Shown: positions 1 through 37,542 of the stretch, piece by piece | How the letters are laid out: each line of letters begins with the position of its first letter | How positions within the stretch are numbered: position 1 is the first letter of the stretch | Assembly: GCF_030378065.1 (NCBI RefSeq) | Contig: NZ_JAUCGJ010000046.1 | Span: 1 to 37,542 of the forward strand | DNA length: 37,542 nt | Direction: 5' to 3' | DNA from: Candidatus Venteria ishoeyi | Lineage (GTDB): Bacteria; Pseudomonadota; Gammaproteobacteria; Beggiatoales; Beggiatoaceae | Program-made: the position numbers and the translations under genes | The notes under the pieces: generated by a model | What the model was told of the DNA's origin: nothing | The model's database searches: none | Seen by the model: only the letters and a program-made list of their open reading frames with translations

Positions 1-563
1 CAACAATGACAATCAGACTCAACATACGAACAACCACGCTTTCTTTCTCATGTAATGCATGGTTTTCATTTGCATTTAGTTGTCTTATAGCATCCACGCC
101 TTCATGTAATTGAGCCGCTTGTAATATGGCCCGATATTGATTTTCACAAAAAGCAACAAAGGCAATACAGCCAAAATGCTGACCAATGAAACGATTAGGT
201 TTATTATTGTTCTGGGATGAATGGTGCATCCACTTCAAGCCAGGTTGTCGTTTTGCTTCCTTTGGCACTTTGATGCCATCACCGATACAAACTAAACGTT
301 CTTGAACATAGACCAAATCAAATGATTGTTGACACCATCGCATCCACTGTAGCATCACTTCACCTAATCGCCAGGACTTTGCCTGGAAAAAATTAAGCAG
401 TAGCTCGTAAGAAGAAGGAGCCAGTCCTAACCAGCGAACAAAACTACTGACACCGTTGTGATCAAAGCGGAGAATGAAGCCAAAAATAATAACGACAAAC
501 CAGATAAATGCGTGTTCTCGTGAAAATTGCTGGCGAAAGGGGGCTAAAATTGAAAAATTTCAT
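1..563 (-). pseudogene. Truncated, frameshifted DDE-type transposase (runs off the left edge)
   Basis: Reading the minus strand from an ATG at 563 gives MKFFNFSP. A frame change at the five-G run 539-543 (five C on the coding strand) is then needed to continue into about 180 open codons that run off the window. The continuing frame contains FIWFVVIIFGFILRFDHNGV, SSFVRWLGLAPSSYELLLNF, and the segment GDGIKVPKEAKRQPGLKWMH followed by IGQHFGCIAFV. From memory, a 'GDG-K-KEGKK-PGVK' segment of this kind occurs in a widespread IS4-like DDE transposase group; I cannot name the IS. One base too many in the C run would explain the break, so this is either a pseudogene, a programmed frameshift or a sequencing error. 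The C-terminal part lies outside the window, so the state of the element as a whole is unknown. Confidence 0.65.
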
Positions 564-723
564 ATTTCATATAACTGTATAACCATACTGAAAAATTTTA
601 ACTTAACCATAAATAGGGGAAAAAGTTAAGAACTTTTGACTCTCAAGTTAACCAAATAAAGTTTCACGATTATTTCTTAAAACCACAACGCCTGCGTGGG
701 ATAATCTTTCCGTACGTATCTAG

Positions 724-826
724 TGCCTGTTCGGAAACGCAGTTTAACCATAAAGCGCATGAAGAAAAATCTTTATGTTCCTCATGCGCTTTACTTCAAG
801 GTGAAATTTAACGTTTCCGGATGCCA
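724..826. repeat. Nested palindromic element, MITE- or REP-like
   Basis: Two nested inverted repeats are visible. The inner arms TAAAGCGCATGA (751-762) and TCATGCGCTTTA (782-793) are perfect 12-mers around a 19-nt loop. The outer arms CGGAAACG (732-739) and CGTTTCCG (812-819) are perfect 8-mers, and similarity extends outward imperfectly to about 724 and 826. There is no coding potential. It could be a small non-autonomous mobile element or a bidirectional terminator. The rest of 564-881 is AT-rich and holds nothing else I can identify; the true end of the left-edge IS probably lies in 564-700. Confidence 0.6.
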
Positions 827-881
827 ACTAAGGAATGGGCAGCTAATCTTCACTGAAATGCACTAGCAGTATAAACAGCGC

Positions 882-909
882 TTGACAGGATTGTATTTTA
901 GGTGACAAT
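882..909 (+). promoter_or_regulatory. Candidate sigma70 promoter for the formyltransferase gene
   Basis: A perfect -35 hexamer TTGACA (882-887) is followed after 16 nt by GACAAT (904-909), which matches four of six -10 positions. Transcription would begin near 916, about 30 nt before the ATG at 946. This rests on sequence match only. Confidence 0.4.
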
Positions 910-945
910 CACCGCTCTTGCAATTTGTTGCCGAGGCCGCAAAAT

Positions 946-1812
946 ATGAAACGCTTTTACCTGCTTATTGACTGTAAATTCTTTTATTGCTTTCTGACAA
1001 ACAAATGGATAGAACAGTTTGCAAACACTGACGTTTTTTTGGGTATCTTAATTCGGGAAACACGACCGAATAAAAATATTCTGCAAAGAAGGATGGCATT
1101 TCACTCAGCCTATGCTGGACACAAAGAACTGACACCGGAAATGGAGCATGAGCTGACACAACTATATGAGGATTTTGGTGAAGAATCCAAGGCGGCAATA
1201 TCGTGCTTTGGAATCCCCCCTTTATCGACCAGCAATTTTGATCGGGTTAGATTTATGGGGAATGACCTAAACAGCCAAGCCAACTGCCAGTGGCTACAGG
1301 AGAACATCCAAAATCGGGATATTTGGCTATTTTCCCGAGTTGGGCAAATATTAAAAAAGCCTTGGCTGGATGCTTGTAACGGGCGCTTAGTGAATATGCA
1401 TGGCGCAATATTACCCTATGCCAGAGGCACAAATGCCATCCAACAAATCGCTCGACAAAAAGACATAAAGCAGTTTTCACAAGCAGCAGGCGTTACCATT
1501 CACTATATTGATTCCGGCGTTGATACTGGTAATCTGATTCGTAGCGAACGTATTAGTGACCCTTTTCAATACAAGCACCTATGGGAACTGACCGCTCACA
1601 TCAATCAATTCGGTTGCGATATCTACACGCGTACTGCATTAGAAATACTACAATACCCGTACACCTACCCTGCCGGCATTCCCTTTAACATATCTCAAAT
1701 GGGAAAAAACCATCGACGAAAAGAGTTTGATCTCGAAGCGGCAAAAGAGGCCGAACAAGCCTACCAACAAATGAAACTAGAGCATCAAAAAAAATCCACA
1801 TCCAGCGTATAG
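946..1812 (+). CDS. Formyltransferase-fold protein (formyl_trans_N family)
   Basis: A 288-residue protein with the formyltransferase signature in its middle third: NMHGAILPYARGTNAIQQIA corresponds to the conserved H-x-S-x-LP-x-x-x-G region, and GVTIHYIDSGVDTGNLI corresponds to the G-V-T-x-H-x-x-D-x-x-x-D-x-G-x-I substrate-binding block. Enzymes of this fold (PurN, Fmt, sugar N-formyltransferases) move a formyl group from 10-formyl-tetrahydrofolate to an amine. The acceptor cannot be told here, and the N-terminal ~100 residues are not PurN- or Fmt-like. I start at the ATG at 946 because GAGG lies 9 nt upstream; a TTG seven codons earlier is possible. The 3' end overlaps the convergent racemase-like gene by 28 bp. 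Confidence 0.75.
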   Translation: MKRFYLLIDCKFFYCFLTNKWIEQFANTDVFLGILIRETRPNKNILQRRMAFHSAYAGHKELTPEMEHELTQLYEDFGEESKAAISCFGIPPLSTSNFDRVRFMGNDLNSQANCQWLQENIQNRDIWLFSRVGQILKKPWLDACNGRLVNMHGAILPYARGTNAIQQIARQKDIKQFSQAAGVTIHYIDSGVDTGNLIRSERISDPFQYKHLWELTAHINQFGCDIYTRTALEILQYPYTYPAGIPFNISQMGKNHRRKEFDLEAAKEAEQAYQQMKLEHQKKSTSSV

Positions 1813-2651
1813 TCAAGTATCGCTCGCGACACCTTCACTGAACGTGGTTGCACCAGCCTTGAGATCGTTGTCAACTCTTGTACCGGCAACATATACCTTG
1901 AAAAGAAGTGGGCACTGAAGCGATACACTTGCTCCCCCAGCTGCTGAGAAATTAGCTGAGCAAAGGCATCATTAGGATTAAGCAAGGTCACTCGATAGCC
2001 GCGTTGTGCAAACACCTGGCGAAACAGTGATGCTCGGTAGCCATAATGGGTACACCCCAAAAAAAGAGCAATATGGGCCGGCGGTGGCGGCAAGCGGCTT
2101 CCGTGTTTTGCCACTAAGGACTCAATCGAGGCAAGCACCTTATCGCCGGCTGGATCGTTGGAGATGGTTGTAGCAAGATTAGGTGCGGCAATAGCAATCA
2201 AGCCACCTGGATCACCTCCCATAGCCGCCATTTGCTGGAGATAGATGCCGCTATCAACCGTAGTTTCAGTGGCAAACAATACAATTTTATTTTGTGGTTG
2301 ATGGTGTGAAAATCCCAATAATTGTTTAACTCCTACGTCGACGATTCCATGCACCGCTGTCTTTTGCCGTGGTAGATTCTGCATTAATGCAGAGAGTGTA
2401 TTGCAGGCGATATAAATAGCTTTAGGGGTAATCTTCTCGTTGATATTTTGCAGTACGGATGAAAAAACACGTGCTTTTTCATCATGGCAAGCCATTTGGT
2501 TGTAACCGCAGGCATCTGAAGGTGCAGCATTAACATAATATAGCGACAATTTTTCAATCTGTTGATCGTCGACTGTCGTCACAATCTCATCCAGCGTAGC
2601 GGCAATATCAAAACCGCCAAACCCCGAATCTACTACGGTGATATCAGGCAT
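1785..2651 (-). CDS. Aspartate/glutamate racemase family protein (MurI-like)
   Basis: A 288-residue protein with the family hallmarks. The N-terminal VVDSGFGGFD matches the D-S-G-x-G-G loop, ACNTLSAL carries the first catalytic cysteine and the N-T pair, and LGCTHYGYR carries the second catalytic cysteine and histidine. MurI makes D-glutamate for peptidoglycan by proton transfer between the two cysteines. Length fits MurI (about 260-290), but the middle is divergent and has proline- and alanine-rich stretches, so a related racemase with another substrate is possible. It is convergent with the formyltransferase gene and overlaps its last 28 bp. The 255 bp upstream (2652-2906) are AT-rich with a few short direct repeats and no recognisable gene. 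Confidence 0.8.
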   Translation of the reverse strand: MPDITVVDSGFGGFDIAATLDEIVTTVDDQQIEKLSLYYVNAAPSDACGYNQMACHDEKARVFSSVLQNINEKITPKAIYIACNTLSALMQNLPRQKTAVHGIVDVGVKQLLGFSHHQPQNKIVLFATETTVDSGIYLQQMAAMGGDPGGLIAIAAPNLATTISNDPAGDKVLASIESLVAKHGSRLPPPPAHIALFLGCTHYGYRASLFRQVFAQRGYRVTLLNPNDAFAQLISQQLGEQVYRFSAHFFSRYMLPVQELTTISRLVQPRSVKVSRAILDYTLDVDFF

Positions 2652-2906
2652 GAAAAGCTCTTTTGGGGGTTTAAAATTAAAATTAGCAAAATAAAATTAG
2701 CAGACAAATTAGCAGACAGCCAATAAATTAAAAAAATAAAACAACACTATCATTCTATTTCCTCAGCCAAGTCAAATTATAAAATTCAGAGATAAACCAG
2801 GAAAAACAGCCCGTTCATATGAAAAAAACCAGAAATCAGCCATAACTTACCTATGGCAGGCCATTTGGTACCATAAATATAACTTAATGAGAAATGAAAA
2901 TATCAG

Positions 2907-3932
2907 CTATTGGTATAACAATCGGGCAGCACTTTGCCCCTTAAACCATTTGCGCCCCTGCCGTTCAGTTTCTTCCAGCAAATGCCGCATGATACCAACA
3001 ACCTTATAAAAATGATTACCGTAATGCTGTATGCCATCTATCCAGTTGTCTTGCTTAATTTCCAAACGTTGCAAAATGGGTCGAATATGCGCGGGAATAG
3101 CGCCACGCTTACCATCACGAATACAGCGCCCAGTCCAATCGACCAGTTCAAAGTATTCTTCCTGGCTGATGGGCAGGCAAACATGCGCATTCTGCGTGGC
3201 TTGAGGTTTCCCGGTCTTTTTAGACTCAGCAAAAGGTAACAGCCATTGGCTTTGTGGTTCTGATTTTGAGACTGATTTCTTTTGAATCTCAACTCTTGCT
3301 GCAAAAGAAGTAAATTCAGAATCTTCCGGGGTTTGCGCAATGGCAGCCCGTACCGGATTGAGGTCAACATACGCCATGCAGCTAATTAAAGCGGCATCAT
3401 CAAGCAAAGCCTGGGATTTGAAACGCCCTTCCCAGAAGCGCCCGGTACACTCATCTTCCTTGTTTGCCTGGCGTGCAATTGGCTCGTTCAGACAACGCAT
3501 AAACCAGCTTAAATCTGCCAAACGTTCCCGCCACAAGGTCACTTTTTCCTCATCTGCTGTCAGACGCGCAAAATAAGCGTTGACCACTTCAGTATCAATT
3601 TGTTTATCATCAGAATCTTTTAACGCCTGTGGTGGAAACAAGGTACACCAACGCTTTACCACTTCCTCAGCATCCCAGGTCAAACTCTGCTCATAATCCA
3701 CATGCAGCACCAGATGATAATGATTACTCATAATGGTATAGGCACAAACCTCAACCGAAAACTGTTTGGCAAGCACTTCCAGCCTGTCCAGTATCCATTG
3801 CCGTCTATGCTCATAATTGCAGCCACTTTGCTTATCAACGCCACATAAAAAAGCACGGCGCACAGCGCGACTGATGCAGTGATAATGACCGTTGGTGTGT
3901 TTGCTGACTTGTTCTTTGCGTGGCGTGGGCAT
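2907..3932 (-). CDS. REP-associated tyrosine transposase (RAYT-type, Y1 HUH superfamily)
   Basis: A 341-residue single-strand transposase of the Y1/IS200-like superfamily. The HUH metal-binding motif is NHYHLVLHV near residue 75, and the region of the catalytic tyrosine is AYVDLNPVRAAIA near residue 195, the arrangement typical of RAYTs. The N-terminal GHYHCISRAVRRAFLCG and the C-terminal extension with DWTGRCIRDGKRG mark a longer subgroup than the ~165-residue E. coli RAYT. RAYTs are single-copy enzymes linked to REP/BIME palindromes, and palindromes of this sort occur elsewhere in the window. A GAGG ribosome site precedes the ATG. It lies 117 bp downstream of the CRISPR array on the same strand, so array read-through could transcribe it. 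Confidence 0.88.
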   Translation of the reverse strand: MPTPRKEQVSKHTNGHYHCISRAVRRAFLCGVDKQSGCNYEHRRQWILDRLEVLAKQFSVEVCAYTIMSNHYHLVLHVDYEQSLTWDAEEVVKRWCTLFPPQALKDSDDKQIDTEVVNAYFARLTADEEKVTLWRERLADLSWFMRCLNEPIARQANKEDECTGRFWEGRFKSQALLDDAALISCMAYVDLNPVRAAIAQTPEDSEFTSFAARVEIQKKSVSKSEPQSQWLLPFAESKKTGKPQATQNAHVCLPISQEEYFELVDWTGRCIRDGKRGAIPAHIRPILQRLEIKQDNWIDGIQHYGNHFYKVVGIMRHLLEETERQGRKWFKGQSAARLLYQ

Positions 3933-3992
3933 GGCTTTATCCCTCTTTAAATTTAGGTTTTAGGACAGGATAACAGAAATAATTAGATTTTG

Positions 3993-4052
3993 ATATATTT
4001 TCATGGCTGTCTTTATTTTTTTATATATTTTCATGGCTGTCTTTATTTTTTT
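3993..4052. repeat. 30-bp tandem duplication at the CRISPR trailer
   Basis: Positions 3993-4022 and 4023-4052 are identical 30-bp copies (core ATTTTCATGGCTGTC plus an AT-rich part). The second copy runs three bases into the leader-distal CRISPR repeat at 4050. It is between the array and the RAYT start. It is not a degenerate CRISPR repeat: the repeat stem CTGCC/GGCAG is missing. Confidence 0.85.
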
Positions 4053-7000
4053 CTAAGCTGCCTGTGCGGCAGTCAACTTACTACGGGAGCCGTTACGGGT
4101 GCTGTTACGTTTCTAAGCTGCCTGTGCGGCAGTCAACGATATGGAACTGAACGCGCTCGATATGGTAGATTTCTAAGCTGCCTGTGCGGCAGTCAACAAT
4201 ATTTATAACCGGTCATGTCCCGCCTGGGATTTCTAAGCTGCCTGTGCGGCAGTCAACTATCACTTCTTTTTCGTATCATTTCTGCATTGTTTCTAAGCTG
4301 CCTGTGCGGCAGTCAACTCGTATAGAGTGCGTACTTTCCCGCCGTTCTTTTTCTAAGCTGCCTGTGCGGCAGTCAACACCCCACAGGCGGCGGCGTTCTC
4401 TATGTAGAATTTCTAAGCTGCCTGTGCGGCAGTCAACAGCTTAAAATAGTTACTAATTCAGCTTGACGCTTTCTAAGCTGCCTGTGCGGCAGTCAACTAT
4501 CTGAGTTATCTAACTGGTCTTCTATTATCTTTCTAAGCTGCCTGTGCGGCAGTCAACGCCACAGCCCCGCAGGGTTTTACCCAACCAACTTTCTAAGCTG
4601 CCTGTGCGGCAGTCAACGGATTTCACAAACCTATTTCATGGTACAGGTTTTTCTAAGCTGCCTGTGCGGCAGTCAACCCCATCTACCACCGCCTCGGTTA
4701 TATCTTTGTTTTCTAAGCTGCCTGTGCGGCAGTCAACGCAATATAAATTTATTAACGGCAAATTAGGAGTTTCTAAGCTGCCTGTGCGGCAGTCAACCAT
4801 CACTGTTATCCAGTTGGTCTTCTATCACTTTTCTAAGCTGCCTGTGCGGCAGTCAACCCATGGGAGCCACGGTTTTTATATATACGCTGTTTCTAAGCTG
4901 CCTGTGCGGCAGTCAACTTGATAATCTCAGTTTTCATTTTAATTCCCCTTTTCTAAGCTGCCTGTGCGGCAGTCAACGCCGCTGGTAGCTAATGAGCCAT
5001 ACGGCGAGTTTTCTAAGCTGCCTGTGCGGCAGTCAACTGTGAGGATGGTGGCGGGTTTGGTGCGTGTGATTTCTAAGCTGCCTGTGCGGCAGTCAACAGC
5101 ATGGCGGCGAATCATGGACGTTTTCAGGTTTTTCTAAGCTGCCTGTGCGGCAGTCAACAACAAAAAGCGGCAAACCGTTTAACAATATTCATTTCTAAGC
5201 TGCCTGTGCGGCAGTCAACTATTGCAGGGGACAGATAGAAACACGGGGTTCTTTCTAAGCTGCCTGTGCGGCAGTCAACAGAAACAGGCGCGGCTAAAGT
5301 CGGCTATGGCTTTTCTAAGCTGCCTGTGCGGCAGTCAACCCGCCCTGATTTCTGTACTCAAATCACCTGCCTTTCTAAGCTGCCTGTGCGGCAGTCAACT
5401 TGCTGAATCGTTTAGACTGGCGCTGAGTTGTTTTCTAAGCTGCCTGTGCGGCAGTCAACAGCTTATTTTCAATAACATACTGCAAGTGAGTTTTCTAAGC
5501 TGCCTGTGCGGCAGTCAACTGAAAAAAGCAAAAAGATAAAAGCATTTTTAATTTCTAAGCTGCCTGTGCGGCAGTCAACACGGGAGTGATGAATAATGAG
5601 CATCATTGAACTTTCTAAGCTGCCTGTGCGGCAGTCAACATTCCTGGCAGCGTTGCAGGTTCATCAAGCGTTTTCTAAGCTGCCTGTGCGGCAGTCAACT
5701 CTTCTTTATCCATTATTTGAATCCCCGGATATTTCTAAGCTGCCTGTGCGGCAGTCAACCCCCAAAGGGACACATCATGTTTTTGAGTGCATTTCTAAGC
5801 TGCCTGTGCGGCAGTCAACTCACGGGTGATGGGACTTCAATAATTTCACTTTTTCTAAGCTGCCTGTGCGGCAGTCAACTTCGCAAGTCTGGACAGTGTG
5901 AGGTATTAGAGTTTCTAAGCTGCCTGTGCGGCAGTCAACTTTGCAACCATCTGGACAATGGTTTCAAATCTTTTCTAAGCTGCCTGTGCGGCAGTCAACA
6001 TCCCGACGCTCAAACTCCATTGAAAACCACTTTTCTAAGCTGCCTGTGCGGCAGTCAACGTTTGAGGATTTGTAGGAGGTGTGGCGTGTTTTTTCTAAGC
6101 TGCCTGTGCGGCAGTCAACGAATACTGAATGAGTCATTGAATGCCTGGATATTTCTAAGCTGCCTGTGCGGCAGTCAACTAGACTTTAGTGCCTAAAGAC
6201 CGGACATTTGCTTTCTAAGCTGCCTGTGCGGCAGTCAACGGAATACTATTTATTGCTGGCGGCGCTTTACTTTTCTAAGCTGCCTGTGCGGCAGTCAACG
6301 TTCGCGCTCATAAGGCCTGCAATATCCTTCTTTTCTAAGCTGCCTGTGCGGCAGTCAACTATCAAGGTGAAAAAGTTTTGCGACATTAGCGTTTCTAAGC
6401 TGCCTGTGCGGCAGTCAACAGGCAAAGATCATATTTTCGCCACTTCTTTTATTTCTAAGCTGCCTGTGCGGCAGTCAACGGCTGGCTTGATAAGTTGAAT
6501 CGTGGCGAATTTTTCTAAGCTGCCTGTGCGGCAGTCAACTTGTGAAATCGCTTGAAGTCCATCGTCGGCTATTTCTAAGCTGCCTGTGCGGCAGTCAACG
6601 CGATTTTGATGCAGTTCAGATTGAATGTGATTTTCTAAGCTGCCTGTGCGGCAGTCAACGAACCACAAAGACAGGCTAAGAAGCAGCAGGATTTCTAAGC
6701 TGCCTGTGCGGCAGTCAACAAAATAAAAGCGGCGCAGGAGGCTAAACAGTCTTTCTAAGCTGCCTGTGCGGCAGTCAACGGTGCAGGCAAATCGTTATGG
6801 GTAATTATGCTTTTCTAAGCTGCCTGTGCGGCAGTCAACGTGATGTACTGTTACCAACCGCAGCACGTTCCTTTCTAAGCTGCCTGTGCGGCAGTCAACC
6901 TGTGACACCATAAACACCACTTGTACTATTATTTCTAAGCTGCCTGTGCGGCAGTCAACTATCACGAAAGCGGTACACTGGTTTTTGTACTTTTCTAAGC

Positions 7001-7981
7001 TGCCTGTGCGGCAGTCAACTGAATGTGATATACTGATAAGTGCTTAATTTTTTTCTAAGCTGCCTGTGCGGCAGTCAACAAAAAAACTAAAACTCCCAAA
7101 ATAGGCATTTTTTTCTAAGCTGCCTGTGCGGCAGTCAACTTTGCCGCCGTTTTTGACTTGCTCGCGTTACTTTTCTAAGCTGCCTGTGCGGCAGTCAACA
7201 TACACTAATGCGCCAACCTGTACCATGAAATATTTCTAAGCTGCCTGTGCGGCAGTCAACGACACATTCACAAACCGATTTCACATTACATCTTTTCTAA
7301 GCTGCCTGTGCGGCAGTCAACATAAAAATGAAGTCACTCACAGTCAAGATTGATTTCTAAGCTGCCTGTGCGGCAGTCAACGAAGTCGCAAAAGCTTACG
7401 AAAATGAAACCAATTTCTAAGCTGCCTGTGCGGCAGTCAACAATGACACTGAAAGCTGAGCATTGCTGTCTGTTTTCTAAGCTGCCTGTGCGGCAGTCAA
7501 CTTCGCCTGGGTGATAGTTTCCCCTGAATTGGTTTTCTAAGCTGCCTGTGCGGCAGTCAACTTCCAGCGCTAGAGAGATAGACTGTATCGGTGTTTCTAA
7601 GCTGCCTGTGCGGCAGTCAACAATTAGATATTTTATCATCAAATGTCACACACTTTCTAAGCTGCCTGTGCGGCAGTCAACAAATGAGCGCACAAGCACT
7701 GCAAACAATAACATTTCTAAGCTGCCTGTGCGGCAGTCAACAATATAATGGAGTCGTCGGTTTGCGTGGTGGTTTTCTAAGCTGCCTGTGCGGCAGTCAA
7801 CCCCCAGATGTTCTCATAACAGCGGGCGACGGATTTCTAAGCTGCCTGTGCGGCAGTCAACGATTAGGTCGAGCGTTCTTATATCAACCTCATTTTCTAA
7901 GCTGCCTGTGCGGCAGTCAACTTTTTTGTGAGGCTTAATATTTGGGGATAAATTTTCTAAGCTGCCTGTGCGGCAGTCAAC
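4050..7981 (-). CRISPR. Type I-F CRISPR array, 66 repeats and 65 spacers
   Basis: A 28-bp repeat occurs 66 times without any substitution that I can see. On the transcribed (minus) strand it contains the I-F hairpin CTGCC-GCACA-GGCAG, preceded by GTTGA and followed by CTTAGAAA. Cas6f cleavage 3' of the stem would leave the 8-nt handle CUUAGAAA. Repeats start at 4050 and every 60 bp to 5070, then at 5131 and 5192, every 60 bp to 7172, then at 7233, 7294 and every 60 bp to 7954. Spacers are 32 nt except four of 33 nt (5098-5130, 5159-5191, 7200-7232, 7261-7293). The leader is at the cas6f side, so the newest spacer is 7922-7953 and the oldest 4078-4109. Open frames across the array are translations of the repeat, not genes. 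Confidence 0.99.
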
Positions 7982-8056
7982 TGAAATCCTATCACAAAAT
8001 CCTTTTATAAAACAAAAAAATAAGTCCTTTTTACCCATTTTGACCAATGAAAAAAT

Positions 8057-8101
8057 AGCCCACTTCAAACCATTGATTAATAAATGATTTATCAGTGGGC
8101 C
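8057..8101 (-). terminator. Hairpin terminator after cas6f (U-tracts on both strands)
   Basis: Read on the minus strand, GGCCCACT pairs with AGTGGGCT and, inside that, AAATCATT pairs with AATGGTTT (one G-U), followed directly by ATTTTTT. The plus strand also ends in a CTTTTTT tract, so the hairpin could stop transcription from either side. It sits 12 bp past the cas6f stop and would separate cas mRNA from the array transcript. Confidence 0.7.
8066..8078 (-). promoter_or_regulatory. Exact IHF consensus site in the leader
   Basis: The minus strand reads AATCAATGGTTTG, matching WATCAANNNNTTR at every specified base. It lies 85 bp upstream of the first repeat. IHF bends the leader and is needed for spacer integration in studied I-E and I-F systems, so the site fits that role. 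The site lies inside the terminator stem, so the same bases may serve both. Confidence 0.6.
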
Positions 8102-8112
8102 TTTTTTATTGG

Positions 8113-8694
8113 TTAAAACAGGGGAACTGTACTGTGGGCACTGAGTCCATAGCTGCTAAAACCTGCTTCATGATCAGTTTGTTGAGTTTCTTCATGAGCA
8201 ATCAGCAAGGGGTATTTTTTTCCGGAAGTGTGGCTTTTTATCATGACAAATGGCTTCTTAGCATGTTGTTCTTCGTGTTTCTCCATGATGGACAGGGCTT
8301 GTTCATAACTGATATTTGCCCGTTTGGCTTTGCGTCTGGCCAGACGGAGATTGTTGCTTTTTGGCTGGATGCGCTTAAAAAGCGCATGACCGCGAATGTT
8401 ATCAGGTACGGCTCTGATCCGGGTGATATGAACATAGTCAGCCAACCGGGTCATTTTGGTTTGAATATTCAGCCGTTCTAAATCCATCGTCGTAGCGGCA
8501 AATAGACGTAGTTTGCTACCTAAATATTGTTTTTGAGCATTGTATTCCGGGAAAGCAACGCCTATGTTAATTTTGCCTTGATTATCCTTAGCTTCAACCA
8601 GAACCAGGTGGATTTGTTGATAGAGCTTTTCCCAAAGGAAATGAAGCGGTATTTCCACATCGGGTAACAGCGTCATGTCAATATAGGCTTTCAT
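8113..8694 (-). CDS. cas6f: CRISPR repeat endoribonuclease Cas6f (Csy4)
   Basis: A 193-residue Cas6f starting MKAYIDMTLLPD, 4 nt after the csy3 stop. An ungapped N-terminal comparison with the Pseudomonas Csy4 sequence I remember puts a histidine at residue 29 (KLYQQIH), the position of the catalytic His. A basic helix, LRLARRKAKRA (about residues 112-122), matches the arginine-rich helix that binds the repeat hairpin, and the C-terminal KPFVMIKSHTSGKKYPL and GFSSYGLS match the family core. It cuts pre-crRNA at the 3' base of each hairpin and stays bound to it in the Csy complex. A longer reading frame upstream (to 8856) lies inside csy3 and is rejected. It is the last gene of the csy operon. 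Confidence 0.97.
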   Translation of the reverse strand: MKAYIDMTLLPDVEIPLHFLWEKLYQQIHLVLVEAKDNQGKINIGVAFPEYNAQKQYLGSKLRLFAATTMDLERLNIQTKMTRLADYVHITRIRAVPDNIRGHALFKRIQPKSNNLRLARRKAKRANISYEQALSIMEKHEEQHAKKPFVMIKSHTSGKKYPLLIAHEETQQTDHEAGFSSYGLSAHSTVPLF

Positions 8695-8698
8695 CACA

Positions 8699-9739
8699 TC
8701 AGTCCTTTGTGCTTTCACCAAATACGCCACCACGCACCAGCACAGCCATGACATAGTGCGTGTCGTTTTTATCCTCCAGAGATTCGCCACGGGCAAAACG
8801 ATCAAACAGGGTGAAAAAATCAGCCTTGGCCTTGGGCGTGCGGTAGGCTTTACCAAGATTGGTCACAGCGCCGTAAGGTTCAATGGCAATAGGGCCGGTA
8901 TTGGCTTCAAGGTATTCGGGATACCAGGTATCAATGGTACGCAGGGCGTTACCAATTTTTTGTGAGTGCATTCCGGCTATATCGTTAATGCTGTAAAGTA
9001 TTTTGCTTTTTTTGCCCTTGCTGCTGCCGCTGCTTTTATCCAGCACCAGTTCTTCACTGGGATAAACATCTTGCGCTTTGCCTATCTGAGCATAGGCATT
9101 GATTTCCAGCAGCAGAAAATCATCTGCTCCTGAGAGGGCTGCTGCTATTTTTTCAGCCAGCGTATCTATACTGGCATCATTGTGGTCAAAATTACGGATG
9201 CTGAATTTTGTGGCGTCAAATGTCCAGCTTTGTTCTTCGTCGCCGTTGAGCTTTTTAACCTGGACTTCAATATTTTCCGCGCCCACCCGGTTGCGCCATA
9301 AAAAACGCGCATTGGCAATATTCATGGCGTAGCGTTTTGCCAGTTCGTTAAAACCTTCTGTTTCAATGTAATTATTGGCAGCCTGGGTGTAGCTTTCGTT
9401 AAACGCCTGGTTGTTACAGGCTGAGGGTTGTTGAACACCACTGAGAATTTTAAGCGTGAACTGGAGTTTCAGCGTGTCCTGGTTTGGAGAGAGGGCGCAA
9501 CTGTCAACGCGCTGGAGGTTGGCTTTTTCGACTTCAGCATTGAGTTTAAGGGGATCATTTTTTATGGCAGCTTTGGTGATGCGGTTGGAAATGGTGCCGC
9601 GCACAGATTTTTCCTGTAGCTTGAGCACTACCGCGCTGTCATGGCGCTGCTCCCAAGTGGTGCCGTACATAAAGCCGTCAGAGGGTACGAATTTTTTTTC
9701 AAAAGCGAGTACAGAGGCGATATTGTCTTTTTTAGCCAT
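8699..9739 (-). CDS. csy3: Type I-F Cascade backbone subunit Csy3 (Cas7f)
   Basis: A 346-residue Cas7f. Diagnostic blocks are SVLAFEKKFVPSDGFMYG at the N-terminus, EKSVRGTISNR, ANARFLWRNRVGAENIEVQV, HSQKIGNALRTIDTWYP, IEPYGAVTNLGKAYRTPK and a C-terminal VRGGVFGE. The first and last parts closely parallel Pseudomonas Csy3 (about 342 residues). Six copies form the helical backbone that holds the 32-nt guide. AAGGA about 10 nt before the ATG serves as ribosome site. A 76-bp gap separates it from csy2, which is long for this operon but holds no clear signal. Confidence 0.97.
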   Translation of the reverse strand: MAKKDNIASVLAFEKKFVPSDGFMYGTTWEQRHDSAVVLKLQEKSVRGTISNRITKAAIKNDPLKLNAEVEKANLQRVDSCALSPNQDTLKLQFTLKILSGVQQPSACNNQAFNESYTQAANNYIETEGFNELAKRYAMNIANARFLWRNRVGAENIEVQVKKLNGDEEQSWTFDATKFSIRNFDHNDASIDTLAEKIAAALSGADDFLLLEINAYAQIGKAQDVYPSEELVLDKSSGSSKGKKSKILYSINDIAGMHSQKIGNALRTIDTWYPEYLEANTGPIAIEPYGAVTNLGKAYRTPKAKADFFTLFDRFARGESLEDKNDTHYVMAVLVRGGVFGESTKD

Positions 9740-9815
9740 GATATTTTTTTCCTTTGTTTCAAAAATCTAGTGTGAGACGGAAGCAGTTTTTTGTGTGATT
9801 AGCGCAAAAAGAAGC

Positions 9816-10709
9816 TTACGTCGAACTTAGGTTAACTTGTTTATTTTGTTGGCAGAGATAAAGGTTTGTGTTTAAGTCGGTGTGATAGTGCCACAGCATC
9901 TGGTCAAGATCAGTGACACGGTAGGGCATAATAAATTCTCCTAAGGTGATGATGCTTTCTGCAAAGCGGTGTGGGGTTTCGGGATCACGTTGATTTTTAG
10001 CTTGACCCAGCTCGCTTATGCCATGAAAACCCGTAGCAATCGGTACAATCCAGCCTTTTTCCTTGCGCTCGCTGTGCCAGGTAATTTTTTCCTGTTCATC
10101 AACATGGCTGCGGTGGGTGACTTTGAGGTAGTCCAGCAGGGCATCAATGGCATCCTGACCTGTCGCCATTGCTTGTTGCATGAGGTCGCGGCGTTCAATG
10201 AGGCAGTGACCGGGCATGAGGCTGCGCATTAAGGCTTTGTGTTCAGCTTCATCGTCAATTTCTTGTAACTTGGCTTGGGCCGTTTTAAGTATATCGCCGC
10301 CAGCCAGTTTCATTTTTCCCCGCAATAGTTGAACGGTTGCATCCGTGAATTCATCTTCGTCAATGAAGCCCAGACCTTCACATTCCATAATGAGAGATAC
10401 CGTTAAATGACAGCGGGCTTCTTCGATAAATGAGGGGCGTTTGCCGGTTTTATCCAGCGGATTGCCTGTGCCGATAATAGAATGCACATAATCTCCCGCG
10501 CCTTTGTAAGTTTGCAGGTTTATGTGATGACAAACCACTGCCATGCTTTTGAAGCGCAGGTTGGGATAGTCCATTTCTCTGAGTTGACGTTCCAGCGCAT
10601 GAGTTGCGCCCAGCCAGGCAGTCATGGCAGGAAAGCCAATAGTATAGGGGCTGGAAAGGGCATTGGCATTCAATATTTCGATTTGGGGAATCAGCAGTAT
10701 TTTTTTCAT
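9816..10709 (-). CDS. csy2: Type I-F Cascade subunit Csy2 (Cas5f)
   Basis: A 297-residue Cas5f recognised by its N-terminus (LLIPQIEILNANALSSPYTI then GFPAMTAWLGATHALER) and C-terminal region (WIVPIATGFHGISELGQAKN, RFAESIITLGEF). It binds the 5' handle of the crRNA together with Csy1 and contributes to PAM recognition at the tail of the complex. Its ATG overlaps the csy1 stop in an ATGA (10706-10709), so the two are translationally coupled. Confidence 0.95.
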   Translation of the reverse strand: MKKILLIPQIEILNANALSSPYTIGFPAMTAWLGATHALERQLREMDYPNLRFKSMAVVCHHINLQTYKGAGDYVHSIIGTGNPLDKTGKRPSFIEEARCHLTVSLIMECEGLGFIDEDEFTDATVQLLRGKMKLAGGDILKTAQAKLQEIDDEAEHKALMRSLMPGHCLIERRDLMQQAMATGQDAIDALLDYLKVTHRSHVDEQEKITWHSERKEKGWIVPIATGFHGISELGQAKNQRDPETPHRFAESIITLGEFIMPYRVTDLDQMLWHYHTDLNTNLYLCQQNKQVNLSST

Positions 10710-11953
10710 TGTAAGGCGTTCTCACAGTCATTGATAATGGCTTTGATATGCGGCAGTTGTTCATCACCAAGCCCCAGTTTTTTCTCCTCTATGATTTTGT
10801 CATAAGCGCGTATAAACCAGTTTGCCAGTTCCTGTTTTACGTTGTCCAGCCATTGCGTGTCTTCGCTTCGCACCGGGGCATGGTGTTCATCCAGCCAGAT
10901 TTTTTGGTACTGGGGGAGTTGCTGGTAAGTTTCAGTTATTGACCAGCCCGGTTCCAGGCGGCGTATGAGCCAGGCATAATCAATGACCTGATAAATAATG
11001 CTGCGTATAAGCCAATCACGTTGCTGACGGGTATGGATATTGGGTTTGCCATGAACCAATAGCTGATGGAATTTTTGAAAATCTTCTTCATAGGGTTTCA
11101 GCCACAAGAATTTGCCAAAAAAATTGGTTTTGGGCGGCTGGGTTGTACGCGGGTTAAGCTCAGGTGGCATAGAAGGCAATAAATAGGCAATACCACCATT
11201 TTGGCTGTTAAGCACGCTGATATTCTGTTTATTTGAACCACCATAACCTATTGCACTGAGTCCATAAATATCCGCAAAGCCCTGCTCATGAGCATGGTTA
11301 TCTTTACGTGATTTCCTTGCCACTTTGGCTTCATCGGAAAAGCGTATATTGTTAATCTGGTGTTTGAGTTTAAAGAGCAGACCGGAAGGGGAGAGTATGG
11401 AAAGCAGGTGATAGTCATCACCAGCAAGCGGAAAATACACTTGTTTGAGCTTGCCATCGGTGGTGGTGCAGGGGTGAGAGTCTTGCTTGATAGCTAACAA
11501 CCCCTGCTCAATGTCACTGAAAGTGGCAGTGGAAATGCTGAATTGTTGTTTAATGGCAGCGGTTTTATTTTCCAGATGATTGAGAATAGTATTGCCGTCT
11601 GCCAGCTTCAGGCTGAGGAATTTATGCACATCCAAAGCCGCAGCATTACCAACAAATACATCTAAATTTACTTTAGCATTGCCTGTGCGCAAAAAACCAT
11701 CGGCAGACTGCTGGGCATCACTGATAATGGAACTGGTTTTGGCATCGGGGTGACTGAATTTTCCCGGATGACTGGTTAAGGAGAGTTGTCTGGCACGTTT
11801 GGCGGCATCAGGCAGCCAGGTAGCCAGTGCGTATTTGTCTGTGGCTTCTTGTTCAATAAGGGCTTGTTCTGCTTCTGTTTTATTTTTAAGTCTGCTTTTA
11901 AGCCAGTTTGCTTTGCGTTCATTAAGAAAGTTTTGGATTACAGGATCTAACAT
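10706..11953 (-). CDS. csy1: Type I-F Cascade large subunit Csy1 (Cas8f)
   Basis: A 415-residue Csy1. The N-terminus (ILDP-like MLDPVIQNFLNERKANWLK), the block HPDAKTSSI followed by DGFLRTGN, the GYGGSNKQNISVLNSQNGG segment and SMPPELNPR match the Cas8f family, which checks the PAM and helps load target DNA. A strong AGGAGG (11958-11963) lies 4 nt before the ATG, and a TATAAT-like -10 follows at 11982-11987. Normally csy1 follows cas2-3 closely; here a hicAB remnant of about 0.5 kb on the opposite strand lies between, so csy1-csy2-csy3-cas6f should be transcribed on their own. Confidence 0.95.
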   Translation of the reverse strand: MLDPVIQNFLNERKANWLKSRLKNKTEAEQALIEQEATDKYALATWLPDAAKRARQLSLTSHPGKFSHPDAKTSSIISDAQQSADGFLRTGNAKVNLDVFVGNAAALDVHKFLSLKLADGNTILNHLENKTAAIKQQFSISTATFSDIEQGLLAIKQDSHPCTTTDGKLKQVYFPLAGDDYHLLSILSPSGLLFKLKHQINNIRFSDEAKVARKSRKDNHAHEQGFADIYGLSAIGYGGSNKQNISVLNSQNGGIAYLLPSMPPELNPRTTQPPKTNFFGKFLWLKPYEEDFQKFHQLLVHGKPNIHTRQQRDWLIRSIIYQVIDYAWLIRRLEPGWSITETYQQLPQYQKIWLDEHHAPVRSEDTQWLDNVKQELANWFIRAYDKIIEEKKLGLGDEQLPHIKAIINDCENALQ

Positions 11954-11981
11954 TTGGCCTCCTTTTTTGAGGATAAAAAAT

Positions 11982-12010
11982 ATTATAGATTTTCAATATA
12001 TTTTGTATTG
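11982..12010 (-). promoter_or_regulatory. Candidate promoter of the csy operon
   Basis: On the minus strand a perfect TATAAT (11982-11987) lies about 30 nt before the csy1 ATG. The -35 region at the 17-bp spacing reads CAATAC (12005-12010), which is weak and would suit an activated or repressed promoter. It explains how csy genes are expressed despite the inserted TA module. Confidence 0.5.
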
Positions 12011-12011
12011 A
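11993..12011. promoter_or_regulatory. Inverted repeat, candidate HicB operator
   Basis: TCAATA (11993-11998) and TATTGA (12006-12011) form a perfect 6-bp inverted repeat with a 7-bp spacer. It covers the spacer and -35 zone of the csy promoter and lies 25 bp before the hicA relic start, where HicB-type antitoxins usually bind their own operator. The assignment is inference; short AT-rich repeats also arise by chance. Confidence 0.3.
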
Positions 12012-12035
12012 TAATACCAAAATTAGGTACTATAA

Positions 12036-12164
12036 ATGAAGCATAGATAGTAAAAAATATTTGTATTTATTCCTGCCAAACCCATTGCTCCTAATATTAT
12101 ATGGAAAGATATTGAGGCTTTATTTCGGACACTTGATGCATTTATATTGGTGAGAGAAAAATGA
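12036..12164 (+). pseudogene. hicA: Decayed hicA toxin relic
   Basis: The frame starting ATG at 12036 reads MKHR, two stops (12048-12053), then KIFVFIPAKPIAPN and IIWKDIEALFRTLDAF, before a stop at 12162. The block P-x-x-x-N-I-x-W-x-DIE-x-L-x-x-x-L-x-A is the N-terminal half of the HicA subgroup that normally continues into a glycine/serine-rich and 'HRPHP' active-site half. That second half, with the catalytic His, is absent. The toxin is thus both interrupted and truncated and cannot be active. It lies directly before hicB, in the usual hicA-hicB order. Confidence 0.75.
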
Positions 12165-12173
12165 GGGGCATTC

Positions 12174-12509
12174 ATGAAGAACGTAATGGACTTTAATGGG
12201 TATAAGGCCGTTATTCATTATGATCCTGAAATCGAAATGTTCAGAGGTGAATTTGTCAACCTTAATGGTGGCGCTGATTTTTATGCAGCAGATATTAAAG
12301 GCTTGCATCATGAGGGTCAGTTATCTCTTAATATGTTTTTGGATATGTGCAAAAAAGATGGCGTGGAACCTAAAAAATATTACTCCGGTAAGTTTAATGT
12401 GCGTTTAACGCCGGATTTACATGCCGATGTTGTGGTTGCGGCAAACGCAGCAGGAAAAAGCATCAATCAATGGTTGGTTGATTTTTTATCAAATGCCCTT
12501 AAACATTAA
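12174..12509 (+). CDS. hicB: HicB-family antitoxin, orphan
   Basis: A 111-residue HicB. The N-terminal half (GYKAVIHYDPEIEMFRGEFV, then FYAADIKGL) is the partial RNase H-like fold that blocks HicA, and the C-terminal KFNVRLTPDLHADVVVAANA plus GKSINQWLVDFL is a ribbon-helix-helix type DNA-binding part. GAGGGG 6 nt before the ATG supports the start; M5 is an alternative. The partner toxin just upstream is a broken relic, so this is an orphan antitoxin whose remaining activity would be DNA binding. It lies on the plus strand inside the minus-strand cas operon, and its stop overlaps the cas2-3 stop by a few bases. Confidence 0.9.
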   Translation: MKNVMDFNGYKAVIHYDPEIEMFRGEFVNLNGGADFYAADIKGLHHEGQLSLNMFLDMCKKDGVEPKKYYSGKFNVRLTPDLHADVVVAANAAGKSINQWLVDFLSNALKH

Positions 12510-15500
12510 ACACGAATCAAGCCCAGTTGGCTGGAATAGCTGAAAGCCATATCTCCCGGATCATTACCATAAGTAGGCAGGCTGATTTCTCCATAAATCA
12601 GCGCCACTTGTTTCAGCGCATCTTCCGCTTCTGCTTCCCGTATTCCGCTATAATTGCGTAACAGGGTTTCATAATCCCGTGTCAGCCATAAGCGTTGGCT
12701 TTCCTGCGTATTCAGTTCTTCGTGTTTGATATTGTATGAACATTCTTTAATCAGCGACTTGCCAAATGTGTCTTTTTCAGCAAATTTCCAGTCGTCATCA
12801 GCAGGCACCAAGTACATCAGTTGCTGCGGTTCACTTTTGCGAAATTGCACATAATATTGCGGAATTGCCGTCAGCCACCAATACCCCGTCAGCCAGCCCT
12901 GCATAGACTCCGGCCCTTGTTGCTCATAGTTGGTGAGGCATTGATGGATGGCAACATGTTCCAAATCTGCCAGATTATGCCGTGGGTTCAGCGTAGATGC
13001 TTTGTTGATGCGTGGCTTTGCATCCAGACATTGGCTGATAGCCCCGGCATTAATCAGTTGTTTCAGGTCGTGCGTGTCCAAAGGATTATTGTTTGATTCA
13101 TAGCCGGGATGGCAAAAAACAGGTTTGCCTGTGTTTAATAAACCTTTGAGGTTGTATTGTAGCAGGGCAATGTTGGCAGTTTGAATGGGGGGTTCTGGTT
13201 CACGGTGACGCAATACCCGCCCTGCCAGTTGCACAAAAGAGCGATAAGAAGAAGGTTCAACCACGGCCCAGTCAAAGTCATGATCTCGCCCCACTTCTTC
13301 AACCGGCGTGGCAACCAGGATAAAAATAACCTGCGGCGCGGTGATGCTTTGTAAGTGCTGGCGAATGTGTTTTTGCTCGAAAGCAGCCTGACTGCCTTGT
13401 TGGCGCTTGAGCACGGCATCCAGATGTTTTTCCTGGGCATTACGCATAATAAGAATTTGCTGGCTGTGGTAAGCCATAGCACGAATTTCCACATCTTGCG
13501 GCCATTGGGCGTTGAGCAAATAGCGGGTTAGCGCAACGCAGGGGTTAATGTTGGCAATGCGAACCAGACCAAAACTGACACATTTTCCTGATTGTTCGTC
13601 CGTTTGATAGTGTTGCTGGTGCTTTTCTAAAATAGCAGTTTGAATTGTGGCATAAAATTGTTTACGGATGCTTTCTTCATCCTCATTATCCATTGAACAG
13701 GCAATAATATCCGCCTTGCGTTTCGGCGTTTGCTTTTCAAGTTCGCTGGTGCGTTTATCAATAAATTTTTGATGGTGTTTTTGGTAGTCGTTAAGGCCGT
13801 GATCGTCACCTGTGATTTGGATACTGTGAACCTGGGTGGTGAATTCATCCATCCAGGCGCAGCCAACGCTGGCATTGCGCTGGCGCATTTGGGCAAACAG
13901 CGCCCAGCCTGCCTGATAGGTGTTGTAATAACCTTCGGCAATGTCGGGGGGAATGGTTGCCGAAGAAATCATCACTTTGCGCCCTAACATACCTGCCAGG
14001 TGAATCAGGCGACCAATGGCAATCAGATCATTTCCATCAAAATCATCAATTTCATCAATCACCAGGTCTGAGGACATGAGGCGCAGTGTGGGCAGTATGT
14101 AACGCCCACCACGTTTACTTTCAGTTGCTGCCATGAGGTGATCAATGGTGCAACTGAGTACCGGGGCGAATAGAAATTTGCGGTCTTTTTCCCGCGTTAA
14201 AACCGTTTTGAGTTCAGTTTCAGGAATTTCAGTGTGAAAGTCGATTTCATTATCCAGCAGGTATTCTTCAGATTCTGAGCCAGTGGCGGTTTGGGCTTCT
14301 TCTGTTTGTTCTTGTTTATTTTTATTGTGCAAATCCATGACTGCGCGGGAACCAATCAAAACCGCCAGTTCATCATTGCCCAGTTTAATACGCTGGCGAT
14401 ATTCATCTCCGGTTTGCAGGGTCAGGGTGCGCAAACCCAAAGCCAAAATATAACGCAAACTTTCCCCATCAGCGGATAAGGTGCGCATAATCTTGGCATT
14501 GGCAAAGGTTTTTCCGGTTCCCGTGCTTGCCATATTGACAGCAAAAAAACCAAAATGGCTGCTAGTTTCAAGTTTATCCTGGCTGCTTTTCCAGTGTTTG
14601 ATTTTACTCACAGCGGTGTCTTGCCAACAAAATCGACCTTGGCTTTTGCGCTTTAAGGCTTTGACATCATAAGCACGTTGCAGTTCTTTGTGTTCTCCTT
14701 CAAATGCGGGTAACAGGTGGGCATTGCGCAATGCTTGTCGGCTGACGCCTATGAGGTGCTCATCCAGTTTTTGTTTGAGTTTTTTGGTTTTTCTGTCACT
14801 GTTGGCATATAAGTCGAGTGTTGTTTGCCATTTGTTATCTGCCTCCTGAGATGAGTAGCAATGATCCCCCAACATCAATGCCAGACGTGTGTGATGTAAC
14901 AATAAGCGCCAGGTGCCATCGTTAATACTTTGGCTTAATAAGGGCAGGCAGTCATGGAGTTTTTGCGCTTGCTTGCGTGCCGCTTTCAGCCAGATTTCCG
15001 AATCGCAAGGCAGACCTTGGGGATAATCAAAGCAGCGTTTAAGATCGTGTTTAAATGTATTTTTATCAAATTTATTTTCATAACCCCATTTCTGGGTGAT
15101 GTTCTGAAATAAAAGTTCAGGCTCTGGTAAGGGAGTACCAGCATGAGATTTAAGGATGGGCAAACGATGATGCGATAGCAGCAACCAATTCAACAAGGTA
15201 GCCATTTGGGGAAGCTTATTTAAGGGTTTATTTTTATCTTGTTGTTTCTGGTGTTGTACAGAGACCTGTTTTTTCAGGGTCTCGGTTTCAATTTCTCCCT
15301 TTGCCAAGCGGCTTAGCCATTGCTCATCTGTTTCGCCATTCACATAAGCATTTAGGAATAAAGCTGAAATCCATTCATGACGTAGCGGATCAGCGATGAT
15401 TTTTGAAGTTTTTAATTTGCTTTGAAAAAACTCGGAAGCCTTGCCCCAATCATGAAACAGTGCCGCCATCGCAGCAAGGCTTTTGATTAAAGGCAGGTAA

Positions 15501-15820
15501 TGCCAGTCATTTTCCCATTGGGTATTCATAATGGTTTTGCGGGTGGTGTTCACAGGCACGATACCCTGACTGTTGAAACGCTCACGATTCCCGACTATCC
15601 AGATTAATTCACTGCGACTGCGGCTGCGAATCCAGTGACAAGCCACAGCGGTATTTTTGGAGGCAGTTTTGCGTAGCAGTTTTTTAACTGCTTGCAGGCC
15701 ATCATTGGTAATAACAGTTTGCCAGGTGCGGTCGCCTATGCGGTTGGCAAAAGCATCCAGAACGCGGCGGGTTTTGTTGAGGGATTTTTTTTCGCATTGC
15801 GCAACAAATGTGACCATCAT
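12506..15820 (-). CDS. cas3: Cas2-Cas3 fusion nuclease-helicase (type I-F)
   Basis: A 1104-residue fusion characteristic of I-F. Residues 1-95 are the Cas2 domain (VAQCEKKSLNKTRRVLDAFA, NTAVACHWIR). An HD nuclease follows with LFHDWGKASEFFQ (His123-Asp124) and DPLRHEW. The SF2 helicase has Walker A ASTGTGKTF (431-439), DEID (589-592), the SAT motif (620-622) and the late Q/GR motif FVQLAGRVLRHR. It joins Cas1 for spacer integration and degrades targets marked by the Csy complex. Its start overlaps the cas1 stop (ATGA, 15817-15820). All key motifs are intact, so both adaptation and interference look functional. Confidence 0.97.
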   Translation of the reverse strand: MMVTFVAQCEKKSLNKTRRVLDAFANRIGDRTWQTVITNDGLQAVKKLLRKTASKNTAVACHWIRSRSRSELIWIVGNRERFNSQGIVPVNTTRKTIMNTQWENDWHYLPLIKSLAAMAALFHDWGKASEFFQSKLKTSKIIADPLRHEWISALFLNAYVNGETDEQWLSRLAKGEIETETLKKQVSVQHQKQQDKNKPLNKLPQMATLLNWLLLSHHRLPILKSHAGTPLPEPELLFQNITQKWGYENKFDKNTFKHDLKRCFDYPQGLPCDSEIWLKAARKQAQKLHDCLPLLSQSINDGTWRLLLHHTRLALMLGDHCYSSQEADNKWQTTLDLYANSDRKTKKLKQKLDEHLIGVSRQALRNAHLLPAFEGEHKELQRAYDVKALKRKSQGRFCWQDTAVSKIKHWKSSQDKLETSSHFGFFAVNMASTGTGKTFANAKIMRTLSADGESLRYILALGLRTLTLQTGDEYRQRIKLGNDELAVLIGSRAVMDLHNKNKQEQTEEAQTATGSESEEYLLDNEIDFHTEIPETELKTVLTREKDRKFLFAPVLSCTIDHLMAATESKRGGRYILPTLRLMSSDLVIDEIDDFDGNDLIAIGRLIHLAGMLGRKVMISSATIPPDIAEGYYNTYQAGWALFAQMRQRNASVGCAWMDEFTTQVHSIQITGDDHGLNDYQKHHQKFIDKRTSELEKQTPKRKADIIACSMDNEDEESIRKQFYATIQTAILEKHQQHYQTDEQSGKCVSFGLVRIANINPCVALTRYLLNAQWPQDVEIRAMAYHSQQILIMRNAQEKHLDAVLKRQQGSQAAFEQKHIRQHLQSITAPQVIFILVATPVEEVGRDHDFDWAVVEPSSYRSFVQLAGRVLRHREPEPPIQTANIALLQYNLKGLLNTGKPVFCHPGYESNNNPLDTHDLKQLINAGAISQCLDAKPRINKASTLNPRHNLADLEHVAIHQCLTNYEQQGPESMQGWLTGYWWLTAIPQYYVQFRKSEPQQLMYLVPADDDWKFAEKDTFGKSLIKECSYNIKHEELNTQESQRLWLTRDYETLLRNYSGIREAEAEDALKQVALIYGEISLPTYGNDPGDMAFSYSSQLGLIRV

Positions 15821-16764
15821 AATTGGCTGCCCTCATCACTGAGTTGTTTGAGGCTATCAAACATAAAGTCGAGTGCTTTATGCTGCGCAAAATTTTGCAG
15901 ACATTGCTGGCGAAATTCCTGTTCAGTGGTTTGCTCCTGGGCGCAAATAAAAGCCCAGGGCAGAATCAGGCTGTCTTTGACCAGATCAGCCACATCAAAA
16001 ACCAAAGCTCCACGGCGGGTTTTACCGTGTAACACGGCAAAACCGTGAGGGATACCCAAAACCCAGAGGGTGGTTGCTGCCAGTCCATAGGCAAGATAGT
16101 TACCGTGATTCAGGAAAATATTAGCTTCATCTGTCGCATTGTCCTGGTTGCGGACAAATTCCAGTTGGGTACGCTTGGCAGCAATTTTATAAAGTCTTTT
16201 GGTAAGCTGAGCTTCGGTTAAAAGTAAATGAGTGGTGTTGGGGCATTGTTCTATTTCTGTAGAAAACCGGCTTATTGCTTGTTGAATATCGGCATCGTCA
16301 GCATAAAATCCGGCGTTGTGAAGTGCTTTGTCTTTGCTCCAGACCCGTTGCAGGTATTCCAGGCGCAGTAGCTGAAATTTTTTGGCGACTTTAAGACGCT
16401 TGGTTTCGTCAAACCAGAAGGATAGCCAGTTTTGAACATATTCAGTGGGGCGGTATTCACTTTGCGGGGAAAGCCATTCAACTTCATTGCCAGCAATCAG
16501 CGGCGTGCCGCCGCCACCGCTAAAACCCAGCAAGACTCCGGCGGCAGCCATCATGCGCACGGCAGCCTGGGTGATAGAAGTACCAGTGCCAAGCAGAACA
16601 ACGGTGGTATTGGCTATCGGGATATTCCAGTATTGCTTTTCCGTTTTGGCTTCGGTGAGATAGACAACACGCCCACTTTTGACCATGACGCGGCATTTTT
16701 CAATGTAATAAATATTGGCGCGTTTTGAGTGAAGTATTGCTTTGAGATCGGTTAAATATTCCAT
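15817..16764 (-). CDS. cas1: CRISPR integrase Cas1 (type I-F)
   Basis: A 315-residue Cas1f. LKAILHSKRANIYYIEKCRV, WNIPIANTTVVLLGTGTSIT, GVLLGFSGGGGTPL and SEYRPTEYVQNW are typical of I-F. Metal-binding residues are expected in LLLTEAQLTKRLYK (Glu), LNHGNYLAYG and HGKTRRGALVFDVADL (His, Asp), all present. It forms a complex with Cas2-3 that integrates new spacers at the leader end. It is the first gene of the adaptation operon; the ribosome site is weak. The upstream 87 bp (16765-16851) hold a large palindrome and a TTGAAG that could be a -35. Confidence 0.97.
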   Translation of the reverse strand: MEYLTDLKAILHSKRANIYYIEKCRVMVKSGRVVYLTEAKTEKQYWNIPIANTTVVLLGTGTSITQAAVRMMAAAGVLLGFSGGGGTPLIAGNEVEWLSPQSEYRPTEYVQNWLSFWFDETKRLKVAKKFQLLRLEYLQRVWSKDKALHNAGFYADDADIQQAISRFSTEIEQCPNTTHLLLTEAQLTKRLYKIAAKRTQLEFVRNQDNATDEANIFLNHGNYLAYGLAATTLWVLGIPHGFAVLHGKTRRGALVFDVADLVKDSLILPWAFICAQEQTTEQEFRQQCLQNFAQHKALDFMFDSLKQLSDEGSQL

Positions 16765-16810
16765 ATATTTTCAACAAAAATAAAGAATACTAACACATTA
16801 CTTCAATAGC

Positions 16811-16847
16811 CATATAAAACATCTGGATATTATCCATGTTTTATATG
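16811..16847. promoter_or_regulatory. Large palindrome between clc gene and cas1
   Basis: CATATAAAACAT (16811-16822) and ATGTTTTATATG (16836-16847) are perfect 12-bp arms; the 13-bp centre contains a further GGATA-T-TATCC palindrome. On the minus strand it follows the clc stop by 5 nt and precedes the cas1 ATG by 47 nt. No U-run follows, so it is not a classical terminator; it may be an operator or cruciform-type site of the cas promoter. Confidence 0.55.
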
Positions 16848-16851
16848 AATT

Positions 16852-18105
16852 TTAAGATTTTGTTAATCTGGCTAAAGCGGAAAATACTGAAACCCGGCCC
16901 AAAATAACGCGGGAAATCAGATCGGCGCTGACCACTGCCAGGGTACCGGGCAGGATGAGTTCGGTGCGCCCGGTCAGTTCCAGCAAGGCCGCCAGCGCGG
17001 CTAAAGGTGCTTGCAGGGTTGCGCCCATCATTGCCAGCATTCCCACTAAGGGGTAAATTGCAAAGTGTTCGCCACTGCCCAGCAGCGTACCCATGATAGC
17101 GCCTACAGTACCACCAATCAGTAAGGATGGCCCAATCACGCCGCCGGGCACGCGCAGACCTATGGCGCATCCGGTTGCCAGAAACTTGCAGGCCAGAATT
17201 GCCAATAAGCCGTATAACAGCAGTTCTCCTGATAAAATTCGACTTAGGCTGTCATAACCCACGCCCAGAATTTCCGGGGCCAGTTGCCCCAGCAAGCCGG
17301 TAATCAAGCCAGCCAAAGTAAAGGCGTACAGCGGCGACCAGTTACGGCTGTATTTATTGACAAATTCAACTAAAGCGATAAAGCCGCTGGCGAGCAAACC
17401 AATGACCAACGCTAATAATAATAAATAGCCCATTTCTGCAATGGGAAACGATATCAAAGCCGGTACGTTAAAGGCGGGAGCCGCGCCATAGAAAAAACGC
17501 CCCAATAATGCACCCAGCACCGCAGAGGCCATGATGGGTAAAAAGCGCAGGCTCTGGTAAGCCACTTCCAACACTTCAATGACAAAAATAATGCCTGCCA
17601 GCGGGGTGTTAAACGCTGCGGCAATTGCTGCGGCAACCCCGCAGGCAACCAGAATGCGCCCTTCCGCCTCTTCCATGCCTGCCAGATTAGCGACTTTGGC
17701 ACCACTACCCGCGCCTAAGTGTACCCCCGGCCCTTCCCGGTCTACCGATTGCCCGCAGACAATTGCGAAAATACCGGCAAAAAATTGTAGCAGGGTATTT
17801 TTACCGGGAATAACAACCCGCCCTTTGGCGCGCATTCGCAGTAATACATGCAATATACCCACTTGCCGCATGGCAGGAGGAAGTTGATGAAAAACCAGAC
17901 CCAGCAATAAACCGCCTGCGCTGGGCAGCGCAAAAATCAACCAACCCGGCAGGGATTCATAGCCACCAATTTGGTGTTCAGGTAATGCCGCAATTTGGAT
18001 AAACTCAACCAGATAACGAAATAATAATACGCTGCCTGCCGCTAATAGGCTGACTATCAGGCTTAGCAGGGTAACACGTAAAATGAGAGGATGCGCGCAC
18101 CACAT
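16852..18105 (-). CDS. ClC-family chloride channel/transporter
   Basis: A 417-residue, strongly hydrophobic multi-pass protein. GQSVDREGPGVHLGAGSGAK corresponds to the G-x-E-G-P filter segment with the gating glutamate, NTPLAGIIFVIEVLE to the conserved N-x-P-x-x-G-x-x-F-x-x-E helix, and GLRVPGGVIGPSLLIGG to the GGxxxPsL filter. The first filter motif GSGIP is not obvious. There are no C-terminal CBS domains, as in E. coli ClcA. It moves chloride (possibly H+-coupled or fluoride) across the inner membrane. Its ATG directly abuts the stop of the upstream membrane gene, so they form one operon. Confidence 0.88.
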   Translation of the reverse strand: MWCAHPLILRVTLLSLIVSLLAAGSVLLFRYLVEFIQIAALPEHQIGGYESLPGWLIFALPSAGGLLLGLVFHQLPPAMRQVGILHVLLRMRAKGRVVIPGKNTLLQFFAGIFAIVCGQSVDREGPGVHLGAGSGAKVANLAGMEEAEGRILVACGVAAAIAAAFNTPLAGIIFVIEVLEVAYQSLRFLPIMASAVLGALLGRFFYGAAPAFNVPALISFPIAEMGYLLLLALVIGLLASGFIALVEFVNKYSRNWSPLYAFTLAGLITGLLGQLAPEILGVGYDSLSRILSGELLLYGLLAILACKFLATGCAIGLRVPGGVIGPSLLIGGTVGAIMGTLLGSGEHFAIYPLVGMLAMMGATLQAPLAALAALLELTGRTELILPGTLAVVSADLISRVILGRVSVFSALARLTKS

Positions 18106-18924
18106 TCAGGCAAGAAAATCATCAGAATCGGAGGTGGAGGGTTTGGAATCCTGGTTTTCTTCAGAAGGCTTTGCTGGCGGGGGTTCTGTACGCAGTTTCA
18201 GATCATGCCAGGTCACCATTACCACCGCATAAAAATAAGGCGTGGCAAGGCTGCTGCAAACAATACTGGTTAAGGTGACGGCAGTATGAAAACCCGTAGC
18301 AGGCCCGGATGCAGTATAAAACAGGCTGCCAACGATAGTCAGCGGGATCAGGTTGACCGCCAGCATTAACATTAAAGCCACGCCGAGCATGATAGAAACC
18401 CGCCACCAATAGCGCCAACTGCGTTGATGACTGACAAGCAAGGCATTTAAAATGGTACGATTTTCAAATAAAATTTCCTGCTGATAAAAAAACAGGCTGA
18501 CCGAAAGAATAATACCGGGCAGAATAAATGCCATTAGTCCGAAAAAGATAATCACGGCATAGATAACCGCAGCAGCGAATACCGGTAGTAACTTTTGTAA
18601 GGCAAATCTCAGTATCTGCCCACGACTGAGCTGGCGCTGATACAGCACTGCGCCAATCTGGTAGAGCATGGCATTGGTCAGAAAAATCATGCCCAGCATA
18701 AATGGCCATAACAATATGCTCAGCGTTTCCAGCGCTGCCTGCATCTGGGTTTCATCAGTCACTTGTGCATCAGGTAAAAATAAGCTCAACAGTTGATTAA
18801 ACAAGGCAATGGCAAAACTGAAAGGCAGTACGCTGGGCAGGCTGTGTTTAAATAAACGAAAAGCACTGTCCAGTAACTCTCCAGTATCCTGGGCTTGTTG
18901 CGGCGTTGTCCACAAGGGTTTCAT
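18106..18924 (-). CDS. Multi-pass membrane protein of unknown function
   Basis: A 272-residue protein with about six hydrophobic segments, including SILLWPFMLGMIFLTNAML, VFAAAVIYAVIIFFGLMAF, IMLGVALMLMLAVNLIPL and a segment near VTLTSIVCSSLATPYFYAVV, and a charged, Ser/Asp-rich cytoplasmic tail (SEENQDSKPSTSDSDDFLA). The PFSFAIALFN start and FILPGIILSVSLFFYQQEIL segment resemble the loosely defined YciC/BPSS1780-type membrane families, but I do not recognise a function. It starts 2 nt after the upstream gene's stop and abuts the ClC gene. Confidence 0.8.
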   Translation of the reverse strand: MKPLWTTPQQAQDTGELLDSAFRLFKHSLPSVLPFSFAIALFNQLLSLFLPDAQVTDETQMQAALETLSILLWPFMLGMIFLTNAMLYQIGAVLYQRQLSRGQILRFALQKLLPVFAAAVIYAVIIFFGLMAFILPGIILSVSLFFYQQEILFENRTILNALLVSHQRSWRYWWRVSIMLGVALMLMLAVNLIPLTIVGSLFYTASGPATGFHTAVTLTSIVCSSLATPYFYAVVMVTWHDLKLRTEPPPAKPSEENQDSKPSTSDSDDFLA

Positions 18925-18926
18925 GC

Positions 18927-19910
18927 TCAGCCATTCTCCCTCTCATCAAGCTGTTTCAACAGATGACAGATTAACATTTCTTCTTCCTCATCCAGACCCT
19001 CGGTTAAGCGTATCACATCGCGTTCCTGCGCCAGAATCTGTTCAATACTGCCCCCCAGATTCCAGCCATTTTTCTGTAAATCAGGCACAATATGACTGCT
19101 TAACTGCGTGCTGATTTCCTGGTTACCGTTCACCGCTTCAAGTACTAAACTGAAAAGTGGGGCAAATTCTGTTAATAATTGGCTGATTTCTTCATCGTTA
19201 TTGCCTTGCGACGTGGAAGGGAGCATCTTATTTAACATCTGAAAAATACCCAGTGCATTGTCACGCTCTGCTTGCGGTAAATGTGATAAAGCCTGGTTGA
19301 GCGCTTTCTCATCAGCATCTTGTGAAATCAATTCTAATATTTCGGGTGGTAAATCACGTAATTTTGCCAACTGCGCCTGCATTTCAACAGTAAAACCAAA
19401 CTCTCCAAGCTCACCTGGGGCTAAGCTTGCCGCCATTTCTGAAAAAAACAGGATTTTTTGTGCATCTGGAACTTGCGCCATGGCCTGTTCAAAGCCTGCC
19501 TCATCCCCTGAATTTAATAAACCTTGTGCTTCATCTGGAATGAATTTAGAAAATTGTTCCGTTTTATCCGCCATTTCCTTTAATTCATTCAAGGCATCAA
19601 GCTGTTGACGGGCAAGCTTTGCCTGTGCTTTTGGCATGTCTGCCAGAAGTTTGGTTACGGCCTCCTGCTCACCTGCAACAAAAAAAGCCATGAGATCATG
19701 GGTTAGGGCGGTAATTTCTTCCATCAGCATGGATAACCAGGCATGATTGGTATCATCAACAGACAAGCCCATTAACATTGCTAATTTTTGTTTATCCGGC
19801 AAGGCTTTCAGTGCCGTTAACAGCCCCGCGCTGTCTGTTGGCATTTCCGCCATGACGGCTTCGGGGATAACTTGTTTGATCTGTTCAATGTGTTCTGGCG
19901 TTAATTGCAT
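18927..19910 (-). CDS. Acidic, helical repeat protein of unknown function
   Basis: A 327-residue soluble protein from the ATG at 19910 (AAGGA lies about 7 nt upstream; an ATG at 19937 lies inside a dispersed repeat and is rejected). It is rich in Glu, Gln, Leu and Ala and should be nearly all helix. A short motif A-L-x-x-(L/M/V)-P-x-A-Q-(K/R) recurs four times: LTALKALPDKQK near 31, VTKLLADMPKAQAK near 85, FEQAMAQVPDAQK near 140 and LNQALSHLPQAERD near 204, suggesting repeated helical hairpins. I do not recognise the family. It heads an operon with the membrane protein and ClC channel, hinting at a membrane-associated role. Confidence 0.75.
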   Translation of the reverse strand: MQLTPEHIEQIKQVIPEAVMAEMPTDSAGLLTALKALPDKQKLAMLMGLSVDDTNHAWLSMLMEEITALTHDLMAFFVAGEQEAVTKLLADMPKAQAKLARQQLDALNELKEMADKTEQFSKFIPDEAQGLLNSGDEAGFEQAMAQVPDAQKILFFSEMAASLAPGELGEFGFTVEMQAQLAKLRDLPPEILELISQDADEKALNQALSHLPQAERDNALGIFQMLNKMLPSTSQGNNDEEISQLLTEFAPLFSLVLEAVNGNQEISTQLSSHIVPDLQKNGWNLGGSIEQILAQERDVIRLTEGLDEEEEMLICHLLKQLDERENG

Positions 19911-19927
19911 TACATTTCCTTTATTTC

Positions 19928-20062
19928 CCATGCACAAGGTTAAAACCTTCGCCTTTCAGGCGAACAGATTTATCTCTAATGTTTAACGGTAAAACTTAAA
20001 ATATGGGTTTTAGCCCTAACACCCCAAAGGGGTATTTTAATATAGCCTGGGGCAACGCCCCA
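19928..20062. repeat. Dispersed repeat R1, copy a
   Basis: These 135 bp recur as the reverse complement at 25323-25457 with one mismatch (TAGCCCT against TAGCGCT). The unit is a train of small hairpins: GCCTTTCAGGC, ACCCCAAAGGGGT and CCTGGGGC-AAC-GCCCCAGG. It starts 18 bp upstream of the unknown helical gene. Between R1a and R2a (20063-20163) there is a further GCCCTGAAAGGGC-type palindrome pair and no gene. Confidence 0.9.
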
Positions 20063-20163
20063 GGGTAGAGAATGATACGTTTACGCCCTGAAAGGGCAGG
20101 TTAAAATGATTGCAATATTTTAATCTGCCCTTTCAGGGCGTGAATGGCACGGATGCAATTCCA

Positions 20164-20292
20164 GGGGCGTTGCCCCTGGCTATATTAATTCGCCCCGTTG
20201 GGGCTAAACAACAGGGCTTGTCCACCCTGTATCTCGGCTTTCAGCAGCCAAACGCTCTAACCCACCCGTCTTTTAGCGGGTGGTTGTTTAGT
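20164..20292. repeat. Dispersed repeat R2, copy a (contains the zwf stop and terminator hairpin)
   Basis: These 129 bp recur inverted at 24707-24835 with a handful of mismatches. The unit has consecutive hairpins: GCCCCGTTGGGGC, AGGGC/GCCCT (imperfect in this copy), CGGCTTTCAGCAG and CCACCCG-N8-CGGGTGG. The last lies just after the zwf stop codon, which is itself inside the repeat, so it is likely to act as the zwf terminator. Confidence 0.88.
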
Positions 20293-21772
20293 TTTTTGTG
20301 GCTGGGTTCATGGAATCACGCCAGTTTTGATCTTCCCGTTCAAATAAACGGCGGCTTTCTTCCGGCCCCCAACTGCCTGCGGGATAGGTCGGAATATAAT
20401 CGCGTTCCATCGCCCAGACACGCAAAACCGGGTCAACCACTCGCCATGCGGCTTCCACTTCGTCATAACGTAAAAACAAGGATTGATCGCCTTTAATTAC
20501 GTCCAGTAACAAGTCCTCATAGGCATCGGTCGCTGGTACATCACCTTCCCGCAAATTGGCATCTAATGTGGTTTGCCGGGTGTGCATTTCCATGCCGGGT
20601 TCTTTAACTGTCATTTCCAGCTTTAAATACGCGCAAGGCTGTATGCCCAGCAAAACCCAGTTTGGGCGCATTTTTTGTAATTGTGAGGTGCGAAAAAATT
20701 GTTTGGGTGGCGCTTTGAAACAAATAGAGACCACAGATTGATTTTCTGCCATGCGCTTGCCGGTGCGTAAATAAAACGGTACACCTGCCCAGCGCCAGTT
20801 ATCAATATACAACTTCATGGCGGCGTAAGTTTCGGTGACGCTGCACGGCGGTACATTATCCTCGTCCAGATAAGCTTTGGTTTTTTCCCCCTGAATCCTG
20901 CCGCTGGTATATTGCGCGCGGTAAGTCTGGGCATGTACCGCATCAGAGGGAATGCTGCGAATGGATTGTAAAACCTTAACTTTTTCATTGCGCAAGGCCT
21001 CTGCTTCCATTGAGGCAGGCGGCTCCATCGCCACCAGGGTCAATAATTGCAGCAAATGGCTTTGAATCATATCGCGCATCGCGCCCGCGCCATCGTAATA
21101 ATCCGCGCGTGAGCCGACCCCCAGATTTTCTGAGTGGGTAATCTGCACATGGTCGATATAATTACGGTTCCATAAAGGCTCCAGCATCACATTGGCAAAT
21201 CGAAACACCTGTACATTACGCACTGTGCCCTTGCCTAAATAATGATCAATACGGAAAATCTGCTCTTCACGCAAATAACGCATTAAACGCTGTTGCAAGG
21301 CATGGGCACTTTCCAAATCATAACCAAACGGTTTCTCAATAATGACGCGCCGCCAGCCGTGAGTTTCATCCAATAATTGATGCGTGCTGAGGTTTTCAAC
21401 CACAGTGCCAAAATCGGCGGGGCGAATAGCCATATAAAAAGCAACATTGCCGGGGTATTCGCTATGGCTGGCAAATAACGCAGCGAGTGCCGGATACATG
21501 TCCGCTACGCTGAGATCGCCCTGAAAATAGGATAAACGTGCCTGAAACCGTGCAAAAACAGCCTCATCCAAACCATTTCTGGCCTTGGCACGGATCATGG
21601 CCCTGGCTTCCTGGTGAAGTTTTTCAAGCGTCCAGGCACGTCGCCCACTGGCAATAATTTTAGTGCCTTCCGGCAATAAACCCGCAACTTCCAGATGATA
21701 CAAGGCAGGCATCAATTTTATTTTGGAAAGATTACCCGTTGCGCCGAAAATGACATAAGTACAAGGTTCCAT
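20288..21772 (-). CDS. zwf: Glucose-6-phosphate 1-dehydrogenase
   Basis: A 494-residue enzyme of normal length that oxidises glucose 6-phosphate to 6-phosphogluconolactone with NAD(P)+, the entry to the oxidative pentose phosphate and Entner-Doudoroff routes. The nucleotide-binding GATGNLSKIKLMPAL is at the N-terminus, IIEKPFGYDLESA binds substrate and coenzyme, and RIDHYLGKGTVRNV carries the catalytic His region. The usual signature DHYLGK-[EQK] has Gly here, an oddity. IKLYIDNWRWAGVPFYLRTGKR-like sequence (WRWAGVPFYLRTGKRM) is intact. A run of G residues just before the ATG could serve as ribosome site. No pgl or edd neighbour is present. Confidence 0.95.
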   Translation of the reverse strand: MEPCTYVIFGATGNLSKIKLMPALYHLEVAGLLPEGTKIIASGRRAWTLEKLHQEARAMIRAKARNGLDEAVFARFQARLSYFQGDLSVADMYPALAALFASHSEYPGNVAFYMAIRPADFGTVVENLSTHQLLDETHGWRRVIIEKPFGYDLESAHALQQRLMRYLREEQIFRIDHYLGKGTVRNVQVFRFANVMLEPLWNRNYIDHVQITHSENLGVGSRADYYDGAGAMRDMIQSHLLQLLTLVAMEPPASMEAEALRNEKVKVLQSIRSIPSDAVHAQTYRAQYTSGRIQGEKTKAYLDEDNVPPCSVTETYAAMKLYIDNWRWAGVPFYLRTGKRMAENQSVVSICFKAPPKQFFRTSQLQKMRPNWVLLGIQPCAYLKLEMTVKEPGMEMHTRQTTLDANLREGDVPATDAYEDLLLDVIKGDQSLFLRYDEVEAAWRVVDPVLRVWAMERDYIPTYPAGSWGPEESRRLFEREDQNWRDSMNPATKN

Positions 21773-21816
21773 TGCCCCCCCTAAAAAACACTACTTGGGG
21801 CAGTATTTTTTTAGAT

Positions 21817-22239
21817 TTAAATTTTACCGTTTACATTGAAATCAATCAGTATTTGTAATAATTCATCGCAAATCAAAACACTTTCCCGGTATCCGTTGCA
21901 ATCTATATCAAAATTATATCGATATTCTTCAGCGCATACGGTGATTACTAATAAATCACTGCGGTATTTAGATTTATTGACTTTAAAATTAGTCAACGCA
22001 ATGACTTCTTCCAATAATTTATTTAATTGATGCGATTTAGAATAAGAACCAAACTCACTTTTGGTTTCTAAAATAGATTTGAATAAACATTCAAACATTT
22101 GTTGGTAATGGAAGCAATGGATTGAGCAATCTTCAATATTACTGTTATTTAATAGATCAATTGCCACAGCATGTTCCCATGCTTTACCGCTAAGGTTCTT
22201 GTGATTTTCAAATTCGTATAAAATTTTGCTATAAATCAT
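21817..22239 (-). CDS. HEPN-domain-like small protein, orphan
   Basis: A 140-residue, AT-rich, helical protein. CFHYQQMFECLFKSILE followed by SKSHQLNKLLEEVI resembles the HEPN pattern of a His-containing helix, a Q-x-x-E/x-x-L-K segment and a later H-x-L-x-x-L helix. HEPN proteins are often ribonuclease toxins (HepT) or ligand-binding partners of MNT nucleotidyltransferases. No MNT gene is adjacent, and the R-x4-6-H active motif is not clear (EYRYNFDID is the only nearby arginine cluster). Codon use is more AT-rich than in zwf or gltD, which suggests acquisition. The assignment is tentative. Confidence 0.55.
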   Translation of the reverse strand: MIYSKILYEFENHKNLSGKAWEHAVAIDLLNNSNIEDCSIHCFHYQQMFECLFKSILETKSEFGSYSKSHQLNKLLEEVIALTNFKVNKSKYRSDLLVITVCAEEYRYNFDIDCNGYRESVLICDELLQILIDFNVNGKI

Positions 22240-22357
22240 AATTATGACTCTTTACCAGGAGGCAGTTTGCAAATTTAATCCATTAAATAAGCTAATGTCT
22301 CTGACCCGTTGTGGTTTTAAGGGATAAACCCAGTCTGAACTGAAAACCGTAGCTTTT

Positions 22358-22590
22358 GTCATTCCCATGCAGACGGGAATACAGCCCTTGTGAATAATGG
22401 CTAGGAGCCTGTCCAAGAACACAAGACCTACTGCGGAAAAGCTGGATTTGGTCAGATTTCTCCCTTATTTTCGTTAAATATACCCAATATTCGCCTCAAA
22501 TAATGAAAAAATCTGCCTCAAACCAGCTTTCCCTCGCTACAGCCTCTGTTCTCGGACAGCCTCCTAGATACCTGCCTGCACAGGTATGAC
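22358..22590. repeat. Palindromic repeat split by a MITE
   Basis: The left half beginning GTCATTCCCATGCAGACGGG (22358) is an inverted partner of the right half ending CCTGCCTGCACAGGTATGAC (22590). Together they make the common intergenic 'GTCATtCC...GGtATGAC' type palindrome, interrupted by the element at 22404-22564. The gene-free stretch 22240-22676 contains this nest and nothing else recognisable. Confidence 0.65.
22404..22564. mobile_element. MITE-like element with TA target duplication
   Basis: The ends GGAGCCTGTCCAAGAACA and TGTTCTCGGACAGCCTCC form an imperfect inverted repeat (16 of 18 pairs), each flanked outside by TA (22402-22403 and 22565-22566). There is no open frame of note. 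Duplication of TA on insertion is the habit of IS630/Tc1-mariner elements, so this is probably a non-autonomous derivative of one. Confidence 0.7.
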
Positions 22591-22676
22591 ATTAAGATAA
22601 TGTTTCAAAGTGGATAGGGTTTAACAATTGTTCAAGGGTATCCCTTAAAACCACACTGGCATAGGCGTAGCAAATT

Positions 22677-24131
22677 TTATAGCGGTAATTCAGAATGCCC
22701 CATCAAATACTCATCTACGGCCCGCGCAGCCTGACGACCCTCGCGAATGGCCCATACCACCAGAGACTGTCCCCGGCGCATATCGCCTGCCGTAAACACC
22801 TTATCCACCGAAGTGGCATAACAACCCACGCCGTCAGTGCTGGCTTTCACATTGTTCCGGCCATCCAGGTCTACATTTAATGCTTCCAGCATACCGGCTT
22901 TAACCGGGTTAACAAAACCCATTGCCAGCAATACCAAATCGGCCTTCAGGGTAAATTCGCTGCCAGGAATTTCCTGCATTTGCATACGCCCGTCAGCGGC
23001 TTTAGTCCATTCCACGCGCACCAGATTAATTTCCTTAATCTGACCATTTTCACCGCAAAAAGACTGGGTCGCAACGCTCCAGTCGCGCTCACAACCTTCT
23101 TCCTGGGAAGTCGAGGTGCGCATTTTGAGCGGCCAATCAGGCCAGGTCAGCCCTTTGTCTTCGGACTCGGGGGGTTTAGGCATAATTTCCAATTGCGTAA
23201 TGGCTGCCGCGCCCTGGCGCTTGGAAGTACCAATACAATCTGAACCAGTATCACCACCACCAATCACGATAATATTTTTATCGTTTGCCAACAGTGACTC
23301 TACTTCAGGGATTTCATCACCTGCCACCCGTTTATTCTGCTGCCGCAGGAAATCCATCGCAAAATGCACACCGGCTAATTCACGACCGGGTACGGGCAAA
23401 TCACGCGGGTCTTCAGAACCACCGGTCAGCACTAAGGCATCATATTGATCCAATAAATTTTGCACCGGTAGTTCATCGCTGCCAACACAGCAGTTGGGAC
23501 GAAAACGCACCCCTTCAGCCTGCATTTGCGCAATGCGCCGGTCAATAGTGGATTTATCCAGCTTAAAGTCCGGTATGCCATAACGCAGCAAACCGCCAAT
23601 ACGATCCTGTTTTTCATAAACCGTTACTTCATGCCCTGCACGCGCCAGTTGCTGAGCGCAAGCCATGCCAGCAGGGCCGGAACCTACAACTGCAACCGTT
23701 TTCCCGGTGCGATGCAGTGGAATTTGTGGTGTAACCCAACCTTCCTTCCAGGCATGTTCAATGGTGCTATATTCGATGGTTTTAATGGTGACAGGTTGTT
23801 CAGTCAAGTTCAGCGTACAGGCCGCTTCACACGGTGCCGGACAAATGCGACCGGTGAACTCAGGGAAGTTATTGGTGGAATGTAATACATTAATGGCTTC
23901 CTGCCATTTATCCTGAGATACCAGATCATTCCAATCAGGAATAATATTATTAACCGGGCAGCCCTGATGACAATACGGGATCCCACAATCCATGCAGCGC
24001 GCGCCTTGCTTACGGACTTCAGACTCTTCCAGTGGAATCGCAAACTCATGATAATGCTGAATACGATCAGCGACCAGTGTATAACTACGATCCTGGCGTG
24101 CAATTTCCATAAAGCCAGTGGGTTTACCCAT
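22677..24131 (-). CDS. gltD: Glutamate synthase small subunit
   Basis: A 484-residue NADPH-dependent FAD/iron-sulfur subunit. The N-terminal cysteine clusters [17 protein letters not shown] and CPAPCEAAC bind the two 4Fe-4S centres, [20 protein letters not shown] binds FAD, and [20 protein letters not shown] binds [25 protein letters not shown] is the C-terminal FAD motif. It passes electrons to GltB for making glutamate from glutamine and 2-oxoglutarate. GAGGT lies 7 nt before the ATG. gltB is not in the window; it would normally sit next to gltD, so the gene stands alone or gltB is elsewhere. It is divergent from the comEA-like gene. Confidence 0.95.
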
Positions 24132-24235
24132 AGCATTACCTCTTTATATAAATAATCGACATTACGTCATGCAAAATTTATCTATCTTATCATTAAAAGC
24201 TTAGGCTTAAAAGGTATAGATTATTCACTGAATAC

Positions 24236-24265
24236 TTGCAATAAAAAGGTTTTTAGTCCTATAAT
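24236..24265 (+). promoter_or_regulatory. Promoter of the comEA-like gene
   Basis: TTGCAA (24236-24241) and a perfect TATAAT (24260-24265) are separated by 18 bp. Transcription would start near 24272, giving a leader of about 53 nt. Confidence 0.65.
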
Positions 24266-24324
24266 TGAAACCGCAGCGTGATGCTGTTTTTTTCTATTAA
24301 ATACAATCTCTTAAGGAGACTATA

Positions 24325-24711
24325 GTGAAATATTTCAAACATCTTTTAGTAACATTATTTATCACTGCTTTTTACTTTTCACCTGCTTTTGCAGATTCTC
24401 AAAAAATTGACATTAACGCAGCCAATGTCACCTTATTATCAACCCTGGCTGGCATTGGTGAGAAAAAGGCACAGGCCATTGTGGATTACCGCAGCAAAAA
24501 TGGCCCGTTTAAATCCATTAACGGCCTGGAACAAGTCAATGGCATTGGCCCAAAAACCATAGAAAAAAACAAAAGTTTGATTATGGTTAAAATAATGGCT
24601 TCCCAATCAAATCAAGTGACAACACCACAAGCACCTGTCACGCCAGCAGTCACTGAAACAGCAGTCGCCGCACCCACACCAGACAGTAATGAAAAAGCCA
24701 ATAAGCACTAA
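24325..24711 (+). CDS. comEA: Secreted ComEA-like helix-hairpin-helix DNA-binding protein
   Basis: A 128-residue protein with a GTG start preceded by AAGGAG (24313-24318). Residues 1-23 are a Sec signal peptide ending SPAFA. Residues about 26-92 are a tandem helix-hairpin-helix: DINAANVTLLSTLAGIGEKK then AQAIVDYRSKNGPFKSINGL and VNGIGPKTIEKNK. This is the ComEA unit that binds incoming DNA in the periplasm during natural transformation. The tail (rich in Thr, Pro and Ala) is low complexity. Together with PilD in this window, it fits a DNA-uptake capability. The stop codon lies inside repeat R2b, whose first hairpin is the probable terminator. Confidence 0.9.
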   Translation: MKYFKHLLVTLFITAFYFSPAFADSQKIDINAANVTLLSTLAGIGEKKAQAIVDYRSKNGPFKSINGLEQVNGIGPKTIEKNKSLIMVKIMASQSNQVTTPQAPVTPAVTETAVAAPTPDSNEKANKH

Positions 24712-24835
24712 ACAACCACCCGCTAAAAGACGGGTGGGTTAGAGCATTTGGCGGCTGAAAGCCGAGATACAGGGCGGACAAGCCCTGTTGTTTAGCCCCA
24801 ACGGGGCGCATTAATATAGCCAAGGGCAACGCCCC
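24707..24835. repeat. Dispersed repeat R2, copy b (contains the comEA stop and terminator hairpin)
   Basis: This is the inverted copy of 20164-20292. It holds CCACCCG-N8-CGGGTGG (24716-24737), CGGCTGAAAGCCG, AGGGC-N6-GCCCT and GCCCCAACGGGGC, a run of four tight hairpins. The first follows the comEA stop immediately. A separate CCCAATCC-TC-GGATTGGG hairpin lies downstream at about 24856-24873. Confidence 0.88.
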
Positions 24836-24931
24836 ACTACCATTAACTTAAAGAGCCCAATCCTCGGATTGGGAGTCTAAAAAGCACACCCAAGCCAAGG
24901 CTTGACCTCCTTTAAACTTTTGTGCCAGTAT

Positions 24932-25097
24932 TAAGGAGTGAGAATTTTATAACTTCAGCAACTTGGCTGGTCTTTTCCTCCATTTTCTGCGTTGTGAAAA
25001 CAGTTACATAGCTTGCTATGCGCCTGTTTTCACGCCTTGAAAATGAATAAAAATCCTGCGCCCAGTTTCTGCATTTATTTCATCCTCACTCCTAAGT
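24932..25097. mobile_element. MITE-like element with AGGAGTGAG ends
   Basis: The inverted ends AGGAGTGAG (24934-24942) and CTCACTCCT (25086-25094) enclose about 160 bp with no open frame. An internal imperfect palindrome lies at GTGAAAACAG (24995-25004) and CTGTTTTCAC (25024-25033). A partial copy of its right end lies at 25460-25507. The stretch 25098-25322 holds GCCTGGGGCAGCGCCCCAGGC and CCCTTTCAGGG hairpins of the R1 type and no gene. Confidence 0.6.
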
Positions 25098-25322
25098 TTA
25101 GACTTTTGGTTAAAAATTATTGCTTTATTCTCATTGGGTGAGCAAGTATATCCCTGAAAGGGATAAACATACTAGCCTGGGGCAGCGCCCCAGGCAGGTT
25201 ATTTTGTTGAATTAGAGCCCTTTCAGGGCTCTGGTATCATCACATTACAAACCCAGGGCGTTGCCCTGGGCTAGTATGTTTTGCCCCTTTGGGGCTTGAA
25301 TACTTTCTTAAGTTAATGGCAG

Positions 25323-25457
25323 TGGGGCGTTGCCCCAGGCTATATTAAAATACCCCTTTGGGGTGTTAGCGCTAAAACCCATATTTTAAGTTTTACCGTT
25401 AAACATTAGAGATAAATCTGTTCGCCTGAAAGGCGAAGGTTTTAACCTTGTGCATGG
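25323..25457. repeat. Dispersed repeat R1, copy b
   Basis: This is the inverted copy of 19928-20062 with one mismatch. With R2b it mirrors the R1a-R2a order on the other side of zwf-gltD-comEA. It ends 3 bp before a fragment of the MITE at 24932-25097. Confidence 0.9.
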
Positions 25458-25459
25458 AA

Positions 25460-25507
25460 AATAAAAATCCTGCGCCCAGTTTCTGCATTTATTTCATCCT
25501 CACTCCT
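25460..25507. repeat. Partial copy of the MITE right end
   Basis: 48 bp identical to 25046-25093 in the same orientation. The left part of the element is missing, and R1b abuts instead, suggesting one element inserted into or recombined with the other. From 25508 to 25662 there is no clear gene; the minus strand has 30 open codons (ending MRNQ, stop near 25574) with no start codon, possibly a gene remnant. Confidence 0.75.
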
Positions 25508-25662
25508 TAGCGGACTGGGGTTTGGTCATGAATGGCGAAGAACCCTTTAATTATTGTCCGCCCAAAATCACTGATTACGCATACTCTCACGCTTTTTACG
25601 ATTAAGCACCTTATACGCCTGAACAATTTCTTTTTGTATACCTGTCCCAAGTCTAACGGCTG

Positions 25663-28497
25663 CTAAATGTGCCGCTCTGTCTTACTCAAAACCTGATAAC
25701 GGGCGAATAAAAAACTCAGGCGCTCGGCATCGGTTTTGAATTTCTCCTTGCGATAACAACGCTCCACTGCGGCATCGAGTTTTTGATGGGCTTTGCGCAG
25801 GTCGGCGGGCATGGTTAGTGGGTCGTAGAGGTCAGCCAGGGTGTTGCCTTCACCGCTGACAAAACGTCCAGCGAGGCTGATATAGCGGTCTACGCTATCG
25901 AGCAGACTTTCATCATCTGCGCCACCCTGATATTTAGCGCGGACTTTTAATACAGTTTCGGCGGCGCTTTCCACGGTTTGTTTTGCCTTCTTCCAGTTGC
26001 CAGCGCAGGTTTCTGAATCGGGCCAGGGGTAGTTGTTGTAGACCAGTTTGATGGAATATTGGTAACGGCTTTCCAAACGTCCTGCTGTTGTACGCATCCA
26101 TATCATATGCAGTTTGGAAGATAAAATTCCAAAACTATAAAAACTGGCATTTGGTACCATTGAAATCGTATTGTTCACTATCACATCAGCAGACATATAA
26201 CCAATGGGTATGTACTCTCGGCGTTCGGAAGAAACCTTTGGTACGACAAGATATGAGGTATCTGGTTGTCTGTTTTCAGAAAATAAAGTCGGATAATTTG
26301 CCCACTCAACAGTACGTGCCTTGCTACTTTTTAACCTGAATTCCTTAACGTCTTTAATTCTTTCTATGATAGGTGGGATTTTCTTTATACTTTCGGGGGA
26401 TACGCCATCTAACCATAAACACCAGCGCTGATTGCCCTTGATAAAGTCACCACCGCTAATAAAAGGACGAATCAATGACTCAGCATCAGGATAACTTCTT
26501 AATAACTCAGATTTTTCAGCATCAGTTAATATTAAATGTCCACTATCTGTTGCCTCACTGCCCTTAATCATTCTATCTACATGACATAAGGGTGATGTTA
26601 TTGATTCAACTATAGTGTTTGGTGCATCTACCAAATATGGGTTAATATTTTCTGCTGTAGTTTCTTCTGGATCGCCTTTGATGTCAGAATAATCAAATAG
26701 TCGTTTATGACTTTGTTCTGCTGTAACACTAAAACCTATAATCACAACATGTACTGCTGCTTTACTACGTGCCTCAGACTGCCAAGCGAAGGTTCGGTGA
26801 GCAAAGTCTATCTGAATCTGCATGTTCAGCAATACTTTCCATAGAGGAGCAACTTGTTCTCCCTGTGTAATAGAGTTAGTAGATACAAATGCAGCTTTCA
26901 TTTTGGTGTTCTGAATAAACCGAGCAGTTTTTACATACCAGGCAGTAACATAATCAAGAACACCTATTTTCTTAATACCGGAGAAAATGTCAGTCATATC
27001 TTTTTTCTGATTGGCTGATTGTTCTTTTTTCCCCACAAACGGCGGATTCCCCAACACATAATCTACCCGCTTCGCCGATACCACAGACTCCCAATCCAGC
27101 GCCAAAGCATTGCCCTGCACAATATGCGCAGCAGTTTTCAGCGGCAGTAAATCCGGTTCACGCCCAAACTGACGGGCAAATTCCCGGTTCATCTGATGCT
27201 GGGTCAGCCACATGGCAACCTCAGCAATCCGAGCGGGCCATTCATCAATTTCAATGCCATGAAAATGCACCAGACTGATGAGTGGCTCTATCCCTAAATC
27301 CAGGTGAGATTCCACGCTGTCGCCGTGCTGTTCGCGCAGCACCTGCAATTCCAGACGGCGGATTTCACGGTAGGTGACAATCAAAAAATTACCACAGCCA
27401 CAGGCAGGATCAAAAAAACACAATTTAGACAATCGCTGCTGAAAATCAATTAACTGCTTCTGCTTGCCGCGTCGCAGATTTTTGATGCGTTTGAAATCCG
27501 CTTGCAGCGCATCCAGAAACAGCGGGCCGATAAGGCGCAGGATATTGGTTTCCGAGGTGTAATGCGCACCCAGAGCGCGGCGTTCTTTTTTATCCATCAC
27601 CCCCTGAAACAAAGAACCAAAAATTGCCGGGGAAATGCTGCCCCAGTCAAACCAGGCGCAATCAATCAGCAAGTCACGCATTGCAGCACTGAAAGAAGGC
27701 AAATCAAGCCGTTCCCTGAATAAGTGACCATTGACATAAGGAAAGGCATTGAGTTCTTCTGAAAGGTGTTTATTGCGCTGTGATTCCGGGGTGTCAAATA
27801 CCTGAAACAGTTTCCCCAGGTGCATGTCCGTATCCGCGCCATCCTCGCTGGTACGCTGCAACAAATAACTGACAAACTGATGACGGCTGAAAATACCGGT
27901 ATCTTCCGCAAACAGACAAAACAGGATACGCACCAGAAAAATCTCCAGCTCATGCCCCTGATAACCGCTGTCACGCAGGGCATCGTGCAAGCTTCCAAGC
28001 TTTTCACCCGCCTGAACATTAAGTTCAATTTCTGCCTGCTTTAAGCGGTCGTCATCTTCATAACCGGCAACGAAGTCAAACAAGTGAACCTGATCCGGCA
28101 ACTGCTCCAGGGCAAAAGTGTAATTGCTGCGGTCATCAAGATCATGCAAGGCAAAATGGGCAAAATCGGACACCAGTACATAACGCGGCAGTTCTTCATC
28201 TTTTAGTCCAGGGAAATAACCCAGCGCCTGATTATAAGCTTTATCCAGGTCTTTACCGGTGGACTTATGTTCAATCAGCAGCTTGCCTTTCCACAACAAA
28301 TCGATAAAACCCTGTCCGCCACCGGCTTTTTTGACGGGTTCTTCAAAACTGGCAACCCGCCGCCGGGTGACACCGAAAATATTAAAAAAAGCCTCCCAAA
28401 AGGATTTGGCTTCTGCGTGTTCGCGGGTTTCACCGTGCCATTCTTTGACAAAGGCGTGGGCGCGGTTGCGGATTTCCTTACGACTTAGCGTGGGCAT
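25663..28497 (-). CDS. Single-chain type IIL restriction-modification enzyme (MmeI-like)
   Basis: A 944-residue protein that joins endonuclease, adenine methyltransferase and target recognition in one chain. The N-terminal nuclease has GFIDLLWKGKLLIEHKSTG: Asp66, Glu76 and Lys78, the D-x9-E-x-K layout of MmeI. The methyltransferase has motif I FDPACGCGNFL (near 361) and motif IV NPPF (near 482), typical of N6-adenine enzymes. The region after about 600 should be the target recognition domain. I start at the ATG at 28497 (MPTLSRKEIR); the 28 residues available upstream are not family-like. Such enzymes cut a fixed distance from the site and protect by one-strand methylation. It is flanked by repeats and stands alone, as expected for a mobile defence gene. 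Confidence 0.9.
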   Translation of the reverse strand: MPTLSRKEIRNRAHAFVKEWHGETREHAEAKSFWEAFFNIFGVTRRRVASFEEPVKKAGGGQGFIDLLWKGKLLIEHKSTGKDLDKAYNQALGYFPGLKDEELPRYVLVSDFAHFALHDLDDRSNYTFALEQLPDQVHLFDFVAGYEDDDRLKQAEIELNVQAGEKLGSLHDALRDSGYQGHELEIFLVRILFCLFAEDTGIFSRHQFVSYLLQRTSEDGADTDMHLGKLFQVFDTPESQRNKHLSEELNAFPYVNGHLFRERLDLPSFSAAMRDLLIDCAWFDWGSISPAIFGSLFQGVMDKKERRALGAHYTSETNILRLIGPLFLDALQADFKRIKNLRRGKQKQLIDFQQRLSKLCFFDPACGCGNFLIVTYREIRRLELQVLREQHGDSVESHLDLGIEPLISLVHFHGIEIDEWPARIAEVAMWLTQHQMNREFARQFGREPDLLPLKTAAHIVQGNALALDWESVVSAKRVDYVLGNPPFVGKKEQSANQKKDMTDIFSGIKKIGVLDYVTAWYVKTARFIQNTKMKAAFVSTNSITQGEQVAPLWKVLLNMQIQIDFAHRTFAWQSEARSKAAVHVVIIGFSVTAEQSHKRLFDYSDIKGDPEETTAENINPYLVDAPNTIVESITSPLCHVDRMIKGSEATDSGHLILTDAEKSELLRSYPDAESLIRPFISGGDFIKGNQRWCLWLDGVSPESIKKIPPIIERIKDVKEFRLKSSKARTVEWANYPTLFSENRQPDTSYLVVPKVSSERREYIPIGYMSADVIVNNTISMVPNASFYSFGILSSKLHMIWMRTTAGRLESRYQYSIKLVYNNYPWPDSETCAGNWKKAKQTVESAAETVLKVRAKYQGGADDESLLDSVDRYISLAGRFVSGEGNTLADLYDPLTMPADLRKAHQKLDAAVERCYRKEKFKTDAERLSFLFARYQVLSKTERHI

Positions 28498-28690
28498 TAT
28501 ATGGCTTTCCCTTTTATTTGCTTGGGCGGGCACTGCGGATAAAATGCTTAATATTATCAAATATTGACATGAAGAATTCATTCAATTAGTGTACATTCAG
28601 ATAAAGGCACAACAAAATATTGCCAATATACTGGTCATACAAAAAATATCGGAACCTAACCATTTGTATCCGTTCACTTCCTTTGGGAAC

Positions 28691-28752
28691 GCTGGCATTC
28701 TGCCAGCCCTGGGGCGGGTGGCTTTCAGCCGCCCGTGCCGACTGGAAGTCGG
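28691..28752. repeat. Three consecutive REP-like hairpins
   Basis: GCTGGC-N5-GCCAGC (28691-28707), GGGCGG (28712-28717) with CCGCCC (28729-28734), and CCGACT-GGA-AGTCGG (28738-28752) lie in a row in the untranslated region before the diguanylate cyclase gene. They resemble REP palindromes. Confidence 0.65.
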
Positions 28753-28788
28753 TGCTCCCAGAGGGAAAATGAATTGGGGAATGTCTAT

Positions 28789-30363
28789 ATGGAGAGTACT
28801 GTTCAAGCTCACACGATAATATCACAAAAATCCCTTCTCTTGCGCTTCCTTATCGCCACGTTGGTGCCAGTGATCCTTCTCTGCGTTTCCATCTCGGTTG
28901 GCATACTAAATTTACACAAGCAGTACCTCCTTACCCAGAAGGAAATTCACGGGACTCACATAGTACATTCTCTCTTTGATGCGCGGCTTGATCTCCAAAG
29001 AATCCGGGGAATTTCACGTATTATTTCGTCGAATGAAACATCAAATTTTGATAGACAGCGGCATGAGATCATGGCTGAATTTGAGCGTCATTTCAACACG
29101 CCTCAATGGCAGACACTGAGCCGTGAGTTTGCTATCGAAAAAGACGTGGTGACGATTCTTCAGAAGGTACGACGTCTTTATAATACGAGCACTGGCACAG
29201 TGAGTGATAGTGAAATATTCGAGAGATACACTGCTATGATTGAACACTTCAACAGTATCATCCTCATGGTAGCTGATCGTTCTCATTTGATTCTTGATTC
29301 AGAGCTTGAGACATATTACCTGATGGAGATAGCGGTCAAACAGATACCGGATCTTTGTGAGGCGTTTGCCATCATACGCGGCCTCGGTGGTGGTATGATC
29401 GCACAGGGGAACGGTGAGGAAAAGGAGAAGGAACTCCTGCAAGAAAAAATATCAATCGTCCATAACCAGTTACAAAAATTTGAGCGAACAACGGCAATTA
29501 TCCGCAAGGCGGCCCCTGAAACAGAATCTTTTTTAATAAATGACCAGAGTACATTGAATTCAATTGGAGTGTCATTTTTACAAACATGTCGTTCACTGAC
29601 GGAAGCCACATATAGCCTGTCAGCCGATCACTTTTTTCAGCATGGCTCTGATGTCATTATGCTGCTGGCAGAAACTTTTCATCTCACCATAGAGAGGCTG
29701 GAAACCCGTCTGAATCAACGGCTCACGAAGTATTTGCAACTGATAATATTCACGCTCGTGGTGTCAGGTATCACTATGATGGTCATAGGCTATTTCTCAC
29801 TGTCCTTTTATCGACTCCAACGGGACACAGATCGGGAGCTGGAACGAATGTCACTGACCGATCCTCTTACCTCTATCCCCAACAGGCGATATCTGAATAT
29901 GGTGTTCGACAGTGAACTGCAACGTGCGCGCCGTAACGGTAAAGGCATAGCCTTCGGTCTTTTGGATGTTGATTTTTTCAAACGATTCAACGATACCTAT
30001 GGACACCATGAAGGAGATTTAGCCTTGCAGCAGGTTGCAGGAGCATTGAAACGTTCATTGCAAAGAGCCGAGGATTTTTATTTTCGGTTTGGAGGAGAGG
30101 AGTTTTGTATTTTATCTCGCGCAGCATCTTTGACAGAAGCAAAAAATATTGGTGAGCGTATACGTGCAACTATCGAGCAGTGTAACATTGAACATCGCGA
30201 AAATACTGTCAGCCCTGTCGTTACGGTTTCCCTGGGCATTGTATTTGTGCCCAATGTGACTACTGAAAATCTTGACGGGATGATTAAACAGGCGGATGAA
30301 CGTCTGTATGAAGCCAAGAACAAGGGACGAAATCAATGTATTGCTGTGACCCTAAACTCGTGA
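28789..30363 (+). CDS. Membrane-anchored diguanylate cyclase (GGDEF)
   Basis: A 524-residue protein from the ATG at 28789 (GGGGA about 8 nt upstream). A transmembrane helix at about residues 17-40 (LRFLIATLVPVILLCVSISV), a ~270-residue periplasmic sensor part with helical character, a second helix at about 315-341 (LQLIIFTLVVSGITMMVIGY), and a cytoplasmic GGDEF domain follow. The active loop is GGEEF (near 433), preceded by RAED exactly five residues before it, the RxxD product-inhibition site. It should make c-di-GMP from two GTP and be feedback-inhibited. The sensor ligand is unknown. It is followed after 53 bp by the large kinase-GGDEF-EAL gene on the same strand, so they may be co-transcribed. 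Confidence 0.93.
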   Translation: MESTVQAHTIISQKSLLLRFLIATLVPVILLCVSISVGILNLHKQYLLTQKEIHGTHIVHSLFDARLDLQRIRGISRIISSNETSNFDRQRHEIMAEFERHFNTPQWQTLSREFAIEKDVVTILQKVRRLYNTSTGTVSDSEIFERYTAMIEHFNSIILMVADRSHLILDSELETYYLMEIAVKQIPDLCEAFAIIRGLGGGMIAQGNGEEKEKELLQEKISIVHNQLQKFERTTAIIRKAAPETESFLINDQSTLNSIGVSFLQTCRSLTEATYSLSADHFFQHGSDVIMLLAETFHLTIERLETRLNQRLTKYLQLIIFTLVVSGITMMVIGYFSLSFYRLQRDTDRELERMSLTDPLTSIPNRRYLNMVFDSELQRARRNGKGIAFGLLDVDFFKRFNDTYGHHEGDLALQQVAGALKRSLQRAEDFYFRFGGEEFCILSRAASLTEAKNIGERIRATIEQCNIEHRENTVSPVVTVSLGIVFVPNVTTENLDGMIKQADERLYEAKNKGRNQCIAVTLNS

Positions 30364-30416
30364 GATAGATATTTTTTATACCCCATTAAGACAACTTTAA
30401 CAGAAGACACTTAAGG

Positions 30417-33400
30417 ATGTTGAACCTATCAAAATACCAAATTATAGAGCAACTCTATGAGGGTATTAACTCGCTTGTTTACCGTGCTATTAGAAAACAA
30501 GACAAGTATCCTGTCATCCTTAAAATACTCAAGCAGGATTACCCGGACCCTGCTGCACTAAGCCGCTATAAACAGGAATATAAGGTTATTCACAACCTTA
30601 ATGTAGAGGGCGCGATAAAAGCCTATGCTATTGAAAAATATAAAAATACATTATTTATTGCATTAGAGGATATCGGTGGTCTATCCTTAAAACGGTTAGC
30701 CGGAAACCATCCCGTGTCAATAAAGGATTTTTTATCTGTTGCTATAAAAATAGCTGACAGCTTAGGTCATCTTCATGCCGCTAATATTATCCATAAAGAT
30801 ATTAATCCCAGTAATATTGTACTGAATCCTAAAACAGGGGAATTAAAAATTATTGATTTTGGGATTTCAAGTTACCTGTTAAGAGAAATTCCAAATCTTA
30901 AAAATCCAGATAAATTAGAAGCCACCTTAGCCTATTGCTCTCCAGAACAAAGTGGGCGTATTAATCGCAGCCTGGACTATCGTTCTGATTTGTATTCTCT
31001 GGGAATTACTTTTTATGAACTCGTTACGGGTAAACTTCCTTTTTTAACTACGGACTCTATGGGATTGCTGCATTGCCATATAGCCAAAAAAATTCCCCCT
31101 GTCTCTAATATCAATTCTGATATTCCCCAGATTATTTCTGAAATCATAACAAAACTACTGGAAAAAAATGCAGAAGATAGATACCAATCGGCTTTTGGGG
31201 TTAAGTCTGATTTGGAAAACTGCCAGTTTCAGTTAAATAATTATTCCCATATAGAACCGTTTTCTCTCGCCAGTCATGATTTTTCGGTTAAGTTACAAAT
31301 ACCACAAAAACTTTATGGACGTGATAAGGAAGCAAAAATATTATTAGATACATTTGAACGTGCCTGCCTGGGAACAACGGAAATAATACTTGTTACAGGC
31401 TATTCCGGGGTGGGTAAAACTGCTTTAGTACATGAAATTCATAAACCCATGACAGAAAAGCGGGGATACTTTGCTGCGGGTAAATTTGATCAATTTCAGA
31501 AAAATATTCCTTATTCTGCTATCACCCAGGCATTTAATGAGTTTTGCCGTTATTTATTAATGGAAAACACCCAAATTCTGCTGGATTTAAAGGTCAAAAT
31601 ATTGGAGGCATTGGGTAATAATGGGCAAGTTATTATTGATGTTATTCCAGATTTAGAACTAATTATTGGCCCACAACCGGCAGTTGCCAAGGTTTCCCCT
31701 GCTGAGGCAAAAAATCATTTTAAACTGATTTTTCTTAATTTCATTAAAAGCCTGTGCCATAAGCAACAGCCTTTTATTTTATTTATTGATGACTTGCAAT
31801 GGGTTGATTCCGCCTCACTGGGATTACTTAAAAGCATTATGCTTGACAATGAGCTTCAGTATCTACTTATTATTGGCGCTTATCGTGATAATGAAGTTAA
31901 TGCAAATCACCCATTAATAATAAACCTGAATGAACTTCAACAAGATAATATTATTATTAATTATATTAAGTTGGATAATTTAAAAAAAACTGATATTAAT
32001 AACTTATTACAAGACAGCCTCAAGTGTGACTTAATGCAAAGTCATGAACTTACTAATTTAATCTATCAAAAAACACAAGGTAATGCTTTTTTTACCCATC
32101 AATTTCTATATACATTGTATACAGAAAAACTATTATATTTTGATTATAAACAACATCAATGGCAGTGGAATGTTGAACAGATAGCTTCACAAAACATAAC
32201 AGCTAATGTCGTTGATCTGATGGCAAATAAAATTAAAAAGCTTGCAGATAAGGTATCGACACTATTACAACTGGCAGCATGCATTGGCAATCAGTTTGAT
32301 TTATCAATGTTAGCCATTATTTCTGAGAAAAATCAAACCAAAACCTTATCTACATTACGTCCAGCCATTATAGAAGGATTGATTCAGCCTTTAGATGAGA
32401 ACTACAGATTTTTTGATGGCACTAAAAAAACACAATTTAAGTTCTTGCATGACAGGGTACAGCAAGCCGCCTACATATTGATTGATAAGAATCAAAAACA
32501 GCTTGTACACTTAAAGATAGGTCGTTTACTCCTGGCTAATATCTCACAAACTGAAGTAGAAGAATATATTTTTGATATTGTCAATCAACTCAATAAAGGT
32601 CAACAATTAATTGATAACACTAAGGAAAAACAAAATCTGGCTGAATTAAACTTTAAGGCTGGAAAAAAAGCAAAATTATCTGTTGCTTATGAACCAGCTT
32701 TACATTATTTGTTAGCTGCAACAGAACTATTGCCATTACAGGCATGGGAAAAGGATTATAGATTTTCATTTGATCTTAATATGACCATTGCTGAATGCTA
32801 CTATTTACTTGGAAATACAGAAAAAACCAACTTAATGATTGCAAGCTTGCTGGATAAATCAAGCACGGCCACCGATACAGTGAAAGTTCATATCCTCAAT
32901 GCACTTAAACTTCATAATGAAGGTGATTTTCCTACGGCACTGGAAGCTGATATTACTGCATTAAAACTACTTGGTGTTGAGATACCTGTTAAAGAGAAAG
33001 AATTAGAAAACCAATTAACTTTAAAAATAAATAAACTAAAAATTCTGCTGCAAACAGTTAAGGCAACTGACTGGGCTGATTTACCCTTAATGGAAAATGT
33101 GAAAATTAAGCTAATCATGCAAATCCTGGATGGTGCCAGCACTATGGCCTATGATATTGGAAATAAAAAAATACATGAATTCCTGGTGTTGAATATGCTG
33201 GAATTAACCATCCGTTTCGGTAATACGGATGAGTCGGCTCAAGGTGTTATCTATTATGCCATGCTACATATTAGTAAATATGAAAACTATGAACAAGGTT
33301 TTTTATTTGATAAGAGAGCTAAGGAATTAATCAGTCGATTTAATAATAAATCAATTGAAGCACAAATTAATTATTGGCATGGAGGTCTGTTTAACCATTG

Positions 33401-36215
33401 GGTAAATCCACTCAAAACCAATGTTGATGTATATAAACTGACTTACCAGCTCTCAATTGAGTCTGGAAATGTAGTATATGCTCCATTTTCATTAACCATG
33501 CTCAATTATTCAAGATTAAGTTCAGGTGAAAATCTATCTGATGTTAAGCAAGAAATAAATAAGGCAATAATTCAGGTTGAAAAGCTAAAAAATAAATTTG
33601 TAACTGGCTTACTTAATATTGCCCTACGCTTTATAGATACACTAACTACAAGTGAGAAAACAACTAATATAGAAACTTTTTTTAATAAAAAAATAATTCA
33701 AGATAAGTATTTAGATAATATTGTTTATAAATTCTGGTATATTTTCTGGAAGTGTCAAGTGCTTTATCACCTTGATGAGTTTGATGTCGCTTTCAAACAA
33801 TTAGAAAAGCATATAGCACTTGCAACGACTGCTTTTACCGGTTTATTTCCAGCTCCTATCTATATCCATTATTACTTATTAAGTTTAACCGCTATTTATC
33901 CTTCTCTATCTACGCTTGATAAAAAATCAGCTTTAGAAAAAATCAATAGTTTTCAGCAACAGTTTAAATTTTGGTCTAAAAACTGTCCTGAGAATTTTTT
34001 GCACCAATATTTGTTAGTTGAAGCAGAAAAATCTCGTATTACTGGTGATGAAATGGAAGCTGTTATATTGTATGACAAGGCTATTCAAGCAGCCAGAGAA
34101 GGCGCTATGATTCAATATGAGGCATTAGCTAATGAGTTGGTTGCAAAATTTTGGTTAACTAAAAATAAACCAGATTTTGCACAACTGCATCTGAAAAAGG
34201 CACATTATCTCTACAGTATTTGGGGTGCAGCAGCCAAGGTACTTAAGTTAGAAAAAGAGTATCCTAAACTACTCATTACTAAAACCAGTTTAAGCTCCAA
34301 TAACAGTATGATAAAAACAGTTATGAGTTCAACTGAGATTCAAAGAGGCAACTCAGCCCAGTTAGATTTTTCCAGCCTGATAAAAGCCTCTCAAATGCTA
34401 TCAGAAGAAATTATTTTAAGAAAGCTGCTGGCTAATATGATGAATATTGTTATTGAAAATGCAGGCGCTGAAAAAGGCTTATTATTATTACCCAAAAAAA
34501 ATAGCTGGTTTATTGAGGCTGAAAAGTATATTGATAGCAATGAGGTTACTGTTTTACAATCTCTTGCAGTTAAAGACAGTGGAAAAGTTCCTGAAAGCCT
34601 GCTTTATTACGTTATCCGTACCCGGGAAAGCGTGGTTTTAGCCAATGCTGCTCAACAAGGTAATTTTATGCAAGATGCGTATGTTATTAAATATAAATCT
34701 AAATCTATACTGGTCTTAGCACTGAATAGTCAAAGTAAACTTACGGGTATTTTATATTTAGAAAACAATTTAATTGAGGGTGCCTTTACCCCGGAACGAT
34801 TAGAAGTATTAAGTCTGCTTGCCTCACAAATCACTATTTCAATTGAAAATTCATTGCTATACAGTCATTTGAAAGAACAAAAAGATATTCTTGATTATAA
34901 ATCACATTATGATGATCTTACCGGTCTTCCTAACCGTGAATTTTTTTTGGATCGTCTTTCTCAGTCTGTTAAGTCTGCACAACGAACAGGCAAAACTGTT
35001 GCCGTTATTTTTATTGATTTGGATAGATTTAAGGAAATTAATGATTCATTTGGTTATCAGTTCGGTGACTCTGTACTTAAAATTGTAAGCGCCAGACTAC
35101 AGCAGAGTATACGTAAAACAGATACTGTATCACATCTGGGTGGAGATGAATTTACGCTCATCCTAGATAGCTTGCATAGTAGTAATGAAGTGGTTGATAT
35201 CATCCAGCATATGATTGAAGCTATGAATAAACCCATTAGAATAAATGGAAATTTGCTTTATTTAACCTTGAGCATAGGGATCAGCCTCTACCCCGATGAC
35301 GGCAAAGAGCCAAATATTTTACTTAAAAATGCAGATGCTGCCATGTATAAGGCTAAAGATGAGGGGCGTAATACTTACCGGTTTTATACTCAAGAAATGA
35401 CCAATAAAGCCCTGGAGCGTATTGTATTGGAAACCAGTCTGCATCAGGCACTGGATAATGAGGAGTTTACAGTCTACTACCAGCCACAGGTTGACGGTGA
35501 AAATGGCTTACTTTTAGGTATGGAAGCCCTGATAAGGTGGCAACATAAAATCATGGGCATGGTTTCACCGGACAAATTTATTCCTCTGGCTGAAGAAACC
35601 GGGTTGATTATTCCTCTTGATCAATGGACGATGCGAACTGCCATGAAACAAATAGTTAACTGGTATGCTCAGGGTCTAAATCCAGGTGTACTGGCGCTTA
35701 ATCTGGCAATAAAACAACTCCAGCACAAAGATTTTATCACTATGCTCTCCACGATGTTAACAGAAACAGGATGCAAGCCGGAATGGATTGGGCTGGAAGT
35801 TACCGAAGGTCAAATTATGCTCAATCCAGAGAAAGCTATCACTATACTCGATAAGATAAGCAATATGGGTATAGAACTTTCAGTTGATGATTTTGGAACG
35901 GGCTATTCTTCATTATCTTATTTGAAAAAACTTCCAATAGACAAGTTAAAAATTGATCAATCCTTTGTAAGACATTTACCTGATGATGAAGATGATATTG
36001 CTATTACAAAATCAATTATTGCGCTGTCTAAAAATTTGAACTTAAAGGTAATTGCAGAAGGGGTTGAAACCGATATGCAAAAAACGTTTTTAGTAAAAAA
36101 TGGTTGCAGAGCTATCCAGGGTTATTTTTATAGCAAACCAATACCCGCTGATGAAATGGAAATCTATATACAAAAACATGACATGGTGAGCTGTGGTCAT
36201 CAATCTGTCAGGTAA
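30417..36215 (+). CDS. Ser/Thr kinase-ATPase-GAF-GGDEF-EAL multidomain signalling protein
   Basis: A 1932-residue soluble protein. Residues 1-275 are a Hanks-type kinase: VILKILK (Lys36), HKDINPSNIV (Asp128) and IDFG (147-149); the glycine loop is poor. Residues 295-650 are an AAA_16/PknK-type ATPase (Walker A GYSGVGKT at 328-335; Walker B LFIDDLQWVDS near 455). A long helical, TPR-like part reaches about 1290, then a GAF domain (about 1318-1480), a GGDEF domain with intact GGDEF near 1574 and RKTD five residues before it, and an EAL domain (MEALIRW near 1701, DDFGTGYSS, AEGVET). It could both make and break c-di-GMP, with the front end as sensor. The ATG at 30417 follows AAGGATG weakly. Base use is AT-richer than its neighbours. 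Confidence 0.93.
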   Translation: MLNLSKYQIIEQLYEGINSLVYRAIRKQDKYPVILKILKQDYPDPAALSRYKQEYKVIHNLNVEGAIKAYAIEKYKNTLFIALEDIGGLSLKRLAGNHPVSIKDFLSVAIKIADSLGHLHAANIIHKDINPSNIVLNPKTGELKIIDFGISSYLLREIPNLKNPDKLEATLAYCSPEQSGRINRSLDYRSDLYSLGITFYELVTGKLPFLTTDSMGLLHCHIAKKIPPVSNINSDIPQIISEIITKLLEKNAEDRYQSAFGVKSDLENCQFQLNNYSHIEPFSLASHDFSVKLQIPQKLYGRDKEAKILLDTFERACLGTTEIILVTGYSGVGKTALVHEIHKPMTEKRGYFAAGKFDQFQKNIPYSAITQAFNEFCRYLLMENTQILLDLKVKILEALGNNGQVIIDVIPDLELIIGPQPAVAKVSPAEAKNHFKLIFLNFIKSLCHKQQPFILFIDDLQWVDSASLGLLKSIMLDNELQYLLIIGAYRDNEVNANHPLIINLNELQQDNIIINYIKLDNLKKTDINNLLQDSLKCDLMQSHELTNLIYQKTQGNAFFTHQFLYTLYTEKLLYFDYKQHQWQWNVEQIASQNITANVVDLMANKIKKLADKVSTLLQLAACIGNQFDLSMLAIISEKNQTKTLSTLRPAIIEGLIQPLDENYRFFDGTKKTQFKFLHDRVQQAAYILIDKNQKQLVHLKIGRLLLANISQTEVEEYIFDIVNQLNKGQQLIDNTKEKQNLAELNFKAGKKAKLSVAYEPALHYLLAATELLPLQAWEKDYRFSFDLNMTIAECYYLLGNTEKTNLMIASLLDKSSTATDTVKVHILNALKLHNEGDFPTALEADITALKLLGVEIPVKEKELENQLTLKINKLKILLQTVKATDWADLPLMENVKIKLIMQILDGASTMAYDIGNKKIHEFLVLNMLELTIRFGNTDESAQGVIYYAMLHISKYENYEQGFLFDKRAKELISRFNNKSIEAQINYWHGGLFNHWVNPLKTNVDVYKLTYQLSIESGNVVYAPFSLTMLNYSRLSSGENLSDVKQEINKAIIQVEKLKNKFVTGLLNIALRFIDTLTTSEKTTNIETFFNKKIIQDKYLDNIVYKFWYIFWKCQVLYHLDEFDVAFKQLEKHIALATTAFTGLFPAPIYIHYYLLSLTAIYPSLSTLDKKSALEKINSFQQQFKFWSKNCPENFLHQYLLVEAEKSRITGDEMEAVILYDKAIQAAREGAMIQYEALANELVAKFWLTKNKPDFAQLHLKKAHYLYSIWGAAAKVLKLEKEYPKLLITKTSLSSNNSMIKTVMSSTEIQRGNSAQLDFSSLIKASQMLSEEIILRKLLANMMNIVIENAGAEKGLLLLPKKNSWFIEAEKYIDSNEVTVLQSLAVKDSGKVPESLLYYVIRTRESVVLANAAQQGNFMQDAYVIKYKSKSILVLALNSQSKLTGILYLENNLIEGAFTPERLEVLSLLASQITISIENSLLYSHLKEQKDILDYKSHYDDLTGLPNREFFLDRLSQSVKSAQRTGKTVAVIFIDLDRFKEINDSFGYQFGDSVLKIVSARLQQSIRKTDTVSHLGGDEFTLILDSLHSSNEVVDIIQHMIEAMNKPIRINGNLLYLTLSIGISLYPDDGKEPNILLKNADAAMYKAKDEGRNTYRFYTQEMTNKALERIVLETSLHQALDNEEFTVYYQPQVDGENGLLLGMEALIRWQHKIMGMVSPDKFIPLAEETGLIIPLDQWTMRTAMKQIVNWYAQGLNPGVLALNLAIKQLQHKDFITMLSTMLTETGCKPEWIGLEVTEGQIMLNPEKAITILDKISNMGIELSVDDFGTGYSSLSYLKKLPIDKLKIDQSFVRHLPDDEDDIAITKSIIALSKNLNLKVIAEGVETDMQKTFLVKNGCRAIQGYFYSKPIPADEMEIYIQKHDMVSCGHQSVR

Positions 36216-36289
36216 AGTTGCGGTCAATGTGCTATGGAATAAAAGACTGCCCCATATTCATTTATTTTGATAAATTTTCATCACCCCAG

Positions 36290-37165
36290 TCAGAATCTCA
36301 ACCATTGCTGATAATAAAACATCAAGCTCTGTCCCCACATCAACATCACCCAGCCAGCAAATGCCAGATAAGGCCCGAAAGGAATCGGTTGGCGTCTGTC
36401 ATGCTGGAAAAACAGGATAAAGGCCAGGCCAAACACTGCGCCAGAAATTGAGGCCAGCAATATCAGCAGCGGCAAAGCCTGCCAGCCAAACCAGGCACCC
36501 AGCGCAGCGAGGAGCTTAAAGTCGCCATACCCCATGCCTTCCTTACCGGTGAGCAGCTTAAAACCCCAATAAACACTCCACAACACCAGATAACCGGCGA
36601 TTGCGCCAATCACGCTCATTGCCAGCGGGGTGTAAATATTAAAAAAGCTGAGGATAATGCCCAACCATAACAGCGGCAGGGTGATTTGATCGGGTAATAG
36701 TTGCTTATCTAAATCAATGAATGTCAGTGCCAGCAAGGCCCACAGAAAGAATAAGCCAAATAGTAAAGGCCAGCCAAAACCCAGTTGCCAGGCCAGTGCT
36801 AATGATAAAACAGCACTGAGTGATTCTATGGCAGGATAGCGCCAGGAGATTTTTTCCCGGCACTGGGAACAGCGCCCCATCTGGATGAGAAAACTCAGCA
36901 CGGGGATGTTTTCCCAGGGGCGAATTTCATGTCCACAATGTGGGCAGTGAGAGCCGGGTCGGGAGAGTGTAATTGCGTTGCCTTCTGGCTTTTTATCGGG
37001 ACATTCCAGGTATTCAGCGCATTGTTCCTGCCATTCACGTTCCATTATCAGCGGCAGACGGTAAATGACGACATTGAGAAAACTGCCGACAACCAGACCT
37101 AATAAACCGGCGATACCTGTCAGCCAGAGGGGATGTTGTTCCAACAGTGTTAAGCTTTCTATCAT
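36290..37165 (-). CDS. pilD: Prepilin peptidase / N-methyltransferase
   Basis: A 291-residue inner-membrane aspartic protease that cleaves and N-methylates type IV pilins and type II secretion pseudopilins. The N-terminal GSFLNVVIYRLP, the cytoplasmic zinc site with CPHC (Cys74, Cys77) and CSQC (Cys99, Cys102), the first catalytic Asp in FIDLDKQLLPDQ and the second in GMGYGDFKLLAALGAW are all present. Seven or eight hydrophobic helices follow. Length fits. pilB and pilC, the usual neighbours, are not in this window, and the region upstream has been hit by repeats and an IS element. Confidence 0.96.
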   Translation of the reverse strand: MIESLTLLEQHPLWLTGIAGLLGLVVGSFLNVVIYRLPLIMEREWQEQCAEYLECPDKKPEGNAITLSRPGSHCPHCGHEIRPWENIPVLSFLIQMGRCSQCREKISWRYPAIESLSAVLSLALAWQLGFGWPLLFGLFFLWALLALTFIDLDKQLLPDQITLPLLWLGIILSFFNIYTPLAMSVIGAIAGYLVLWSVYWGFKLLTGKEGMGYGDFKLLAALGAWFGWQALPLLILLASISGAVFGLAFILFFQHDRRQPIPFGPYLAFAGWVMLMWGQSLMFYYQQWLRF

Positions 37166-37193
37166 AGTTAGTTCTTTTACTGCATCGGCATGG

Positions 37194-37270
37194 TAGGGCG
37201 GATAAGCGTAGCGTCATCCGCCATTTTGGCACCCAATGCGGTGCATGGCGCTGCGCTTATGCACCCTACT
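37194..37270. repeat. REP-like palindrome pair (BIME-like)
   Basis: Two head-to-head copies: GGCGGAT (37197-37203) with ATCCGCC (37216-37222), and GGTGCAT (37240-37246) with ATGCACC (37259-37265). The reverse complement of the second unit aligns with the first (GTAGGG-N-G-N-ATAAGCG-N-AGCG). This is the usual form of a bacterial interspersed mosaic element moved by RAYT enzymes; a RAYT gene is present at 2907-3932. Confidence 0.75.
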
Positions 37271-37344
37271 GCAATATGCCTTTTAATATCGAAAAAATAT
37301 CTTCCAGGTCTTCTGGAAAACGAAAGGTATGAATATCTTTAATG
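37266..37344 (-). pseudogene. 3' end of an unidentified gene cut by an IS66-family element
   Basis: The minus strand reads IKDIHTFRFPEDLEDIFSILKGILQ-stop immediately next to the IS end at 37345. It reads as a real C-terminus rather than random sequence, since it is amphipathic and charged with good codons. The family is not recognised. The TAG stop (37266-37268) lies within the REP-like repeat. Confidence 0.5.
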
Positions 37345-37542
37345 GTAACTATTCAGACCCCCTCCACCTGAGCGGCAGGCAAAGCCGGAGCGCTTCTCCC
37401 TGCCCGCCGCTCTCTAATAACCTTTTCCAGATAACGCCAAGGAGAAACATCTCGCTTACGGCAGGTATCAATCACCGATGCCAACACCGCAAACACGCGA
37501 GTTCCTACCTCCGTTTGAGTACCATAGGTAATTTTGCGCATA
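37345..37542 (-). mobile_element. End of an IS66-family insertion element with transposase C-terminus
   Basis: A frame ending with TGA at 37353-37355 and open to the right window edge encodes ITYGTQTEVGTRVFAVLASV and IDTCRKRDVSPWRYLEKVI, which matches the C-terminal end of IS66 TnpC (YG-x-Q-x-E-x-G-R/T-F/V followed by a helical tail and a short P-rich end). The element end at 37345 starts GTAACTATTCAGACC on the plus strand; IS66 ends typically begin GTAA. The rest of the element lies outside the window. Only the last 62 residues are visible, so activity cannot be judged. Confidence 0.75.

What the first reader, a model, noticed from the sequence alone, without database searches (positions are those of the whole stretch)
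4618..7293. Two overlapping spacers reveal each other's 5'-CC PAM
Spacer 4618-4649 and spacer 7200-7232 share 18 nt in opposite orientation (4632-4649 equals the reverse complement of 7215-7232). The union gives a 47-nt target piece. In the crRNA sense, the base pair before the first spacer's target is read from the second as GCGCC, ending in CC at 7213-7214. The base pair before the second's target is read from the first as AAACC, ending in CC at 4630-4631. Both match the known type I-F 5'-CC PAM, and the overlapping part is the PAM-proximal seed of both. So the PAM can be read from the array alone, and the same site was sampled on both strands at distant times (10th and 53rd spacer from the old end). 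This pattern is what primed or repeated acquisition from one invader lineage would leave.
Basis: partly seen in the sequence, partly recalled or inferred. Interest (0 to 1): 0.75.

Follow-up and report, generated by a model that had tools for sequence, protein, structure and literature searches.

The report
Overlapping CRISPR spacers reveal their PAM
A bacterium's CRISPR immune memory holds several pairs of snippets taken from the same spots of unknown invaders, and because they overlap, the short signal the machinery uses to choose them can be read from the memory alone; the biology is ordinary for this CRISPR type, but the self-decoding is neat.

Summary
Spacers 10 (4618-4649) and 53 (7200-7232) of a 65-spacer type I-F array share 18 nt in opposite orientation; each shows the other's upstream flank, and both flanks end in CC. 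About 1.4e-5 such pairs are expected by chance in this array.

It is not isolated. The same assembly holds a second I-F array (91 spacers, contig C107) and a type I-E array (153 intervals, C75). Among 308 normal-length spacers, 13 pairs score 15 or more; of 16 shuffled sets, two gave one such pair each. Every I-F flank readable over two bases is CC: 4 of 4 here and 2 of 2 in related arrays. I-E flanks read AA at 4 of 4 sites.

So the arrays reveal both PAMs and show repeated sampling of the same sites in related, sometimes diverged, invaders. CC is the known I-F PAM, and overlapping spacers read as natural priming are in print (PMC5071653). Priming is not shown here: random resampling of about 90 kb of invader DNA would give as many overlaps. 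The merged 47-nt target was found in no collection searched. A seed-mutation signature failed a wider test.

The parts
4050..7981 (-). type I-F CRISPR array A, 66 identical 28-nt repeats and 65 spacers; crRNA sense is the - strand, oldest spacer at 4078
   Evidence: repeat also in array B
4618..4649 (-). spacer A10; its target is preceded by GCGCC as read from A53
7200..7232 (-). spacer A53 (33 nt); its target is preceded by AAACC as read from A10
4632..4649 (-). 18 nt shared with A53, PAM-proximal part of both spacers
7261..7293 (-). spacer A54, next to A53; resembles A10 with a 1-nt shift (21 of 31 positions), borderline
   Evidence: score 14.5, reached by 1 of 60 shuffled sets
4498..4529 (-). 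spacer A08; shares 24 nt with B62 of the second array, which gives ACCCC upstream of A08
4798..4829 (-). spacer A13; same register as A08, 22 of 32 identical, peptides VIEDQLDNSD / IIEDQLDNSD, so the same protospacer in a diverged relative
   Evidence: same-register score 13.5, 0 of 60 shuffled sets
5038..5069 (-). spacer A17; overlaps type I-E spacer E137, which gives GCCCC upstream of A17
6000..6031 (-). spacer A33; overlaps I-E spacer E042 in opposite orientation, no PAM readable
6300..6331 (-). spacer A38; overlaps I-E spacer E077 in opposite orientation, no PAM readable
7442..7473 (-). spacer A57; same site as B01 (1-nt slip) and overlapping I-E spacer E020
7502..7533 (-). spacer A58; same register as B20, mismatches only at positions 3-6
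7982..8080 (-). presumed leader; identical to the start of contig C107, which carries array B
8113..8856 (-). cas6f (csy4); the domain covers residues 58-247, so the true start probably lies inside this ORF
8699..9739 (-). csy3 (cas7f), the only match of this family in the assembly
9816..10709 (-). csy2 (cas5f)
10706..11953 (-). csy1 (cas8f)
12506..15820 (-). cas2-3 fusion
15817..16764 (-). cas1 of the I-F kind (best PADLOC model is Cas1fv, then Cas1f)

Best explanation
This is an ordinary, complete type I-F CRISPR-Cas locus whose Cas1:Cas2-3 machinery picks 32-33-nt pieces next to 5'-CC (spacer sense). The host met the same invader lineage, or relatives of it, more than once, and the adaptation machinery hit the same or overlapping PAM sites again. 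Where two independent samples overlap, one spacer contains the DNA that flanked the other's protospacer, so the PAM can be read without the target. Shown: the overlaps, the CC flanks, the same in a second I-F array, and AA flanks for I-E spacers in the same assembly. Inferred: that the targets are phages or plasmids, that the copies came from separate encounters, and that existing immunity (primed or interference-driven acquisition) helped the re-sampling.
For: 18-nt overlap with CC on both sides; chance 1.4e-5. 13 pairs scoring 15 or more among 308 spacers; of 16 shuffled sets, two gave one such pair each. I-F flanks readable over two bases: A08, A10, A53, A17 all CC, plus L010 TTACC and L014 ACGCC: 6 of 6, against a CC frequency of about 0.05 in spacers. 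A57 gives one readable base, C. Spacer B11 matches an ssb gene of a family member at 27 of 32 positions with CC upstream. I-E flanks AA at 4 of 4 sites, each spacer starting with T or C. Complete I-F cas operon. A or T at spacer position 1 in 117 of 156 own and 592 of 828 related spacers, as reported for the I-F system of Pectobacterium (PMC5059440, passages).
Against: No real target was found, so origin and PAM rest on the spacers themselves and one homologous gene. Whether array B belongs to the same cell or to another strain in the assembly is not settled. In the same-register pairs (A58/B20, A08/A13) no PAM can be read.
Confidence: 0.93

Rival explanations
1. The re-sampling was driven by priming or interference: an older spacer that matches fully or in part recruited Cas1:Cas2-3, which then took new spacers close by, on either strand.
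For: Re-sampled spacers cluster in the array: 8, 10, 13 and 53, 54, 57, 58; pairs within 5 places P = 0.0047 with A54, 0.022 without it, 0.044 with only the exact overlaps of 18 nt or more. [quoted passage not shown] Two I-F arrays can cross-prime (PMC7056967, passages).
Against: The clustering test is post hoc and partly rests on a borderline member. The count of overlaps needs no priming. If re-sampling followed seed escape, mismatches in same-register pairs should lie near the PAM; they do in A58/B20 and E080/E096, but over all 9 such pairs found only 5 have their mean in the PAM-proximal half (P 0.5).
Confidence: 0.45
2. Plain PAM-directed resampling of a small pool of invaders, with no help from older spacers.
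For: With 156 I-F spacers drawn evenly from about 90 kb, 3.9 pairs overlapping by 18 nt or more are expected; four were seen.
Against: Clustering along the array; from the literature, primed uptake far exceeds naive uptake in I-F (PMC5059440, passages). The pool size is fitted, not measured.
Confidence: 0.5
3. Chance identity, or an assembly artefact that copied spacers.
For: Array B shares exactly its leader start with the window contig and lies on a short contig, so the assembly is imperfect here.
Against: Chance 1.4e-5 for the 18 nt. A10 and A53 lie inside one contig with different flanks and opposite orientation, which copying would not give. Peptide-level conservation with many synonymous changes in A08/A13.
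Confidence: 0.02

Closest known systems
Overlapping spacer pairs against LME-1 in Legionella pneumophila, type I-C (PMC5071653; section 12 read)
   Same: Two spacers of one system target overlapping regions at different times; read there as escape followed by naturally primed acquisition.
   Different: There the target is known and the older spacer carries a PAM or seed mismatch; here no target is known, the system is I-F, and the PAM is read from the spacers.
Type I-F adaptation in Pectobacterium atrosepticum (PMC5059440 and PMC4117759; passages)
   Same: PAM of two bases (GG beside the protospacer, CC in spacer sense), about 90% 32-nt and 10% 33-nt spacers, A or T favoured as first base, uptake from both strands.
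   Different: Laboratory plasmids there; here a natural record with no found target.
Cross-priming between two type I-F systems in Legionella (PMC7056967; passages)
   Same: Two I-F arrays with near-identical repeats that can learn from the same invader.
   Different: There two cas sets and experiments; here only one csy3 in the assembly and no experiment.

Membership tests
Type I-F (I-F1) CRISPR-Cas | csy1, csy2, csy3, csy4, cas1 and a cas2-3 fusion | tested here: met
Type I-F (I-F1) CRISPR-Cas | 28-nt repeats with the I-F stem and 32-33-nt spacers | tested here: met
   same repeat type in 23 of 30 related csy3 loci
Type I-F (I-F1) CRISPR-Cas | 5'-CC PAM in spacer sense | tested here: met
   4 of 4 two-base flanks in this genome and 2 of 2 in relatives; no mapped target
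Primed adaptation | new spacers near a partly matching older protospacer, more often than without it | tested here: inconclusive
   clustering P 0.005 to 0.044, post hoc; overlap count fits random resampling
Primed adaptation | older spacer mismatched in seed or PAM against the re-sampled invader | tested here: inconclusive
   two striking pairs but 5 of 9 overall; for A10/A53 the shared seed and PAM are intact
Type I-E system on contig C75 (side finding) | cas8e, cas11e, cas7e, cas5e, cas6e, cas1e, cas2e beside an array of 28-nt repeats with 33-nt intervals | tested here: met
   cas3 was not looked for

The most novel reading that the evidence does not exclude
Three arrays of two CRISPR types (I-F and I-E) in one genome keep re-sampling the same few protospacers of a diverging invader family, and immunity against an old site (also across types) steers new acquisition back to it, so that arrays alone hold small target assemblies, both PAMs and a record of invader divergence.
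Probability: 0.3. Interest if true: 0.6.

Novelty: new member of a known kind. Interest (0 to 1): 0.35.

Why it matters
Where no invader genome is known, as here, overlapping spacers in long arrays give the PAM, short stretches of target and signs of invader divergence directly from the host genome. In this assembly the trick works for two CRISPR types at once, and it worked in two of the related I-F arrays, so it could be run on long arrays at large. The biology it shows, repeated sampling at CC sites, is what is already known for type I-F.

Tried and rejected
Finding the target. Window array against phages: 7 records, best E 1. Array B against phages: 10 records, best E 2. Window array against plasmids: 71 records; the 30 listed look like repeat-driven CRISPR matches and I did not screen them for spacer hits, and 33 records reached the piece limit. 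Merged 47 nt against phages and plasmids: 3 and 4 records, best E 3 and 0.8, none covering 80%. Merged 40 nt of A08/B62: phages 8 records, best E 2; plasmids none. A58 against plasmids: 28 records, best listed E 3. The 18-mer of A10/A53 and the 20-mer of A58/B20 gave no IMG/VR hit. Degenerate patterns: none for A08 long form, A57/B01, A58/B20 and B23/B76. The shorter A08/A13 pattern had 2 IMG/VR hits, one in a phage tail tube gene (PF18906; phrog_290) with peptide KIIEDQLDN; at DNA level the match is no better than shuffled spacers and a search for relatives found only the same contig. Kept as a weak lead only.

Seed-escape signature. A58/B20 differ only at positions 3-6 and E080/E096 at 3-9 and 12, which looked like seed escape. 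Over all same-register pairs found in 46,872 comparisons it was 5 of 9 (three of the nine are one trio in L007), so I dropped it as a claim.

Prophage idea. A third own-genome match of the A57/B01 core, on C75, was first taken for a prophage; it is a spacer of a type I-E array.

Weak pairs not counted: A20/B91 (12.5), A43/E018 (14.5), B51/E075 (14.0), E067/E119 (14.0), B71/E081 and B44/E089 (13.5), B23/B76 (peptide score 37 against a shuffle maximum of 34 in three sets). The 627-base interval E151 was dropped before the counts; the identical neighbours B54 and B55 were not counted as a pair.

Full report
What is there. The window carries a complete type I-F locus: csy4, csy3, csy2, csy1, cas2-3 and cas1 at 8113-16764 on the - strand, with a 66-repeat array at 4050-7981. 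I name spacers A01 (oldest, 4078) to A65 (next to the leader), in crRNA sense. The finding's two spacers are A10 and A53. Their 18-nt overlap in opposite orientation, and the CC before each target, are exactly as described. By chance 1.4e-5 such pairs are expected in this array.

More arrays. The repeat also occurs on contig C107 of the same assembly, a 5.8-kb contig with 92 repeats and 91 spacers (array B, B01 next to the leader). Its first 100 bases equal the window's leader and its trailer is 97% identical to the window's. The assembly has one csy3. No spacer is identical between A and B. Contig C75 carries a type I-E system: 154 repeats at 104031-113989 and cas2e, cas1e, cas5e, cas7e, cas6e, cas11e and cas8e. 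It came to light because the core of A57/B01 matched one of its spacers.

Overlaps. Of the 308 normal-length spacers (156 I-F, 152 I-E), 13 pairs score 15 or more in ungapped comparison, both strands; of 16 dinucleotide-shuffled sets, two gave one pair each at that level (scores 16.5 and 15.5) and fourteen none. The pairs are A58/B20, E067/E088, A08/B62, A57/B01, E054/E094, E080/E096, A57/E020, E045/E047, B01/E020, A38/E077, A10/A53, A33/E042 and A17/E137. So the I-F and I-E arrays record some of the same sites. A08/A13 score lower (13.5) but lie in the same register, where none of 60 shuffled sets reached that score, and both encode [V/I]IEDQLDNSD: one protospacer in two diverged relatives. 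A57/B01 likewise encode MTLKAEH[C/Y]CL.

PAM. In each pair where one spacer extends at least two bases upstream of another I-F spacer's start, those bases are CC: A08 (from B62), A10 (from A53), A53 (from A10), A17 (from the I-E spacer E137). A57 has one readable base, C. I ran the same within-array comparison on 828 spacers of 26 repeat runs in 23 of 30 related csy3 loci: 7 pairs, two with readable flanks, TTACC in L010 and ACGCC in L014. That makes 6 of 6, where CC makes up about 5% of dinucleotides in these spacers. One homologous gene agrees: B11 matches an ssb gene of a family genome at 27 of 32 positions behind TCAGCC; B11 has no second match in the own genome with up to 3 mismatches. 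That genome search used array B only, against 32 family genomes. For the I-E spacers the readable flanks are AA at 4 of 4 sites (5 reads), each followed by a spacer that starts with T or C; 149 of 153 I-E intervals start with T or C, which fits a PAM-derived first base, as stated for type I-E in PMC5059440 (passages).

Mechanism. The pattern is what Cas1:Cas2-3 gives when it samples the same small pool again: CC-anchored starts, extra bases at the PAM-distal end (A53), both strands. The A or T preference at position 1 (117 of 156 own, 592 of 828 related) is reported for Pectobacterium (PMC5059440, passages). Whether old spacers steered the new ones is open. For: the re-sampled spacers of array A cluster (8, 10, 13; 53, 54, 57, 58), P 0.0047, 0.022 or 0.044 for three choices of the set, all post hoc; and I-F priming is strong and takes both strands (PMC4117759 and PMC5059440, passages). 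Against: even sampling of about 90 kb gives the four overlaps of 18 nt or more seen among 156 I-F spacers; and seed escape is not a general feature, since only 5 of 9 same-register pairs have mismatches centred in the PAM-proximal half.

A10/A53 itself. The overlap shows that, in the invader that gave A53, the first 18 nt of A10's target and A10's CC were intact if A10 was still present, so A10 should still have bound it. If old immunity helped here, it was interference-driven uptake rather than priming by a seed escape mutant. This is inference. A54, next to A53, resembles A10 at 21 of 31 positions with a 1-nt shift; 1 of 60 shuffled sets reached its score, so it is a lead only.

Known or new. 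CC as I-F PAM is established (PMC8482600, passages). Overlapping spacers in one system, read as natural priming, were described for Legionella I-C (PMC5071653, section 12); cross-priming between two I-F systems is shown in PMC7056967 (passages). Eight text searches listed no paper that I recognised as decoding two PAMs from overlapping spacers alone, but I saw listings and passages only, so I make no claim of absence. The I-F seed positions are recalled and come from no call.

Limits.

Noticed in passing
L041:100-5596 (own contig C107): Second I-F array, 91 spacers, none identical to the window's 65; first 100 bases equal the window's leader, trailer 97% identical. The shared start (99 nt plus one repeat, 127 nt) looks like an assembly graph node, so it may be a second locus or another strain's allele.
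   Followed up: partly
own contig C75:104031-119737 (L065, L066): Type I-E system with 154 repeats; several of its spacers overlap I-F spacers of the same assembly; first base of the interval is T or C in 149 of 153.
   Followed up: yes
own contig C75:104181-104807: A 627-base interval near the old end of the I-E array, holding several short GC-rich repeated motifs; perhaps an inserted element.
   Followed up: no
window 4050-7981 and related loci: First spacer base is A or T in 117 of 156 own and 592 of 828 related I-F spacers; matches a preference reported in PMC5059440.
   Followed up: yes
window 4050-7981: All 66 repeats are identical, the terminal one included. PMC7056967 describes uniform repeats as a possible scar of array collapse and refilling.
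   Followed up: no
window 2907-3932: IS200-like transposase gene beside the array's old end (Pfam match below the curated cut-off); its 5' region has 18 matches in the assembly, and a near-identical copy flanks array B.
   Followed up: partly
L041, spacer B11 (728-759): B11 matches an ssb gene of a family genome (27 of 32) with CC upstream, so its target is probably an ssb gene of an invader.
   Followed up: partly
L041, spacers B54 and B55: Identical neighbouring spacers, a duplicated repeat-spacer unit.
   Followed up: no
L007 spacers 13, 18, 57; L003 25, 26; L029 4, 15; L008 3, 74: Same-register, diverged spacer pairs also occur in related I-F arrays; no false pairs in 10 shuffled data sets.
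   Followed up: partly
L053:9688-10644: IMG/VR phage tail tube protein with KIIEDQLDN, the peptide of A08/A13; may point to the gene they target, but the match is short and the DNA match is at chance level.
   Followed up: partly
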